NCBI RefSeq assembly: GCF_002584535.1
Contig: NZ_NUOT01000074.1
Span: forward strand, 1 to 64,000
Direction of reading: 5' to 3'
DNA: 64,000 bases
Source: Bacillus cereus
Lineage (GTDB): Bacteria > Bacillota > Bacilli > Bacillales > Bacillaceae_G
The position numbers were made by a program, and so were the translations under genes. This document shows positions 1-64,000 of this stretch, one piece after another. Every line of letters starts with the position of its first letter. Position 1 is the stretch's first letter. The notes below the pieces were generated by a model. The model did not search any database. It was given only the letters and a program-made list of their open reading frames with translations, and had not been told where the DNA came from.

Positions 1-916
1 AACTTGTTTTCCATACCACTCTGCCTTATACACAAACATCGCTCTGAATTGTGACCAAGATACTTCTTGAATCGCTTTCGCGAGCTTGTGATTCTGTAAC
101 ATATTGGATACTTGCAAATCTTCTATCCCAATCACATCGTGGTTTTTGATGATCATCGTAGACAGTTTTTGTAAGTAATCAGTTTTTGCATTTGTGATTC
201 GCTCATGTATACAAGCCACTTTGATTCGCTGTTTATGCCAGTTCGCTCCACCTTTTGTACGACGAGACAAAATACGCTGGGCATGAGCGAGCTTCTTCTC
301 TAATTTCCGAAACCATTTCGGATTGCCAAATACTTCTCCCGTTGAAAGAATCGCAACGTTTTTCACGCCAACATCCATACCAACAGTGGAACCTGTCTTT
401 GGCAATTCTTGCACTTCTATTTCGACAAGAACTTGGATTCCTTCTGACAGTAGCGTACAAAATACGTCCTTCTACCTCACGACTTTTGGCAAACGTGACA
501 AGGCCAAGTTTCGGTAACTTTATTTTATTCCCTACAATCGCGATCTTCCCATTTGTGTGCTTCGTTGTATAGGATTGGACTTTATTGTTTTTCGACTTAA
601 ACCGAGGTGCTTTGTTTTGTTTGTTGAAGAATCGTGAATACGAGTCAGCGAGGTTGTAAAGAGAAGATGGAAGAGCCGTGCTGTCCACTTCTTTGAGCCA
701 TACAAATTCTTTTTTGAGGGCAGGTAGTTGCAAAGAACAAGTGCCATAGGTGAATCCTTTCCCTGCTTCTTTATATCTATCATTCCATTTTGCTAAAAAA
801 TAATTGAATACAAAACGAGAACAACCCATTGTTTTCTCAATACGTATTTTTTGTTCTGCATTAGGGTAGATCCGGAACTTATACGCTTTATGGACGAGCA
901 CCACTTTCCACCTCAC
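1..916 (-). pseudogene. tnpB: IS200/IS605-family TnpB (OrfB), frameshifted and cut by window edge
   Basis: RNA-guided nuclease of the TnpB family (accessory protein of IS200/IS605 elements). The first part (916 to about 435) encodes the N-terminal domain with the motifs KAYKFRIYPN and CSRFVFNYFL. After ATVRRNPS the frame is lost: the matching continuation, [14 protein letters not shown], lies in another frame with no stop down to base 1. It carries the RuvC-like GMDVGVKN (first catalytic Asp) and [10 protein letters not shown] (catalytic Glu). Compared with family members about 20 nt are missing at the break, so this is a deletion rather than programmed slippage. A GTG start near 901-904 fits better than 916. 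The 3' end, and any omega-RNA there, lie outside the window. No TnpA is visible. Confidence 0.88.
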
Positions 917-1205
917 TTTCTATTTTAGTTTTTCTACATGCTTTTTTCACGATATGTATGAGAACGATATCGGAATATATTCAAAAATACTTCTCTCGTA
1001 TCATTTCTTCTTTTTTGTCGAAAATCCTCTGCCACCCTTCAAAAATGTATACATATGGAAAGACTTTTATAATGGAACAATCCCTTCTATGTAAGAATAC
1101 TTCTTCCTGCATCAGTTCTCTTCTATAGGAACGAACGAATCCCGATACCTCATCCTAACTCTTCCACAAGGAGAAATATTAGGATTTTACCTAACCGCCA
1201 TTCAT

Positions 1206-1254
1206 CTCCCACCTACTCATTGAACCATGTCCTACCCATTCCTTGAGGTGGGAG
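1206..1254. repeat. inverted repeat upstream of the tnpB remnant
   Basis: CTCCCACCT (1206-1214) is the exact reverse complement of AGGTGGGAG (1246-1254), with a 31-nt loop. It sits in the 460-bp gene-free stretch upstream of the tnpB remnant. It could be the left-end hairpin of the IS element or a degenerate copy of the dispersed repeat at 41.6 kb, which has a similar TTGAGGTG block. Nothing else is recognisable in 917-1378. Confidence 0.45.
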
Positions 1255-1378
1255 TTTTCTGTCGGCAAATGATAAAAACTGACGAAGATTCCCCATTAAA
1301 GTCCTTGTCCTATCTTAAAAGAGAAAGAAATATTCCCTTTCACTCATATAAGTTTTCTCAATAATCAAAATTTATAAA

Positions 1379-2032
1379 TTATCCCTCTATCATTTGTGTG
1401 ATTCCAATTGCTGAAATTGCTGTACCAATTGCTTGTATCCAAATACCAATTAGTCCAACTAATCTCTCATCTTCTTTTTCTCGATCATTTTTCTCAACCA
1501 TTTGTTTTTCTTTCGATAGATTGTGTATACCTTGATATGCTTGTAATCCAGCCCCTAGCGTCTGTAATGAATTCCCCACTACAATCAACCATGGAATTTT
1601 GGGTTCTTCATTTAGTGCCACTTCCACCCCTACAAATGCACCAATAGACTGCAGACTATTTCCTGTAATAATGAGATAATCATTCTCTTTTGTTTTCTTG
1701 TGTATATTAAAAAAGGTTCCTATTACATTTGAAATATTCCCTAAAATCAGTAATTCAATCCCTGTTTTCTCCAAAGTTTTATTTTTTTCGTGCAATTGGT
1801 CCTCTTTACTGAGTTTATCCTCTTCTATGTGTAATCCTTGTTGTTCAGAGGCATCTTTTAACGCTACCAATTGTAGTATATATCCAAGAGCTTGTAATGA
1901 TCCACCTACAATTACAAGTGGTTCCTCAACATTTTTCTCTCCTATAAACCCCCTCGTAGTTCCAATAGCAGCTATCGTATTTCCTCCTACTTGAAACCAT
2001 GCTCCTGTAACCGTTAAATTTCTTGAACTCAT
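1379..2032 (-). CDS. DUF6944-like repetitive protein
   Basis: A 217-residue protein built from about six imperfect repeats of the type (V/L/T)GNxLQ-x-(I/L)G (for example VGGSLQALG, TGNSLQSIG, VGNSLQTLG), with a charged break in the middle (DKLSKEDQL). It resembles the Bacillus DUF6944 family of repetitive proteins, whose function is unknown. The glycine-rich hydrophobic repeats could form membrane-associated helices, but there is no signal peptide. The start at 2032 is chosen because AGGTGG lies 9 nt before it; the upstream ATG at 2041 abuts the ribosome-binding site. It stands alone, with no visible operon partner. Confidence 0.7.
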   Translation of the reverse strand: MSSRNLTVTGAWFQVGGNTIAAIGTTRGFIGEKNVEEPLVIVGGSLQALGYILQLVALKDASEQQGLHIEEDKLSKEDQLHEKNKTLEKTGIELLILGNISNVIGTFFNIHKKTKENDYLIITGNSLQSIGAFVGVEVALNEEPKIPWLIVVGNSLQTLGAGLQAYQGIHNLSKEKQMVEKNDREKEDERLVGLIGIWIQAIGTAISAIGITQMIEG

Positions 2033-2255
2033 ATTGTTCATCCACCTATATTAGACTCATTTTATTTATCACGGATTCACAAATCATAATATCTTTCAGT
2101 AAATCGAAAATATTTCCCTCAATCGTTTGAAGCTCCCAAATCTATATTTTCTCACAAGAAAAATGTCTTCCCTACATTTCCCCATTATATTTTAATACAT
2201 TTCATTTTGTGCATGAAATGACTTACCTAAACTTCTCTCTTATGTATTTCAAATT

Positions 2256-2282
2256 AAAAAGAGCACTCAAAAGTGCTCTTTT
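2256..2282. terminator. bidirectional rho-independent terminator
   Basis: A perfect stem AAAAGAGCACT / AGTGCTCTTTT with a CAAA loop, A-rich on the left and T-rich on the right, so it can act in both directions. It lies upstream of the DUF6944-like gene and downstream (minus strand) of the remnant at 2355-2555. Confidence 0.7.
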
Positions 2283-2354
2283 CGTGATAAGGAGTTTTCA
2301 ATGAGTATGAAAAAAGCGATTTACGCTTGTCCCATACTTCTATATATGCTTATC

Positions 2355-2555
2355 CTACTCAAAAGGTGTACGATTTATAGAATTAATAATATACTCTACG
2401 TAGGAACTAGATTTTGAACCACCTAATATTAACAGACTTTTCAAATCCTCTATCTTTTCAAAAAAGTATAGTAGCAACAGATCCGTCGAGTGTATCTCAA
2501 CTTTCGTTAATCCTACCACCAATCTTCCATGACTGAGAGAATCCTTACATTTTAT
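2355..2555 (-). pseudogene. small coding remnant, unknown family
   Basis: A stop-free stretch of about 65 codons ending in ...NRTPFE-stop. The composition is that of a real protein C-terminus (STDLLLLYFFEKIEDLKSLL, then LILGGSKSSSYVEYIINSI). There is no convincing start codon or ribosome-binding site; an in-frame stop lies just upstream. I do not recognise the family. It is probably a 3' remnant, followed on the minus strand by the hairpin at 2256-2282. A chance ORF is not excluded. Confidence 0.35.
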
Positions 2556-2675
2556 TTACCCATAACATATACTTGTTTCCTTAAAATGGATATTACATTA
2601 ATACAGTAACCCATTAAGTTACTTTCTTCATCCCCCTGAACCAAGCCGTTAGCGTTTGCTAGCTGCCCTTTTATT

Positions 2676-2783
2676 GGTAACAATTACCGTTGTATCTAAT
2701 TAGGTTACAGTTTATCATGTAATAGCTCGATAAAAACGAGTAGTTATACCCATCGTCCTAGGAAACTAGGGCCTTGTTTTTTT
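2676..2783 (+). other. structured intergenic segment ending in a terminator
   Basis: Three successive hairpins on the plus strand: GGTAA/TTACC (2676-2688), CTCG/CGAG (2726-2740) and CCTAG-GAAA-CTAGG (2757-2770, a GNRA tetraloop), then a T-rich tract to 2783. No ORF ends here on this strand. It could be the end of a small RNA or a relic. The rest of 2042-3387 holds the two hairpins and the remnant listed separately and is otherwise featureless AT-rich DNA. Confidence 0.35.
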
Positions 2784-3026
2784 CTACAAAATGGAATTGA
2801 TGTTTAGGATTCTTTTTCTCCATTACCATCTAGTCATTCGCGATTCTCACGTAAATTCACCTCTCATTTGCTCCTTCCATTCAAATAACTATTTTGTTTC
2901 AATTTATACATAGTTTATATATAATTCAGACACATTTAACATGATAAGCTTTTGAAAATTAATGGTATGATTAATTCGTTGAAAACGACACGTTTCGACA
3001 AATACAAAATAACCTTCCTTACCTCT

Positions 3027-3056
3027 GAATCCCTGCCCCCTGTTCCGCAGGGATTC
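3027..3056. terminator. strong hairpin, terminator-like
   Basis: A perfect 10-bp stem GAATCCCTGC / GCAGGGATTC around a 10-nt pyrimidine-rich loop, with only a weak T tract after it. No gene ends nearby. It may insulate the toxin-like gene downstream or belong to a lost gene. Confidence 0.5.
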
Positions 3057-3324
3057 TTATAATTTACGGTTTCTTCTCAGGTTACATTTTGTTAAGTCTT
3101 TACTATTTTTATAAATTCGTTTTTTACCTCTTACTTTTACTTAGAAGCATTTGTTTAGTTTGCAGTTTTGTTTGCAAACTTGTTAGCACTTTTTTATATT
3201 TCTTCTGCTAAAAACCTCCATTGTATTTCTTCTATTACTCATCACTCCCACTGCCATTATGACGCAAATCATCAATTAAATTATGGGATTTTTAAAATTT
3301 AATATCCTTTTAAAACAAAAAACA

Positions 3325-3353
3325 GTTATATATTGGAATTCCCATCATATATC
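3325..3353 (+). promoter_or_regulatory. candidate sigma-E-type sporulation promoter
   Basis: GTTATAT (3325-3331) and CATATATC (3346-3353) are 14 nt apart, which resembles the -35/-10 arrangement of Bacillus sigma-E promoters. They lie 35-63 nt upstream of the Cyt-like gene. Crystal-toxin genes are classically transcribed by sigma-E and sigma-K in the mother cell, so this would fit. It was found by eye in AT-rich DNA and is therefore tentative. Confidence 0.4.
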
Positions 3354-3387
3354 TGTCTTATGTTCTATATAGAAGGGACTGTTAAAA

Positions 3388-4002
3388 ATGGGGAATAATC
3401 ACTTTCATAATGTGTTTGCTGTGAAACAAGAACATTTGGGACAAGTACTTAAATTAAAGAAATTCTTTGAAGAATTAGATATGGATTTTAATGATTTCGC
3501 TGATCCTCGCACTCTAGTCAACGTGCTAGAATCAAATCGTAATATAAACTTTTTGGATTCGTCACAGGAAGCAATCATCGGCGGAGAAGCACTTCAAATT
3601 TCAGAATTGATTGAGAAAATTAGCAATCTGATTATTAAAGATATATTAGCATTTCCTACTTATCGTTGGGGAGAAAATATAAACCAAGATATTGTGAGTC
3701 AGGTGAACGATGCTATTACTAACATGTTTATTAATTTAAATAAACATGATGCTGAACCATGGATCTTCTGGTATAACAATGGGAGTGTTTTTCCAAGATA
3801 TACTTATAATATTTTAATCGCTATAGATACTCAGGAAAAAGACTATCTTACAGACGTTTTAGCCTGTAGTTTTGATGTTTTGGTTGTAAAAAAAACGAAA
3901 CAGGAAGTTTGTTCTTTCACAGTTAATGATAGTGCACAATGCCTTATAATGATGAAACATATGCTTGTTGGGATAAAATTTGAAGATGTTTATCCCTCAT
4001 AA
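3388..4002 (+). CDS. Cyt-type delta-endotoxin-like cytolysin
   Basis: A 204-residue protein resembling the Cyt1/Cyt2 toxins of B. thuringiensis (Bac_thur_toxin family), which bind membrane lipids and lyse cells. The best landmark is ITNMFINLNKHDAEPWIFW followed by YTYNILIAI, which matches the Cyt signature NTFTNLNTQKNEAWIFW...YxYNxLFAI recalled from known toxins. A later block, KQEVCSFTVNDSA, matches KEQVLFxxIxD. Cyt proteins are about 230-260 residues, so this one has short N- and C-terminal tails and is close to the protease-activated core. There is no signal peptide, as expected for crystal or cytoplasmic Cyt proteins. GAAGGGAC is the ribosome-binding site. It is monocistronic with its own strong terminator, and no crystal chaperone or Cry gene is near. 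Confidence 0.85.
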   Translation: MGNNHFHNVFAVKQEHLGQVLKLKKFFEELDMDFNDFADPRTLVNVLESNRNINFLDSSQEAIIGGEALQISELIEKISNLIIKDILAFPTYRWGENINQDIVSQVNDAITNMFINLNKHDAEPWIFWYNNGSVFPRYTYNILIAIDTQEKDYLTDVLACSFDVLVVKKTKQEVCSFTVNDSAQCLIMMKHMLVGIKFEDVYPS

Positions 4003-4005
4003 CCC

Positions 4006-4045
4006 CCGCCCCTTTACCTATAAGTAAAGGGGCGGTTATTTTTTT
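4006..4045 (+). terminator. terminator of the Cyt-like gene
   Basis: A 12-bp stem CCGCCCCTTTAC / GTAAAGGGGCGG immediately after the stop, followed by a long T tract. A textbook rho-independent terminator. Confidence 0.92.
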
Positions 4046-4046
4046 G

Positions 4047-4365
4047 CTACACTCTTATATACTTTGAATCACATAAACCTTTGTGAAGATTGATGTTCGT
4101 TCCTGTAATCCAAACAACACCTGATGCTTTGTAAACTTTATCGATTTTACATACATCATCTCGTAGTCAATTGTTCTCAGCAATCTTATACCAAAAAGTA
4201 AGAGCCATCATGATGCCAAATTAGGTAAACATGGTTACTTCCCTTTAAGACTTGTCTCATAATAGCTGCAGCTAACGATGAATTTTCGCGAACATCAACA
4301 ACTTCTATTGTTATACTACCTAAATTGTTATTTTCCCAATCACAGGTACATGTCCTCTCTCAGTG
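4047..4365 (-). pseudogene. decayed gene, unknown family
   Basis: Two frames on the minus strand carry clearly protein-like segments separated by frameshifts and stops. About 4365-4186 encodes DWENNNLGSITIEVVDVREN and then a stretch with SSLAAAIMRQVL and VYLIWHHDGSYFLV before a stop. About 4185-4047 encodes KIAENN-stop-LRDDVCKIDKVYK, then SGVVWITGTNINLHKGLC to the end. The order and direction fit one ancestral gene. I do not recognise the family. The remaining intergenic DNA up to 4618 is AT-rich and holds the basI promoter region. Confidence 0.55.
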
Positions 4366-4618
4366 TACTTTCAAATATTACAAGGGTAATTCGGTTTACG
4401 TGAAGTGTGCTTTTTTCTTTATTTCAGCATAGGGGAATATTCGTTCTAAAGATAATAAAAAACATAGAATACTTTGATTTGCTTTCATAATAAAAGAAAT
4501 TCTCTCCATGTTAAAATAGGAAAATATTACATTTTAAATTAATTTAATATTGTCTTTCCGATTTTTAAAATGTAAAATATTTAATATAAATACATAATTT
4601 AGGCAAAGGGAGATATAC

Positions 4619-5032
4619 ATGAAAAAGCTATTAGTTTCAGCAACAGCATTCACACTTTTAACTGTAGGGTATAACTCATCTGTATTTGCAGCTCAGAACC
4701 CAAATGACAAAGATTGCGGTCAATTCAAAAATAATCAAGAAGTAATGGAGTTTTGGCACAGTAATGGGTATAACGCGAATAACGATCCCCATGATTTAGA
4801 TCGTGATAATGATGGATTACCTTGTGAAGTAAACAAAGGGGAATATGATCGATTTGTGGCTAGCAAACAAACTCCAATAAAAAAAGAAACAAACAATAAC
4901 GAAGTTACAAAAAAACAAGCTGAGAAATTACCAAATACAGCTTCTAATAATATGACAATGATGCTTGTAAGTGCTGGTCTAATATTATTAGGTTCAATTT
5001 TTGTATTCCGTCGTAAAAAGACGGATGCATAG
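4619..5032 (+). CDS. basI: LPNTA-anchored Excalibur-domain surface protein (BasI-like, sortase substrate)
   Basis: A 137-residue wall protein. Residues 1-24 form a signal peptide (cleavage near VFA-AQ). Residues 30-72 form an Excalibur-type domain with a calcium-binding-like DRDNDGLPCE loop and Cys33/Cys69. Then come a Lys/Asn-rich linker, the sorting motif LPNTA (104-108), a membrane helix (112-130) and an RRKK tail. LPNTA is the signal recognised by the class D sortase SrtC of B. anthracis, whose substrate BasI is encoded next to srtC; the next gene here is exactly such a sortase. The ribosome-binding site is AAAGGGAG. A strong terminator separates it from srtC. Confidence 0.87.
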   Translation: MKKLLVSATAFTLLTVGYNSSVFAAQNPNDKDCGQFKNNQEVMEFWHSNGYNANNDPHDLDRDNDGLPCEVNKGEYDRFVASKQTPIKKETNNNEVTKKQAEKLPNTASNNMTMMLVSAGLILLGSIFVFRRKKTDA

Positions 5033-5042
5033 AATAATACCT

Positions 5043-5072
5043 AAAAAAGACAGGGATATTCCTGTCTTTTTT
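5043..5072 (+). terminator. terminator between basI and srtC
   Basis: AAAAAAGACAGG / CCTGTCTTTTTT with a 6-nt loop. It should stop most basI transcripts before srtC, giving more substrate than enzyme if both use one promoter. The A-rich left arm also makes it potentially bidirectional. Confidence 0.88.
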
Positions 5073-5089
5073 AATATGGAGTGATACAT

Positions 5090-5710
5090 TTGAAAAAGCT
5101 TGAATGGTTCGGTATATTATTGATTACTATTGGCTCTTTTTCTTTCGTTTATTACTTTATTACTTGGTATGATTCAGCAAAAACTGTTGAAACTTTAACA
5201 GGTACTGAGATTAAGAAGTATCAAAGTATAAACAACCTAACTGATCATAAGCAAACATTACTAGAACCCGAGAAACACTTTCCCTCTTCTCAAGTGCAAC
5301 ACCAACAAGGAGAACAAATCGCATATATGGTAATCCCGAAAATCAAACGGAAATATCAAGTTTACTGGGGTGCTGATGACAAAACATTGAAAAAAGGCGT
5401 TGGAATGTTCGTTAGTGACATTACATCACCCCCTTCTGGAAATGGACATACTGTACTAAGTGGTCATCGGGATACAGTATTTACCGATTTAGGAGATTTA
5501 CAAGAAAATGATTATATTTTACTTGAATACGATAACAAGATATACGCTTATCAAATTCGGAAACACTGGATTACCGACGCCAATGATATGAGTGTAATCG
5601 TTGCAAAAGATAAACCAACACTTACATTAACCACATGTTATCCATTCAACTATATTGGGGATGCTCCTAATCGATACATAATTGAATCATCTTTGGTTGC
5701 TGTTCAATAA
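5090..5710 (+). CDS. srtC: class D sortase (SrtC)
   Basis: A membrane-anchored transpeptidase that cleaves LPNTA-type signals and links the protein to peptidoglycan. N-terminal membrane helix at about 6-25. The catalytic triad is visible: His126 in LSGHRDTVF, Cys183 in LTTCYPF and Arg195 in APNRYIIES. The preferred start is TTG 5090, 8 nt after GGAG; the GTG at 5081 overlaps that ribosome-binding site. Length is 206 residues, normal for class D. Its partner basI lies just upstream, as in B. anthracis, where the pair is linked to sporulation. Confidence 0.92.
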   Translation: MKKLEWFGILLITIGSFSFVYYFITWYDSAKTVETLTGTEIKKYQSINNLTDHKQTLLEPEKHFPSSQVQHQQGEQIAYMVIPKIKRKYQVYWGADDKTLKKGVGMFVSDITSPPSGNGHTVLSGHRDTVFTDLGDLQENDYILLEYDNKIYAYQIRKHWITDANDMSVIVAKDKPTLTLTTCYPFNYIGDAPNRYIIESSLVAVQ

Positions 5711-5711
5711 T

Positions 5712-6002
5712 TCGGAAAAACATAAAAATGGTAACCCCTGCAATTTCAGAAGTTTGACACAGCTCTGGAAAAAGATTATAAAGAAAAGTGAGGTTCCTTA
5801 TATTCGGTTCCATGATCTAGGGCATACTCATGCAACTATCATGTTGAAACAAGGGATTCATCCGAAATTTGTAAGTGAACGATTAGGACACAAAATAGTA
5901 GGCATCACATTGGACACCTACTCGCATGTTGTACCGGGACTTCAAGAAACTGCGGTGGATCAATTTGCAAACGAATTATTCGGAAAGAAAAACGTTTGTT
6001 AA
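5712..6002 (+). pseudogene. tyrosine recombinase (phage integrase) C-terminal fragment
   Basis: Only the last 90 or so residues of a tyrosine recombinase remain. RFHDLGHTHAT corresponds to the usual FHDLRHTHAT; next come LGH (in SERLGHKIVG) and the nucleophile Tyr in LDTYSHVVP. The catalytic Arg of HxxR is replaced by Gly (HDLG), so even this part is inactive. The N-terminal DNA-binding and first catalytic regions are missing. The frame overlaps the end of srtC, so no real start exists. It is probably a scar of an integrated element. Confidence 0.85.
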
Positions 6003-6076
6003 AAGTTTTCGTTTTTTTAGCAAAAACACCACCTGAATTATTCCAAATACAAAAAATGAAAAAGGAGCAACAAAAC

Positions 6077-6391
6077 ATGAAAGAAATCAAGAGTGAAAAG
6101 GAATTCAAAGACATTATCGCAAGCGAGGAGCCAGTAGTTGTTAAGTTCTTTACTACATGGTGCCCAGATTGTGTACGTATGGACAACTTTATCGGGGATG
6201 TAATGGAAGAGTTCAATAAATTTGAATGGTATTCTATAAATAAAGATGAATTCCCAAGTATTGCAGAAGAGTATCAAGTAATGGGAATTCCTAGCTTATT
6301 AGTGTATCAAAATGGTGAAAAACTTGGTCATTTACATAGTGCAAATGCAAAAACAGAAGAGCAAGTTACTGAGTTTTTAGAAGCATACTAA
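6077..6391 (+). CDS. thioredoxin-like protein (YdbP-like)
   Basis: A 104-residue single-domain thioredoxin-fold protein with active site WCPDC (in FFTTWCPDCVRM) and the cis-Pro loop GIPSLLVYQNGE. It resembles B. subtilis YdbP more than TrxA (WCGPC). A cytoplasmic thiol-disulfide role is likely but unproven. The start at 6077 is set by AAAGGAGC; the longer frame to 5996 reads back into the integrase remnant and is not used. Confidence 0.85.
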   Translation: MKEIKSEKEFKDIIASEEPVVVKFFTTWCPDCVRMDNFIGDVMEEFNKFEWYSINKDEFPSIAEEYQVMGIPSLLVYQNGEKLGHLHSANAKTEEQVTEFLEAY

Positions 6392-6419
6392 TTCAAATAA
6401 ACTATTTAGGTAACAAAAT

Positions 6420-6556
6420 GAAACTTTAATCAGTGGGGCATCACCTCCCACTGATTATTAGTTGAACGAATCATGCTTTTACTGGCCGTTTTATTCCCTA
6501 CCTTACTACTTTGCTTTCGTTGCATTTTAAGGCAGGGTCTTATAATGCGGGATAAA
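6420..6556 (+). repeat. dispersed intergenic repeat (bcr-like), copy A
   Basis: It opens with GAAACTTTAATCAGTGGGG...CCCACTGATTATTAGTTGAAC, an imperfect inverted repeat, and ends with GCGGGATAAA. It shares this layout (CAGT/ACTG stem, TAGTTGAACNAATC, CTTTTAC, GGGATAAA) with 41586-41738 and partly with 16280-16330. The B. cereus group is known for such dispersed 'bcr' repeats; I cannot assign the subtype. It abuts a broken DUF4176 gene. Confidence 0.7.
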
Positions 6557-6570
6557 CAACATTTCCTTAG

Positions 6571-6732
6571 ATAGGCAGAAAACAACAACAATCTAATCGA
6601 AAAAATCGGGATTATGTCGGTTGTCTTTACCCTTATGGTAACCTTTCAAAAGATTATAATGTTTTTTTCGATCATATACAAATTGAAGAAGTTTTATTTA
6701 CTGGATATGAAAATGAAGAAGAACTCATATAA
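6571..6732 (+). pseudogene. DUF4176 protein, 3' fragment
   Basis: An open frame from IGRKQQQS through DYVGCLYPYGN and FFDHIQIEEVLFTGYENEEE to a stop at 6730-6732. These are the hallmarks of the C-terminal half of DUF4176 proteins, small partners of LXG-type (type VII secretion) toxins. The N-terminal half is gone: an in-frame TAG precedes it and the dispersed repeat ends about 15 nt upstream. It is probably a relic of an LXG toxin locus. Confidence 0.72.
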
Positions 6733-6738
6733 ATTTTT

Positions 6739-6766
6739 AAAGAGGACGCAAAGGTGCGTCCTCTTT
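6739..6766. terminator. bidirectional terminator
   Basis: A 12-bp perfect stem AAAGAGGACGCA / TGCGTCCTCTTT with an AAGG loop. It serves the plus-strand DUF4176 remnant and the minus-strand gene that ends here (its stop overlaps the right arm). Confidence 0.9.
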
Positions 6767-7547
6767 AATTTATCTTTCTACCGAAAAATGTAAAAACAAA
6801 AACATCTTTTGTCCATTTTCCCTTCCCATACATATATAATACAAACCCACTAATACTGGTTAATACAACAAGGACAGAAAAATATATCCAATTTTTGTTG
6901 TTTTCACTCTTTAATCTATCTATGATTTGTTCCTTAGTATTTCCAATATAAACAGATTTCCCATATCTATTAGGTAATTCTTTTATTATTTTTCCATCTA
7001 CTGACCCAAGCACAACTACATTTTCTTTATTTTCTACTGCTCTAAATGAATAAAAACGTTTTTTTCCATCTGCTAACTTTGTAGCATTCGCCTGAATATC
7101 ATTTATTCTTGTTGAAATTACATTCTGACTATTTAATTCTATAAAGGGTGTTTCAAGAGACACATTTTCTTTATTTATTAATTTTAATTCTTTATTTCCA
7201 ATATGTATTGGTTCATTATAAAAAGCTGTCACTTGACCGTTACTCCATAAAGAACGATTTGGTGCAGAAGTCTGTGTATAGTATGTCGTTTTTTTCTTTT
7301 GAATACGATTCACTACCGCATACCCATCAGCAAGTAATGTTTCATCTCCTGTTACATGTTCAGAATATATCTTCCCTCTTACAAAGTAAATACCATCTGC
7401 AACTTCTTTATCACTTGAAATCATCTTGAAATCACCGAGTTCGTCCCAGAGTAAAAAACTATTTAAACTCTTATACCCATAAAAAACACATACAATTAAT
7501 AAAATTGTAAACAATACCCCTATTTTAACTGTTGCCTTTTTATTCAC
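6765..7547 (-). CDS. two-pass membrane protein, unknown
   Basis: A 260-residue protein with membrane helices at about 8-26 and 218-240 and a roughly 190-residue region between them rich in beta-strand patterns (GIYFVRGKIYSE, ADGYAVVNRIQKKKTTYYTQ). The layout, short helix - beta-rich domain - helix, is reminiscent of the GIDE/MULAN-type domain, but no Cys or RING motif is present and the match is weak. It is monocistronic and divergent from the cation exporter. No function is claimed. Confidence 0.65.
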   Translation of the reverse strand: MNKKATVKIGVLFTILLIVCVFYGYKSLNSFLLWDELGDFKMISSDKEVADGIYFVRGKIYSEHVTGDETLLADGYAVVNRIQKKKTTYYTQTSAPNRSLWSNGQVTAFYNEPIHIGNKELKLINKENVSLETPFIELNSQNVISTRINDIQANATKLADGKKRFYSFRAVENKENVVVLGSVDGKIIKELPNRYGKSVYIGNTKEQIIDRLKSENNKNWIYFSVLVVLTSISGFVLYMYGKGKWTKDVFVFTFFGRKIN

Positions 7548-7765
7548 TAATTGCTATTCCCCCATATATTACTAATATTCTCATCTTAATTATAATCAGA
7601 AATATTTTTGATGTATATATATTAATCTTTTTGCCCTAAGCTAACTTTGTTATCCCCTACTTAAAAAGCTATAAAGCGTCAACAATGTTTGTATAGACCC
7701 ACACGAGTTCCGTTTGATACTCTATTACTAGAAAGAAATTCCTAACAGAAAGGTGAGTGATCGTT

Positions 7766-8647
7766 ATGAATTCACTTTCTAATAAAGAAGCTGATAAAGG
7801 AGCCATTGTCAGCATTATTGCCTACATATTTTTAGCGTCACTAAAAATCGCAATTAGCTATATTGCTCTTTCCAGTGCATTACGTGCAGACGGTTTAAAT
7901 AATTTAACAGATATCGGTGCTTCTATAGCTGTATTAATCGGTTTAAAAATTTCTCGAAAACCTCGTGATCCGGATCATCCATATGGTCATTCTCGTGCAG
8001 AACAAATTGCTTCACTTGTCGCCTCCTTTATTATGGCAACGGTCGGACTTGAAGTTATCGTAAGTGCAATTCAATCGTTTTTCACTCCACAGAAAACGGC
8101 GCCTAATGTACTTGCAGCTTGGGTTGCCTTATTTTGTGCTGTCGTCATGTACAGTGTGTATAAATATAATAATAAAATTGCGCAGCGCACAAAAAGTAAA
8201 GCACTAGAAGCCGCAGCAAAAGATAATTTATCCGATGCTCTCGTTAGTATAGGTACAGTTGTCGGTATTGTAGCATCACAGTTCGACATGCCTATCCTCG
8301 ATCCAATTGCAGCCTTAATTGTCGGCTTTATTATTTGTAAAACTGCGTGGGATATTTTTACAGAAGCCTCTCATATGTTAACCGATGGCATCGATCCGGA
8401 TAAAATGGAAGAATATTCACATGCTGTCAAGCTCGTTTCTGGTGTTGAAAATATTGTTGATATTCGTGCACGTATGTATGGGAACCAAACGTATGTGGAT
8501 ATTACGATTGAAGTAGATGCTCATATGGACGTGAGTAAAAGCCATCATATTACCGATGAAATTGAAGAAATGTTAGAAGAAAGATTTGGAATTTTATACA
8601 CTCATATTCATGTAGAACCTACGCAAAAAGAACCTATGATGACATAG
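7766..8647 (+). CDS. cation diffusion facilitator (CDF) family exporter
   Basis: A 293-residue CDF transporter that exports divalent metal in exchange for protons. Six membrane segments precede a C-terminal cytoplasmic domain (about 205-290). The metal-site Asp motifs are ADGLNNLTD (TM2) and DNLSD (TM5); DHPYGHSRAE is the family signature. B. subtilis relatives (MneP, MneS) export Mn2+, so Mn2+ or Fe2+ is likelier than Zn2+, but this is inference. The start at 7766 follows AAAGGTGAG by 8 nt. Its last codons form one arm of a terminator shared with the convergent PAP2 gene. Confidence 0.88.
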   Translation: MNSLSNKEADKGAIVSIIAYIFLASLKIAISYIALSSALRADGLNNLTDIGASIAVLIGLKISRKPRDPDHPYGHSRAEQIASLVASFIMATVGLEVIVSAIQSFFTPQKTAPNVLAAWVALFCAVVMYSVYKYNNKIAQRTKSKALEAAAKDNLSDALVSIGTVVGIVASQFDMPILDPIAALIVGFIICKTAWDIFTEASHMLTDGIDPDKMEEYSHAVKLVSGVENIVDIRARMYGNQTYVDITIEVDAHMDVSKSHHITDEIEEMLEERFGILYTHIHVEPTQKEPMMT

Positions 8648-8656
8648 GTTCTTTTT
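8625..8656. terminator. shared bidirectional terminator inside two gene ends
   Basis: A 14-bp perfect stem AAAAAGAACCTATG / CATAGGTTCTTTTT with a 4-nt loop. It contains the last codons and stops of both convergent genes, which overlap by 14 nt (8634-8647). Confidence 0.93.
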
Positions 8657-9275
8657 TGATGAATGTTTGGTGAAACATAATACATAAAATGAGCCAACTT
8701 CCCCCCGCTGCCCAACCCGCTAATATATCGGATGGATAATGAACACCAAGATATACGCGGCTAACAGAAATAGAAAATATAACGAAACATGTAATTAAAA
8801 TAATCAACAACTTTCTATGCAATGTAATACGATGTTCCGTAATTGTTACATAAGCGATAAATCCTAGAAATGCTGTAGCATTCATCGAGTGGCCGCTTGG
8901 AAAGCTATATCCTGTAGCTGTAACAAGCTGCGATACATCTGGTCTTGGTCGTTCGTACCATAATTTTAAAAGGTTGTTAAGGTAACGAGATCCGTAATAA
9001 TTTACGATTAAAAATAACGCACCTAACAACTTTTTTCGAATAAGAAAGTACATTACAACTATGATTAATAATGGGAAATATATTTTCTTTGAACCAATAT
9101 AAGACATCCAGGTGAAATAAGCTGTCAAATACTCGTTCCGAAAACTTTGAATAAATTTGGAAATAACATCATCAAATTTTTCAATGCAAGCGGTATGATA
9201 CGAAAGTGATAATCCGACAAAACAAATGAGAAACACAATTAACAAGTATACATGTCGATATCGTTTCACATACAT
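8634..9275 (-). CDS. yodM: PAP2-family lipid phosphatase (YodM-like)
   Basis: A 213-residue membrane phosphatase of the PAP2 superfamily. Its three signatures are KLWYERPRP (KX6RP), PSGHSMN (PSGH) and SRVYLGVHYPSD (SRX5HX3D). Several membrane helices. Likely substrates are lipid pyrophosphates such as undecaprenyl or phosphatidylglycerol phosphates. Start at 9275 (MYVKRYRH) with GTGAGG; the longer frame to 9401 overlaps the spo0M end. In B. subtilis yodM also lies close to yozD, yodN and kamA, so synteny supports YodM. Confidence 0.85.
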   Translation of the reverse strand: MYVKRYRHVYLLIVFLICFVGLSLSYHTACIEKFDDVISKFIQSFRNEYLTAYFTWMSYIGSKKIYFPLLIIVVMYFLIRKKLLGALFLIVNYYGSRYLNNLLKLWYERPRPDVSQLVTATGYSFPSGHSMNATAFLGFIAYVTITEHRITLHRKLLIILITCFVIFSISVSRVYLGVHYPSDILAGWAAGGSWLILCIMFHQTFIKKEPMSS

Positions 9276-9294
9276 AACCTCACTATATAAAAAT

Positions 9295-9339
9295 AAGAAA
9301 TGGAGCGGTTGTTTTAGTTTTCCTCTCCATTTCTTTTTT
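9295..9339. terminator. hairpin downstream of spo0M
   Basis: An 11-bp stem AAGAAATGGAG / CTCCATTTCTT with a roughly 19-nt loop, between the spo0M stop (minus strand) and the yodM start. A T-rich run follows in both directions. Confidence 0.65.
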
Positions 9340-9351
9340 ATGCATCTTTTA

Positions 9352-10107
9352 TTAAGAAATATAACTGTTAATTTTTTGCTGCATAGCTGGGATATCTTCA
9401 CGCGTTACAGTAAAACGAACGACTCTTTCATCTAAGTCTAATGCTTCTGAAAATAGTCCTGCTAGCCCACGGGCTTTTCTGTCTACTTCCATAACAATAT
9501 CTAATCGATCATAGGCACGTGGTAGAATTAATAATTCCAATTCATCCAACTTTCCATAATACTGTCCTGAAACTGGAATGAACTCAAATTCTTGTGCAAA
9601 TGGAATATTGGTACGTAATCGGTGTGGTAATTCTTCACATTCTGCTTGACGAAGCCTGAATCCTAATTGTTTTGCGCTATCTAACACACTGTTAAATAAT
9701 GCATTCGGTAACACCTGAATGTAATCACGATCACTCGGATCAATACTCCGCTTAATATCAAGACCTGTATGAACCCAAACATTTTTCATTCCAAATGTAA
9801 GCGGCGCTTCAATTGGCATTGGGAATGAAAATGGAATTTCCACTTTTTCATTTGGAGATATCGTAATCGGATCGGTTAAACGTACTCGTTCTAAATCGAA
9901 TGTAGCGCTTACTTTTTTATCATCTACTTCTCGTATATACGACGTCGTTAATGTTAAGTAAATGCTTTCAATTTGTTGACTAACTGCTCCACCTGTAATG
10001 TGAACTACACCTACAATTTCTTCTCCTACTAAATATTCTTCTTTTTCAAGAACTGTATCTACTTTCGCGCTTCCTACTCCAATGCTCGCTAAAAACTTTT
10101 GAAACAT
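9352..10107 (-). CDS. spo0M: sporulation-control protein Spo0M
   Basis: A 251-residue arrestin-like beta-sandwich protein, recognised from its N-terminus (ASIGVGSAKVDTVLEKEEY) and from LGFRLRQAECEELPHRL. In B. subtilis Spo0M affects early sporulation and interacts with the cytoskeleton. Standard length. The ribosome-binding site is GGGAG before ATG 10107. It overlaps the end of the kinase gene by 19 nt, so the two are translated from one transcript. Confidence 0.93.
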   Translation of the reverse strand: MFQKFLASIGVGSAKVDTVLEKEEYLVGEEIVGVVHITGGAVSQQIESIYLTLTTSYIREVDDKKVSATFDLERVRLTDPITISPNEKVEIPFSFPMPIEAPLTFGMKNVWVHTGLDIKRSIDPSDRDYIQVLPNALFNSVLDSAKQLGFRLRQAECEELPHRLRTNIPFAQEFEFIPVSGQYYGKLDELELLILPRAYDRLDIVMEVDRKARGLAGLFSEALDLDERVVRFTVTREDIPAMQQKINSYIS

Positions 10108-10910
10108 GTATCTCCCATCCTTTCTAATACATGGCGTACATCTTCTCTAACTTCTTGTATATTTTCATAATAAGGAGACTTCATCCGCAACATTCGCATA
10201 ATAATTTCACAGTTTTCTTTCATTATCTGCAACTCTTCATACCATGGCCTTTCTTCTTCTACAGTAGATTCATAGCCAGAGTATAATAAAAATAATGTAA
10301 AGTGACCTAGTGCATAAAAATCACTACGATAATGAACCTCTCGCATATAGACTTGTTCCCCTTCATAGGTAGATGCCCGTTCATCGATTTCTTCTATAAA
10401 TTTAGCTAATCCAAAATCGATAATGCTGATTTGTCCCTCTTTCATTAAAATGTTTGGAATTCGTAAGTCTCGATGAATAATACCTTTACTATGAAAATAA
10501 GAAACAATCTCAAGTACCTTATATAAAATATGAAAAGCTTCTTGCTCTTCATATACATGTCCATCTCTAAAAATGAAGTCTTCGAAATTCTTACCCGACA
10601 TGTACTCCATTACAAAAAACGGCTGTTTTTTCCATATAAAACTATCATATAAGCTCGGTATTGCTGGATGATTTAACTGCTTTAAAATTGTTTGCTCTTG
10701 CGCAAACGACCTTCTACCTGACTTATACCTTTGCTTACTTTGTCTTAATTGTTTTAAAACTTTTTTCTCTTTCGTTTCTAAATCATAAACGATATATGTA
10801 AAACCATAGCTACCCATTCCAATTACTGATTCAATTTTATAGCGTTGCGAGACAATTGTATCATTGTGCAGCGGCCTATCAAACCAAGCAAGTATATCAC
10901 GCCACTTCAT
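10089..10910 (-). CDS. Hanks-type Ser/Thr protein kinase (YbdM-like)
   Basis: A 273-residue cytoplasmic kinase with no membrane helix. Visible are the Gly-loop GMGSYGFTY (31-39), Lys53 in VLKQL, the alpha-C Glu in QEQTIL (about 72), the catalytic loop HRDLRIPN (146-153; Arg replaces the usual Lys) and DFG (165-167). It resembles B. subtilis YbdM. The ATG at 10910 overlaps the stop of the repeat-protein gene (TGATG), so translation is coupled. The operon is repeat protein - kinase - spo0M; either neighbour could be a substrate. Confidence 0.87.
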   Translation of the reverse strand: MKWRDILAWFDRPLHNDTIVSQRYKIESVIGMGSYGFTYIVYDLETKEKKVLKQLRQSKQRYKSGRRSFAQEQTILKQLNHPAIPSLYDSFIWKKQPFFVMEYMSGKNFEDFIFRDGHVYEEQEAFHILYKVLEIVSYFHSKGIIHRDLRIPNILMKEGQISIIDFGLAKFIEEIDERASTYEGEQVYMREVHYRSDFYALGHFTLFLLYSGYESTVEEERPWYEELQIMKENCEIIMRMLRMKSPYYENIQEVREDVRHVLERMGDTCFKSF

Positions 10911-11137
10911 CAACTACTTGAAAAAAAGCTACGACTTTTGTGTTTTCTTTTATAATGCTGATGTCCATAGCCATGGGGATTTCTCCTCTTATTATAATCG
11001 CTACTTGAATACGAGCGACCTCTATGACGATAATCACTACTTGAATACGAGCGACCTCTATGACGATAATCACTACTTGAGTAGGAACGATGTCTATTCT
11101 TCTTTCCTAGTAAAGAATCAATAATTTTTTTGAACAT
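10910..11137 (-). CDS. short Arg/Ser/Tyr repeat protein
   Basis: 75 residues: a hydrophobic-basic start (MFKKIIDSLLGKKNR), then a 12-residue repeat RHRGRSYSSSDY (three copies, the first shortened), then a basic His/Lys/Arg tail ending RSFFSSS. It is very basic and probably disordered; it may bind nucleic acid or membrane. AGGTGAAGGG precedes the ATG. It is translationally coupled to the kinase gene and rich in phosphorylatable Ser and Tyr, so it is a candidate substrate (inference). No family recognised. Confidence 0.8.
   Translation of the reverse strand: MFKKIIDSLLGKKNRHRSYSSSDYRHRGRSYSSSDYRHRGRSYSSSDYNKRRNPHGYGHQHYKRKHKSRSFFSSS
10988..11091. repeat. 36-bp coding tandem repeat
   Basis: A 36-bp unit beginning CTACTTGAATACGAGCGACC occurs about 2.8 times head to tail with few mismatches. 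It encodes the 12-residue repeat of the gene above, so copy number can change without a frameshift. Confidence 0.85.
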
Positions 11138-11230
11138 CCCTTCACCTCTTGTTTAAAATTTTCTTTTTATTATACCAATAATAATCTTTTATGTTTGTGA
11201 CAAGTTTGTAAAGAAATGATTTTGAAGTGT

Positions 11231-11257
11231 AAAAAACGACGAGTTTTTCCCGTCGTT
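11231..11257 (-). terminator. terminator of yozD
   Basis: Minus-strand hairpin AACGACG / CGTCGTT followed by TTTTT, just after the yozD stop. Confidence 0.85.
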
Positions 11258-11261
11258 ACTT

Positions 11262-11441
11262 TCACCCTTCATCCTCATCAAACACTTCATCAATCATACA
11301 TTTTTCTAGTAAATACTCAAATGTAATATCAGCGAGATCTTCAATCTCTTCTCGCTTTGGTACATACCCTCTCTCTATTAGTTGCTCATAAAAAAACTCC
11401 GCAATTTCTTCCGTATCAATTACGACCTCAATTTCCTTCAT
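11262..11441 (-). CDS. yozD: YozD family protein
   Basis: A 59-residue acidic protein (EIEVVIDTEEIAEFFYEQL, then ITFEYLLEKCMIDE) of the Bacillus YozD family, function unknown. The start at 11441 follows AGGAG by 8 nt, and the in-frame ATG at 11450 is not needed. In B. subtilis yozD also lies beside yodN and kamA. Confidence 0.85.
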   Translation of the reverse strand: MKEIEVVIDTEEIAEFFYEQLIERGYVPKREEIEDLADITFEYLLEKCMIDEVFDEDEG

Positions 11442-11598
11442 GAGCATCACTCCTTTATTTCTGTTTTATGAAGGAATTTCAAAATTATGTATACGAGATT
11501 AGAAAAATAGATTTTCTTTTCCATATCATATTTGTCAGTCATATTGACTCGTCTTACAGCATACGATGTAGTACAAGCTATTTGAAGGGGGAAATAAA

Positions 11599-11736
11599 AT
11601 GGAACAAAGAAAAGAAGAGTTCATGCATGAAGATAAATGGGCAGACTCTGTCATCAAAGGGCTTATTATTTTTTTAACAATTGTAGGTATACCTTACACA
11701 GCTTATATTTTTGTTCAGTTCCTTCTTGCTTTCTAG
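11599..11736 (+). CDS. small single-pass membrane protein
   Basis: 45 residues: MEQRKEEFMHEDKWADS, then a membrane helix (about 19-42, GLIIFLTIVGIPYTAYIFVQ). A good ribosome-binding site, GAAGGGGGAA, lies 5 nt before the ATG. The stop abuts the convergent yodN stop (11737). It is too short for routine gene calling, but start signal, composition and spacing all support a real gene. Function unknown. Confidence 0.75.
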   Translation: MEQRKEEFMHEDKWADSVIKGLIIFLTIVGIPYTAYIFVQFLLAF

Positions 11737-12399
11737 TTATTTTTTCTCTGTTAGTTTAACTAAATAATTATGAACGACATCCATTACAATTTTATATTCT
11801 TCATCTTGAAATGTTTCATATAATAATTGATAGTCATTATAAATATCTAATAATCCATCAATAATTTCTTGTCTGCTCGTTTTAATACTTACCTTTTTGG
11901 AATTATTGATTGACTTCAATTTTCCAAGATCTAATTTATTCATCCCTGCTTTATCTTGTTTCATTTTTTTCAAGATGGCATTAGCCGTTTGTGCATTCGC
12001 AAGCAATGTTAAATCTGATTCATCAGCCTCTAACCACTCACCATCTGTGATTCTCGATAATTCATATATTGTATCTTCCCATGCATCATTTTTATATCGC
12101 CATACTTCTGTACGAAATCCAACGATACGAAAGACATCTTTATCATAACCCGTAACTTGCACAAGATCACCGAACGTAAAATGATATCGTAATTCAATCC
12201 ATTCTGTTTCACCTTTTTTCATTTCTTGTTCCGTGACATGTTGAAGTGTTTGTTCCACATAATATCCATCATGATTATTAACTTCATATACATAAACGCC
12301 ATCTAACATTTTCATATTTGTGATTTTACCAACAGTTCCATATAGTGTAATCACGACTATATCTCCTACATTATATTTAGGTTGTTTTTTTCTTGCCAT
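11737..12399 (-). CDS. yodN: YodN-like protein
   Basis: A 220-residue hypothetical protein. The N-terminus has two small beta-rich segments starting KYNVGDIVVITLYGTVGKI and FTFGDLVQVTGYDKDVFRIV, which look like SH3/KOW-type barrels; the C-terminus (165-220) is helical. It resembles B. subtilis YodN, and synteny agrees (yozD, yodN, kamA). No function is known. Start ATG 12399 with AAAGGAGAG. Confidence 0.8.
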   Translation of the reverse strand: MARKKQPKYNVGDIVVITLYGTVGKITNMKMLDGVYVYEVNNHDGYYVEQTLQHVTEQEMKKGETEWIELRYHFTFGDLVQVTGYDKDVFRIVGFRTEVWRYKNDAWEDTIYELSRITDGEWLEADESDLTLLANAQTANAILKKMKQDKAGMNKLDLGKLKSINNSKKVSIKTSRQEIIDGLLDIYNDYQLLYETFQDEEYKIVMDVVHNYLVKLTEKK

Positions 12400-12500
12400 T
12401 TATATCTCTCCTTTTTAAAGTCGTGATTTTTGATAACAGTATATGCAAACGATTAAAAAACGCTTATCACATGAGCTTATATTCAAAAATTTTTCCAATA

Positions 12501-12531
12501 AAAAATACATCACTTTTTATAGAGTGATGTA
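12501..12531 (-). terminator. terminator of yozE
   Basis: A 9-bp stem TACATCACT / AGTGATGTA, with TTTTTT after it on the minus strand, 36 nt past the yozE stop. Confidence 0.82.
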
Positions 12532-12566
12532 CTAGTGCAGATATATTTGTAGTATATGTTTGCTCG

Positions 12567-12782
12567 TTATCTTTCTTGTATGTATAGCTCCCATGCTTCA
12601 TCAAAAATAGACATACTATCCAGTAATCCACTTAATTCTAAATACGAACTAATTTCATCGTAATCTTCTGATTGCTTCGGAAAACTTAAATCGTCATACA
12701 TAGCTTCAGCAAAATCCGATATTTCATTTTTGATTAAAGACGCACGATGCTTCATCATATAGTGATAAAATGACTTTTTCAA
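12567..12782 (-). CDS. yozE: YozE family protein (SAM-like fold)
   Basis: A 71-residue YozE-family protein: KKSFYHYMMKHR at the start, then SFPKQSEDYDEISSYLELSG and MSIFDEAWE. Function unknown; relatives have a SAM-like helical fold. The TTG start at 12782 is preceded by AGGGA at 6 nt; the frame upstream runs through the yokU terminator and is not coding. Confidence 0.88.
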   Translation of the reverse strand: MKKSFYHYMMKHRASLIKNEISDFAEAMYDDLSFPKQSEDYDEISSYLELSGLLDSMSIFDEAWELYIQER

Positions 12783-12834
12783 AAATATTCCCTGCCTTTC
12801 TAACTTGGATACATTATACAAGGGGAAAAAGAAA

Positions 12835-12856
12835 AAAACCAGCATAATCGCTGGTT
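12835..12856 (-). terminator. terminator of the kamA-yokU transcript
   Basis: AACCAGC / GCTGGTT with a 6-nt loop and a run of seven T on the minus strand; the yokU stop codon lies at its base. Confidence 0.88.
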
Positions 12857-13127
12857 AAAAGTCAAAATAATTTCTTTTTAGTAAACGTGGGCGCTCCATT
12901 AACTCTTCATATGTTAATTGTTTTGGTAAATCTTTTGTATAAATTAAAAACAACTGATCTTCTATTTCTTTTACAACATGATCAGGCTGATAGTCCATTC
13001 CACATGATGAGCAAGAAATACATGGTGTCTTTTGAATTTCAATGGCTTTTGTACCATCTGGCAATTCCCAATATACAGTATTCAGACTTTCTTTCGCCTC
13101 TGTACTGTCACACCACATACAATTCAT
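12855..13127 (-). CDS. yokU: YokU family zinc-ribbon-like protein
   Basis: A 90-residue protein with two Cys pairs, CMWC (3-6) and CISCSSC (36-42), suggesting a zinc ribbon. It belongs to the YokU family, often encoded beside lysine 2,3-aminomutase. Its ATG overlaps the kamA stop (ATGA), so it is co-translated with KamA. It may help maturation or activity of the enzyme, but that is inference. Confidence 0.87.
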   Translation of the reverse strand: MNCMWCDSTEAKESLNTVYWELPDGTKAIEIQKTPCISCSSCGMDYQPDHVVKEIEDQLFLIYTKDLPKQLTYEELMERPRLLKRNYFDF

Positions 13128-14542
13128 ACTGCGTCACCCTCAGCTTCTGTATTTTCTTCTAATTTCGCCATTTGAGCTTGGTATTTTTTATCTTTTAACT
13201 GATCACGCTTATCACGTTTATCCTTTAAGGAAGAATGTGTTTCATTTGTTTCATAGTCTTTGCGGCGATTCATACGTTGCAAATCATCCGGAACAAGATT
13301 GAATTTCTTATCACTCATCAACCCTGCTACACCGATATCAGAGCGTTTTTCTTCATAAGTTGGATAAATCTCTTTAAAATAACCTTCAGCTCTTCCTGGC
13401 ACATAATTTTCTGGTTCTGGATACGTTGTAATAACACCTTCAAAGTTACGAAGAACAACCTTATCCGCACTTTGTGAAATTAAATAATTTGGCTGAAGCG
13501 CAATTTTTCCGCCTCCACCTGGGGCATCGACAACGAATGTTGGCACTGCATAACCAGATGTATGTCCACGTAGTCCCTCAATAATTTCTAATCCTTTGGA
13601 AACCGGTGCACGGAAGTGACCAATACCTTCTGATAAATCACATTGATAAATATAATACGGACGAACACGAATTTTAACTAAATCATGCATCAGCTTTTTC
13701 ATAATTGGTACACTGTCGTTAATTCCTGCTAAAATTACCGCTTGGTTTCCAATTGGCACACCAGCATTTGCAAGCATTTCACATGCTAGTTTTGATTCTT
13801 CCGTAATTTCAATAGAAGTATTAAAATGTGTATTTAACCATACTGGGTGATATTTTTTAATAATGTTACATAGATTTTCTGTAATACGTTGTGGGAATAC
13901 AACTGGTGCTCTCGTTCCAATACGGATAATTTCCACATGCGGAATTGCTCGTAAGTTCTTTAATACGTATTCTAAAATTTTATCATTAATAAGAAGACCG
14001 TCACCACCAGAGATTAAAACATCACGCACTTGTGGTGTTTCACGAATATAAGCAATAGCATCATCTAATTGTTTTTTCGGAACACCCATTCCAATTTGTC
14101 CACTAAAACGACGACGTGTACAATAACGACAATACATAGAACATTGATTTGTAACTAGAAATAACACGCGGTCTGGATAACGATGTGTTAAGCCTGGAAC
14201 TGGTGAATCTTCATCTTCATGAAGCGGATCTTCTAAATCATACTTTGTTTTATATAATTCTTCCGAAATCGGTACAGATTGCATCCGAATCGGACAGCGT
14301 GGATCATCAGGATTCATAAGAGAAGCATAGTACGGTGTAATATTTAACGGAATTGTTTTCGTTGAAATTTTAACACCTTCTTCTTCTTCTGGTGTCAAAT
14401 TAATCACTTTCTTTAAATCATCTAACGTTTTGATCGTATTCGTTAATTGCCAAACCCAATCATTCCATTGCTCTTCTGTAACATCTTTCCATAATTCGAT
14501 CTCTTTCCAGTGACGATTTGGTTTGTATACATCATGTAACAT
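13124..14542 (-). CDS. kamA: lysine 2,3-aminomutase
   Basis: A radical-SAM, PLP-dependent enzyme (472 residues) converting L-lysine to L-beta-lysine. The iron-sulfur cysteines are in QCSMYCRYC (134, 138, 141). DAPGGGGKIALQPN holds the PLP lysine. It is very close to B. subtilis KamA/YodO, including ELWKDV and HEDEDSPVPGLTHRYPDRV. The C-terminus is charged (SLKDKRDKRDQLKDKK). Start at 14542 (MLHDVYKPN) after GGGGGAATAG; the frame to 14572 lacks a ribosome-binding site. Transcribed from a sigma-54 promoter just upstream. Confidence 0.96.
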   Translation of the reverse strand: MLHDVYKPNRHWKEIELWKDVTEEQWNDWVWQLTNTIKTLDDLKKVINLTPEEEEGVKISTKTIPLNITPYYASLMNPDDPRCPIRMQSVPISEELYKTKYDLEDPLHEDEDSPVPGLTHRYPDRVLFLVTNQCSMYCRYCTRRRFSGQIGMGVPKKQLDDAIAYIRETPQVRDVLISGGDGLLINDKILEYVLKNLRAIPHVEIIRIGTRAPVVFPQRITENLCNIIKKYHPVWLNTHFNTSIEITEESKLACEMLANAGVPIGNQAVILAGINDSVPIMKKLMHDLVKIRVRPYYIYQCDLSEGIGHFRAPVSKGLEIIEGLRGHTSGYAVPTFVVDAPGGGGKIALQPNYLISQSADKVVLRNFEGVITTYPEPENYVPGRAEGYFKEIYPTYEEKRSDIGVAGLMSDKKFNLVPDDLQRMNRRKDYETNETHSSLKDKRDKRDQLKDKKYQAQMAKLEENTEAEGDAV

Positions 14543-14579
14543 TGCTATTCCCCCTTTTTTTACGCTCGCCATTTATATA

Positions 14580-14596
14580 AGCAATAATTATGCCAA
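14580..14596 (-). promoter_or_regulatory. sigma-54 promoter of kamA
   Basis: On the minus strand TTGGCATAATTATTGCT fits the -24/-12 consensus TGGCAY-N5-TTGCW with exact GG-GC spacing. It lies about 38-54 nt upstream of kamA and downstream of the gene for a sigma-54 activator. The rest of 14597-14738 must hold or neighbour the activator's enhancer; no clear repeat was found there. Confidence 0.88.
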
Positions 14597-14741
14597 CTAT
14601 ACATTTTCAAGAAGTGGTGACGAAAGATACCCTATTATATAAGAAAAAAATATTTTTTTATTTTAAATGGCGCTCGATTCAATACAATATTCGTTACTTT
14701 CTGTATATGTAAGCGCTCTTTTTTTGGTGCAAACACTCAAA

Positions 14742-14763
14742 AACCGCCGATTATTCGGCGGTT
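14742..14763 (-). terminator. terminator of the sigma-54 activator gene
   Basis: An 8-bp GC-rich stem AACCGCCG / CGGCGGTT with a T5 run on the minus strand, overlapping the last codons of the activator gene. Confidence 0.88.
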
Positions 14764-16142
14764 TTGTCATACTTGTTTAATTTATACTGCAATGTTTGCC
14801 TTGGAATACCTAATAGCTTAGCAGCTTGCAAAATATTCCCATCCGTTTCCACTAACGCTCGATCGATTAATTCTTTTTCTGTTTGATGCAGTGCCTCACG
14901 TAATGGCAGAATAGACTTCTTCTTTTTCCTTAACTCTACTTCTTTTCGAAATGTTCGGGGTAAACAACTAACTGTTAATGAACCTCCTTCTGCAATAATT
15001 ACAGCATGTTCAATCGTGTGCTTTAACTCCCTTACATTTCCAGGCCAATGATAGGCTAGTAATCTTTCCTTCGTCTCATTGTCAATATGCAGTACCTCTT
15101 TTTTATATTCTTTATTATAGTCTCTTAAAAAGTAAGACGCTAACAATAATACATCTTCTTTTCGCTCACGAAGCGGTGGAATATATAACGAAAATACATT
15201 TAAACGATAATATAAATCGGTACGAATTTTATTTTCGCGCAAACATATCTCTGGCGGCTGATTCATCGCAGTAATGACACGTACATCCACTTTTCTCGTT
15301 TTACTATCACCGATGCGACGAATTACTCCATCCTCTAATGCGCGTAGCATTTTCGCCTGCAGATCAAGAGGCATTGAATTTAATTCATCTAAAAATAATG
15401 TCCCTCCATCTGCAAGTTCAAATAACCCCGCACGTTCAATAGCTCCAGTATAACTTCCTTTAGTTGTCCCAAATAATAGACTTTCTAGTAATGACTCTGG
15501 AAGAGCTGCACAGTTTTGGGCAATAAACGGTTTGTTTTTACGGTTTGAAGCCTCATGAATCGCTTGTACAAATAGTTCTTTTCCTGTTCCTGTTTCTCCG
15601 TATATTAAAACATTTGCATTTGTTGGAGCTACCTTTTGCGCTAAATCTTTTGTTTGTTTAAAGCGAAAATCATTCGTCACAATTGTATTAAAAGCAACAT
15701 GTTTTTTTGTTACCTTCTTCCTAGAAGATCGTTTCATTTTCGATTGTAAATCAACAATTGTATCCGTTAATTTTTGAATCGTTGAGTAATCTTTTGCAAT
15801 TTCAACAGCACCCGCAATTTTATCTTCTATAAAAATAGGTAATGTGGTATTTACAGTACAGACATCTTCACCATTTAAATTTTGATAACGCTGTACTTGA
15901 TGTAAAATCGGCTTTTGTGTATCTAGAACTTTCATAAGTGTACTCGTTTCCCTTGATAAAGACGGGAATGCTTCTAATAAATGCTTCCCTAATACATTCT
16001 CAATCTTGGACCCATCGTGTTTTGCAGCAACAGTATTATAAAAAATTGTAATACCATTTTCATCCACCGCATGAATCGCTTCATCAATACTGCCCAAAAT
16101 CGCTTCAATGACTTCTTGTGTCGAAACTGCCAGCAATGTCAT
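14751..16142 (-). CDS. kamR: sigma-54-dependent activator of the kam locus (PAS-AAA+-Fis)
   Basis: A 463-residue bacterial enhancer-binding protein. PAS domain (about 10-120); AAA+ domain with Walker A GETGTGKE (about 182-189) and Walker [10 protein letters not shown]-terminal Fis-type helix-turn-helix ([20 protein letters not shown]). The sigma-54 contact loop reads GSYTGA instead of GAFTGA. It is RocR-like. In B. thuringiensis the equivalent regulator of this locus is, from memory, called KamR. AGGAGGAGGG lies directly before the ATG at 16142; the in-frame TTG at 16136 is better spaced and may be the true start. Confidence 0.9.
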
Positions 16143-16174
16143 CCCTCCTCCTGCTAAAAATTCAGCAAATTATA

Positions 16175-16190
16175 TGCCGAATTTCCGGCA
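16175..16190. promoter_or_regulatory. palindromic site upstream of kamR
   Basis: TGCCGAATTTCCGGCA: the arms TGCCG and CGGCA are perfect inverted repeats, 6 nt apart, 33-48 nt upstream of the activator gene. It could be an operator, possibly autoregulatory. The GC-rich arms stand out in this AT-rich DNA. Confidence 0.4.
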
Positions 16191-16279
16191 CCCCTGTGCG
16201 CGATTATAAGCATGACGATTCCGTTCTATTTTTCTATTTATTTCATATTACTACTTTCCCGCCAACGAGGGATAAAGTA

Positions 16280-16330
16280 CGACTTGAATCAGTGGGTTAA
16301 TCATCCCCCACTGATGATTAACCCGCTCCA
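16280..16330. repeat. dispersed intergenic repeat, partial copy C
   Basis: ATCAGTGGG / CCCACTGAT (16288-16296, 16307-16315) form a stem within a sequence resembling the start of the repeats at 6.4 and 41.6 kb; GGGATAAAGT just before it resembles their end. It lies between yodP and kamR. Confidence 0.6.
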
Positions 16331-16364
16331 ATTAGACACTCTGAACTTTCAAGTAAAGAACTTA

Positions 16365-17216
16365 CTACCCATTCATGCGAGATAAATCTTTTACCCATAC
16401 ATTCATATCTTCTAATTTATCAAAAATATAACAATTATTTGCTAGCCTTCCTGTGTATGTATATCCTAGCTGATGAAAAGCTGCATTCATGCCAAATGAA
16501 AGTGAACGTGCAATTGTGTAAGAACAAAAGATTGCTCTCTCTTGTAATTCTTCTTCTAACTTAATGAGTAAACTTTTCATAAGTCCATGTTTTCGATATT
16601 CCGGTAAAGTTGCACAATTCGTTAATTCTGCATTACCTTCTTTCACATTCATTTCTGCTGAAGCAGTGCTAATAATACGCCCTTCTGATTCATACACATA
16701 ATAAATTGTATCTTCTTTCATCGTCTGAACAATATAGTCTGCTTCATTTAACGGTGTCGGATAAATTTCAAATACTTTTCCAAACACACTTGCCAATTCT
16801 TCTGCGTCTGCCTCTGTCGCTTTTCTTAGGATAAATTTCTCTGGAACTTGCTTCTCCTTTACTTCCTTTTCTCTCACACCATTTATAATATGATCCTCTT
16901 CAGCCCACTGAATACTATTTCGTCTTTCATCATCACGATATTTCACGAAAAAGTATGCATCATGTCCTTGAAAATAATGTGGAATTGTCGCTTCTAATAA
17001 AAAGCCAAAAGAGAGCCAAGTCGAAACATGATCTCCCTTTCCTTTTATAATGCATTTAGTGAAAGAATGCTTCTCTGCTAATTCTTCTATTTTTTGCATA
17101 AGACTTTCTACATTTCCTGTATAATGCTCTACCCGAATACGTTTATTAAAATAATCTAGCGCTCCTTCTACAGTATAGTAGTTTGTCTGTTCTCTAAATG
17201 ATTCATAATATTTCAT
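16365..17216 (-). CDS. ablB: beta-lysine N6-acetyltransferase (AblB/YodP)
   Basis: A 283-residue GNAT-type acetyltransferase that acetylates the side-chain amine of beta-lysine. The C-terminal GNAT domain starts near FILRKATEADAEELA, with the acetyl-CoA loop in LPEYRKHGLMKSLL. It equals B. subtilis YodP. Start at 17216 (MKYYESFREQ) after GAGGTG; its ATG overlaps the yodQ stop (ATGA). In methanogens the kamA/ablB pair makes the osmolyte N-acetyl-beta-lysine; here the linked CoA-transferase and aminotransferase genes point to catabolism instead. Confidence 0.92.
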   Translation of the reverse strand: MKYYESFREQTNYYTVEGALDYFNKRIRVEHYTGNVESLMQKIEELAEKHSFTKCIIKGKGDHVSTWLSFGFLLEATIPHYFQGHDAYFFVKYRDDERRNSIQWAEEDHIINGVREKEVKEKQVPEKFILRKATEADAEELASVFGKVFEIYPTPLNEADYIVQTMKEDTIYYVYESEGRIISTASAEMNVKEGNAELTNCATLPEYRKHGLMKSLLIKLEEELQERAIFCSYTIARSLSFGMNAAFHQLGYTYTGRLANNCYIFDKLEDMNVWVKDLSRMNG

Positions 17217-18481
17217 TTTTTCACCTCGCACCAGTCTAGTAATGTGCATGCAATAATTTTTGCTGCGGCAATCATTTTATCCACTTCAATGTACTCATTT
17301 GGATAGTGGGCTACCTTTGTCTCTCCTGGTCCAAATATAATAGTTGGGATTTCTGCGATTTGTGTAAACAAACCACCATCTGTCCCCCATGGTGCAGCTT
17401 CTACAATTGGATTTCTTCCTTCAATTTGAGCAAAATTATCTTGAAGTGTTGTAATGAGTACATGCTCCTCATCTAATTCACCTGGAACCCATCTTGCCCC
17501 AAACCATTCTACCTCTACTGGATATTCTTCGAACCATGGATCTACATTCTTTAATTGTCCTATCCAATTTTCAAATTCTTCTTTTACAGCCTCTATCGTC
17601 TCATTCGGTGCAACTCCACATCTTCCTTCTAAAATCAACGAATCTGGTACGGAGCTTGGCCAGCTACCACCTTCAATTTTCCCAACATTGATTGGAACAG
17701 GGATTGGAATTTCTTTATATAACGGGTCTGTAATTCGTTCATTTCTTTTCTGTTCTAATTGTCTCAAATGCTCAACAACAAACATGCTTTTTTCAATCGC
17801 ACTAACTCCTTCATAACGAGTCCCACCATGCGCTGCTTTCCCTTTCACATGCAGGCGAAACCACATTGACCCTTGTTGCTTCGGGAAAAACTTCATATTT
17901 GTTGGTTCTGGAATGATAACCCCATCCGCCTTATACCCTCGCAAAATTGTTGCTAAAGTACCTGCTCCACCGCTCTCTTCTTCTATTACACTTTGAAAAT
18001 AAATATCTCCTTTTAATTCAATACCCAGTTCTATAATTGCCTCCATTGCCAACATAAGAGCTACATTTCCGCCCTTCATATCCGTTGTTCCACGACCGTA
18101 TATGCGATTCCCTACTTTCTCACCACTATATGGATGGTGTTCCCACTGATTCACATCACCTTCTGGTACAACATCAATGTGTCCATTTAAAATCATTGAT
18201 TTTCCATCGCCGCTTCCTTTTAGTGTCGCAACGATATTTGGGCTATCTGAAAAATTCGTTCTTGGAGATACAAAATACGGATGATCTTTCATTTTTGTAA
18301 AAGAAGGCTCCCAAATATCAAGATCTAAACCTAATTCACGTAGCTTTTCAATGACAATTGCTTGCGCGCCGCTTTCATCTCCAGATACACTTTTTTCTTG
18401 AATTAATCGTCTTAAGAACTTTACACTTTCTCCTTCATGACTTTCAATATAATCACACACTTGTTTTTTTAATTGCTCCAT
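17213..18481 (-). CDS. yodQ: M20-family deacylase (YodQ, ArgE/DapE-like)
   Basis: A 422-residue metallohydrolase of the M20 family. Metal and catalytic motifs: LNGHIDVVP, GRGTTDMKGG, VIEEESGG, HGGTRYEGVSAIE, GTDGGL, and the final His in KVAHYPNEY. Relatives remove acetyl groups from amino acids. In this operon it probably deacetylates an N-acetyl intermediate late in lysine breakdown (inference). The start at 18481 has GGGGAG 9 nt upstream. It overlaps ablB by 4 nt. Confidence 0.9.
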   Translation of the reverse strand: MEQLKKQVCDYIESHEGESVKFLRRLIQEKSVSGDESGAQAIVIEKLRELGLDLDIWEPSFTKMKDHPYFVSPRTNFSDSPNIVATLKGSGDGKSMILNGHIDVVPEGDVNQWEHHPYSGEKVGNRIYGRGTTDMKGGNVALMLAMEAIIELGIELKGDIYFQSVIEEESGGAGTLATILRGYKADGVIIPEPTNMKFFPKQQGSMWFRLHVKGKAAHGGTRYEGVSAIEKSMFVVEHLRQLEQKRNERITDPLYKEIPIPVPINVGKIEGGSWPSSVPDSLILEGRCGVAPNETIEAVKEEFENWIGQLKNVDPWFEEYPVEVEWFGARWVPGELDEEHVLITTLQDNFAQIEGRNPIVEAAPWGTDGGLFTQIAEIPTIIFGPGETKVAHYPNEYIEVDKMIAAAKIIACTLLDWCEVKK

Positions 18482-18496
18482 ATTTGTTAGCTCCCC

Positions 18497-19159
18497 TCAT
18501 TCAATCACAAGTAAATTAGAACTCACATGAAAAGATGCCTCCGTATTTTGTTTTACATCCTCAACTGTATAAGGACTCATTAGCTCTTGTAGTATTAATC
18601 CTTCAGATGTAACTTCTATTACAGCCATATCTGTAATAATTAAATCCACGCACTTTTTCGACGTTAATGGAAGCGTACATTCTGAAACAACTTTTGCATT
18701 TCCATACTTATCAACGTGATTCATCACAACAACAACCCGTTTTGCTTTTTGCGCTAAATCCATCGCTCCGCCAATACCAGGAACCCGTTTCCCCGGAACA
18801 ATCCAATTTGCTAAATCTCCTTTTTCACTTACTTGCAGTGAACCAAGTATTGTCACATCAAGCAAGCCTTTTCTAATCATTCCAAATGCTGTGCAGCTAT
18901 CAAAATAACTTGCTCCTGTAATGAGTGACGTCGGCAATCCAGCCGCATTACACAAATTTTCATCTTCATTTCCTTTACTTGGCGTTGGCCCCATTCCAAC
19001 GATGCCGTTTTCCGCATGGAACATAACATGTATATCTTCTGGTAAATGGTTAGGTACAAGAGAAGGAATACCAATCCCTAAATTAACAATCATTCCATTT
19101 TGAATCTCTTTCGCAGCACGCCTTGCAATCTTATCTCTTACTTCTACTCCCATACCCAT
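18497..19159 (-). CDS. yodR: CoA-transferase subunit B (YodR)
   Basis: A 220-residue beta subunit of a 3-oxoacid CoA-transferase. HAENGIVGMGP carries the catalytic Glu (ENG motif), and the SENG-type fold features GIGIPSLVP and PGIGGAMDLA are clear. It pairs with YodS. It probably activates a keto acid derived from acetyl-beta-lysine. Several starts are possible (19165 TTG, 19159 and 19153 ATG); 19159 is chosen for spacing to GGAG. It overlaps the yodS end. Confidence 0.92.
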   Translation of the reverse strand: MGMGVEVRDKIARRAAKEIQNGMIVNLGIGIPSLVPNHLPEDIHVMFHAENGIVGMGPTPSKGNEDENLCNAAGLPTSLITGASYFDSCTAFGMIRKGLLDVTILGSLQVSEKGDLANWIVPGKRVPGIGGAMDLAQKAKRVVVVMNHVDKYGNAKVVSECTLPLTSKKCVDLIITDMAVIEVTSEGLILQELMSPYTVEDVKQNTEASFHVSSNLLVIE

Positions 19160-19842
19160 TTCCAATTCACTCCTTCCGACGGTACAATATAATCTACAAA
19201 AACACCTGGAACAACAATTTCCTCAGGATCTAAACTCCCAAGTGGTACGATTTCTTCTGCCTCAACAATTGTAATATCTCCAGCCATCGCAACATGCGGA
19301 TTCATGTTACGAGCACTTTTATCAAACACAAGATTCCCAAACGGATCCGCCTTCTTCGCATATACAATCGATACCTCTGCAGTTAAAGCTGTTTCCGCTA
19401 AATATGTTTTTCCGTTCATCTCAATTGTTCGCTTTCCTTCCTCCACAATCGTATCTACGCCGACATCGACAAGAATCCCGCCAAGTCCAACACCACCAGC
19501 GCGAATCCTTTCTGCTAGCGTTCCCTGAGGTGAAAACTCAATATGTAATCGCCCCTCATTTAACTGTCTTCCTGCATTTGGATTTGAACCAATATGTGAA
19601 GTAATTAATGATTTTACTCGCTCTTTTGTTACAAGGCGGCCAATCCCTACATCTGGAAACCCTGTATCATTTCCGATTAAATGTAAATTTGAAATTTCTT
19701 TATCTACAATAGCCTGTATTAATGATGGAGGAGAGCCAATTCCGCCAAATCCCCCAAACATTAACGTCATATCATCATGAAATAGCGAGATAACGTCTTC
19801 AATTTCTTTTAATTTTCCAAATGTATTTGTAATGGTTATCAT
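19144..19842 (-). CDS. yodS: CoA-transferase subunit A (YodS)
   Basis: A 232-residue alpha subunit with the CoA-binding pattern MFGGFGGIGSPPSLI and GIGRLVTKERVK, followed by FSPQGTLAERIRAGGVGLGG. It forms the CoA-transferase with YodR. Its ATG overlaps the yodT stop (ATGATAA), so yodT-S-R-Q-P are all coupled or nearly so. Confidence 0.92.
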   Translation of the reverse strand: MITITNTFGKLKEIEDVISLFHDDMTLMFGGFGGIGSPPSLIQAIVDKEISNLHLIGNDTGFPDVGIGRLVTKERVKSLITSHIGSNPNAGRQLNEGRLHIEFSPQGTLAERIRAGGVGLGGILVDVGVDTIVEEGKRTIEMNGKTYLAETALTAEVSIVYAKKADPFGNLVFDKSARNMNPHVAMAGDITIVEAEEIVPLGSLDPEEIVVPGVFVDYIVPSEGVNWKWVWE

Positions 19843-21149
19843 ACGACACTGTGACCTCCTTTTTGCATCATCTCTTCCACACTTTTCGCAAAAATCTCAA
19901 GTAATTCATCTAACTCGGAATATGTAGTTGTCATCGGCGGTGCAACAAGCAACGCACTATCCTCTTTTCCTGCTTGCCCTGATACAGCTTGATATAAAAG
20001 AAGTCCATTTTTCGCCGCGACTGAAATGAGTTCAGACGCTTTTGTAAACGGTTGCAATTCTACTCCAATCAAGAATCCTTTTCCGCGCACATCTGCAATA
20101 ATTGTCGATTGCTGCTGAACTTTTTGCAAACCTTTTATTAAATATTCTCCTTTTTCTGCTGTTTTCTCAGGCAGGTTATGTTTCTCCATGTATTCAATAA
20201 CCGCTAAAGCTGTCGCGGCTGACAATGGATTGGCACTAAGCGTATGCCCGCTCATCACAGAGCGTGACCCTCTTAAAATCGGTTCCATCACACGGTCACT
20301 CACAACCGTCGCGGCCATCGGTGTATAACCAGCACCTAGTCCCTTTCCTAGCGTCATGATGTCCGGCTCCACACCCCAGTGCTCCATCGCAAACCAAGAT
20401 CCAGTACGTCCAAGACCTGTCATAACTTCATCAGCAATCAATAAAATATCATAATGACTGCAAATATCTTTAATGACCTTATAATATTCTTTCGGTGGTA
20501 CAATTGCACCGCCTGCTGCGCCAATAATCGGTTCCGCTATAAAAGCCGCAATATGTTCTGCACCAATTCGCTCAATTGCTCGTTCTAGCTCAGTCGCGCA
20601 AGAAAGCTGACACGTCGGATATACTTTCTGCACCGGACAACGGAAACAATATGGTGCTGGTACAGTTGGGTAATCTTCTAAAATAGATACAAATCGCTGA
20701 CGACGAAGTGGATGCCCCGACATTGATAAAGCTCCCATTGTAATACCATGATAACTCATCCAGCGTGACAAAATTTTATGTTTTCCTTGAATACCGCGCT
20801 CTTGAAAATGTTGAATCGCAATTTTCATAGCCGTTTCATTTGCTTCCGTACCACTATTCACAAAGAAACTCCAGTTTAAATCTCCTACACTTAAATCGCT
20901 TAACTTCTTTGCTAACTTCTCAGCTGGTTCGCTCGTAAACTGTGAGCGATACACAAAAGCAATCTCCTCTGCCTGCTTTCTAATCACTTCCGCAATCTCT
21001 GTTACGCCATGTCCGATACCTGCCGTAATCGCTCCTGACGAACCATCAAAATATTTGTTACCATTTTGATCATACAAGTACACACCTTTTCCATGTGAAA
21101 TCATTGGATACGGCTGACCAACAAGTGGCTTAATTAAGTAATCGCGCAT
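19839..21149 (-). CDS. yodT: class III aminotransferase (YodT)
   Basis: A 436-residue PLP-dependent aminotransferase, fold type I. MTLGKGLGAGYTPM contains the PLP lysine and LLIADEVMTGLGRTG the PLP-ring Asp. It probably removes the 3-amino group of N6-acetyl-beta-lysine, giving a keto acid for YodRS (inference from the operon). Start at 21149 (MRDYLIKPLVG) after GGGGGAG; the N-terminal extension to 21209 has low coding character. It is the first gene of the operon. No sigma-54 promoter is evident upstream. Confidence 0.9.
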   Translation of the reverse strand: MRDYLIKPLVGQPYPMISHGKGVYLYDQNGNKYFDGSSGAITAGIGHGVTEIAEVIRKQAEEIAFVYRSQFTSEPAEKLAKKLSDLSVGDLNWSFFVNSGTEANETAMKIAIQHFQERGIQGKHKILSRWMSYHGITMGALSMSGHPLRRQRFVSILEDYPTVPAPYCFRCPVQKVYPTCQLSCATELERAIERIGAEHIAAFIAEPIIGAAGGAIVPPKEYYKVIKDICSHYDILLIADEVMTGLGRTGSWFAMEHWGVEPDIMTLGKGLGAGYTPMAATVVSDRVMEPILRGSRSVMSGHTLSANPLSAATALAVIEYMEKHNLPEKTAEKGEYLIKGLQKVQQQSTIIADVRGKGFLIGVELQPFTKASELISVAAKNGLLLYQAVSGQAGKEDSALLVAPPMTTTYSELDELLEIFAKSVEEMMQKGGHSVV

Positions 21150-21524
21150 AGCGCTCCCCCATTTCTCCAATTTGTATATATATATGAAGAAAATTGACGT
21201 TTCTTTCATAAAAAAGAATCCTCTGCAAGCGCAGTGAATTTATCAAAAAACTATTATAAAATATACAAATGATTGCTAAAAATTAAAATAAAAAAATGAA
21301 AATTCAGAAACACAACAAAAGACTAACCTTTTATCCTTCTTAAAAAATCCTCCCCCCTATAAAAAACATGCCTAAAAAATATACTACCTAATTATTTTTT
21401 CACCATACCATCAGCTTCGCTCAATTGCTGACATTGTGTAAACTTCGACGAAACTCCCGTCAATTTCCTTCCTATTTATTTAGTTTAGCCGTCATATTTT
21501 TCAACAAAATTAGACAAATTTTTC

Positions 21525-21568
21525 AAAAAGAAACCTCCTATGATTACTCAATCATAGGAGGTTTCTTT
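21525..21568. terminator. long perfect bidirectional hairpin
   Basis: An 18-bp perfect stem AAAGAAACCTCCTATGAT / ATCATAGGAGGTTTCTTT with a 6-nt loop. It lies in the 970-bp gap upstream of yodT, with no intact gene ending here; it may have served the remnant at 21716-21860. Confidence 0.75.
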
Positions 21569-21715
21569 CATATATTTATTTTTTAAATTTTCGTCATCTA
21601 TTTATTTCTATTAAAAAACATGCTTTTATTGCATTTTACAAAATATTTTTTACTGAGAAAAAACAAATTTGCTAATCCTCTGTATGAGGTTTCTCCTCTT
21701 ACAGAGCACCTCCAT

Positions 21716-21860
21716 CTATAGCACTCTCCCAACATGATTGTGTAACGCTGCTAGAACAATATTTATCTTTTTTGATAGATGTTCATCACCGCGTGTTACA
21801 ACCTTTCTTCAAGTTGTTTCAAAAATAATTCACCTTGTTCAGTGATCACGACCTCAATAA
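21716..21860 (-). pseudogene. short decayed coding remnant, unknown
   Basis: Two adjoining minus-strand frames look coding: EVVITEQGELFLKQLEERL-stop (about 21854-21795), then VVTRGDEHLSKKINIVLAAL and HNHVGRVL-stop (to 21716). A frameshift near 21797 would join them. It is followed by the hairpin at 21525-21568. Family not recognised. The rest of 21150-22119 shows nothing I can name. Confidence 0.35.
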
Positions 21861-22119
21861 TAATGAATTTGGGAGTGAACTACACACCACTTAACACCCT
21901 TTCTCACCGCAACTACATTCTTCTCCATGATATATTGTTATATAAATAACACATTAAAACATGATATCATGTTGTCATTACCATTTGTTATGGAGTATTC
22001 CATTACAATTTTTTCTTCTGCGATCAATTTTCTGATTCTTTTCAAAATTTACAGGCGTTTTTATTCATAGCTGAATAATATAATTCTATTTATCTCATAA
22101 AAAGAAAAGGAGTGTTCCT

Positions 22120-22983
22120 ATGATTCAACAATTAAAAACATATTACGGTAAAGATATAAAGATTAATGAAGCCGTATTGTCTGAAGAGTATAGGTGGTTT
22201 TTATTTGAAGGAAACAAAGTAGGGATTCGTAAATCCCGCTTACACCAAAAGGAATGTCAATTACTTTCATCAATCTTAACACCCATTCATACTGATACAA
22301 TGTATAAAACAGAAAAAGAAAAGTCTTGGTATGAAGCGTTATATCAAAATAAGGATATTCCTATCGTGTCTGTTCGTTTCTTACATTTTTTCACAAATCA
22401 ATCTATAGTAGAAAGAGAAGAATTTCAAGATGCTTTAGAATCCATGTTTTCTTTCTCCACTACAACGATATGGGAAACTTCTCAAGCAGGCGTTCTCGTC
22501 TTAGAAGAAGATATATCGGAATCTATATTACAAATAGCCCTTGATACATTAGAAGCAGATTTTTTTATATCTCTATCCTTCTTTATTGGAAGACACTATA
22601 CGCAAACAAATGAAATTGCTCGTCTGTATCAATGGGAGCGAAATTTATTTTCTTTTCTTTCTCCCTATTTATCCAATAAAATTACACACATTGAACAACT
22701 ACTCCCCTATCAATTACTAATCTCATTACCAAAAGAAGAAAGAGAAAAGTACACGTATCAATTATTAGCACACATTTTAAATGACAAAGAGCTAATCGAT
22801 AGTGTTAAAGTATTCTTCCAATGTAATTTAAATGTATCACTTGCAGCGAAACAATTATATTTGCATCGCAATACCTTGCAGTATCGAATTGATAAATTCA
22901 TTGAGAAAACGGGAATTAATATCAAAACATTTGAAGGCGCTGTAGCAGTTTATATGGCATTTCTTTCTTTAGGCATCTCATAA
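22120..22983 (+). CDS. PucR/CdaR-type transcriptional regulator
   Basis: A 287-residue protein whose last 60 residues match the PucR C-terminal helix-turn-helix: LNVSLAAKQLYLHRNTLQYR, then KTGINIKTFEGAVAVYMAFL. The N-terminal 220 residues are a variable effector domain. It precedes the MsmX-like ATPase gene on the same strand by about 100 nt, so it may control sugar uptake. The ribosome-binding site AAAGGAGTG lies before the ATG at 22120. Confidence 0.82.
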   Translation: MIQQLKTYYGKDIKINEAVLSEEYRWFLFEGNKVGIRKSRLHQKECQLLSSILTPIHTDTMYKTEKEKSWYEALYQNKDIPIVSVRFLHFFTNQSIVEREEFQDALESMFSFSTTTIWETSQAGVLVLEEDISESILQIALDTLEADFFISLSFFIGRHYTQTNEIARLYQWERNLFSFLSPYLSNKITHIEQLLPYQLLISLPKEEREKYTYQLLAHILNDKELIDSVKVFFQCNLNVSLAAKQLYLHRNTLQYRIDKFIEKTGINIKTFEGAVAVYMAFLSLGIS

Positions 22984-23084
22984 ACTTGCATAAAAACCTA
23001 TCATTTTTTTGTGCAACCTGCCAATTTACCTACACTCTTAAAAAAACTTATAATTCAATTAATTCAAAAAAGGAGTGAGTAATC

Positions 23085-24188
<1,104 letters not shown>

Positions 24189-24218
24189 ATATATTTGATT
24201 ATAGTATAAACCATTTTT

Positions 24219-24262
24219 CTTCCTGTCCTTTCTGTACGATTTACCTAAGAAAGGGCAGGAAG
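24219..24262 (+). terminator. terminator of msmX
   Basis: CTTCCTGTCCTTTCT / AGAAAGGGCAGGAAG, a 15-bp stem with one mismatch, followed by a T-rich tract. The 24263-24640 stretch after it shows no gene I can support. Confidence 0.85.
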
Positions 24263-24640
24263 ATTCTTTTTGATATTTTATTTTTTTACAAGTATTATAT
24301 TTAATCCTTTTCATTTTTTATTGCAAACACCTAACGCTCCTCTTATGTTTCATTTCCATTAACTTTTTTAGCTATCCCTTCTTTATCTCGTTATTCGCGA
24401 GCAGTAAGGCTCTACCCTAATGTGCAACATAGATACAACCTTATGTAATCTTACACATACTTCCATTCAATGTAATTTCAAATTTTTAAGTACATATTTA
24501 ACAATTAATTTCACAGCTTCTGGTAACCTTTACCATCGTTAGTTTATCCCACTGCAACTTCTACATTTATTCTTTTGTGTTAAAATGTTGCAAGACCTCG
24601 TGTTCCAACTGATATTTGAACTACGAGTTTATATGAAAAT

Positions 24641-24678
24641 AAAAAAGAAGGAACCGATTAACGATCATTAACCAGTTC
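24641..24678 (-). terminator. terminator of the yjcZ-type gene
   Basis: An imperfect stem GAACCGATTAACG / GTTAATCGGTTC-type hairpin (24651-24678) with a TTCTTTTTT run on the minus strand. Confidence 0.65.
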
Positions 24679-24701
24679 AGCATGACGCCCTTTATCGGTG
24701 A

Positions 24702-24839
24702 TTATCGAACCCAACATGCCCCAATAATGATTAGTAAAATAAATAATACAACAACCAACGCAAATCCAGAACCTGTACCGCAACCTCCGCCGCCATAACC
24801 GTATCCACAGTAACTACCAGGATATCCATATCCCCACAT
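24702..24839 (-). CDS. YjcZ-type small sporulation protein
   Basis: 45 residues: [19 protein letters not shown], then a C-terminal membrane helix ([18 protein letters not shown]). This Gly/Tyr-rich head plus a [15 protein letters not shown] helix is the pattern of the YjcZ family, found in spore-associated small proteins of Bacillus. GGAGTG precedes the ATG. Too short for many gene finders. Confidence 0.85.
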
Positions 24840-24933
24840 AATTTGTTTCACTCCCTCCGCCACTTAAAAATTAATTTTCCTTAATAAATTATGTAGGCCA
24901 ACTATCACTTTGTATGTGCGTTTGCCTATAAAT

Positions 24934-24966
24934 CAAAAAATCCCTAGCTCAGCTAGAGATTTTTAT
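24934..24966. terminator. hairpin between divergent genes
   Basis: AAAATC-CTAGCT / AGCTAG-GATTTT, a near-perfect palindrome with A and T flanks. It sits between two genes that point away from each other, so it either insulates them or marks a short transcript. Confidence 0.55.
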
Positions 24967-25090
24967 ATGCGTAAAATGTATGACATCACATACAACATCC
25001 GGTCCCGTTTTCATTTTCCGAATCATTTTTGTTGCATAAGCTCGTTTCCGAAATGCATATAGTGATAGTGATAAAAAAGGAGGAATTTAC

Positions 25091-25840
25091 ATGGCTCAAC
25101 CTGAAATTGAAAAATATGGACAAGAAGCAGTCCTGTATGAACAACTTGCTCGTTACTATCAATATACCAATCCCAAAAAATACATGGAATTATATATGAA
25201 ATATCATAGTGCGATTACCAAACTCGTATATGCGTATGAAAAACGTGATTCTCAAGAGGCAACATTGCCATCCTATATGAGAATATTTCACGCTTCTCCT
25301 CATACACCAGCTATTGATTTTTTAGTAAACGGACAGAAGGTAATTAAAAACATTTCTTTCAAACAATACAGCCCTTATTTGTCTTTAGCTCAAGGGCAGT
25401 ACCGAGTTGATCTTGTTCCTGTTGGTAGCGAAACACCTATTTTCTCAGCACTTGTTCCTATGATGGGCAACCACTCCTATACGCTTGCAGCAATTAGTAC
25501 TGATACACATATACAATTGCAACCAATGCTTGATAATACACCTTTACAATCTGGTCAAGCAAAAATAAGGTTTTCACATTTTTCACCTGATACTCCTGCT
25601 GTTCACATATCTATAAAAGGTGGGGATCATTTATTTGAAAATGTCTTATTTAAACAAATAACAGATTATTTACAGGTGAGCCCTGGAACAGCTGATATTG
25701 AGATCTCTCTTGCTGATACTAAAGAGGTTCTTATAACCATTCCAGATGTCAAAGTAGAGCCAAACACAATTTATACATTCTCATTAGTAGGCTATTCGAA
25801 TCAATCTCCAAAGTTAGAAGCAGTGATTCTTACAAATTAG
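25091..25840 (+). CDS. DUF4397 domain protein
   Basis: A 249-residue protein: a helical N-terminus (1-60) and two DUF4397 beta-domains (about 61-150 and 158-249), marked by MRIFHASPHTPAIDFLVNG and IRFSHFSPDTPAVHISI. No signal peptide or anchor. Function unknown; relatives are often surface- or spore-linked. AAAAGGAGG lies before the ATG. Confidence 0.85.
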   Translation: MAQPEIEKYGQEAVLYEQLARYYQYTNPKKYMELYMKYHSAITKLVYAYEKRDSQEATLPSYMRIFHASPHTPAIDFLVNGQKVIKNISFKQYSPYLSLAQGQYRVDLVPVGSETPIFSALVPMMGNHSYTLAAISTDTHIQLQPMLDNTPLQSGQAKIRFSHFSPDTPAVHISIKGGDHLFENVLFKQITDYLQVSPGTADIEISLADTKEVLITIPDVKVEPNTIYTFSLVGYSNQSPKLEAVILTN

Positions 25841-25842
25841 AA

Positions 25843-25876
25843 ATTCTACACCATCCCCGTTGGTGTAGAATTTTTT
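25843..25876 (+). terminator. terminator of the DUF4397 gene
   Basis: An 11-bp stem ATTCTACACCA / TGGTGTAGAAT plus a run of T, just after the stop; it also faces the convergent kinase gene. Confidence 0.9.
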
Positions 25877-25880
25877 CTCT

Positions 25881-27014
25881 TTACTTTTGAAATGAAATTT
25901 GAAATTCTGTCCATTCTGTATTAGAGTGACATGTAATTAATCCATTATGCTTCTCAACAATTTGTTTACATACAAATAAACCGATACCCGTTCCTAATTT
26001 CTTTGTCGTGACAAATGGTTCAAAAATCGTTTCAATACTTTCTGCTGGGATCATTGGGCCATTATTTTTAATAACGATATGAATCCTTTCTTCCTCTTCA
26101 CATACATCGATAATAATTTTACGATTTTCTTTAATCACTTCGAGAGCATCGATTGAGTTCATTAAAATATTTAGAAAAACTTGTCTCACTTCACTACGGT
26201 ATCCCATAAATGAAATAGGATACGGTAAGTTTTTTTCAATTGAAACATTCGTATTAACTAAACTTGGATATAAGAAATGAATAATTTCATGAAACAAATC
26301 ATTTAGCCAAAATCGCTCAGACTCATTCCACATTTCTTTTTTTGAAACGAGTAAAAATTGCGAAATACGAAAATTTAATTGATCCAATTCATGTGAAATA
26401 ATATCCAAATATGATAAATTCGGATGATCTAATTTCAATAATTTCACAAACCCCATAATTGAGGTTAATGGATTTCGAAACTCATGAACAAAACTAGCTG
26501 ACATTTGTCCTAAAATCGTCAACCTTTCTTTATGTGTTTCATTTATATATTGCTGTTTTTCTTCTAAATTTCTCGATATAATTTCCGAATATTTTAAAAC
26601 CGTATAATAAATCAATCTGTCAAAACAAGTATGTATTTTTGTTATAATTGGTTTTAGCTCACGAGCCTTTACATCTAATTCGCACATTGCTTCAAATAGT
26701 TCATTTCTTCCTACATTCGCGTTATAAACAAAATCTCCAATATTTGCGTCTGCCCCCGCCCGCTCAATTGCCATTTTTTCACATAACGGTTGTAGAAGAG
26801 TTATATCCCTTTCTTCCATAATAAGTTCGACAATTAACTCTAATACATTCTCACCGTTTCGTGTTACTTCTTGTTTAAATGGATCTTCTTCGGAGATTAT
26901 CATTTTGTTTTTCCAGTTCTCTACGAATTGATGCCTATTGTTTTTCAAGTGCGAACAAAATACTTCTTTAATATCCTTATCGATTGGAAAAACCCCCATT
27001 TCCTCCATTTCCAT
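25881..27014 (-). CDS. orphan sensor histidine kinase (sporulation-kinase type)
   Basis: A 377-residue soluble kinase. N-terminal domain (1-165) resembling the RsbRD-type N-terminal domain (HLKNNRHQFVENWKNKM); no membrane helices. The H-box MSASFVHEFRNPLTSIMGF carries the phospho-His; the N-, F- and G-boxes are NILMNSIDAL, FEPFVTTK and GTGIGLFVCK. No response regulator is adjacent, as for Bacillus kinases that feed the Spo0 phosphorelay; that role is inferred. Start signal weak. Confidence 0.85.
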   Translation of the reverse strand: MEMEEMGVFPIDKDIKEVFCSHLKNNRHQFVENWKNKMIISEEDPFKQEVTRNGENVLELIVELIMEERDITLLQPLCEKMAIERAGADANIGDFVYNANVGRNELFEAMCELDVKARELKPIITKIHTCFDRLIYYTVLKYSEIISRNLEEKQQYINETHKERLTILGQMSASFVHEFRNPLTSIMGFVKLLKLDHPNLSYLDIISHELDQLNFRISQFLLVSKKEMWNESERFWLNDLFHEIIHFLYPSLVNTNVSIEKNLPYPISFMGYRSEVRQVFLNILMNSIDALEVIKENRKIIIDVCEEEERIHIVIKNNGPMIPAESIETIFEPFVTTKKLGTGIGLFVCKQIVEKHNGLITCHSNTEWTEFQISFQK

Positions 27015-27192
27015 GCGACGAATACCCTATATATTTTGAATATTAACACAAAAAACAGATTTCGTTAAGAGATTGTTGTCACATTTTGTTAATTTCTGTT
27101 GATAAAGTTAATTTGAATATGGTATTTGAAATGACTTTTTTTGCATACTTTTCATTTCTTGCGTACAATAAGATATGAAAGGTGTGAAAAAT

Positions 27193-27585
27193 ATGGTAAA
27201 TAAAAATGTGGATGATTATCTCCAAGAAGGCATTCATGGCCAAAAGCAAAACAAACCAGAAGAACGCAATATGTACTTAAACACATTGCGTGAGCGTGTA
27301 GAAATCGCTTTAACGATCGGTCAAGTGATGCAAAGCAACGTTTATACTGAAGTAGCTAACAGTATGCGCACTTCTCAATCATTACAGCTATTTGTAAACG
27401 GCAGCATCTCTTACCCACATTTATCAAAATACATTAAATTAGCAAACGAAAAAAATGTACCTTTTACAATCATTCAAAATAAAGGTACACATACACCAAT
27501 TGGTTTAGTTCTTGCACACAGTACAGCGGTAGATAAAGAACAAATTTATGTTGAAGATACTATTTTTAAACAAGAGATGGAATAA
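27193..27585 (+). CDS. yueI: YueI family protein (DUF1694)
   Basis: A 130-residue protein with the family features VDDYLQEGIHG near the start and YLNTLRERVEIALTIGQV. Function unknown; homologs occur across Firmicutes. Start at 27193 (MVNKNVDDY) preceded by AAAGGTGTG; the frame to 27175 includes that site. Confidence 0.87.
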   Translation: MVNKNVDDYLQEGIHGQKQNKPEERNMYLNTLRERVEIALTIGQVMQSNVYTEVANSMRTSQSLQLFVNGSISYPHLSKYIKLANEKNVPFTIIQNKGTHTPIGLVLAHSTAVDKEQIYVEDTIFKQEME

Positions 27586-27594
27586 TACACTATA

Positions 27595-27644
27595 ACCAAA
27601 AGGTACACTTGCTTAAACAGCAAGTGTACCTTTTGGTATTTTTT
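27595..27644. terminator. strong bidirectional terminator
   Basis: An 18-bp perfect stem from ACCAAAAGGTACACTTGC to its complement, then a T6 run. Shared by yueI and the convergent CNNM/CBS gene. Confidence 0.93.
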
Positions 27645-28998
27645 AAGAACTTACCTGTTCCTGTAATGATATTGGCTGCTCGGTTTCTGAAATTAGAATG
27701 GGAACTACTCGCTTTGTCACTTCTATTTGCTTAATGTAGTGACCATCCAATTCCTTAACACAAAAATTATAATCTTCAATTTCAACAATGTCATCTTCTG
27801 AGATTTCTAAGTGCTTTGTTAAAATCCATCCACCTATTGTATCAACGTCATCATCATCAATTGATAAACCTAATAATGTATTTACTTCGCTAACAAGTAC
27901 TTTTCCTTCAAGAATTGTTTTCGTTTCACTAATATGTTGAATTTCTGGTTTTTCATCTATATCAAATTCATCTTGAATATCACCAACAATTTCCTCTAAT
28001 ATATCTTCAACCGTTACAAGACCTGATGTCCCACCATATTCATCAATTAATATAGCAATATGTGTACGCTCTCGTTGCATTTTTAGAAATAAATCATGAA
28101 CTGCTATCGATTCAATGACAAGTATAATGGGGCGAATATACTGCTGCACTGTTTCTTTACTAAAAGCACCATGTTTCACAAAATCTGTGAAAATATCTTT
28201 AAAGTTTACAAAACCAATAACATGATCCTTATCCCCATCAACAACTGGGTATCTTGTATATTTTTCATTGGACATTTTTTGCAATGCTTCTTTAACAGAC
28301 ATATCTTTATCTAAAATGTGCATTTCTGTCCGCGGGACCATAATTTCTTTTGCAATACGATCATCAAATTCAAAAATTTTATTTACATATTTAAATTCAG
28401 ATTGATTAATTTCTCCATTCTTATAGCTTTCTGACACTAATAACCGTAATTCTTCTTCTGAATGGACTCCCTCGTGCTCTTTTGCAGTCTGTAAACCGAA
28501 TATTTTTGTTACATATCGAGCTGAACCATTTAAAAGCCATATGAACGGAAAAGCAATTCGATAAAAGAAAATAAGCGGTTTCACAACAAGTAAGCTCACT
28601 TGTTCTGCTTTTTGAATTGCCAATGTTTTGGGTGCTAATTCTCCCACAACAACATGGAAAAAAGTAATGAACATAAACACTAGAGTCACAGCTAAAACAT
28701 CAGCAACCTGGGGAGGCACTTCCCATCTTGCAAAAAGCGAGTCAAACATGTGCTTTATCGCCGGTTTTCCTAACCATCCAAGTCCAAGAGCTGTAACTGT
28801 AATCCCTAATTGACAAGCTGATAAATACTCGTCTAAGTTTGTAATGACTGTTTTCACAGAAGCTGCACGTTTATTCCCTTCTGCAATTAAAAAATCGATG
28901 CGTGAACTTCTTACTTTCACAATTGCAAATTCAGCCGCAACGAAAAATGCAGTTAAGGCAATCAAAACAATCACCATACTTATACTATATATGTCCAA
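27643..28998 (-). CDS. CNNM/CorC-type membrane protein with CBS pair
   Basis: A 451-residue hemolysin-III/CNNM-like protein: transmembrane domain (1-180), two CBS domains (about 200-335; [16 protein letters not shown], then [21 protein letters not shown]) and a CorC_HlyC C-terminal domain (350-435). Relatives in Bacillus (YhdP, YrkA, MpfA) take part in Mg2+ homeostasis or efflux. TTG start at 28998 with AAGGAAA; the frame stays open upstream over a stronger AGGAGGTGG site, so the true start may be a non-standard codon near 29020. The 28999-29361 gap shows no riboswitch I can recognise. Confidence 0.85.
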
Positions 28999-29361
28999 AT
29001 ACGTTTCCTTACTTACCCTGTAAGCAAGGAAGCCACCTCCTACTAAATTTATTCAAACAAAAAAGCTCTTCTTATCATCTTACAAGTTTCTACATTCGCT
29101 ATCACCTTTTTATACATTATATGCATACATAAAGAGGATATTTATATTTATGATAATCTAATTATCTTCTTTCCGTCAAACAGGAGTAATTTCTAAAAAG
29201 AGACATTTTTTTCTCTTTTTAGAAATATTTATATGTTAAAAAACTAATTTTCGTGAAAAAACACTTTCTTTGCCGATTCCTCACTTCTTTTGTCATCCAT
29301 GCAGGGAAGAGGCTTAGTACCTCGAAATCATTCAACAGGATATATATAGGAGGGATTTACC

Positions 29362-29850
29362 TTGGAATATAAAACACCCATTATTGCGAAAAAGTTAGGT
29401 GTTAGCCCAAAGGCAGTGGTTCGGATTGCACAACAATTGAATCTCAACATAGAAAAAAACAAATACGGTCATTTTATTTTTACTCAAGACGACTTAGATA
29501 CAATGTTAGAGTTTCATCGTTCTCAAATAGAACAACCTTCATCCCCAGCTACCATTTCACAAGTAGAACCATCAATTGATTTTGATCAACTTGTTACACA
29601 ATTAAATACAATTACACACCGTTTAAATCGTATAGAAGAACAACTGCATGATAAAGCAGATGATGTCGTCAATTACCAATTGCTACAACATCGCAGAGAA
29701 ATGGAAGAAATGATGGATAGAATTCAAAAATTAGAAGCTGCCCTTGAGAAAAAAGAACAAATATACATTACACCTGATATCACGCCAACATATGAACGAG
29801 AAGAAAAGCCGAAACGTCGTAAAATGATTTTAAGTATATTCGGATTTTAG
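29362..29850 (+). CDS. racA: chromosome-anchoring protein RacA
   Basis: A 162-residue protein with a MerR-like helix-turn-helix (5-45, [18 protein letters not shown]), a coiled coil (about 75-130) and a basic tail ending ILSIFGF, the DivIVA/pole-interacting end. RacA anchors the origin region to the cell pole during sporulation. The TTG start at 29362 has AGGAGGG 9 nt upstream. Shorter than B. subtilis RacA but with the same order of parts. Confidence 0.9.
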
Positions 29851-29871
29851 TTCTTTCCCAATCGTGTGTTC

Positions 29872-29917
29872 GCGCATGAAAATTGACTCCCCCCGGTCAA
29901 TTTTCATGCGCTTTTTT
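29872..29917 (+). terminator. terminator of racA
   Basis: GCGCATGAAAATTGAC and its complement form a 16-bp perfect stem, followed by T6. Confidence 0.93.
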
Positions 29918-29976
29918 ACTTATTCTTATCGGTGCGAAGAATAAAGCGCTCCACTGATGGAAAGTTCACTTTATAC

Positions 29977-30009
29977 AAAAAGGATGTCTCATTACAAGAC
30001 ATCCTTTTT
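29977..30009. terminator. terminator of hcp (bidirectional)
   Basis: AAAAAGGATGTCT / AGACATCCTTTTT with a short loop; its right arm ends just before the hcp stop. Confidence 0.9.
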
Positions 30010-30010
30010 G

Positions 30011-31297
30011 TTACGATAACATCATATTCATATCTTCTGCTGCAGTTGTAATAAGTTTTAAACCAAACGTTTCTTGTAATACATCAAGCACACCAGGTGA
30101 AATAAATTCAGGTGCCTTTGGTCCAATACGAATATCTTGAATCCCGAGACTAAATAACCCAAGTAAAATCGCAACCGCTTTTTGTTCAAACCACGATAAA
30201 ACAATACTAACTGGCAATTCATTCACTTCACATTGAAAAGCATCAGCTAAAGCAGCTGCTATTTTTATTGTAGATATAGAATTATTACATTGCCCTAAGT
30301 CAATGTAACGTGGAATTTCCGTACCTGGCACAACACCATAATTCACATCATTAAAGCGGAATTTCCCGCACGATGTCGTTAATATAACTGTTTCTTGCGG
30401 AAGTGACATTGCTAATTCACGATAGTACTCTCCACCTTTACCTGGTGCATCACAACCTGCGATAACAAAGAAACGCTTAATTTTCCCTTCTCTTACCGCC
30501 TGAATGATTTCTGGTGCTAATGATAATACTGTATTATGATGAAAACCTGTTACCAGCTGTTCATCCGACTCCATATGTACTTCTGGAAGTTCTAGCGCTT
30601 TATGAATCAATGGTGCAAAATCATCATTTTCAATTTTCTGTACACCCTCAAGGCCTGCAATATCATATGAAAAGAAGCGATCAGAATACGATCCTTTAAT
30701 TGGCATAACACAGTTCGTTGTAGCCAATATTGCACCAGTAAACTTTTCAAAGAGGCGTCGCTGATCATACCATGCCTTACCAATATTTCCTTTTAAATGT
30801 TTATATTTTTTTAGCTGTGGATACCCATGCGCTGGTAGCATTTCCGAATGAGTATAAATATTAATTCCTTTTCCTTCTGTTTGCCTTAATAATTCCTCTA
30901 ATGCAAATAGATTATGGCCAGTAACAACAATTGCCTTACCTTCTACACGGTTTTGTGTAATTTGAACAGGCTCTGGAACACCAAAATAATTCGTATGTGC
31001 CTCATCTAACAGTTCCATTATCCGTAAAGCTGATTTCCCAACTTTCATAGCCATATCAATATGTTCTTGTTCATTAAAGTTAGAATTTGTTAATGTCATA
31101 TATAACGCTTCATGAGTCGTAGCGTCCACAAACTGATCTGTATACCCAAGCTGTGCAGCATGGGTACGATAAGCCGCAATTCCTTTTAATCCAAACACAA
31201 TTGTATCTTGTAAACTCGCAATTGTTTCATTCTTCCCGCAAACACCCATTACTTTACATCCGCCTGTTGGCGTTTGTTCACATTGATAGCAAAACAT
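30011..31297 (-). CDS. hcp: hybrid cluster protein (hydroxylamine reductase)
   Basis: A 428-residue Hcp/Pri. The N-terminal cysteines MFCYQCEQTPTGGCKV (3, 6, 14) and Cys20 bind the proximal cluster; later Cys residues in FVIAGCDAPG, LTTSCGKFRF and DLGQCNNS serve the hybrid Fe-S-O cluster. It is linked to nitric oxide and hydroxylamine stress under anoxia. Shorter than E. coli Hcp (about 550), as in class III enzymes. Start at 31297, which has GAGAGGGTGGG; the Fnr-type site upstream fits anaerobic induction. Confidence 0.95.
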   Translation of the reverse strand: MFCYQCEQTPTGGCKVMGVCGKNETIASLQDTIVFGLKGIAAYRTHAAQLGYTDQFVDATTHEALYMTLTNSNFNEQEHIDMAMKVGKSALRIMELLDEAHTNYFGVPEPVQITQNRVEGKAIVVTGHNLFALEELLRQTEGKGINIYTHSEMLPAHGYPQLKKYKHLKGNIGKAWYDQRRLFEKFTGAILATTNCVMPIKGSYSDRFFSYDIAGLEGVQKIENDDFAPLIHKALELPEVHMESDEQLVTGFHHNTVLSLAPEIIQAVREGKIKRFFVIAGCDAPGKGGEYYRELAMSLPQETVILTTSCGKFRFNDVNYGVVPGTEIPRYIDLGQCNNSISTIKIAAALADAFQCEVNELPVSIVLSWFEQKAVAILLGLFSLGIQDIRIGPKAPEFISPGVLDVLQETFGLKLITTAAEDMNMMLS

Positions 31298-31361
31298 ATC
31301 ATCCCACCCTCTCCTAATCAATCATTACAACTAAAGCGTAATATACATGAAGAAAAAAGGA

Positions 31362-31377
31362 TGTGATATCAATCACA
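31362..31377. promoter_or_regulatory. Fnr-type operator upstream of hcp
   Basis: TGTGATATCAATCACA, a perfect TGTGA-N6-TCACA palindrome, the consensus for Fnr/CRP in Bacillus. A TATATT -10 box on the minus strand lies at 31345-31340, close to a class II activator position. Confidence 0.85.
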
Positions 31378-31402
31378 ATAATTTGTAAAAATTTGTGACA
31401 CT

Positions 31403-31999
31403 TCACCTTGTTAACATAATGTTTTTACTGTTTTCTTTGATTAATGCCTGTGCATGAGCATTCCCTTGAATAATATCCCGAAATTCTTTTAAAGAATACA
31501 AATGCGTTACTCCTTTTCGAGCATGAATTCGAACAGGCACCCCCTGTAATGCATCATGAAAAGGAAATGGGTCATCAATTGGTTCAATTGGAAACCCTAG
31601 TGTAAGTAAATACATATACATTCTTTTTGTAACAACAGCAATATACCACTCAGCTTTCATTTCCAAAGCATGTATAAATAAAATAGCTGTTAACCTTTTG
31701 AAATGCCCTCTTCCACGCGACGTTTTCGCAATGCTTAACTTTCCAATTTCATAAACATTTTTTAATCCTTTCACCAACTCATTTTTAGAAAATGGATAAA
31801 AAAACTCAGAATTAGATTGTTCAGGTGTCGTATATCGAATACATTCTACTGTACCGATATATTGCCCGCCTTCTATTAATAAAAATCGTGATGGATTTAA
31901 ATTACGCTCTACAAACATTAAATCTCTCTCTTCACAAAAATCTCCCCACAGTTGCTCGAACCAAAAATGTTCTTCCTTTGTTTGAACACGCTGGAACAT
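31403..31999 (-). CDS. GNAT-fold acyltransferase-like protein
   Basis: A 198-residue protein with a GNAT-like core: YIGTVECIRY, then EIGKLSIAKTSRGRGHFKRL (acyl-CoA loop), and a roughly 60-residue extension. It resembles the FeeM/autoinducer-synthase side of the GNAT superfamily more than simple acetyltransferases, but the match is by eye. It is upstream of hcp on the same strand, 100 nt away, with its own ribosome-binding site. Substrate unknown. Confidence 0.65.
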   Translation of the reverse strand: MFQRVQTKEEHFWFEQLWGDFCEERDLMFVERNLNPSRFLLIEGGQYIGTVECIRYTTPEQSNSEFFYPFSKNELVKGLKNVYEIGKLSIAKTSRGRGHFKRLTAILFIHALEMKAEWYIAVVTKRMYMYLLTLGFPIEPIDDPFPFHDALQGVPVRIHARKGVTHLYSLKEFRDIIQGNAHAQALIKENSKNIMLTR

Positions 32000-32397
32000 A
32001 TTTCCCCGCCTTTCCCATCGCCGTTCTAGTTTTTGATAACGCTTTCACTATCTATCATATAAGAACAAACCTTCGTATGCAACCTAAAACTATTCACTAC
32101 TTCATTACATATTCTATAAAATAAAATCTTCTCCTATTCAAGTTTTAGACTTATAAAAAATTTTTACAAGAATAAAAGATGCTTTATATTTATGCTAGAC
32201 TCTCTTTACTTATAAAGTGTATGTTTAACATTTCATATAAAATACACAAATTCACTTCACCTACATAAAAAGCCCACTTTATAAGAAATAGGGGCCCATT
32301 ACCCACTATTACAGGCGACGAACCCCTTTATTTTTTCAACATACCGAGACAATGCACGTTATTTTTTCAAAATAATCCCTTTTTCAGTGCCGTCTTT

Positions 32398-34248
32398 TTA
32401 TGTTACTACCGTTTTTAGCCATTTCTCAAAAATTTGCACAAGACCATGCTTTCCAGCTAATTTTTCTTCTCCTTGCTTTGTTTTATATGGATATAATTGC
32501 AGAAAGATTCCGCAACCTGCTTCTATTTTCTTCCCATGCATATGACTGCCTGGGTATACACAAATCACTTCATGGATCGCCCTTCGGTGAAAAATATGTT
32601 TTCCATCCTGTTCTTCTACATATTTAATAGACCAATATTTATACATCTGTTCTGTTGCTTTTGTATTGCCTACGGGCTGAAAAATATTAAACATGGGGCT
32701 ATATTTCACTTCAATAATAATAGAAGACTGGTACTCATAGCGCTCTCCTTGTTTCACATAACAATCTAAACGAATGTCTGGTTTTTTCGTGTCCTCTCCA
32801 TTATAAAAATGGCTACCTTTACTAAGTGCAATGAGTGGATGTGTTTCAATAAGGTCATTAAACGCTACATGTATTTGGATATTTTCACGATTTAAAACAA
32901 TTGTCGTACCGTCTTGTAAACCATCTAAGTAAAAATAAGTTTGAATTTGTTCGAGAAGTGGAATATCATCTTTAAATTTTAATTGTTGCAATATAGAAAT
33001 GATGATGAAAAATGCATAATACTCATACACTAAAAATGTTGGTTTATAAACAAATAATAATGCTGGAGATTGTTGATTATAACGTGGTAGAAATTCTAAA
33101 TGATATAATAATTGCCGATGTGTAACAGGTAAAGCATGCATAGTTATATTTGTTTTTTCAGAAATCCCTCTCCAAAATGAAGAATTCAACAAATTTTGAA
33201 AGTACAGTATAGCTTGGTGTACAATATGATTTAAAATTTTATACTCTTGTATTTTCACAGATGCTTTCCGCAAGTCTGCCTCTTTTAACAAATGAATATT
33301 TCGATATTTTTGCTTCTCCCTGTCCGTTACAGATCCATTTCTTTCAATAGTATGCATAATTATTTTCACAGATTGGAATTCCTCTTTTTTGGTCTGTATT
33401 GTTCCTTCTAGTATTTCAATTGTTTTGTGTAAGAAAGCCTGAGCTTCAAGCAAATATTGATAAAATTGTTTCGTTGTAAATTTTAGAAAGGCATTCTCTA
33501 AACTATTTGTTTGTTCGATAAATCTACGATTATAATACTTAGCAGTAAGCTTTTTCTCCCTCATTATTACACTTTTCATCGTTGCTTTTCGTTCTCGTAC
33601 CTCCCAATCATATCTATCTATATACTTCGTGTTCTCTTCAACTTTTTTATATAGCTGTTTTATTTTTTTCATTTTTTGTGGTAGCATGCGAAGTAACATT
33701 AAATAAGAAGAATCTTCAATATCAATTAGTGTTGAAAATGTCTTTTTATAATAACCACGGTCTAACATAATTTCACTTAAAATTGATTTTACATAATTTT
33801 GAATCATTTCAAATTGATCATCCAAAAAATTTTTGGGGACAATTTGAAACGCTCCATAATATACATCTTCTTCCACTTGCACCTCGAAATGATACAAGCC
33901 GCAGCGCCATGGATAAAAAAAGTCTGTTTTTCCATGTTCATATAATAATACTTTTTGTTTTTTTTCATGCAATTCATATTGCCATTCTTTCTTACCCTTT
34001 TGCCCTTCATACACTTTATTCCATACAAAAGTGACACGGACTGGTTTTTGATAATGTAACATCAAACGTAATGCTTTTAATTCTTGTACTTTATAAACAC
34101 AATGTGTCATTGTTGTCGTGTATTTACAAAGGCGATTCAGAAATACAAAGTCTCCCTTTCCCTCTGTTCCAATAATTAATTTTAATACAAACGGGAGCTT
34201 ATCATTTGTGTCTACAATTTCCGTCTCGTGCTGCTCCTCATTTTGCAT
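32398..34248 (-). CDS. McrC-like protein: DUF2357 plus PD-(D/E)XK nuclease (system 1)
   Basis: 616 residues. The N-terminal half fits the DUF2357 stalk of McrC-type proteins; the middle (about 185-350) is helical and charged. The C-terminus has the nuclease motif KPDIRLDCY...IIIEVKYSP (D and E-x-K). With the McrB-like ATPase upstream it forms a type IV (modified-DNA) restriction-like pair. ATG 34248 overlaps the ATPase stop by 11 nt and has GGAG at 10 nt; the frame to 34269 is not needed. 32000-32397 contains no gene I can see. Confidence 0.82.
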   Translation of the reverse strand: MQNEEQHETEIVDTNDKLPFVLKLIIGTEGKGDFVFLNRLCKYTTTMTHCVYKVQELKALRLMLHYQKPVRVTFVWNKVYEGQKGKKEWQYELHEKKQKVLLYEHGKTDFFYPWRCGLYHFEVQVEEDVYYGAFQIVPKNFLDDQFEMIQNYVKSILSEIMLDRGYYKKTFSTLIDIEDSSYLMLLRMLPQKMKKIKQLYKKVEENTKYIDRYDWEVRERKATMKSVIMREKKLTAKYYNRRFIEQTNSLENAFLKFTTKQFYQYLLEAQAFLHKTIEILEGTIQTKKEEFQSVKIIMHTIERNGSVTDREKQKYRNIHLLKEADLRKASVKIQEYKILNHIVHQAILYFQNLLNSSFWRGISEKTNITMHALPVTHRQLLYHLEFLPRYNQQSPALLFVYKPTFLVYEYYAFFIIISILQQLKFKDDIPLLEQIQTYFYLDGLQDGTTIVLNRENIQIHVAFNDLIETHPLIALSKGSHFYNGEDTKKPDIRLDCYVKQGERYEYQSSIIIEVKYSPMFNIFQPVGNTKATEQMYKYWSIKYVEEQDGKHIFHRRAIHEVICVYPGSHMHGKKIEAGCGIFLQLYPYKTKQGEEKLAGKHGLVQIFEKWLKTVVT

Positions 34249-36049
34249 ACCCATACAACTCCAATTCACGCCGTTTTTGCCTTATATAAGCTAGAGAATG
34301 TTCGAATGCGGAGACACAATTTGCAAGTGGAGATTGTAATAACGCTACTAACGATCGTCCTTTTTTCTCATCATCACGAAGAAGTGAACCAATTGTCACC
34401 TCCGTACCTCGTAATTTTGTTAAAATACGTTGTTTCACTTGTAAATCAAAACCTTCTTCTCGGCTAATCATATATGATTGAGTATCTTTTTGGGGAATGT
34501 TTTGCAAATAAGTTGCAATCGCAGCAGCACATCGAAAAGAAACGCCTTTCGATGCGTCATGTGATGATATTAAATCATGTAATTTATCTAATAACTCTAA
34601 TTCTTCTTCCGAAAACACATCCATCATCTCTTTATTTCGTAACCAATTTAGACGAAATTCTCCGGTTGTCACTTGTAAGGGCGGAATTTGTGTCCCTTTA
34701 TTTTGCTGCAGATTTATTTCACAAAATGGAATTTTTTGAAGCGTAATGAGATTTGCCCGATCTAATAAGCGATCCGATAACTCTTTCGTTGTTTCATCAA
34801 AATTCACAGTCCCGATAAAAATAATATTTTCACCAATTTCAATTTTGGATGGAACTTCATTCTCTATCCCAGTCCGTTCCTCATATAAAGAAAGAATACG
34901 ATTTTTCTTTTCTAATTGAAGAATAGATAAAAATGGTGTAAACCAATGCTCAATATGTGACATATTCATTTCATCAAATACAATCATATAAAGTTGATTC
35001 GGATTCTCATTCGCTTTTAATAATGTTCGAATTAATTTCGTTTCACTCTCGATATATGTTCCATTTGGATGAAGATAGCCTAGTATATCGTGTGGTTCTT
35101 GATAAGATGGAGAAATCGGAATCCATAACAATTCTTCCCCATATGTTAATCCTAATGCTTCTGCATATGCCTGCACCAAACGTGATTTTCCGATTCCTGG
35201 GATTCCAGCAAGAATTGTTAATAGATTTGTTTTTACACTAATATGAAAATTAAAAATATCCGTTGCATCTAAATACAAGTCTTTATTATTGATGACATCC
35301 TGTACATATTGTATAAATGTAGATTCACGCTCATTCCATTCTGTTTCTTCTTTTTGCACTTTTATGTCCACTACTTCCACCTTTTTTCCCTCTTCTAGAA
35401 TTTTCTTTAGAAGCTGATCATACATATTTTCTCGAACAAAATACAAATGATCATCCGCTTTCACTTCTATATATTTGGTCCAATCATCCATTTCGATATA
35501 TTTACATTCTTTTTTTTGTTCGCAATACGCGATTGAACTAATGGATGATTTTAAAGATAAATTCCCATATAATCTTCCTTCACACCATAACAACTGTGGT
35601 ACTTCAAAGTCGTGTGGAAATTTAGGAATAAGAAAAGATAAAAATCCATTCCCTAGTTTTCGCTCTAACGACTCTCTCTTTTTATACCCGGCTAATCTTG
35701 GCGATGGGATGATTTTATATGCATTCGCAATTTCCCGCTGCTCTGTACATATTAATTCAACGTACAAATGCCCTCTTTCATAATAAAGTCGAAACAATAC
35801 TATTTGTCTTTCTAACCCTTTTTTCTTTAAATCCGCAAATATTCTCTCATTTTTTTTGTTGGCATATAGCCCTTCAAACAAATACGTTTCATTTTCAAAT
35901 TGTGATTTCAAAACAGATGGGATTTGTGAAAGACATTGTACAGAAAAAGTATCTTTATTCTCCTCCTGACTTTCAACAAATTTCCCAAGAAACCTCATAT
36001 GATACATCCGTTTTATAAAACTTGGGTGGAGAGCTTTATGTAGCTTCAC
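34238..36049 (-). CDS. McrB-like AAA+ ATPase (system 1)
   Basis: 603 residues. An N-terminal region (1-240) of unknown fold, probably target recognition, then a McrB-type AAA+ domain: Walker A GIPGIGKS (282-289), Walker B MIVFDEMNMSHIEHW, sensor GTVNFDETT and arginine-finger region LSDRLLDRANLI. It ends in RELELYGYAK, a tail echoed in the second McrB-like protein (RLYGHTV). GTG start at 36049 (8 nt after AAGG). The pair probably restricts foreign DNA; the modification recognised is unknown. Confidence 0.84.
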   Translation of the reverse strand: MKLHKALHPSFIKRMYHMRFLGKFVESQEENKDTFSVQCLSQIPSVLKSQFENETYLFEGLYANKKNERIFADLKKKGLERQIVLFRLYYERGHLYVELICTEQREIANAYKIIPSPRLAGYKKRESLERKLGNGFLSFLIPKFPHDFEVPQLLWCEGRLYGNLSLKSSISSIAYCEQKKECKYIEMDDWTKYIEVKADDHLYFVRENMYDQLLKKILEEGKKVEVVDIKVQKEETEWNERESTFIQYVQDVINNKDLYLDATDIFNFHISVKTNLLTILAGIPGIGKSRLVQAYAEALGLTYGEELLWIPISPSYQEPHDILGYLHPNGTYIESETKLIRTLLKANENPNQLYMIVFDEMNMSHIEHWFTPFLSILQLEKKNRILSLYEERTGIENEVPSKIEIGENIIFIGTVNFDETTKELSDRLLDRANLITLQKIPFCEINLQQNKGTQIPPLQVTTGEFRLNWLRNKEMMDVFSEEELELLDKLHDLISSHDASKGVSFRCAAAIATYLQNIPQKDTQSYMISREEGFDLQVKQRILTKLRGTEVTIGSLLRDDEKKGRSLVALLQSPLANCVSAFEHSLAYIRQKRRELELYGYAK

Positions 36050-36112
36050 TATACTCACCTTCTTTTTTTCATACTATTTTTATTGTATGAACTGCAAAAG
36101 AAAACTAGAAAC

Positions 36113-36140
36113 AAAAAAACCCGACGTACTCCGTCAGGTT
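36113..36140 (-). terminator. terminator after the small helical gene
   Basis: AACCTGACGG-type stem (9 bp with one mismatch) and a T7 run on the minus strand. Confidence 0.8.
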
Positions 36141-36154
36141 ATAAAAAATAAAAT

Positions 36155-36418
36155 TTATATTTGAGAAGGAAAAGCTTTTTTCTCCTGCATAATCGCATTG
36201 TAAGAAATTTTCATTTTAGCAAGTACGTATCGTAATTTATCCTCCGCATTTTCATCTTTATTCTGCTGCAGGCTTGCTAAGGTCTCAACAGAACTAGCTA
36301 AATTCTCAATTACTCCACGTAGTTCGGGATGATGATTAAAAAATGATTCTTGCACTAATACTTTTCGTAAATCACTTGCTAATTCCACAATTCTTAACAG
36401 CTGCTCTTTTTCTTCCAT
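36155..36418 (-). CDS. small helical protein, unknown
   Basis: 87 residues, almost entirely helical and charged (EEKEQLLRIVELASDLRKVL). No recognised family. A strong AGGAGGG lies 7 nt before ATG 36418. It has its own terminator ahead of the McrB-like gene, so it is not part of that operon. Confidence 0.72.
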   Translation of the reverse strand: MEEKEQLLRIVELASDLRKVLVQESFFNHHPELRGVIENLASSVETLASLQQNKDENAEDKLRYVLAKMKISYNAIMQEKKAFPSQI

Positions 36419-36487
36419 TCTCATCCCTCCTAAATATCTTATATATTAGATATTCTGTAAATAAACTAAAATTCCTTGTATACAAAG

Positions 36488-36514
36488 AAAAAAGTCCTTC
36501 AGAAGGACTTTTTT
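36488..36514 (-). terminator. terminator of the amino-acid permease gene
   Basis: AAAAAAGTCCTTC / GAAGGACTTTTTT, a tight hairpin whose right arm reaches the permease stop codon. Confidence 0.88.
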
Positions 36515-37979
36515 ACATTTCTATATTACCTGTTACAAGCATATAAAGCGATACTGCCGCTGCAATCACGATTACAACCATGACATATCTCTCCATGCCA
36601 GAAAAACAGCGATTTCCTTTTTCCTTTCGAGCAAACACATAAACAACAAGTCCAATACCATATACGATTGAGACAAGTAATAAGTTTTTTAAACCTGCTG
36701 CATAAATCAGCCATACAGAGTATAATGCGGCAATTAAAGCCAGTACTCCATTTTTCAGTCTTGCCCTTTTCAATTCCTTCGTTACAACTAATTTCAACTG
36801 ATAAAGTGCTGATAATAAGTACGGAAGTAAAATAGATGTAGATGCGATAAAATACATCATTTGATACGTTGATTCCGAAAACAATACAATAATAAACAAA
36901 GTCTGTGCCACACCATTTGAAATCCATAATGCAACATGTGGTGTCTGCTTTTTATTTGTCTTCGTAAATACTTTTGGAAATACGCCATCTTTCCCTGCTA
37001 CGTGTGAAATTTCAGAAACGAGTAAGAACCAACCAATTAATGTCCCAATAAGTGAAGCAACCAATCCGATATTAATTGCAATTGCACCCCATGGTCCAAC
37101 AACATGCTCTAATACATGGCCCATTGACGGCGTTTCTAGCACGGAAAGCTCTTGTCTTGTCATAGCTCCCATGGAAAGAACTGAAATTAAAATATAGATG
37201 GACATAACTAAAATCAATCCAACAACCGTTGCTTTTCCAACATCCCTGCTGTTTTTTGCCCTTCCAGATAATACGACTGCCCCTTCTACACCAATAAATA
37301 CCCAAAGTGTAACAAGCATCGTATTTTTCACTTGACCAAGGACAGAAGAAATAGAAATACTTCCCTCTCCCCAAAAATCATGTGTAAATGTATCCCAGCG
37401 AAACGCTGTAATCATAACGACAATAAATAATAAAATCGGAACAAGTTTTCCAATTGTTGCAATAAAGTTCATAATAGACGCTTCACGAATTCCAATTAAA
37501 ATAAGGAAGTGAAGTGTCCATAATAATAGAGATGCACCAACGATGGATGCAACGTTGTTTCCTCCTTTAAAAATAGGGAAAAAATATCCAAGTGTACTAA
37601 ACAATAACATAATCGTAGCTACGTTTCCTAAAATCCCTGCAAGCCAGTAGCCCCATGCACTATTAAAACCGATATATTCACCAAACCCTGCACGTGCATA
37701 ACTATAAATCCCACCTTCAAGTTCTGGTTTTTGTCTTGCTAACGTTTGGTATACAAGTGCAAGCGGAATCATTCCCATTGCCGTAATACACCATCCAATT
37801 ATCGTTGCGCCACTATTTGCGCCTACTGCTAAATCATGCGGTAAACTAAAAACACCCCCGCCAACCATTGTTCCTACTACTAATGCAATTAATGGAAAAA
37901 ATCCTAATTTCTTTTCTATTGGTACCACCCCATCTGTCATTCTAGGTGTTATGTTTATCCATTCAACTATTAAAGTCAC
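36513..37979 (-). CDS. basic amino-acid/polyamine antiporter (APC family)
   Basis: About 475-488 residues with 12 predicted membrane segments. The N-terminal GTMVGGGVFSLPHDLA matches the substrate loop of ArcD-like arginine:ornithine antiporters (APA group), and WVFIGVEGAVVLSGRAKN is typical of the same group. The substrate is probably arginine/ornithine or lysine. The start is unsure: GTG 37979 overlaps AAAGGTG; ATG 37940 (MTDGVVPIEKK) lacks a clear site. Confidence 0.85.
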   Translation of the reverse strand: MTLIVEWINITPRMTDGVVPIEKKLGFFPLIALVVGTMVGGGVFSLPHDLAVGANSGATIIGWCITAMGMIPLALVYQTLARQKPELEGGIYSYARAGFGEYIGFNSAWGYWLAGILGNVATIMLLFSTLGYFFPIFKGGNNVASIVGASLLLWTLHFLILIGIREASIMNFIATIGKLVPILLFIVVMITAFRWDTFTHDFWGEGSISISSVLGQVKNTMLVTLWVFIGVEGAVVLSGRAKNSRDVGKATVVGLILVMSIYILISVLSMGAMTRQELSVLETPSMGHVLEHVVGPWGAIAINIGLVASLIGTLIGWFLLVSEISHVAGKDGVFPKVFTKTNKKQTPHVALWISNGVAQTLFIIVLFSESTYQMMYFIASTSILLPYLLSALYQLKLVVTKELKRARLKNGVLALIAALYSVWLIYAAGLKNLLLVSIVYGIGLVVYVFARKEKGNRCFSGMERYVMVVIVIAAAVSLYMLVTGNIEM

Positions 37980-38090
37980 CTTTTTCTCTAATAGACGTTT
38001 CTATTATATTTTTTCAGGAAAACATTACTTATTCTAAAAGAAAATCAGCAAAAAGGGAATACTTTTTTGAAAAAATGTATAAGTATGCAC

Positions 38091-38120
38091 AAAAAAACCG
38101 TTCATTTTATTACGAACGGT
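38091..38120 (-). terminator. hairpin between permease and ABC genes
   Basis: ACCGTTC / GAACGGT with a 10-nt loop and T7 on the minus strand, about 40 nt before the end of the permease-SBP gene; it would terminate transcripts arriving from the amino-acid permease promoter side rather than from the ABC operon, or act antisense. Confidence 0.5.
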
Positions 38121-38158
38121 CGATTTTCAATCATTAAATTGTATATTTCTTGTAAATA

Positions 38159-39670
38159 TTAATGAATTAACTCCTCTTTTTCTAAAAATTGCCTCGCTAC
38201 TTTTTCTGCACTTTTACCATTTACATTTACTTCATAATTCATTTTTCTCATATCTTCATCTGAGATTTTCCCAGCAAGTTTATTTAATGTCTTCTCAAGT
38301 TCAGGATACTTTTCAAGTGTCTCTTTTCTTAACAATGGAGCTCCTTGATACGGTGGAAACAATCCTTTATCATCTTCTAGTACTTGCAGTTCATATTGCT
38401 CAAGTTCACTATCCGTAGAATAAGCATCAATGACAGTAACATCACCAGATTCTATTGCGCTATAACGTAACTTCGGTTCCATCGTTTTAACATTTGGAAA
38501 CTGGAAGTTATATACCTTTTGCATCCCTTTATATCCATCTTCCCGATCTGCAAATTCTAATGTAAATCCAGCCTTAACATTTGCTGCAACATTTCGTAAA
38601 TCTGAAATTGTTTTTACATTATATTGCTCTGCAATATCTCTTGGCATTGCAAGCGCATATGTATTGTTATATTCCATCGGCTTTAGCATCACCATTTGAT
38701 ATTTCTTTTCCATCCCCTGGCGGGCTTGTTCATATACCTCTTTGCGATTTGTACTCTTTGGTTCTTCTTTTACAAAAGTAGATAATGCAGTCCCTGAGAA
38801 TTCAGGGTACATATCAATTTCTCCCGATTTTAAAGCTTCAAAAACAAATGCTGTTTTCCCAAGCCCAGGTTTAAGCTCTACAGATAAATCAGTATCTTGT
38901 TCGATCAGTTGTTTATACATTTGCATTAAAATTTCCGGTTCAGACCCAAGCTTCCCAGCAATTACGATATCCTTCTTTTGCGTATTCACTAAAAATGGTG
39001 CAGCTATAACAACCACAATGATACATATTGCCATTATAAATCGCTTAGGAGATCGTCTAGTGCTTTCAAACATCCGAAGTACACCGTCAAAGAATAAAGC
39101 TAACAATGCGGCTGGTACAGCCCCTAATACGATAAGAGCATGATCATTTCGATCTATACCGAGTAAAATAAGTTTTCCAAGCCCCCCAGCCCCTATTAAA
39201 GCAGCTAACGTAGCTGTTCCGACAATTAGTACCATCGCTGTACGAATTCCAGCCATTATAATCGGTAATGCGAGTGGAAGTTCTATTCTCCATAATCTTC
39301 GAAAACTGTTCATTCCCATCGCTCTTGCTGCTTCAATAAGCGATGGATCTAACTTACGGATTCCCGTATATGTATTTCGTAAAATTGGCAATAACGCGTA
39401 TACAACTAACGCGATAATTGCTGGCACCTTTCCAATACCAACTAGGGGAATTAAAAGCCCTAGTAAAGCCAATGAAGGAATTGTTTGCATAACTGCAGAT
39501 GTTCCTATAATGAATTCAGCAATTCTCTCTCGACGCGTTAACAAAATGCCTAGCGGAACGGCAATCATTACTGCAAAAAATAAAGAAATAAGTGAAATTT
39601 GAAGGTGTTCAATAAGAGCGCGAAGTAATTCTAACTTTCGTTCTTGAAACGTTTGTAATAATGCAGACAC
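38159..39670 (-). CDS. ABC permease fused to substrate-binding domain (OpuC/EgtU type)
   Basis: 503 residues: a permease domain (1-205; EAA loop in EAARAMGMNSFRRLWRIELP) and a membrane helix joined to an OpuAC-type binding domain (about 232-500; KLGSEPEILMQMYKQLIEQ). This fused layout is found in osmoprotectant (glycine betaine/choline/carnitine) importers and in the ergothioneine importer EgtU of Firmicutes. From sequence alone I cannot tell which ligand. It lies 3 nt after the ATPase stop in the same operon. Confidence 0.88.
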   Translation of the reverse strand: MSALLQTFQERKLELLRALIEHLQISLISLFFAVMIAVPLGILLTRRERIAEFIIGTSAVMQTIPSLALLGLLIPLVGIGKVPAIIALVVYALLPILRNTYTGIRKLDPSLIEAARAMGMNSFRRLWRIELPLALPIIMAGIRTAMVLIVGTATLAALIGAGGLGKLILLGIDRNDHALIVLGAVPAALLALFFDGVLRMFESTRRSPKRFIMAICIIVVVIAAPFLVNTQKKDIVIAGKLGSEPEILMQMYKQLIEQDTDLSVELKPGLGKTAFVFEALKSGEIDMYPEFSGTALSTFVKEEPKSTNRKEVYEQARQGMEKKYQMVMLKPMEYNNTYALAMPRDIAEQYNVKTISDLRNVAANVKAGFTLEFADREDGYKGMQKVYNFQFPNVKTMEPKLRYSAIESGDVTVIDAYSTDSELEQYELQVLEDDKGLFPPYQGAPLLRKETLEKYPELEKTLNKLAGKISDEDMRKMNYEVNVNGKSAEKVARQFLEKEELIH

Positions 39671-39673
39671 GAT

Positions 39674-40624
39674 TTACCCCATCTCCTTCATTTGTCCAGT
39701 CAAATATGCCACAATATGACGGCTTGTTAATGTCCCAATGCATTGTCCATCTCTTTCAATTGGAACAGCTTCTTCTGCTTCCAAACGAATCAAAGCTTCT
39801 TGCAGTGAAGCATTTGTCGATAGAGGTATAACATCATTTTCTACTTGTTTATCACTCACAAATGGCAACACATCTTCAATGCTCTTTCCTTCATACCAAG
39901 GGCGCACACGATTTCCAATAAATTCTTCTACAAAATCATTTACGGGACTATGTATGATTCCTTCTGGTGTATCTAATTGAACGATCTTCCCTTTTTTCAT
40001 CACACAAATTCGGTCACCAAGTGTTAACGCTTCTTGCATATCATGTGTCACGAACACAATGGTTTTTTGGATTTTTTTCTGCAATTTTACAATATCCTTT
40101 TGCAACTGTTCTCGGCTTAATGGATCTAGCGCACTAAATGGTTCATCCATCAGAACAATTTTCGGGTTGGCAGCTAGTGCTCTTACAACTCCTACACGCT
40201 GCTTTTGTCCACCAGATAATTCATCAGGCATACGATTTCTGTACACATCTGGATCTAATCCAACCATATCAAGTAACTCATCCACACGCTCCCGAACTTT
40301 TTCTTTACTCCATTTTCTCATTTCAGGTACAATCGCAATATTTTCGGCAATTGTCATATGAGGAAACAAGGCAATCTGTTGCAGAACGTACCCAATGTTC
40401 CAACGTAATTCATGAATATTGTATTCTTGAATATCTTTTCCGTCGATAGAAATTGAGCCTTCTGTCGTTTCAATTAAACGATTAATCATTTTCATCGTGG
40501 TCGTCTTTCCGCAACCACTCGGACCTATGAGGACAAAAAACTCCCCTTTTTTAATTTCTAAATGCAACGAGTCTACCACTTTCGTTCCATTGTACACCTT
40601 TGAAACGTGTTCAAATCGAATCAC
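39674..40624 (-). CDS. ABC transporter ATPase (OpuCA/EgtV type)
   Basis: 316 residues: Walker A GPSGCGKTT, signature LSGGQKQR, Walker B IVLMDEPFSALD, H-loop VTHDM. One CBS-like segment remains at the C-terminus (about 255-310; CIGTLTSRHIVAYL), fewer than the pair in OpuA/OpuCA proteins that sense ionic strength. It drives the fused permease downstream. Confidence 0.9.
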   Translation of the reverse strand: MIRFEHVSKVYNGTKVVDSLHLEIKKGEFFVLIGPSGCGKTTTMKMINRLIETTEGSISIDGKDIQEYNIHELRWNIGYVLQQIALFPHMTIAENIAIVPEMRKWSKEKVRERVDELLDMVGLDPDVYRNRMPDELSGGQKQRVGVVRALAANPKIVLMDEPFSALDPLSREQLQKDIVKLQKKIQKTIVFVTHDMQEALTLGDRICVMKKGKIVQLDTPEGIIHSPVNDFVEEFIGNRVRPWYEGKSIEDVLPFVSDKQVENDVIPLSTNASLQEALIRLEAEEAVPIERDGQCIGTLTSRHIVAYLTGQMKEMG

Positions 40625-40704
40625 AAATACAACTCCCTTATTATCATTTCTTTCATTCTGATAGAATCTTATCTTCTTTTCAAATGATACGCTTTTTATT
40701 CATG

Positions 40705-40730
40705 AAAAAAGAGCCCTTACTTGAGCTCTA
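40705..40730 (-). terminator. terminator of the ydcF-type gene
   Basis: AGAGC / GCTCT stem with a T6 run on the minus strand; the stop codon of the gene lies in the stem. Confidence 0.7.
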
Positions 40731-41285
40731 ATGATCGAATAATGTTGTTTTAATAATTGCTGCATACTCACGTATATAAGCTTTCTTCTTTGAGCGCTTT
40801 GGCGTTGGTGCTGCAAGTGATTCCATTTGCATACCTAAACGTTTAGCAATAATTTTTGTTCGATATAGATGATATGTATTACTTACAACCACCGCGTGCG
40901 TTACATGATATAATTCCATGCTAAACTTTAGATTTTCATAAGTACTTGTCGAGCGATCTTCAATGAAAATACGTCCATCTTCAATTCCATGTTGTATTAA
41001 ATAATTTCGCATGCTGTGAGCCTCAGGAATATCCTCATCTTCACCTTGTCCTCCAGATACAATTACTTTTGTTTCCGGATGAGAATTTAAATACATTAAA
41101 GCTACATCTAACCGATTTTGAAGAGATAAAGAAGGTTTATCCCCAAATAATTTTGCACCTAAAATTAATACATATGGAGCGTTATCACTTACTTTTTCAT
41201 AAGCAACTTTTTTCATTCGATATGTCATATACACAATGCATAAGGGTGGAAATAATAAGATAATAAATAGTATCCATTTGTTCAT
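40728..41285 (-). CDS. YdcF/SanA-type DUF218 membrane protein
   Basis: 185 residues: an N-terminal membrane helix (4-22), then a DUF218 domain with YVLILGAKLFGD, VIVSGGQGEDEDIPEAHSM and RSTSTYENLKFS. Relatives (YdcF, SanA, ElyC) act in envelope maintenance; the biochemical role is not settled. Standard length. Confidence 0.85.
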   Translation of the reverse strand: MNKWILFIILLFPPLCIVYMTYRMKKVAYEKVSDNAPYVLILGAKLFGDKPSLSLQNRLDVALMYLNSHPETKVIVSGGQGEDEDIPEAHSMRNYLIQHGIEDGRIFIEDRSTSTYENLKFSMELYHVTHAVVVSNTYHLYRTKIIAKRLGMQMESLAAPTPKRSKKKAYIREYAAIIKTTLFDH

Positions 41286-41348
41286 ATATAAGCTTACACT
41301 CCCTTTCTTTATATTATATAGAAAAAGAAAGGGAGACAGAAGTATTTT

Positions 41349-41462
41349 TTAGTGACTGCGTTGTCCTGCGTTTTGAGCATTACGCCCTTTTTTAGAAGAT
41401 GTATGGCACTGAGTTTGATTCCCTTTATGTTTCGCTGATCCTAACGCTTTTGTTTTTCCCAT
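41349..41462 (-). CDS. small basic protein (SASP-like composition)
   Basis: 37 residues, MGKTKALGSAKHKGNQTQC, then HTSSKKGRNAQNAGQRSH. Rich in Lys, Asn, Gln and Ser, without hydrophobic segments, like minor small acid-soluble or DNA-associated spore proteins, though I cannot name the family. GAGGATG precedes the ATG. Too short for routine gene finding. Confidence 0.65.
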   Translation of the reverse strand: MGKTKALGSAKHKGNQTQCHTSSKKGRNAQNAGQRSH

Positions 41463-41585
41463 TTTGTTTCACATCCTCTTTTTATATGGTTCCTTTATAG
41501 ATTTTGTATTTTCTCTCTCGTCATACAATGGTTTTATTGGAAGTTTCTCCTTATTTCAAGAATATTTTTGGGGTATCAAAATAAA

Positions 41586-41738
41586 GTGAAACTTCCAACA
41601 GTAGGGAGGTCTTCATCCCCAACTGTTGGTTAGTTGAACCAATCGGGCTTTTACGTGTAGTCGATCTTCCACCCAACTTCCTTGTTTCTCTCTGCATCTT
41701 GAGGTGAGGATATTCCTTCTCGTTTATTCGGGATAAAA
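41586..41738 (+). repeat. dispersed intergenic repeat (bcr-like), copy B
   Basis: It has the same outline as copy A at 6.4 kb: GTGAAACTT, CCAACAGT...CAACTGTTGG stem, TTAGTTGAACCAATC, GGGCTTTTAC, a TTGAGGTG block and TCGGGATAAA at the end. The inverted-repeat arms differ in sequence from copy A yet still pair, which suggests a conserved structure. It fills most of the gap 41463-41830. Confidence 0.72.
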
Positions 41739-41830
41739 GGTTACATTTAATGCATTCATTACCTGTTTATAATTTGATATATATTAAATACAACAAGAAT
41801 ATTGTAATATAGTGAAAAGGAGATGGTTTT

Positions 41831-42043
41831 ATGTTGAAAATAGGACAAAACAAAATACGTTTCATTTCAGGAATTAGCTTATTAATATTGGTTATGACTA
41901 ATTCTTTTATAAAAAGTGATTCTTGGGTCATTTGTATAGATGTCATTTTAGTCTTGGTTAACTCATTTTTATTTATTATTTCTAGAGATATAACAAAAAC
42001 CGATTTACTTAGAAAAAAAGAGAAGTTAGATGAAATGAAATAA
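41831..42043 (+). CDS. small membrane protein, unknown
   Basis: 70 residues with two membrane helices (about 12-28 and 33-50) and a basic tail (RKKEKLDEMK). A good ribosome-binding site, AAAAGGAGATGG. No family recognised. Confidence 0.65.
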   Translation: MLKIGQNKIRFISGISLLILVMTNSFIKSDSWVICIDVILVLVNSFLFIISRDITKTDLLRKKEKLDEMK

Positions 42044-42198
42044 TTTTGTGTTATTTTTTGATGAAAATAGAAATTAAATTTTTATTCAAAAGTTTTTATT
42101 TCTTTTAAGAATACAAGAGATTCTGTAACTTTGATTCAAACTATGTATTATAATGAAATATGCGATAAAACCTATATCTAAAAAGGGGGGATTCTTTT

Positions 42199-42621
42199 AT
42201 GTACAAACTCAAAACAACAGAAACCAACAATAGTGTAATCGAGTTTATTGAAAATGTTGACAGCCTAAAAAAACGAGAAGACGCATATCAGTTATTAGAT
42301 ATATTTACTGAAACAACTGGTTATCCAGCAAAAATGTGGGGTCCAAGTATAATTGGATTTGGTACATATCATTATAAATATGCATCTGGTCATGAAGGGG
42401 ATGCGCCATTAGTAGGCTTTTCACCCCGAAAAGCCAAGATTAGTTTATACTTCGCAACTGGTGATCCTGAGCGAGAAAACCTATTAAAGGACTTTGGAAA
42501 ACATACATCTGGGAAATCGTGTGTATACATTAATAAAGTAGCAGACATTGATATTAATGTGCTAAAAGTGCTAATGAAACAATCTATAAATTTTTTGAAA
42601 AAGACGTATCCGAATCATTAA
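42199..42621 (+). CDS. DUF1801 domain protein
   Basis: 140 residues; MWGPSIIGFGTYHYKYASGHEGD and AKISLYFATG are the DUF1801 (YdhG-like) hallmarks. Function unknown. AAAAAGGGGGG lies before the ATG. Confidence 0.85.
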   Translation: MYKLKTTETNNSVIEFIENVDSLKKREDAYQLLDIFTETTGYPAKMWGPSIIGFGTYHYKYASGHEGDAPLVGFSPRKAKISLYFATGDPERENLLKDFGKHTSGKSCVYINKVADIDINVLKVLMKQSINFLKKTYPNH

Positions 42622-42725
42622 TGTAATAATTAAGCATTAGGTATTTTGAACTCACATCAAAATACCTGTTTTTAGGTTAGTCCCTTATAAAATCTCATCA
42701 ATAATAACAACTCAAAAAATACCAC

Positions 42726-43526
42726 TTAAATAGAAAGTGGTAAATTCAACTTTTTAGGAATATCAGCTTTAAGATGAGGCGTATATTGTATAGAAAAAGA
42801 ATATCCTTCTTGAACAAACGATATTTCATTATTATGAAAATGAAATGGTACATCGCTTCCTCTTAGATGTTTCTGGACCATTTGAATGAACTCAAGACTC
42901 GGCGTCCCAAATGAAATATGCATTTTCGGCGGCAAAGCTTTCATTGCAATTGGAATCCAAGGTCTTCCTTTCCAGCTTGCAACAACATGAGCCGTACCAC
43001 CAACTACAAAGTTAAATATTTCACCATCTTCAAATGTTTTCATAAATAAATTGGATTTTAGCCACTCTCTATATACTGGCACACTTTTTACTGGGCATCC
43101 TACTTCTCTTAAGTACAAAATGTTCAAAGGTGTGTATGGAATTAAAACATCTTCTTCAATATATTTATGTGCAATAATTTCAAGAAGATTTCCATCTCCA
43201 TCACGAAAATATAAATTTAATCGACCATCCTCTTCGTCAATTTCATGACCGTCTTCCCACCTTACAATAAGCAAACCTGATTCTTGAATCCACTTTACTG
43301 TTTCATAGAACTTTGAAAATGGTACTTGAAAAGCAAAATGAGCAGGAGAAAGTGGTTCATATGATTCTTCAAAAACTAATGAAACATATGGAGTTAATTT
43401 AAAACTTATTTGTTTATTTGTTTTTGATAAAATTGGAATTCCAAGACATTTTGCATATACTTGTTCTACCCCCTGAATAGATACTGTCTGTAATTTCAAC
43501 TCTGAAAAATGTGTAATCATCCTCAT
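42726..43526 (-). CDS. VOC (glyoxalase-superfamily) protein, two domains
   Basis: 266 residues with two VOC modules (about 5-120 and 130-262). Segments such as LYFRDGDGNLLEIIAH are typical of dioxygenase/glyoxalase relatives (CatE-like layout). Substrate unknown. Start at 43526, or the in-frame ATG two codons on. Confidence 0.8.
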   Translation of the reverse strand: MRMITHFSELKLQTVSIQGVEQVYAKCLGIPILSKTNKQISFKLTPYVSLVFEESYEPLSPAHFAFQVPFSKFYETVKWIQESGLLIVRWEDGHEIDEEDGRLNLYFRDGDGNLLEIIAHKYIEEDVLIPYTPLNILYLREVGCPVKSVPVYREWLKSNLFMKTFEDGEIFNFVVGGTAHVVASWKGRPWIPIAMKALPPKMHISFGTPSLEFIQMVQKHLRGSDVPFHFHNNEISFVQEGYSFSIQYTPHLKADIPKKLNLPLSI

Positions 43527-43702
43527 TCCCCCACCGTGTTTTCAATCAATACGATAAATTTAGCAAACTACTCATTCGTTTATATTATGAATCTGCAACC
43601 AGTTTTAATGGTATCGTTTTCATATTTACCTAAGAGCCAATGGACAATTGACCATTAACTCCTAAAAACTCATCTTAAGATTCGTAACAAAGCAAACGCT
43701 TA

Positions 43703-44239
43703 TCATTCCACCCCTAATTGCTTTTTCACTTCTTTATACACGCTCATATATGCTTTTAACTCTTTGAAAAGATCATGAATTAATGGTTTTGCGTCCTCAC
43801 TGAGCTCACCATCTTGCACGTATAAACCGTCTAATACAACTTGCTTTGGAATTGCATTCGCATATACGCCTCGCGCGACAATACGCATACTATTAAGTGC
43901 GTTTATACCGCCTTTTCCACCGCCTGCAACTGCCAATAGAGCAACTGGTTTATGGACAAATTCACTGCTGCTTAAGAAATCTAATGCGTTTTTTAGCGCA
44001 CCGCTCATTGCATTATGATACTCAGGTGTGCAAAGGATTACACCATCAGCTTCTTTTACTAATTTTTTCAATTTCGTTACTGCTTCTAATTCTCGTTGTG
44101 ATTCTTCCCCATTATATAAAGGCAACTGTTCTGTTGCTAAATCATATAATTCCCCTGCAAATTGCTCTGCAATATATTTTGCAATGACACGAGTTCTCCC
44201 AAACTTACGTGGTGTTCCGTTAATTACGACTAATTTCAT
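43703..44239 (-). CDS. NADPH-dependent FMN reductase (YhdA/azobenzene reductase type)
   Basis: 178 residues, flavodoxin-like fold: GTPRKFGRTRVIAKYIA binds the FMN phosphate, and CTPEYHNAMSGALKNALDFL is the family signature. It matches B. subtilis YhdA, whose gene follows yhcYZ there too. The ribosome-binding site GGAGAGA lies before ATG 44239. Confidence 0.9.
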   Translation of the reverse strand: MKLVVINGTPRKFGRTRVIAKYIAEQFAGELYDLATEQLPLYNGEESQRELEAVTKLKKLVKEADGVILCTPEYHNAMSGALKNALDFLSSSEFVHKPVALLAVAGGGKGGINALNSMRIVARGVYANAIPKQVVLDGLYVQDGELSEDAKPLIHDLFKELKAYMSVYKEVKKQLGVE

Positions 44240-44345
44240 GTGTGTTTCTCTCCTTTGTTTTAAGTTCTACCTCTATAATATCAGAATATTCTATGCGAAA
44301 ATCAGCAAATAGAGGGAAAGGCTTTGAGAAAATAGTATGAAAATT

Positions 44346-44377
44346 AAAAAACGAACTCATACTTTTGTATGAGTTCT
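44346..44377 (-). terminator. terminator of the yhcY-yhcZ operon
   Basis: GAACTCATAC / GTATGAGTTC with an AAAA loop and a T run on the minus strand, after the small gene. Confidence 0.9.
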
Positions 44378-44388
44378 TGATATATCAA

Positions 44389-44544
44389 TTAATCATTCTT
44401 TACAACAGCATGTCCGCCAAACTGATTTCGGAGTGCTGAAACAACTTTTCCGTGGAATGTATCATCTTTTTGAGAACGATAACGCATGAACATTGACATT
44501 GCAATAACTGGAGAAGACGCTTGTAATATAACTTCTTCTCCCAT
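44389..44544 (-). CDS. small protein downstream of yhcZ, unknown
   Basis: 51 residues: MGEEVILQASSPVIAMSMFM, then RYRSQKDDTFHGKVVSALRN and a short tail. AGGAAGGA precedes the ATG, 12 nt after the response-regulator stop, so it is the third gene of the operon. No family recognised, and it does not resemble B. subtilis YhdB. Too short for many gene finders. Confidence 0.72.
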   Translation of the reverse strand: MGEEVILQASSPVIAMSMFMRYRSQKDDTFHGKVVSALRNQFGGHAVVKND

Positions 44545-44556
44545 AATAGGTCCTTC

Positions 44557-45192
44557 CTATACAACCCCATGCTTCACAGCATACAACGCAGCTTGCGTCC
44601 GATCATCTACCTGCAATTTCGCAAGTACATTTGAAACATGTGTTTTTACAGTCTGTTCTGTAATATAAAGCTCTGCTGCTATTTCTTTATTACTTCTTCC
44701 TTTCGCAATCTCACAAAGTACTTCTCTTTCTCTTTTTGTCAGCATAAATAAACTATCCTGCTTTTCCTCTTTCACTACTGGTCTTCCTAACAAAGCAGGA
44801 GTTACTTTCGGATGAAGATTCGCATTTCCTTGATATACAGCGATAATAGAAGCAACCAGTTGATCTGGCTGTACTTCTTTTAGTTGATAGCCATCCGCGC
44901 CCGCTTCTAGTGCCGGAAGAACATAATCTTGCTCTGAGAAGCTACTTAACATAAGTATTTTAATTGTGGCGTCATATTGTTTCAAACGTTTTGTCGCTTC
45001 AATCCCATCCATCTTTGGCATTGATAAATCCATTAATACTACATCTGGCCTTTCTTTTCGAATCAACTCTAACGCCTCTTCCCCATTCTCTGCTTCTCCT
45101 ATTATTTCAAATTCCTCTTTCGTTTTTAAGAAGAATACAAGCCCTCTCCTAACGATATGATGATCCTCTACAAGTAATAGTTTAATTTTCAA
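44557..45192 (-). CDS. yhcZ: NarL/LuxR-type response regulator (YhcZ)
   Basis: 211 residues: receiver domain with phospho-Asp in VVLMDLSMPKMDG and acidic pair EDHH; LuxR-type helix-turn-helix in LTKREREVLCEIAKGRSNKEIA. Start TTG 45192 (MKIKLLLVEDHH) after AAAGGGAG; the TTG at 45210 lies within or before that site. Partner of the kinase upstream. Confidence 0.88.
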   Translation of the reverse strand: MKIKLLLVEDHHIVRRGLVFFLKTKEEFEIIGEAENGEEALELIRKERPDVVLMDLSMPKMDGIEATKRLKQYDATIKILMLSSFSEQDYVLPALEAGADGYQLKEVQPDQLVASIIAVYQGNANLHPKVTPALLGRPVVKEEKQDSLFMLTKREREVLCEIAKGRSNKEIAAELYITEQTVKTHVSNVLAKLQVDDRTQAALYAVKHGVV

Positions 45193-45206
45193 TGAACTTC
45201 TCCCTT

Positions 45207-46325
45207 TCAAACCGGTAATTGAATCTCAATCTTTGTTCCCTGTCCTAGCTTCGTTCTTATTCGAAATGTTCCTTTCAATAGTTCAATTCGTTCTTTCATA
45301 CTTTTTAAACCAAGCGCTGAATCTCTAACTTTTTCTTTAACAAACCCAATGCCGTCATCTTCAATTTGAAAGTTCAACTTACTATTTTCTGTTTTTAAGT
45401 AAACTGATACTCTCTCACACGAAGCGTGTTTTTTACAATTATGCAATGCTTCCTGACTTATACGCCACAGCACTTCTTCTATTTCATCACCAATTGAAAT
45501 AACTCCATCAATTCGAATTGTTACTTGAATACCTAATAACTTTCCGTAATTCTGCACTGCTTCTGCCAGCCCTTTTTCTAATCCCTCTGGTCGTAATTGC
45601 CAAATTAATAACGTCATCTCTTCTAGCGCTTCTTGTGATAATTCCCCCATATAACTAAGCATACCTTGCAATTCTTTATCCTTTGTCATATCAAGAGTAC
45701 CTCTAGCCGTTAACATTATGGAAAATAGCAATTGTTTCACCGAATCGTGTAAATCGCGTGCAAGTCGATTTCTCTCCGCTACAACTACATATTTACGCTC
45801 TTTCTCGACTAACTTAATTCGTTGTATTGTTGTTCCGATTTGGAATGCAATCGCTTCTAATAAGGCTAGTTCTTCCTCTGAAAAATACGTTTTATGTGGG
45901 GAAGCAACATTAAGTAAACCGAACTTCTCGCTACCAGCACGAAGAGGAATCGTCGCATGATGTGTAATCTCTTCTGTCTCTCCCCAATTATATTCAATGG
46001 CATCTTCAATTCGCTTACACTCAATGATATTTGTTGCCTTTTCTAAACGTCCATTTACGAATCGATTCACGCACCAACAATCCCCTTCACACATCGGTTT
46101 TTTTTCATTCCATGTGAGTGCTGGAGGCAAATTCCTATCAACAAGCATACGGTGCGTTCCTTTTTCATCAATAAAAAATACCCAGCCTGTTTGTAGATTC
46201 ATCACTTGTAATAATGTATGTAATACTTCCTCTAACATTTCCTGTAAATCAGTTGCCTCATTTAACAACTCCGCAATTTCTTTCAATGCTTCTAACCGCC
46301 GCATTTCCTTTTCATCATAATTCAT
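45207..46325 (-). CDS. yhcY: GAF-domain sensor histidine kinase (YhcY)
   Basis: About 372 residues: GAF domain (20-170), HisKA_3 dimerisation with phospho-His in ARDLHDSVKQLLFSIML, and an HATPase domain (IEDDGIGF...LGLKSMKERI). The Cys cluster in CEGDCWCVNRF within the GAF domain could bind a cofactor or sense redox (inference). No membrane helix. Start among several ATG/TTG codons; 46325 has GGTGA upstream. Same order as in B. subtilis yhcY-yhcZ. Confidence 0.88.
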   Translation of the reverse strand: MNYDEKEMRRLEALKEIAELLNEATDLQEMLEEVLHTLLQVMNLQTGWVFFIDEKGTHRMLVDRNLPPALTWNEKKPMCEGDCWCVNRFVNGRLEKATNIIECKRIEDAIEYNWGETEEITHHATIPLRAGSEKFGLLNVASPHKTYFSEEELALLEAIAFQIGTTIQRIKLVEKERKYVVVAERNRLARDLHDSVKQLLFSIMLTARGTLDMTKDKELQGMLSYMGELSQEALEEMTLLIWQLRPEGLEKGLAEAVQNYGKLLGIQVTIRIDGVISIGDEIEEVLWRISQEALHNCKKHASCERVSVYLKTENSKLNFQIEDDGIGFVKEKVRDSALGLKSMKERIELLKGTFRIRTKLGQGTKIEIQLPV

Positions 46326-46362
46326 GTTCATCACCAATTATCATTATAACATTAAGAAATTT

Positions 46363-46669
46363 CTAAATACTACAAACAAAAAAAGAAGCTAAATACATCA
46401 GCTTCAGTTTAGGTAATGAGACAGTAAGAACACCGTCTTTAAATGCTGCCGCAATTCTTTCTTGATTCACAAATACCTCTCTTTCAAAATCGACTTGAAT
46501 GTTTTCTTTTTGAAATCCTGGTAAATCTGCTTGCACAATATATTGATCAGAATCCTTTGGAACATCCACTTTAAAACTATTCATGTTCATTGGTTTAGAG
46601 AAAATATCAAGGTCCAAACTGAGCAACACCATTTTGACGATTTACTAGCTTTTGAAATATATTACGCAT
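46363..46669 (-). pseudogene. Hsp20 small heat-shock protein, broken
   Basis: The start MRNIFQKLVNRQNGVAQFGP (46669, with AAGGAAT) runs into a stop; shifted by frame, the Hsp20 sequence follows: FSKPMNMNSFKVDV, YIVQADLPGFQKENIQVDF. The core beta-strands are then missing: DFEREV jumps to ERIAAAFKDGVLTVSLPKL. So one frameshift and an internal deletion of about 50 codons are visible. A terminator hairpin follows at 46379-46406. Confidence 0.85.
46379..46406 (-). terminator. terminator of the hsp20 remnant
   Basis: GAAGCT / AGCTTC stem with a T7 run on the minus strand. Confidence 0.7.
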
Positions 46670-46938
46670 TTTCTATTCCTTCTTATAGATATCAATGAAC
46701 GATGATCTCTTTCTGTCTTTATTAAATTAATTAGTCAAAAAGGGTCGAATTATTTGTTTGATATTTTAATCATGTATTTTTCAATCTAAATATATTATGG
46801 TATGTGAAATTTCAATATTTAAAAGGTATATTGTCTCGTCACAGCTCTAAAAGTTAAATCGTAGAAAGGTATACAGTAATACACTATAGAATACATAATT
46901 GGGAATTTCTAATCTATTTTCATTTGGAGGATAACACT

Positions 46939-47388
46939 ATGGGGTATATTGAAGATTTACGTAAAATTGTAGGTCCACATCCACTTAATTTAGCAGGGGT
47001 TGCTGTTGCTGTTCTAAATGAGCAAGGACAAATTTTACTTCAGAAAAGACAAAGTGGTATTTGGGGCGTTCCTGGTGGTTTTATTGAATTAGGTGAATCA
47101 GCAGAAGATGCAGGAAGACGTGAAGTTTTCGAAGAAACTGGCATTGAGATAGGAGAACTTAATTTAGTAAGTGTTTTTTCTGGAAAAGAGTTTTTGGTAA
47201 AATTACCGAACGGTGATGAATTTTATCCCATCACAATCGCTTATATGTGTAAAGAAATAAAAGGTGGCGTATTACAAGCTGATGGTATTGAATCTTTAGA
47301 AGTTAAATTTTTCAGCTTGCATCAATTACCAGAAAATATTAGTCCATTTATTAAAAAGCTCATTCAACAACAAGTTGTATCCATATAG
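46939..47388 (+). CDS. Nudix hydrolase
   Basis: 149 residues with a complete Nudix box: GGFIELGESAEDAGRREVFE followed by ETGIEIG. It hydrolyses a nucleoside diphosphate derivative; substrate unknown. The N-terminus IGPHPLNLAGV-type is common in Bacillus YjhB/MutT-like enzymes. Start at 46939 (ATG) 7 nt after TGGAGGA. Confidence 0.92.
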   Translation: MGYIEDLRKIVGPHPLNLAGVAVAVLNEQGQILLQKRQSGIWGVPGGFIELGESAEDAGRREVFEETGIEIGELNLVSVFSGKEFLVKLPNGDEFYPITIAYMCKEIKGGVLQADGIESLEVKFFSLHQLPENISPFIKKLIQQQVVSI

Positions 47389-47395
47389 AACATAT

Positions 47396-47427
47396 AAAAA
47401 AGACTTTTATTTTTAAAAGTCTTTTTT
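47396..47427 (+). terminator. terminator of the Nudix gene
   Basis: AAAAAAGACTTTT / AAAAGTCTTTTTT, followed by T-rich DNA. Confidence 0.88.
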
Positions 47428-47453
47428 ACATAACTCTCATTTTTTAGTTTTCT

Positions 47454-47580
47454 TCACTCCACTGTAGCATGTAAACAAGACTTAAAGTGCCCAATTGCAA
47501 ACTCATGTCCTTGCTCATTAAAAGAGGCCACTGCTTTTTCGTGTACAACGATATGAAACCCTTTATTATAGGCATCAGAA
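47454..47580 (-). pseudogene. nicotinamidase/isochorismatase-like gene, 3' fragment
   Basis: Minus-strand frame ...DAYNKGFHIVVHEKAVASFN, then EQGHEFAIGHFKSC and LHATVE-stop. This is the C-terminal strand-helix part of PncA/YueJ-type hydrolases. The gene's other part, at 56371-56784 on the same strand, stops exactly where this piece should begin (VCTDIC), so the two look like one gene split by about 8.8 kb. The left edge of the insert coincides with the direct repeat at 47581. Confidence 0.82.
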
Positions 47581-47695
47581 CACAAATGTATGAATACATG
47601 GTATATCTTAAAAACGCCTTCGAGCTTGTCGGAACAAGATTTTTCACAACTTATAATGCAAATTTATTTCAAAAGGACAAAATGGTATATAAATT
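47581..47695 (+). repeat. 115-bp direct repeat, left copy
   Basis: CACAAATGTATGAATACATG...AAATGGTATATAAAT. About 85-90% identical to 53743-53857. One frame (MYEYMVYLKNAFELVGTRFF, then TTYNANLFQKDKMVY) looks like a protein C-terminus, so the copies may be two decayed ends of one gene family. It directly abuts the nicotinamidase fragment. Confidence 0.85.
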
Positions 47696-47773
47696 TGCTT
47701 AGCATATGTTTTTTTTAATATGTTGATGGGACTTCTTAAAGGCTGAATTAATATAATTTTTACAAACAAAAAT

Positions 47774-47800
47774 GGACCTTTAAAAGAGGTCCTTTATTTC
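47774..47800. terminator. short hairpin terminator
   Basis: GGACCT / AGGTCC stem, then TTTATTTC; orphan, in the remnant-rich gap. Confidence 0.55.
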
Positions 47801-47921
47801 TTACAAAAAATCAACACTATTATTTAAACATAGTCTAATCAAAAGAAAAACCAAAGACCACTGTATTTTCAGTCTTTAGTTTTTCTCATGTAATTAAAGC
47901 ATCTGCGACAAAAACAAAATA

Positions 47922-48059
47922 TTATGGTTTAATGATAACTTTCCCACCTACTCTTGTCATCGCTATTGCTTCAGTCACTTTGGTGCCGTTAGTTGATGTA
48001 TCTCTATAAAAGGCATCCAACGCTTCATCAAACCACTCTGCGTCTTTTAATTTACTAGC
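47922..48059 (-). pseudogene. 3' coding remnant, unknown family
   Basis: ASKLKDAEWFDEALDAFYRD, then TSTNGTKVTEAIAMTRVGG and KVIIKP-stop; clearly protein-like and on the minus strand, with no start. It ends at the thermonuclease remnant. Family not recognised. Confidence 0.5.
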
Positions 48060-48061
48060 TT

Positions 48062-48482
48062 ATGTGTAATGTAGATGGTCAGATGATAAATAAGATGTTA
48101 CTAAAAAAGGGATTAGCAAGGGTTGCTTATGTATATGCACCAAACACAACTCACATCGATGAGTTTTATGCAATTCAAAAAGAAGCACAGAAAAAAGGAA
48201 TTGGGATATGGAGTATTGAAGACTATGCTGCTAATGATTTCAATACAAGTTCTTCAACAAACTCTAATCATCCTAAAACAAATTCTACCCCCCTCTCAAA
48301 ACAATTCAAACGATAATAAAGAAAGCAATGTAGTTTGCAAGGGAAAAATCAAAGGCAATGCAAACAGCAAAATTTATCATGTTCCTGACGGGGATTTTTA
48401 TAATAAAACAACGAATAACATTGTCTGGTTTTGCACAGAAAAAGAAGCGCAAGAAAATGGATATGTAAAATCAAAACGTTAA
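48062..48482 (+). pseudogene. thermonuclease (SNase-like) 3' fragment with frameshift
   Basis: Begins NVDGQMINKMLLKKGLARV and IQKEAQKKGIGIWSIEDYA, the C-terminal part of staphylococcal-nuclease-like enzymes. The catalytic N-terminal half is absent. A frame change at a C6 tract (48288-48293) leads to the second half, VVCKGKIKGNANSKIYHVP...WFCTEKEAQENGYVKSKR, typical of the secreted Bacillus form. Confidence 0.82.
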
Positions 48483-48509
48483 AAAAGCACTTAAAAAAGT
48501 GCTTTTTTT
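48481..48509 (+). terminator. terminator of the thermonuclease remnant
   Basis: AAAAAAGCACTT / AAGTGCTTTTTTT; also faces the minus-strand McrC-like gene end. Confidence 0.88.
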
Positions 48510-48535
48510 CATTAACTATATCATGCATCTTGATA

Positions 48536-50362
48536 TTACACTCGTTGGTGAAACAGCTCATGATAAACATCTACTACTTTTTTGATTGCTTCTGCAATTC
48601 CAAGATGGAAACCATTCTTTTCTTCTAATGGTGTTAATTCCATTAAACGGACTTGATTACTTTCCATAGGGTCTTTAGGCTGTATATTACCCTCATTCTT
48701 CGGATAAACTGCCCAAACTTCGTGCACCGTTCTAAATACACGCCAGTTACCTGGGGATTCATTTTTATATAAGAAAGGAGAATCCATATTGTCACGATAA
48801 GAAATTAACTGACGCATAACATCATTCTTTTTTCTCTTTGCATTAGTCCATATGGCATGTACAGGTCTGTATTTAAAATCAACCATAATTGTTCCAATAT
48901 ATTCATTATCTTCGTATATATCCATTCGAGCATCCGGTCGATTATGCGTTCCATTCGCATAAATCGGTTTATCCAGAACTGTTTTTTCCTTATCGAATGG
49001 TAATCTTTCATCATAAACCAAACGCAATCGAATATTCTCTTTCTTAAATTCAATTACTGTTCCTGGTTCTAAAAAAGGAACTGTAATTGTTTTTGAATTA
49101 GGATGGGTATCAAAAATCCAACCCTTTACCACTTCAAAGCCAACAGTTTCTTTTTGTAATCCGTCTATCAATTGTAAAAACCCCCAAATTTCATACAATA
49201 AATCTGTTCGTTTCCAATAGTAGTCGTAATTGGTATCCAGTGTAATGGATAACTCTTCATTTTTTAACAAGCGATACAGTTGATATAACTGTCTGTATCT
49301 TAAGTCCAAATGCAAGACATGAGGAATGCTCAACACTTGTGTCTCTTCTACTTCTTCTATCCAATCTTCTTTTAATACAAGCAAGCATTCACTTCTCACA
49401 CGTCGAACAAATCGTTCATATTCTATCAATTCATCTAATACTTTAGAGTTCAATCGAACTTTAATGTGTTCATCGTGATGAAAACGTCGTTCATCTTTAA
49501 TCTCTCGTTGTATTTTTTCTTTATGACTATGGAGATATTCCAATAATTCGTTCATTTCTCGCGAGATAAAACGCACGATATTTTTAATCCATTGATTCTC
49601 TAATAAGTTATGATTTCGAGTATGTTTAGGTGTGTAAACGTAATCTCTACTTTCTAGATGCCGAGAACGATAGCGGATACTAGTAGCATCAACAATTCCA
49701 GCTTTTCCTTCTGGCACTAAATTATATTCCTTACGAATCCGCATACGAGGTTCGGTTTGAATCATTTTTAAAGAATTAATCCATTTCAAGTAATCTCTTT
49801 TAACGATATATAACTTTCGAAGAATATGAATGGGAATAGGAAGGGAGCTATTAATTCCAAGACTTGCATTTTTCCTTACCAAGTCTTGTGCTAGTCCATT
49901 CAACGTTTCTTCCACTTCATCACGCATTGAAACCCATTGTTCTTCTGTGATTTGTTTTGGTTGTACCTTGAGCCAAGAATAGTAAGATACATTTTTTACA
50001 ACTACTTTGATACGATAATGTCCAGGAATCAGTGGATAATATCCATCGCGATTGTCTGAATCCTTACCATTATTATATAGATATACAGGACTTATTTCAG
50101 AAGATATATATGCAATATCATCTTCCCCAAATTCTAAATCCCGTTCTGGGAGGGTATCCAACCCATCCATATAAAGACGGGCTGTTTCATCCTCACAAAT
50201 AAATTCTAATAATAAATGTTTGTTTTCTACGACTTCGGGTACGTTTTCATCTTCCATTCGATACAAAAGCGTTTCATCTTGTACGAAGTTAGTAACAGGT
50301 ATTTCTTTTTCGCTTGGGTGATTAGGATTTTGACGAAAAATAACTTTAAACGGTATGACCAT
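48536..50362 (-). CDS. McrC-like protein: DUF2357 plus PD-(D/E)XK nuclease (system 2)
   Basis: 608 residues: a beta-rich DUF2357 start, a long helical stalk (about 150-370) and a nuclease end with RPDARMDIYEDNEYIGTIMV followed by DFKYRP (D and D-x-K, where system 1 has E-x-K). Its ATG overlaps the ATPase stop by 17 nt. Third gene of a coiled-coil protein - ATPase - nuclease operon. Probably cuts foreign DNA under control of the ATPase. Confidence 0.83.
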   Translation of the reverse strand: MVIPFKVIFRQNPNHPSEKEIPVTNFVQDETLLYRMEDENVPEVVENKHLLLEFICEDETARLYMDGLDTLPERDLEFGEDDIAYISSEISPVYLYNNGKDSDNRDGYYPLIPGHYRIKVVVKNVSYYSWLKVQPKQITEEQWVSMRDEVEETLNGLAQDLVRKNASLGINSSLPIPIHILRKLYIVKRDYLKWINSLKMIQTEPRMRIRKEYNLVPEGKAGIVDATSIRYRSRHLESRDYVYTPKHTRNHNLLENQWIKNIVRFISREMNELLEYLHSHKEKIQREIKDERRFHHDEHIKVRLNSKVLDELIEYERFVRRVRSECLLVLKEDWIEEVEETQVLSIPHVLHLDLRYRQLYQLYRLLKNEELSITLDTNYDYYWKRTDLLYEIWGFLQLIDGLQKETVGFEVVKGWIFDTHPNSKTITVPFLEPGTVIEFKKENIRLRLVYDERLPFDKEKTVLDKPIYANGTHNRPDARMDIYEDNEYIGTIMVDFKYRPVHAIWTNAKRKKNDVMRQLISYRDNMDSPFLYKNESPGNWRVFRTVHEVWAVYPKNEGNIQPKDPMESNQVRLMELTPLEEKNGFHLGIAEAIKKVVDVYHELFHQRV

Positions 50363-52298
50363 ATAAACGTAACTCCTTCGCTTTTTCCGCTATCAATTTT
50401 CTTGTTTGTTTAAATTCATATGAATCTGGCATATTAGATAATAATTCTAATAGTTTACTATTTTCTACTTGCTTTGTATCAGGATTATATTGACCAAGTA
50501 ATTCAGTAAATTGTTCATCCGACCCGCGGACTTTTGTTAGAACACGTTGTACTAACTGAATATCAAAAGCTTCTTCTCTACTAAGAGGAGCGTTTAGCGG
50601 AATGTTATTTAGGAAATTGCTGATTTGACGAATAATACGCCATCCGATTCCCAAGTTTCGACTGCAATTTTGCAATTCAATGTGCAAATCCCAGAGGAAC
50701 TTAGATTCATTTTCATGTAATGAAATTTCACGTTCTTTTCTTTTGAATGTTTCGTATTCATCAAATGTAAATGGCTCTGACTTCGGTATAATTGGTTCTT
50801 GTTTACGCTGTTCTTCCATTTGTAGCACATTGGAGTATGGCTGCATGTTTAAAGTAATTACATTTGCTCGGTCTAATACCTTATCAGAGAATTGGAATGT
50901 AGATTCATCAAGATTTACAGTTCCTACAAAAATCACGTTACTTCCTATACGTAAAGTAGGTGGAAATACATTTTGGTTGTAGATTCTTGCACTAAACTCT
51001 TCATTATACAAACGCAAGATTCGTTTATTTTCTTCCAACTCAAGTACCGATAAGAATTGTGAGAAATAATGTTCAACGCGTGCAAGATTCATTTCGTCAA
51101 AGCAAACGATATGCAAGTCTTCACCATATTCATTAGCACGAGCTAAGATATTCATCACGCCGGAATCTCCTGGGCGATATACGTTATGTAATGTATCTAA
51201 ATACCCAATTACATCTGCATCATCTTGCCAAAACGGACGAACCGGTACAAATAGCATTTGGTCCTTGTTTAGTTTCACAGCATTTGCATAACATTGGACA
51301 AGCTTTGATTTTCCAGTACCACTCATACCAGCTAAAATTACAAGACTTCCCGTTTTCATTGCAGTATGGAAATTATATAAATCTTTAGTGTCGTAATAGA
51401 GTCCTAAACGTTTGCATTCATTTTGAAATGCTTCCATAAACTCATGTTCTCTGTATCCAATAGAGTGTTCTTCTGGTGTAACAGTCTCTACAGGTCCTTC
51501 ATCTATTAATTGCTCTTTTGGAGCGTCTGGTGCTTCTAATCCACCAATAGGTTCTCCATGTTCTTCAAGCAAACCTTGCAATTCATCGTATTGGTTTGAT
51601 TCCATAAAAAGAACCTGTTCATGCACATAACTATTCATGACATATTCCGTTTGTAAATTGATGGAATTTACTTGATTTGATGATGTATAGAATCGAAAAC
51701 CACCATGAGCGTAATCATGTTTTTCAAATGAACCGTATAGTGTATATTCTTGCTTGTCTGGTTGATGTTTCCATAAAATCATAGTTGGAGTATCGTCATC
51801 ATCTTTAGGAATTTGTTTATTGTCTCCTATATATTTCTTACCCTGTAATTGTTGTTCAAATACCTCTTTTGTACGCTCAGTTGTTTCTTCTGAAAAAATT
51901 GGAATCGGGTCCAAAAATATACCAGGGGCAAAAGAATCAGACTTCTTAACAATACTTACATCCCTTGCAACATGATACTCCATTCCTCCACTTGGTTTTT
52001 TTAAATCTACTTTAAAAAAGAGTATGTAGCGATTCAAAAAATCGCGAAGCGCTTGCTTTCTGTCGAAGTCGCTTTTAGTAATATCATCATAAAAACCCCA
52101 ATTATTTAACTCCTCCGCATAACAACATACATCTCTTATTTGTCGAGGGAAACTTTCAGGCGGCGTAGAAACGATTCGTATATAAAATTGTAAATTATCG
52201 TTTCGATTGATAATAACAGAACTTCTTCCTGTTGAAACCTCTCCGTCATTTGCTAAAATCCCTGCAATATCAAAATCCCATTTTTTTGCTCCGTACAT
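50346..52298 (-). CDS. McrB-like AAA+ ATPase (system 2)
   Basis: 650 residues: N-terminal region (1-280) with an acidic segment (PKDDDDTP), unlike that of system 1, so the target probably differs. AAA+ domain with Walker A GMSGTGKS (324-331), Walker B HIVCFDEMNLARVEHYF, sensor FVGTVNLDEST and FSDKVLDRANVITL. It is clearly related to the system-1 ATPase through this domain and the C-terminal RLYG tail. It starts one nucleotide after the coiled-coil gene's stop. Confidence 0.86.
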   Translation of the reverse strand: MYGAKKWDFDIAGILANDGEVSTGRSSVIINRNDNLQFYIRIVSTPPESFPRQIRDVCCYAEELNNWGFYDDITKSDFDRKQALRDFLNRYILFFKVDLKKPSGGMEYHVARDVSIVKKSDSFAPGIFLDPIPIFSEETTERTKEVFEQQLQGKKYIGDNKQIPKDDDDTPTMILWKHQPDKQEYTLYGSFEKHDYAHGGFRFYTSSNQVNSINLQTEYVMNSYVHEQVLFMESNQYDELQGLLEEHGEPIGGLEAPDAPKEQLIDEGPVETVTPEEHSIGYREHEFMEAFQNECKRLGLYYDTKDLYNFHTAMKTGSLVILAGMSGTGKSKLVQCYANAVKLNKDQMLFVPVRPFWQDDADVIGYLDTLHNVYRPGDSGVMNILARANEYGEDLHIVCFDEMNLARVEHYFSQFLSVLELEENKRILRLYNEEFSARIYNQNVFPPTLRIGSNVIFVGTVNLDESTFQFSDKVLDRANVITLNMQPYSNVLQMEEQRKQEPIIPKSEPFTFDEYETFKRKEREISLHENESKFLWDLHIELQNCSRNLGIGWRIIRQISNFLNNIPLNAPLSREEAFDIQLVQRVLTKVRGSDEQFTELLGQYNPDTKQVENSKLLELLSNMPDSYEFKQTRKLIAEKAKELRLYGHTV

Positions 52299-52299
52299 G

Positions 52300-53505
52300 C
52301 TACAAAACCCTCTCTCTTATTCTGTTATTTTGGTTTAATAACTCTTTTACTTGATTGAAATTTTTACAAATGTTGATTTTAGTTTTGTCGATTTGTGAAT
52401 ACGAATCGTTTGCATTCAATAGAAATTGGTCTTTATTATCGAGTTCGTATGATAAAACCCAATAAGATTCACAGTCGAGTGGGAATTGATAATCATGGAC
52501 AGCACCTGCCTCTACAAATTTAAATTCGATTTTTTCATTATCAAATTGGTTTGTATATACGGGTTTTCCAATTACAAGAATTCGAGTTTTATTTGTTTGA
52601 TTCAAAGTTGCTTTAATTTCAGTCGTTGTTTTGTTATCAGAACCTTCCTTTGTTAGTTCTTGCAATTGTTTCTCATGCAATTGTTTCTCGTTCATTTGTT
52701 TTGCATGTAAATGATTTAATTGACCTTGCAAATCTTTTATTGTTTCTTCGTACTCTGCTTTTTCTTTATTCCATTTTTCTTGTTTCCCCTTATACTCGTT
52801 AGTTATTGTTTCATTTTCTTTCGATAACTCGTTATACAATCGGTTTTTTTCATTTAGTTTTTCAGTGGTTTTCTTATTGCCTTCTTTTATATCATCTATT
52901 TTTTTCTTATGATTTTCATCACGTTTTTCCAACTCCTTCGTCAGGTTTTCTACCTTTTGTTCGAGTTGTTGTATCTTCTTTTGGTCTTTTTTAGAGGTCG
53001 TCGTTACCTCTTTTGGTTTTTCGTTAGGAATTGGTTTTTGTTTTGTCATCGGTTTTTTATCGTTCGATTCAGTGTTTTCTGATTTAAGTGTAATGGATTC
53101 ATTCGGAAGATTTAATAATTCGCTCTGTTCATCTTTTAAAAGTGCATACAATTGGACTGCCTTTTTTTCTTGGTCTTCAGAAAATAGTTTTGCAAATACC
53201 GTAGCAGCATTAATGTGCTCTGCAATATTTACTAGTTCGTTTACCTCTTTATCTACCAACGATAATCCATCTAGTAGGCTTGGCGCAATTCCTTTGGACC
53301 AGGACATCAATTTTGGTAAATACTTTGTGTCAAGCAAGTTTGAAATAAGCATATTTCTATTTGTTTTATTAGCTTTATTAACGATAGACTGAATTTTATT
53401 TTTTCGGACGCCATTAACTGGAATTTCTGTTTTTTCGTATATTTGAGCCAAAACTTCATTACTAAATCTAGGTAGCAACCATCGCCACACATCTTTACTA
53501 GACAT
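52300..53505 (-). CDS. coiled-coil protein of the McrBC-like cassette
   Basis: 401 residues: an N-terminal helical domain (1-130; WRWLLPRFSNEVLAQIYEKT), a Lys/Pro linker (140-170), a long coiled coil (about 170-295; KKIQQLEQKVENLTKELEKR) and a C-terminal alpha/beta domain (305-401; TRILVIGKPVYTNQF). No catalytic motif is recognised. First gene of the operon, immediately before the ATPase. Coiled-coil partners occur in some McrBC-derived defence systems (the CoCoNuT group); kinship is not shown here. Confidence 0.8.
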   Translation of the reverse strand: MSSKDVWRWLLPRFSNEVLAQIYEKTEIPVNGVRKNKIQSIVNKANKTNRNMLISNLLDTKYLPKLMSWSKGIAPSLLDGLSLVDKEVNELVNIAEHINAATVFAKLFSEDQEKKAVQLYALLKDEQSELLNLPNESITLKSENTESNDKKPMTKQKPIPNEKPKEVTTTSKKDQKKIQQLEQKVENLTKELEKRDENHKKKIDDIKEGNKKTTEKLNEKNRLYNELSKENETITNEYKGKQEKWNKEKAEYEETIKDLQGQLNHLHAKQMNEKQLHEKQLQELTKEGSDNKTTTEIKATLNQTNKTRILVIGKPVYTNQFDNEKIEFKFVEAGAVHDYQFPLDCESYWVLSYELDNKDQFLLNANDSYSQIDKTKINICKNFNQVKELLNQNNRIRERVL

Positions 53506-53742
53506 ACAGTCCCTTCTTTCTAAAAGTGATATTGTTTTTTTGTGTGTCTGAATCCGTTTACATAATTATCACTCCCCTCACAATTGATATTTCTAACCGT
53601 TTATTCCTATTATGTTAAGAGTCTATAAGAATATAAAGATAGAAAATATACATAACAAAATTTTTCTTGTTCAATGAGTAATATTCTCATTCGTTATTTC
53701 CGATAAAGTCCTTAATAAAAGATAAGAAAATATTTCCTGAAT

Positions 53743-53857
53743 CACAAATGTATGATTACATGATATATCTAAAAAAACACCTTCGAGCCTGTGTGAACAA
53801 TTCTTTTTGCAACTTATAATACAAATTTATTCCAAAAGGACGAAATGGTATATAAAT
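53743..53857 (+). repeat. 115-bp direct repeat, right copy
   Basis: Same orientation and length as 47581-47695, with scattered mismatches and small indels. Together the copies bracket the thermonuclease remnant and the three-gene McrBC-like operon. Beyond it a coding-like tail continues (STAFQYNATMN-stop, to about 53890). The rest of 53506-54053 holds the operon promoter region and, near 53963, GGCTCTGTTAAATTTTAA, which resembles an IS end. Confidence 0.85.
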
Positions 53858-54053
53858 CTACCGCCTTTCAATACAATGCGACCATGAATTAGTTTTACAT
53901 TATCCCCCTCCTACGGCGTGCAGCTCTTTTTTAATCAACTAACGGTCTTTATTCAAATTGGCTCTGTTAAATTTTAATGTTGATAATTGAGTAAATTAGA
54001 GGGAAACCCTTATATTTGGATTTCCTGTTTTTATACTTTCGACTTTTTCGCTG

Positions 54054-54302
54054 TTAAGAAACATTTTTTAGCCAAGTAATAATTCGAAGTACCTGAAATG
54101 GTTCAAACCAAGTAATTAAAAACATCACAACGAAGAAAGAAATAAGTGATATGAATTTTAATGTTCCTTTTTCCCGTTTAGCAACTGCTATAAAACTTAG
54201 TGCAATTCCAACTAAAAAAGAAATAAAACTAAAAAGGACAATCGGTTCAGAATAGCCATCTATTTTCCAATTTAATCCGAATAATAATAGCCCTATAAAC
54301 AT
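54054..54302 (-). CDS. small multipass membrane protein
   Basis: About 82 residues with three membrane helices (MFIGLLLFGLNW; IVLFSFISFLVGIALSFIAV; FISLISFFVVMFLITWF). The best ribosome-binding site, GGAGGTG (54341-54347), lies before two in-frame ATT codons (54335-54338), not before the ATG at 54302; the original start codon may be mutated or ATT may be used. Function unknown. Confidence 0.55.
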   Translation of the reverse strand: MFIGLLLFGLNWKIDGYSEPIVLFSFISFLVGIALSFIAVAKREKGTLKFISLISFFVVMFLITWFEPFQVLRIITWLKNVS

Positions 54303-54412
54303 CAAGACCACCGAAAATACACTAAATTTTCTAATAATTACACCTCCAAATATGATTTTACCATTTTAAGGAGTAAACGATAATTATTTTTTGTGCATAA
54401 GAATTAACAATT

Positions 54413-55020
54413 ACACGATAAACTTAAGCTCTCATATGTATCAATCATTTCATACACAAATGAAGATAGGAGAAACTCTTTTATATTATGTTTAGTGCTT
54501 TCGTTACTGCAACTATCAACAAATAAAAACCAAGCAAGTTATCGAGATATTTTGTAGCCACGCCTTTAAATCGGTCTATTCATTGTTTCATACGAGAATG
54601 GAGACCATTTACATTTTGAATGTGATACAAGCCTTTAATAACGTACTTACCATCATTTGACTTAATTCTGTAATGTTCATTCCCCTTTTCTTTAGCGTAG
54701 GTTTTGTACACTCTCCAAGTATCTGTAACAAGTACATTATTAGGGGTCAGTTTAGAGCCAATCATAGTATCCACCTTATTTTTGACAACACGCCCCAAAC
54801 AAGCAACTTTTGAGACAGTTGCTTGTTTGGGGCTAATGCCTATATGTTTGAATTTTCCACCTCGCTTACGGAGTTTGCGTTCCGTAATGCCACGTTGCCC
54901 TTTTTGAGAGTATAGGAAATAAGTCTCATCAACTTCAACGATACCATCAAATTGCTCAAACTCCATTTGTTTTAATGCACTTAACAATTTGTGCCTCCAA
55001 TATAAAAGTGTTTCACTTTA
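54413..55020 (-). pseudogene. ISXO2/IS1595-type transposase, broken
   Basis: The central part is open (54987-54580): GIVEVDETYFLYSQKG, KLRKRGGKFKHIGISPKQ, VLVTDTWRVYK and the final GLHSRMKQ. An in-frame TGA (for Trp) follows, then IDRFKGVATKYLDN, then a frameshift into AWFLFVDSCSNESTKHNI and a degraded tail. Upstream the frame extends to SETLLYWRHKLLSAL and ends at a stop; the N-terminal domain is absent. Inactive relic inside the insert region. Confidence 0.85.
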
Positions 55021-55053
55021 TAAAACCGAGTTCTAATGATTCTTTCATAGCTT

Positions 55054-55959
55054 TTAAAGCAGCAAATCCGTTGAGTTAACAATATGAATTCCATATGTTA
55101 GTTTTAATTGCTCAAATGCTTTTTCCGTTTCCTCTTCATAACTAGGAATAGGACTCATACAATCATTTAATAGATAAATATTGGAGGTTACAGAACGGTC
55201 ATCTGTATAATGTTCAACAATTTGCTTTACTGATTCTAAGACACAGTGAGATTTGGCTTCTCCTGCAATAATGATTTTTTTGTAAGATTTTAATGAATTT
55301 AAAAATTCATAATTCCCTTCATCGCCCACTGCATATTCAGGCTTAATCATCCCATACATTTCACTTAATGGATTTTTTCCCTTTACGATTTTTTCTATTT
55401 TGGTGTTTCGAGCAATAGAGTGGAAATGAATCATATTAGAAAATTGACCTTCTAATGCCGCCCCATTAGTTCCTTCAATGCAGTGATATGTCCAAATACA
55501 CAGTTGCTTCTTACCTATTTTTTCGAGATTACGCAGATAGTCTAAGCTTTCTTTTTGCTTTTCCACCGCTATCCAAATCCCCTCCTCTACATCATCTAAT
55601 TTAATAATAGTAAATGGGGCTGGGTGATTCCCTTCTCTATCCACCCACCAACAAGGGTGAAAAATTTGATGTAAGTCATGGGTATCTAATGACACTGCGA
55701 TAGTGGTAATTTTATTTAAGTTCTTATAGATAAAATTTGTGATATTTCGAATATCTCGATGAGAATTTGGAACCCCTAATTCTCCGTTCTCCATAAAATC
55801 ATTTTGAAAGTCAATCCCAATAACCATTACTCGTTCCTTATCTTCGCTCGCAGGAACTAATTCCTCTGCCTTTGCCAAAACAAGTAAATCATTTAGTTTC
55901 ATTCTGTTTGTTCTACCAATTTCATCAATCCTAACAATGTCGTCAAATCTTGTCTTCAA
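55054..55959 (-). CDS. isochorismatase/nicotinamidase-like cysteine hydrolase
   Basis: 301 residues: isochorismatase fold with the Asp in VIGIDFQNDF, a metal-site-like SLDTHDLHQIFHPCWW, and the nucleophile Cys in IAGEAKSHCVLES. Longer than PncA (about 180-200). It lies inside the region that splits the pncA-like gene, so it could replace that activity; or it could act on another amide. Preceded by 410 bp with no gene except the hairpin at 56279-56314. Confidence 0.82.
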   Translation of the reverse strand: MKTRFDDIVRIDEIGRTNRMKLNDLLVLAKAEELVPASEDKERVMVIGIDFQNDFMENGELGVPNSHRDIRNITNFIYKNLNKITTIAVSLDTHDLHQIFHPCWWVDREGNHPAPFTIIKLDDVEEGIWIAVEKQKESLDYLRNLEKIGKKQLCIWTYHCIEGTNGAALEGQFSNMIHFHSIARNTKIEKIVKGKNPLSEMYGMIKPEYAVGDEGNYEFLNSLKSYKKIIIAGEAKSHCVLESVKQIVEHYTDDRSVTSNIYLLNDCMSPIPSYEEETEKAFEQLKLTYGIHIVNSTDLLL

Positions 55960-56278
55960 CTTAATTCATCTCCTATCTCAATGTTTTTTAATTTACAATT
56001 TAGGATACTACTGTGCAAAAAGGAAACAGTTTCAATACGAAAACATACGTTCTGTTTAACTACGAAAAAAATAGCTCATTCTAGAGTCTGTTTTTATGTA
56101 TATAAGTATCAAGGTTTAGTCACGGCCCATTAAACTACAACAACATTTACTGTAACAACAATATACAAAACACTGATTAGTTGTTCTAAAGAGTCTTTTC
56201 AGATTCTGTTATTAGCTAAATAATTTCTTTACTTTCACATACATATTTTAACATTAGTGATTAATAAAAGCTAACCAT

Positions 56279-56314
56279 ATCCTTCAATTGCAAACAGATA
56301 GTTAATTGAAGGAT
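56279..56314. terminator. inverted repeat / terminator-like hairpin
   Basis: ATCCTTCAATT / AATTGAAGGAT, 11 bp perfect with a 14-nt loop, 57 nt from the right breakpoint of the split gene. Its T tract is poor. Confidence 0.5.
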
Positions 56315-56370
56315 TATTATGAGATATTACTGTAATAATAAGCTTTGAAGGGAAAGTGGATTCCTAATAT

Positions 56371-56784
56371 TCATAAACAAATATCCGTACATACGCCAAC
56401 AAGGTGCACTTCCTGTATTCCTCTTTCCCTTAATTTCATTTCTAAGTCCGTTCCAACAAAAGCACTATAACGTGTTTTGTCCATATAGTATACATTCTCA
56501 TTATCTTGATATTTTTCATACAGATCTTGCAACTCTCCGTATAAATCTCTTCCTTTTGTACCCGCTATATTATGTGGTGGAAATAATTGTGTCTCTGGAT
56601 GATAGGAATCATTCTTTTCATGTTTATCAATAGTAAACACAACATAATCTCCGTTTTCAATATACTCCTTCGTAATCGCTACAAGATGCTCTTCAATATC
56701 TTGCCCTGCCTTTCCACACGTTAAAGCACCATTTTCTGCTACAAAATCATATGTATAATCAATATTTATAAGCGCCCGCTTCAT
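56371..56784 (-). pseudogene. pncA: nicotinamidase (PncA/YueJ-like), 5' part, truncated
   Basis: 137 residues, the first three quarters of a nicotinamidase: KRALINIDYTYDFVAENGAL (catalytic Asp), VFTIDKHEKND (metal-site D-x-H), MDKTRYSAF and HLVGVCTDIC (nucleophile Cys). It stops right after Cys-Leu, where relatives continue with a further 45 or so residues. Those residues lie at 47454-47580. ATG 56784 has AGGAG at 8 nt. Probably inactive. Confidence 0.85.
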
Positions 56785-57030
56785 CACTTATTCTCCTCCC
56801 TACTTGTTTCACGCTAAACAATAGAAAACGAGTTTTAACGACTCAATATATTTTATTCGACATTTTCAAACAAATCCCTACGAAGCATTTATATATAAGA
56901 TACAGGTATTTGTCATTTTTATTTGATTTGGATATATCGATTGGAATACGTCGGTAATATTGCACTTTTTATTATCATCCAGTAAGATCCTTTCGCTTGA
57001 CAATCCCATTTTACGAAAAACAGATAAAAC

Positions 57031-57065
57031 AAAAAGTACACTACTTTTTCAGTAGTGTACTTTTT
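57031..57065. terminator. terminator of the lipoprotein gene
   Basis: AAAAAGTACACTACT / AGTAGTGTACTTTTT, 15 bp perfect. The 56788-57030 gap shows nothing else. Confidence 0.92.
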
Positions 57066-57089
57066 ATTATGCATAACATGTTAGCTATT

Positions 57090-57578
57090 TTAAAACGCTG
57101 GTTTATTTTCAAATTTAGCCTGCACAAAATTAATAACTTTTCCTGATGGATCATTATTTTCAAATTGAACTGCCGTTATTGTATGGTAGCCTGTCTCTAA
57201 CGTGCTTTGTTTTAATTCTACTGTTGTCTGCGTCATGTTAGTAACATGATGTTTATCTTCAAATATTTTATCTACGAATACAAATGTCTCTTTATCATTT
57301 TGAAAATGAGTAAGTTCTAATTCAACTTGCTGAATGAGGGCGTCTTTCTTTACAAATACAGTTGGTATATTCCCACCCTCTGAAGTGCCATCTGGTGTAA
57401 TTACTTTTACTCTTCCCTCGCCAATCGGCATTGTCCCCTCAGGAAAAGGCGTTACACTCTCTTCACTTGCATTCACAACTTGTTCTTCTTTTACCGGCTG
57501 GGTTTCTTCTTTTCCGTTTGAGACACCACACCCAACCAATAACAAAGCAGACGATCCAGCGATTATGAATTTTTTCAA
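57090..57578 (-). CDS. lipoprotein, unknown function
   Basis: 162 residues. Signal peptide with lipobox LLVGC (Cys17), then an acidic linker and a beta-rich domain (60-160). No family recognised. GGGGGG lies before the ATG at 57578. Likely a membrane-anchored surface protein. Confidence 0.82.
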   Translation of the reverse strand: MKKFIIAGSSALLLVGCGVSNGKEETQPVKEEQVVNASEESVTPFPEGTMPIGEGRVKVITPDGTSEGGNIPTVFVKKDALIQQVELELTHFQNDKETFVFVDKIFEDKHHVTNMTQTTVELKQSTLETGYHTITAVQFENNDPSGKVINFVQAKFENKPAF

Positions 57579-57797
57579 AATTCATCCCCCCTGTAAATTT
57601 ATTCTTTATTTATTATACAGAAATAACTATCTGTTCTAAGCTCAGTTTTTTTAAACTTCCGTGAACAAACATTCTGTTCATCACTACTGTACCATATTTT
57701 CTTTTTTAACATCATTAATTTTTTCAAGAAATAATTAGAAATTCCTTCTTATTCCTCATTTTAGCCCATTATTAGTAAAAAATATCCCCTTCTAAAA

Positions 57798-57842
57798 AAA
57801 TTAGAAAAGACATTGGATGCACCAATGTCTTTTCTAATTTTT
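57798..57842. terminator. terminator of the nitroreductase gene
   Basis: A 19-bp perfect stem, AAATTAGAAAAGACATTGG and its complement. Confidence 0.93.
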
Positions 57843-57853
57843 CGCACAGCACT

Positions 57854-58507
57854 CTAAAAAATAAACTTTGTAATATCCTCAACTTCTTTTCGCGCTAGTT
57901 TTTTCGCTTGATCTTTCGGATAACCAAGTGAAATTACCATATTGATTTGTTTCTCAGGCTCAATTTGTAAATATTGTCGCAGTTGATTTTGAGCCAATAA
58001 CACAGGTCCTGTCATTGGACAAGTCCCAAGTCCTCTTGCATATGCTGCTAACATTAAATTTTGTGCAGCTAAACAGCTACTCTTAATCCCTTCTTCTTCC
58101 CATACTGAATTTGGAACGAAGTCAATCGGATCAAATATTTTTTCGCGAAACTTAGATTCGTATGGTGTAGCTAAGCATACAATTAAAACTGGTGCATCAG
58201 AAAAAGCTGTTGCATATGGTCCAAACGAACGTGTAAGTAATTTACCTGCTTTTTCTTCACCTTTTTCCGTTGCTTGTGCAGCCAACTTATGTAAAGCATC
58301 CCATGTCATTTGTTCAATTTTTTTAATTTTATCCCGATTCATAATGACAATAAATTCCCACGTTTGTGAATTCGTATCACTTGGTGCGTAACGAGCACAA
58401 TCAATAATTTCTTCTATATCACGAACAGATACTTCTTGCTCTGTGAATTTTCGGACACTTCGTCTTCCGTGAATTATTTCTTTAAATGCTTCATATTTCA
58501 TATACAT
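57854..58507 (-). CDS. nitroreductase family protein
   Basis: 217 residues. GRRSVRKFTEQEV is the FMN-binding start of nitroreductases; CARYAPSDTNSQTWEFIVI and LAAYARGLGTCPMTG follow. Uses FMN and NAD(P)H; substrate unknown. Start at 58507 (MYMKYEAF) after GGGGATT; the frame to 58540 lacks a site. Confidence 0.9.
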   Translation of the reverse strand: MYMKYEAFKEIIHGRRSVRKFTEQEVSVRDIEEIIDCARYAPSDTNSQTWEFIVIMNRDKIKKIEQMTWDALHKLAAQATEKGEEKAGKLLTRSFGPYATAFSDAPVLIVCLATPYESKFREKIFDPIDFVPNSVWEEEGIKSSCLAAQNLMLAAYARGLGTCPMTGPVLLAQNQLRQYLQIEPEKQINMVISLGYPKDQAKKLARKEVEDITKFIF

Positions 58508-58560
58508 AGAATCCCCTTTTATAGCGTTTTCAGAAATCACCTTACGATCAATTATACCAC

Positions 58561-58586
58561 AAAAAAAAGCTGGAAGAATACCAGCT
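58561..58586 (-). terminator. terminator of the D-amino-acid aminotransferase gene
   Basis: AGCTGG / CCAGCT stem with a T8 run on the minus strand. Confidence 0.85.
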
Positions 58587-58603
58587 CCTCTTTCCTCTCA
58601 CGT

Positions 58604-59482
58604 TCAATTAGTAACTTTAAAAGGTGCAATACTCTCCTCATAAGAAGCTTGTAACCGCTTCGTAACTGGCCCCCTTTCTCCATTACCAAATTGCTCGGCT
58701 CCTATTTGAATGACAGGAAATATTTCAAGAGGTGTTGCGGTAAAAAAGCATTCATCTGCTTTGTATACTTCTTGTAATGAAAACTCGCGCTCTTCTACTT
58801 CAATATGTAGGGCTTTTGCTAATGAAATGACATGATGACGAGTAATCCCATGTAAAATAAAATGATCTGCAGGGTGCGTAATCACCTTATTATTTTTTAT
58901 AATAAAGAAATTTGAATGACACCCTTCTGTTACAATCCCATCTCGAACTAATATTGCTTCTTGATACCCTTCTTCATTAATTTTATTCTTAATCATAATA
59001 TTAGGTAGTAGATTTAAAGATTTGATATGGCAAAATTTCCAGCGAATATCTTCTTCCACTGTTACTTTGATACCCTTTTCCATAGTAGTAATTGGTCTTG
59101 GGAATGGTACAATATTTGCAAAGTACATTGGCTCTAAATGAGAGTTGTATATATGATTTCTCGGCTGCACGCCTCTTGAAATTTGAATATACACATTACC
59201 ATCTTCTTGAAATTGATTTTTCTCAATTAATTGATGAAGTTGCTGAATTAATTCTTCTTTTGTAAAGGGTGGAACAAGATGAATTTCCTTCATAGATTTA
59301 AAAAATCGCTCTAAATGTAAATCTAGCAAGTGAGGTTTCCCGTTGTATAAACGAAATACTTCATATATCCCATCCCCAAATTGTAGACCTCTCTCTTCTA
59401 ATGCAACCATTGGCTGTTCTTCCTTGGTATTTACAATTTTACCATTAAACAAAATCCAATCTTTGTGAGCACCATTCATCAT
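58604..59482 (-). CDS. dat: D-amino-acid aminotransferase (fold type IV)
   Basis: 292 residues. ERGLQFGDGIYEV, the PLP lysine in CHIKSLNLLPNIM, and EGCHSNFFII are hallmarks of D-alanine transaminases (Dat), which make D-glutamate for peptidoglycan. Branched-chain or aminodeoxychorismate relatives share the fold, but the LNLLPN context favours Dat. GGAGTG lies before the start. Confidence 0.9.
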   Translation of the reverse strand: MMNGAHKDWILFNGKIVNTKEEQPMVALEERGLQFGDGIYEVFRLYNGKPHLLDLHLERFFKSMKEIHLVPPFTKEELIQQLHQLIEKNQFQEDGNVYIQISRGVQPRNHIYNSHLEPMYFANIVPFPRPITTMEKGIKVTVEEDIRWKFCHIKSLNLLPNIMIKNKINEEGYQEAILVRDGIVTEGCHSNFFIIKNNKVITHPADHFILHGITRHHVISLAKALHIEVEEREFSLQEVYKADECFFTATPLEIFPVIQIGAEQFGNGERGPVTKRLQASYEESIAPFKVTN

Positions 59483-59565
59483 TTCTTCACTCCTTTACTT
59501 TTATTAATTCCATTTTACAACTTTCCCCTGTTTAACAGAAAGAATTTTCTGTTATTTGAGACTTA

Positions 59566-59601
59566 AAAAACACATCACCCTTTAAATAGTGATGTGTTTT
59601 T
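59566..59601. terminator. terminator of the siderophore-binding protein gene
   Basis: AAAAACACATCAC / GTGATGTGTTTTT, 13 bp. Confidence 0.92.
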
Positions 59602-59612
59602 CTCTACTTTAC

Positions 59613-60572
59613 TTATTTCAAAAAGTATTTTTCAATGTCATCTAGCATAAGGTTCGCAGCTTTAATGCCGCCAGCTGTATTCCAAATAACTTCATCTACT
59701 TCAAATACTTTATTATTTTTGGAAGCTTGTAACTGTTTAAAGAGTGGGTCTTCTGTCCATTCTTTCGCTATTGTATTTCCTTCATTCGATTTCTTAGCAT
59801 CTTTATCGGATGTGAAATAGAATAAGTAGTCTCCATCCATATTCGGAATTTGTTCTTTTGTAACACCTTTTATCGCAAAATCATCCTTATCTTGAAGTGG
59901 TGGTCTCTTAAATCCAATATCATTTAACACTACACCAGAGAATGAATTCTTTTGATAAATACGAACGTCACCTGGAACGAATCGAATAATTGAAACTTTA
60001 GATTCTACTTTATCTCCTAGTTTCTCTTTTATTCCTTCAATACGCTTCTTATAATCACCAAGAGCTTTTTGCCCTTCTTTTTCTTTATTTACAGCTTTTG
60101 TGTATAACGTAAAGTTTTCTTTCCAATCTCCGCGCAGTGTTTCAGCATAAACAGTAGGTGCAATCTCTTTTAATTGTTCATATACTTTTTCATGACGCAT
60201 TTTATTCCCAATAATTAAATCAGGCTTTAGTTTCATAATTGCCTCTAAGTTAACATCACGCTCAGTTCCTACAACTTTTGTATCTTTCAATTCTTTCGCT
60301 ACATGTGGATACCATTCATCACCAGCTCTTGGTTTTGTAGAACCAACCGGTGTAACTCCGACCGCTAAAAGTGCCTCGGCGCCTTCATTTGTTAGGACAA
60401 CCACTCTTTTAGGTGTCCCCGTAATCGTTGTTTCTCCCATCGCATGCTTAATTACATACGAATCTTTTCCTTTTGCTTCATTCGTTTCTTTCTTCTCTTC
60501 TTTGCCACACCCTGCAATCATAACCATTAACATTACGATGCAGAGCATAAAGATATTTTTAGTTCGAATCAT
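59613..60572 (-). CDS. iron-siderophore ABC substrate-binding lipoprotein (YfiY-like)
   Basis: 319 residues: lipobox MIAGCGK (Cys22), then a FecB/FhuD-type binding fold (KRVVVLTNEGAEALLAVGV; NLEAIMKLKPDLIIGN). It resembles B. subtilis YfiY, a hydroxamate (schizokinen/arthrobactin) receptor; ligand unproven. No permease is adjacent. AGGAGGAAGT precedes the ATG and a Fur-box-like site lies just upstream. Confidence 0.87.
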   Translation of the reverse strand: MIRTKNIFMLCIVMLMVMIAGCGKEEKKETNEAKGKDSYVIKHAMGETTITGTPKRVVVLTNEGAEALLAVGVTPVGSTKPRAGDEWYPHVAKELKDTKVVGTERDVNLEAIMKLKPDLIIGNKMRHEKVYEQLKEIAPTVYAETLRGDWKENFTLYTKAVNKEKEGQKALGDYKKRIEGIKEKLGDKVESKVSIIRFVPGDVRIYQKNSFSGVVLNDIGFKRPPLQDKDDFAIKGVTKEQIPNMDGDYLFYFTSDKDAKKSNEGNTIAKEWTEDPLFKQLQASKNNKVFEVDEVIWNTAGGIKAANLMLDDIEKYFLK

Positions 60573-60585
60573 ACTTCCTCCTAGA

Positions 60586-60600
60586 TGAAATTGATTATCA
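60586..60600. promoter_or_regulatory. Fur box upstream of the siderophore receptor
   Basis: TGATAATCAATTTCA (minus strand) matches the 7-1-7 consensus TGATAATNATTATCA at 12 of 14 defined positions, 14 nt upstream of the ATG. It should repress the gene when iron is plentiful. Confidence 0.7.
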
Positions 60601-60763
60601 TTGACATTTTAAAGGTTAATGTATTGAATAAATGTTGTCAATATATTTTAAAAAACTTTTCTAGCATATATTTCCTCAAAAAAATCCCTCCCTCTAAATT
60701 CTTCTGTCTGCAAGACATTCGAGGCAGGGTATTATTCGATTCTATTCATAATCTTTTCATATT

Positions 60764-61744
60764 TTAATATTGATCATATTTGATATAAGATGGATCATTA
60801 TATATCCACTGATTTCCTCCTAGGTTTAGCCAACCATTTTGGTTTGCGTATACTAAATAGGATTCTGGATAATTTAACTGATGGATTACTGATGATGATG
60901 TCGATGGACCACTTCTTAAATTTACGTTCGTTCCTAGAATATTTGCCACTCCAATCGGGCTTCCATCACTATTCCCGTATTTCACGTAATCAATATATGA
61001 TGGATCATTATATATCCATTGGCCTGCGCCTAAATCTAGCCAACCGTTACTTTCTTGATAAACTACATAGGATTCTGGATAATTTAACTGACGAATTACT
61101 GGGGATGATGTTGATGGGCCGCTTCTTAAATTTACGTTCTGCCCACGGATATATGCCACCCCTTTTGTTTGAGGAGTTGGATTTGGAGGATTTTGGTTTT
61201 CCGTTAACCCTAAAATTGCAGCGATTCCTTTTGCATACGCTTGACATAGATCTTCTATAAACTGCGGATTTTTTAATAAATTTGCATCAAAGGTTGTATC
61301 AATAAATGCTGTTTCTGTTAATAATGCATCCATAGTCGTTTCCCTTAGTACTGCGTAATTGGCCTTTTTCGCACCACGATCACTCAAACCGTATTTTGTT
61401 AAAACAGGATTAACTGCCGCATGCATCTTTTGTTGTTTAGCTGCTGCAGAACTACTATCTGATAGTCCATTATAAATATAACTTTCAAAACCTGTTCCGC
61501 CGCCGCTATTAATATGAAATGAGATGAAGTAATCTGCTCCGAAAGAATTAGCAATATTGGCACGTTCTGATAACGGGATAAAGACATCACTATCGCGTGT
61601 CATCTTAATATTAATTGTATAATTTGCAAGTAAAATATCTCGAACACGCTTAGCAATTTGAAGTGTTAAATCTTTTTCTTGCAAACCGTTACCAACAGCA
61701 CCGGAATCGTATCCACCATGACCTGCGTCTATAACTAATTTCAT
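60764..61744 (-). CDS. N-acetylmuramoyl-L-alanine amidase with two SH3b repeats
   Basis: 326 residues. Amidase_3 domain (1-178): zinc ligands in IDAGHGG, LQEKD and SFHIN, catalytic Glu in LTETAFI. Then two SH3b-like repeats of about 65 residues with NVNLRSGPSTSS and QWIYNDPSYI. There is no signal peptide, like the CwlC-type mother-cell lysis amidases or phage endolysins. Monocistronic. Expression timing not evident. Confidence 0.9.
   Translation of the reverse strand: MKLVIDAGHGGYDSGAVGNGLQEKDLTLQIAKRVRDILLANYTINIKMTRDSDVFIPLSERANIANSFGADYFISFHINSGGGTGFESYIYNGLSDSSSAAAKQQKMHAAVNPVLTKYGLSDRGAKKANYAVLRETTMDALLTETAFIDTTFDANLLKNPQFIEDLCQAYAKGIAAILGLTENQNPPNPTPQTKGVAYIRGQNVNLRSGPSTSSPVIRQLNYPESYVVYQESNGWLDLGAGQWIYNDPSYIDYVKYGNSDGSPIGVANILGTNVNLRSGPSTSSSVIHQLNYPESYLVYANQNGWLNLGGNQWIYNDPSYIKYDQY
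60775..61165. repeat. internal DNA duplication (SH3b repeats)
   Basis: Two copies of about 190 bp (roughly 60775-60960 and 60985-61165) with shared blocks such as GGATTCTGGATAATTTAACT. They encode the two SH3b repeats of the amidase and look recent. Confidence 0.75.
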
Positions 61745-61832
61745 ATGCCATTTCCTTTCTGTATTTAATAGAGCATATAATTATGCTCGTCCTATTTTAT
61801 GTACAACATAAAAAGTTGGTTACAAAACAAAT

Positions 61833-61859
61833 AAAAAAACCCCCTTATGTAAGGCGGTT
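61833..61859 (-). terminator. terminator of the small membrane-protein gene
   Basis: AACCGCCTTA / TAAGGGGGTT with a T7 run on the minus strand, overlapping the gene's stop. Confidence 0.82.
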
Positions 61860-62180
61860 TCCATCATCTCGATTAAGCCAATTTAAAATAAATATGTACG
61901 ACTGATAATGAACATGTCGTATACAAAACAAACAAAATAAAATAGCTATTCCAATGCCACTATATATTAAGCCAAACTTCAAAAAAATATTTAACATTGG
62001 CGGAAAATTTATCGTATTTTGCAATAAATATAAAGTGAAAAACAAAATAAAAAATACGGGAATGTATTGCCATTCATACGGCTTGCGTTTTTTACGCATC
62101 ATTTTCCGAATGAAAATTTGGCAAAGTTCTGCCACAACAAAACACCCCCCTATTAGTAAAAAACCCGACGTCATCGTCAT
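61845..62180 (-). CDS. membrane protein, unknown
   Basis: 111 residues, three predicted helices (7-24; 41-55; 66-88), with a basic loop RKMMRKKRKPYEW. Family not recognised. The ribosome-binding site is AGGTGGATG. Confidence 0.7.
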   Translation of the reverse strand: MTMTSGFLLIGGCFVVAELCQIFIRKMMRKKRKPYEWQYIPVFFILFFTLYLLQNTINFPPMLNIFLKFGLIYSGIGIAILFCLFCIRHVHYQSYIFILNWLNRDDGNRLT

Positions 62181-62230
62181 ACATCCACCTGCCTTATATT
62201 CATTTCTTATCTCAGGTATCCTTTTTCCTT

Positions 62231-62590
62231 CTAGAAGCGCTTTATGTATATTTCACCATTCCATATAAAGCCGAGTCCCTCTGTAAAAGATTTAGCTTGT
62301 TCAGTTAGATCTCCTTTTAGTACCTGGATATCTTTTATATCTCTATGCTTCATCATTTCTTCAAATGTAAAGTAAGCATTTGTTCCATATCCGTAACCTT
62401 GGTAATCAAAATGAATAATTAAATTAGATAATACAGCGTGTTCACCTTGTACTGTATAATCCATTACACCAATATATGTATCATCAATTTTTATACAATA
62501 TTGAACTTTCTTCCTATTAAAACCATGAGAAGCAAACATTTCTTCAACAACTCTTTTTGTCTCTGTATTCACTTTTTCAAACGTAATCAT
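62231..62590 (-). CDS. GNAT-type N-acetyltransferase-like protein
   Basis: 119 residues. IIHFDYQGYGYGTNAYFTFE resembles the acetyl-CoA loop of GNAT enzymes; EQAKSFTEGLGFIWNGEIYI is the usual C-terminal strand. Substrate unknown. It starts at 62590 after AGAGGGTGG. Confidence 0.75.
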   Translation of the reverse strand: MITFEKVNTETKRVVEEMFASHGFNRKKVQYCIKIDDTYIGVMDYTVQGEHAVLSNLIIHFDYQGYGYGTNAYFTFEEMMKHRDIKDIQVLKGDLTEQAKSFTEGLGFIWNGEIYIKRF

Positions 62591-62642
62591 ATGTTGTCCA
62601 CCCTCTTACTATTAGTGTATCAAGCATAATACATATTTATGA

Positions 62643-62679
62643 AAAAAACCTTAAGGTCGTATATGACCTTAAGGTTTTT
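62643..62679. terminator. terminator of asnB
   Basis: AAAAACCTTAAGGTC / GACCTTAAGGTTTTT, a 15-bp perfect palindrome just after the asparagine synthetase stop. Confidence 0.92.
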
Positions 62680-62683
62680 CTAC

Positions 62684-64000
62684 TTAAACTAAGCTATACG
62701 CACGCTTTGTTTCTTCATGAAACTCATTTGTATCGTATTTATGCTCTACATAAATTTGATGCCATACCATAAACGCAAGTACTGTCCAAATTTTACGGCT
62801 ATAATCACCTTTATCCGCACAGTGTGCTTCCAGTAAGTTTAATACGTACTGTTTGTCGATTAAATGCTCTGTTTTACTTTCTTTAATAATATTAACAGCC
62901 CAATCATGCATTTCATCTTTTAACCAGTGACGAATTGGTACTGGGAAGCCTAGCTTTTTGCGATCTAATACATGATCTGGAACGATTCCTCGCACTGCTT
63001 CGCGTAAAATTGCTTTTGTTGTCCCATTTGCAATTTTTAATTCTGTTGGAATTTTAGACGCAACGTCAAACACTTCTTTATCTAAGAACGGTACACGAAG
63101 TTCTAATGAATTTGCCATCGTCATTTTATCAGCTTTTAATAAAATGTCGCCACGTAGCCATGTAAACATGTCGATATATTGCATTTTGCTAACATCGTCA
63201 TAATCCTTAATTTCATTGTACAATGGTTTCGTGATATCCATATAGTTTACACTTTCATTGTAATACTTCATTAGCTCAGCTTTTTCTTCTTCACGGAAGA
63301 TTTTCGCATTACCATAGTAACGTTCTTCAATTGGTGTACATCCACGCTCTAAGAAGCTTTTCCCTTTAAATCCTTCTTTAAGCGCACCACTTAATGCTTT
63401 TAAAACGCTTTTCCCTGGAGTAGGGATGTAAGAGAACATTTTTAAAGAATTTGGCTCGCGATAAATGTTATATCCACCAAACAGCTCGTCTGCACCTTCA
63501 CCAGAAAGAACTACTGTTACATGCTTACGAGCTTCCTTTGCAACGAAGTACAATGGTACAGCAGCTGGATCAGCTAAAGGATCGTCCATGTGCCAAATGA
63601 TTTTTGGGAATTCATTCATGAATTCTTTTGCTGTAATGAAGACACTATGGTTTGTTACACCTAGTTTTTCTGCAGTTTCTTTTGCAACATCAACTTCACT
63701 GAAGCCGCGGCGTTCGAAACCAACAGAGAATGTTAAAAGGTTTGGATTCATTTCTCTTGCAATAGAAGCAATGATAGATGAATCAATACCACCAGATAAG
63801 AATGAACCTACTGGTACGTCACTACGCATATGCACTTTTACAGAATCGTACAATACATCACGAATCGCTTGAATGTGCTCCTCTTTTGTTGCACTTGAAG
63901 CATTGAAATACGGTTTCCAGTAACGATGAATTTCCATTTCTTTACCGATTTCTTTTACGAAATAATGACCAGGTTCAATTTTATTAATATCAACAGTTAG
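62684..64000 (-). CDS. asnB: asparagine synthetase (glutamine-hydrolysing), 3' part
   Basis: The last 439 codons are visible; the frame is open to the window edge (KIEPGHYFVKEIGKE... precedes MEIHRYWKP), so the glutaminase half lies outside and the ATG at 63937 is internal. The synthetase domain has the PP-loop SGGIDSS and GEGADELFGGY. It makes asparagine from aspartate with ATP and glutamine. It is similar to B. subtilis AsnB and AsnO; which one cannot be decided. Confidence 0.93.
   Translation of the reverse strand, partial: LTVDINKIEPGHYFVKEIGKEMEIHRYWKPYFNASSATKEEHIQAIRDVLYDSVKVHMRSDVPVGSFLSGGIDSSIIASIAREMNPNLLTFSVGFERRGFSEVDVAKETAEKLGVTNHSVFITAKEFMNEFPKIIWHMDDPLADPAAVPLYFVAKEARKHVTVVLSGEGADELFGGYNIYREPNSLKMFSYIPTPGKSVLKALSGALKEGFKGKSFLERGCTPIEERYYGNAKIFREEEKAELMKYYNESVNYMDITKPLYNEIKDYDDVSKMQYIDMFTWLRGDILLKADKMTMANSLELRVPFLDKEVFDVASKIPTELKIANGTTKAILREAVRGIVPDHVLDRKKLGFPVPIRHWLKDEMHDWAVNIIKESKTEHLIDKQYVLNLLEAHCADKGDYSRKIWTVLAFMVWHQIYVEHKYDTNEFHEETKRAYSLV

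What the first reader, a model, noticed from the sequence alone, without database searches (positions are those of the whole stretch)
47454..56784. Nicotinamidase gene split by an ~8.8-kb insert carrying a defence-like cassette
The 5' part (56371-56784) ends at VCTDIC plus one residue; the 3' part (47454-47580) begins with the next expected segment (DAYNKGFHIVVHEKA). Both are on the minus strand in the right order. Both junctions have the hexamer ACAAAT on the plus strand. Between them lie a McrBC-like operon, an IS relic, remnants and a second isochorismatase-fold hydrolase. This looks like gene disruption by accretion of an island.
Basis: partly seen in the sequence, partly recalled or inferred. 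Interest (0 to 1): 0.8.

Follow-up and report, generated by a model that had tools for sequence, protein, structure and literature searches.

The report
Defence island splitting a nicotinamidase gene
A bacterial NAD-recycling gene is cut in two by an 8.8-kb inserted DNA island that carries an apparently intact restriction-type defence system and, notably, a second enzyme of a different lineage that may do the broken gene's job.

Summary
A YueJ-type nicotinamidase gene lies in two minus-strand pieces (56377-56787 and 47454-47576) on either side of an 8,789-bp insert (47588-56376). In 103 of 103 fetched loci where both pieces match well, they lie 15-18 nt apart in one gene; gene order on one side is kept in two relatives. 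The insert is bordered by a 6-bp direct repeat, ACAAAT, and imperfect terminal inverted repeats. A 115-bp repeat at the left end recurs inside, again after ACAAAT, so the island looks like two tandem units. Unit A carries a three-gene NxD-type McrBC system, apparently intact. Unit B carries an IS1595 relic and a 301-aa hydrolase, best read as a second nicotinamidase: 6 of 9 relatives examined sit next to nicotinate phosphoribosyltransferase, and genomes with it almost never have the YueJ type (1 of 25 against 259 of 372; kinship not corrected). So the island probably broke one nicotinamidase and brought another. That substitution is inferred, not shown. No genome of the window's own species was available, so the empty site and the mobilising enzyme remain untested.

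The parts
56377..56787 (-). 5' piece of the YueJ-type nicotinamidase gene (about 137 codons, up to the conserved cysteine; the open frame runs on to 56371 with one codon and a stop from the insert)
47454..47576 (-). 3' piece of the same gene (40 codons and its own stop)
47588..56376 (.). inserted island, 8,789 bp between the two ACAAAT border copies
47582..47587 (+). border direct repeat ACAAAT, left
   Evidence: with the five bases beside it, it matches exactly the commonest form in the gene of relatives (11 of 89 distinct)
56377..56382 (+). border direct repeat ACAAAT, right (last six bases of the 5' piece)
47582..47694 (+). left-end repeat, copy 1
   Evidence: 86% identical over about 115 nt to copy 2
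53744..53857 (+). left-end repeat, copy 2, also starting with ACAAAT; proposed boundary of unit B
52300..53505 (-). coiled-coil protein, first gene of the defence operon (401 aa)
   Evidence: an upstream gene of similar size in 8 of 8 closest McrB loci; 19-24% identity; significant by tblastn (E up to 1e-3) in only 3 of the 8; coiled coil judged by eye and weak Pfam hits
50346..52298 (-). McrB-like GTPase, NxD type (650 aa)
   Evidence: AAA_5; PADLOC PDC-M26A 3.3e-44; Walker A and the NxD motif kept
48536..50362 (-). McrC-like protein: DUF2357 plus PD-(D/E)xK nuclease (608 aa)
   Evidence: PDDEXK_7 1.8e-6, DUF2357 4.3e-6; D481 and D495-x-K497 conserved in 9 of 9 aligned
55054..55959 (-). 301-aa isochorismatase-fold hydrolase, proposed second nicotinamidase (TTG start, AGGAG upstream)
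54580..54987 (-). IS1595-family transposase relic (incomplete)
   Evidence: NF033547 1.3e-28, profile positions 48-187 of 215; PF12762 1.2e-6
48062..48479 (+). relic of a staphylococcal-nuclease-type gene, 3' part only; continuation in a second frame judged by eye
   Evidence: PF00565 4.2e-12 on 48062-48313, profile positions 60-106 of 107

Best explanation
The chromosome's YueJ-type nicotinamidase gene was interrupted, at the codons around its catalytic cysteine, by a mobile island that duplicated or shares a 6-bp core (ACAAAT). The island is built of two units that both begin with the same 115-bp end. Unit A brings a three-gene type IV restriction system (coiled-coil protein, NxD McrB GTPase, McrC nuclease) that most likely cuts modified or foreign nucleic acid. 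Unit B brings a nicotinamidase of another lineage, which most likely takes over the nicotinamide-to-nicotinate step lost with the split gene, so that the insertion costs the host little. Shown: the split, the repeats at the borders, the intact frames, the families. Inferred: mobility, tandem build-up, enzyme activity, substitution and defence.
For: Pieces adjacent in one gene in 103 of 103 loci with both matches. Neighbour order nicotinamidase-kinase-regulator-flavin-reductase-like gene-McrBC in L001 and nicotinamidase-flavin-reductase-like gene-McrB2-McrC2 in G004, as on the left side of the island in the window. ACAAAT at both borders and inverted-repeat ends, P about 0.018 and 3e-4. Second end copy after the same hexamer. 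Three-gene order in 8 of 8 closest McrB loci. Hydrolase relatives: NAPRTase directly downstream in 6 of 9 loci, NAD synthase in 3 of those 6 and within 3 kb in a viral contig, a full-length NrtR-like Nudix gene upstream in 4 of 9 and remnants of it in 2 more. Near-exclusion of the two nicotinamidase types: 1 of 25 against 259 of 372, Fisher P 3e-11. The window hydrolase keeps 77 of 80 columns invariant in 9 relatives, among them the D, DxH...H, K and C positions.
Against: No integrase or complete transposase was found in the island. The right end of unit A does not resemble that of unit B (by eye). Copy 2 of the repeat also starts with CACAAAT, so the hexamer could be part of the repeat and not a target duplication; the bases beside the left hexamer have the exact form of the gene in only 11 of 89 relatives. 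The exclusion test is not corrected for kinship. The hydrolase scores below Pfam's cut-off for PF00857 (19.9 against 27), and in the window no pncB, nadE, nadD or full NrtR-like gene lies near it. 2 of 9 contexts (L164, L165) show no NAD gene nearby. The winged-helix domain of the NrtR-like gene of L161 scores below its cut-off (23.6 against 27).
Confidence: 0.58

Rival explanations
1. Plain accretion: a defence island with relics landed in the gene by chance, and the second hydrolase is passenger cargo with another substrate; loss of nicotinamide recycling is simply tolerated.
For: Relics of an IS and a nuclease gene show a mixed island; the hydrolase is only weakly similar to known nicotinamidases; 113 of 397 sampled genomes have neither type at the limits used.
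Against: NAD-salvage context of 6 of 9 relatives and near-exclusion with the YueJ type; expected catalytic positions kept.
Confidence: 0.33
2. Site-specific recombinase mechanism: ACAAAT is the core of an attachment site in the conserved nicotinamidase sequence; two elements integrated one after the other at the same site, giving three core copies.
For: Three ACAAAT copies at 47582, 53744 and 56377, the first two followed by the same 115-bp end.
Against: No recombinase gene found in the island; ACAAAT occurs 12 times on the + strand in the island span, borders included, so the third copy is weak evidence by itself.
Confidence: 0.35
3. Transposition with a 6-bp target duplication by a lost transposase; the second repeat copy is the end of an older nested element.
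For: Terminal inverted repeats and flanking 6-bp direct repeat; an IS relic is present.
Against: The only transposase relic is IS1595-like, a family recalled to make 8-bp duplications.
Confidence: 0.3
4. Artefact: the pieces are separate genes or paralogs, or a misassembly.
For: No reads are available, and the right-hand neighbours of the split gene were not found beside the intact gene in L001 or G004.
Against: Pieces adjacent in one gene in 103 of 103 loci; the left side keeps its gene order.
Confidence: 0.03

Closest known systems
McrBC type IV restriction, NxD branch (PMC11090510; passages and section 7 seen)
   Same: AAA GTPase with the NxD motif followed by E, McrC with DUF2357 and a PD-(D/E)xK nuclease, genes abutting or overlapping
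   Different: A separate coiled-coil gene precedes McrB; this exact three-gene form is not described in the passages seen
CoCoNuT systems (same paper)
   Same: NxD GTPase, coiled-coil protein, McrC homolog in one operon
   Different: Coiled coil is not fused to McrB and the McrC nuclease residues are kept
Isochorismatase-fold nicotinamidases (YueJ/PncA type; PDB 3o90, 6a8l)
   Same: The split gene belongs here
   Different: The island's 301-aa enzyme is a distant branch, longer, with relatives in NAPRTase/NAD-synthase neighbourhoods
Tandem islands at one attachment site (SCC-type arrays; recalled)
   Same: Successive units sharing an end and a core
   Different: No recombinase found; insertion is inside a metabolic gene

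Membership tests
YueJ-type nicotinamidase (split gene) | Isochorismatase domain and match to solved nicotinamidases | tested here: met
   5' piece: PF00857 1.7e-19; 6a8l 1.6e-60, 3o90 1.5e-46
YueJ-type nicotinamidase (split gene) | One uninterrupted reading frame | tested here: not met
   Two pieces 8.8 kb apart
McrBC, NxD branch | GTPase with NxD in place of NxxD | tested here: met
   N462-x-D464-E465 invariant in the 10 members of alignment A4, two of them window proteins
McrBC, NxD branch | McrC with DUF2357 and PD-(D/E)xK | tested here: met
   PF09823 and PF04411 above cut-off; D481, D495-x-K497 in 9 of 9 aligned
McrBC, NxD branch | Restricts phage or modified nucleic acid | not testable with these tools
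   needs an experiment
CoCoNuT | Long coiled coil fused to McrB | tested here: not met
   coiled-coil protein is a separate gene in the window and in 8 of 8 loci
CoCoNuT | McrC nuclease often missing or inactive, then with another nuclease gene beside it (often, not always, by the paper) | tested here: not met
   nuclease residues kept
Nicotinamidase (301-aa hydrolase) | Catalytic D, K, C and metal-binding D/H positions | tested here: met
   D50, D92, H94, H101, K193, C239 invariant in 10 of 10; which residue does what is by recalled comparison with PncA
Nicotinamidase (301-aa hydrolase) | NAD-salvage gene context | tested here: met
   NAPRTase adjacent in 6 of 9 relatives; not so in the window itself
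Nicotinamidase (301-aa hydrolase) | Passes a curated family cut-off | tested here: not met
   PF00857 19.9 against 27; NF008623 28.9 against 174
Nicotinamidase (301-aa hydrolase) | Hydrolyses nicotinamide | not testable with these tools
   needs an assay; structure prediction was also off
Mobile island with target duplication | Direct repeat at both borders and inverted ends | tested here: inconclusive
   ACAAAT and 12 of 17, but the hexamer may belong to the repeat
Mobile island with target duplication | Empty site in a close relative | not testable with these tools
   no close genome held

The most novel reading that the evidence does not exclude
A mobile island that targets the conserved active-site codons of nicotinamidase genes and carries its own non-orthologous nicotinamidase as a substitute, together with a restriction system: gene replacement built into a defence island, so that the host depends on the island for NAD recycling.
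Probability: 0.25. Interest if true: 0.8.

Novelty: new variant of a known kind. Interest (0 to 1): 0.5.

Why it matters
If right, it catches non-orthologous gene displacement in the act, with the old gene still readable in two pieces. It would show one way in which a defence island could become costly to lose. It also points to a recurrent three-gene McrBC form (8 of 8 closest McrB loci) that seems worth testing, and to a nicotinamidase-like branch that nearly excludes the YueJ type in 397 sampled genomes of the order.

Tried and rejected
Plasmid and phage records: no match to the locus DNA in plasmids, none to the end repeat in plasmids (copy 1) or phages (copy 2); only distant McrB and hydrolase relatives. 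Viral contigs: no exact copy of the repeat pattern, no close McrB or YueJ-type relative, one hydrolase relative. The end repeat in 19 family genomes: one weak 40-nt hit in 1 of 19; weak hits in fetched loci appear to lie in unrelated reading frames. Rfam: 0 families at gathering score. tRNA genes: 0 in the window. Separate paralogs: rejected. Rank agreement of the two pieces across relatives was absent (Spearman 0.04, P 0.70); with a 40-residue piece at this distance I read it as uninformative, but it does not support a shared history. GC content does not set the island apart (33.3% and 32.3% against 34.4% for the window). Promoter and terminator scans gave numbers near the shuffles (49 against 42.5; 6 against 4.0). 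Literature: six searches (listings only, apart from PMC11090510) gave nothing on this locus; that is not proof of absence.
Full report
What was checked. The 5' piece alone matches the isochorismatase domain and solved nicotinamidases. I searched the two pieces separately against all loci fetched by then: 118 loci have a hit to the 5' piece, 105 to the 3' piece, and in all 103 loci where both match well they lie in the same gene with 15 nt (101 loci) or 18 nt (2 loci) between them. Some of these loci are repeat fetches of one place. Mean identity is 70% for the 5' piece and 64% for the 3' piece. The rank order of relatives does not agree between the pieces (Spearman 0.04), which I take as noise from a 40-residue piece. 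Neither piece is decayed much: 3 of 59 and 1 of 15 strongly conserved columns differ, against 95 distinct relatives picked by an uninterrupted motif. The break is therefore probably recent. In the GTDB family of Bacillus sp. 165, 16 of 19 held genomes have the gene, in open frames of 183-205 aa without a stop.

Location. Gene names of the neighbours are recalled from their sequences. In Bacillus sp. 165 (L001) the intact gene is followed by relatives of the window's histidine kinase (best segment 99 aa, 63%), response regulator (68%) and flavin-reductase-like protein (68%), with McrB- and McrC-like hits beyond. In genome G004 (L103, L166) it is followed by the flavin-reductase-like gene (76%) and then by a McrB/McrC pair 52% and 55% identical to the window's other McrBC operon at 32-36 kb. 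The window has this order on the same strand to the left of the island, with other genes in between (a Nudix gene on the other strand, and several kilobases between the flavin-reductase-like gene and McrB2). The right-hand neighbours of the split gene were found in neither L001 nor G004, so synteny is shown on one side only. No genome of the window is held: the lipoprotein next to the gene matches in 4 of 397 genomes of the order, at best 44%.

Borders. On the plus strand ACAAAT stands at 47582-47587 and 56377-56382. At the right border it is the last part of the gene. At the left border ACAAAT and the five bases beside it have, read on the gene's strand, the exact form found at that place in 11 of 89 distinct relatives, the commonest single form, followed by a short gap before the 3' piece resumes. 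This makes a 6-bp direct repeat the likeliest reading, though not a sure one. Inside the hexamers the insert ends are imperfect inverted repeats, 12 of 17 with an exact 8-mer; 17-mers drawn at random from the insert do as well in 0.03% of pairs. ACAAAT itself is common, 58 times on the plus strand of the window, and P for one within 20 positions is 0.018. Both tests were framed after seeing the sequence.

Two units. The first 115 nt of the insert (with its hexamer) recur at 53744-53857 with 86% identity, in the same orientation and directly after a C, as CACAAAT. This gives three ACAAAT copies, at the left border, at the internal repeat and at the right border. I read it as two units in tandem: A, about 47588-53743, and B, 53750-56376. 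Against this, the right end of A is not like that of B, and the shared hexamer may belong to the repeat.

Unit A. Three overlapping or abutting minus-strand genes: a 401-aa coiled-coil protein, a 650-aa McrB-like GTPase and a 608-aa McrC-like protein with DUF2357 and a PD-(D/E)xK nuclease. PADLOC gives PDC-M26A for the GTPase (3.3e-44) and for all 10 members of its alignment, two of which are window proteins. The GTPase has the shortened NxD motif, the mark of a branch described in PMC11090510 (passages and section 7). By that paper's features it is not a CoCoNuT: the coiled coil is not fused to McrB, and the nuclease residues are kept in 9 of 9 aligned. In the 8 loci with the best whole-protein McrB scores, a gene for a 324-408-aa protein sits directly upstream of McrB in 8 of 8 (L156 and L157 are near copies of each other, as are L154 and L155). 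Its sequence is poorly kept: 19-24% identity in the alignment, and a significant tblastn match to the window protein in 3 of 8; the others rest on position, size and the alignment. Relatives of the GTPase occur in 147 of 397 genomes of the order, most of them distant. Also in unit A is the 3' remnant of a staphylococcal-nuclease-type gene.

Unit B. It holds an incomplete IS1595-type transposase, an 85-aa frame without a confident family, and the 301-aa hydrolase. The hydrolase scores below the cut-offs of PF00857 and of the nicotinamidase model PRK11609, but its own family is clear: 25 of 397 genomes of the order carry it, the best at 70% identity. Of nine relatives whose surroundings I examined (L158-L165, L109), six have nicotinate phosphoribosyltransferase directly downstream (70-72% identical to the L158 one, of which two, L158 and L162, were scanned with Pfam), three of these six also NAD synthase, and four a full-length NrtR-like Nudix gene upstream, with remnants of it in two more; one is in a 167-kb viral contig with a Nudix gene and NAD synthase nearby; two (L164, L165) have no NAD gene nearby. 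The winged-helix domain of the NrtR-like gene is below cut-off in L161 and not reported in L158. The positions expected of a nicotinamidase are invariant in 10 of 10. The window's copy has a TTG start with AGGAG upstream and differs at 3 of 80 columns invariant in the other nine. No pncB, nadE or nadD lies in the window.

Exclusion of the two enzyme types. With a limit of 1e-20, 260 of 397 genomes have the YueJ-type gene. Of the 25 with the 301-aa gene only one (G069) has it, against 259 of 372 of the others; Fisher P is 3e-11. A first count on 64 of these genomes gave 1 of 25 against 24 of 39 at the same limit (Fisher P 3e-6). 113 genomes have neither type at these limits. The direction fits two enzymes for one step.

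Mechanism. Most likely a mobile island entered the gene at the codons of the conserved cysteine region, by transposition or site-specific recombination with ACAAAT as core, in two steps or as a tandem pair. The host lost YueJ-type nicotinamidase and gained an alternative one with a restriction system. I found no complete mobility gene in the island, so it was moved in trans or has since lost its own. Substitution, mobility and defence are inferred; the split, the repeats at the borders and the intact frames are shown.

What is known. Type IV McrBC islands and gene disruption by islands are known kinds. I found no report of this locus in six searches (listings only apart from PMC11090510). The unusual part is the possibly isofunctional cargo; its weight depends on an enzyme assay and on strains with and without the island.

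Noticed in passing
window 32398-36058: A second NxD-type McrB/McrC pair outside the island; relatives in G004 are 52-55% identical and lie in the same neighbourhood, so this one looks like an old resident.
   Followed up: partly
window 47926-48060 (-): Apparent C-terminal remnant of another gene beside the left end, next to the nuclease relic (by eye); not identified.
   Followed up: no
window 56250-56382: Stable predicted single-strand fold at the right end of the island (z -2.8, 2 of 200 shuffles as good), mostly one hairpin at about 56276-56320.
   Followed up: no
window 233-916: Frame resembling a cut-short TnpB-type protein (recognised from recall only).
   Followed up: no
window 46363-46632: Short frame resembling a cut Hsp20-type protein between the Nudix gene and the kinase (recall only).
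   Followed up: no
L109:7208-12247: Viral contig of 167 kb with a Nudix gene, the 301-aa hydrolase and NAD synthase close together: a likely phage NAD-salvage set.
   Followed up: partly
L150-L157: A 324-408-aa gene upstream of NxD McrB and McrC in 8 of 8 loci, kept in order but fast-evolving in sequence.
   Followed up: partly
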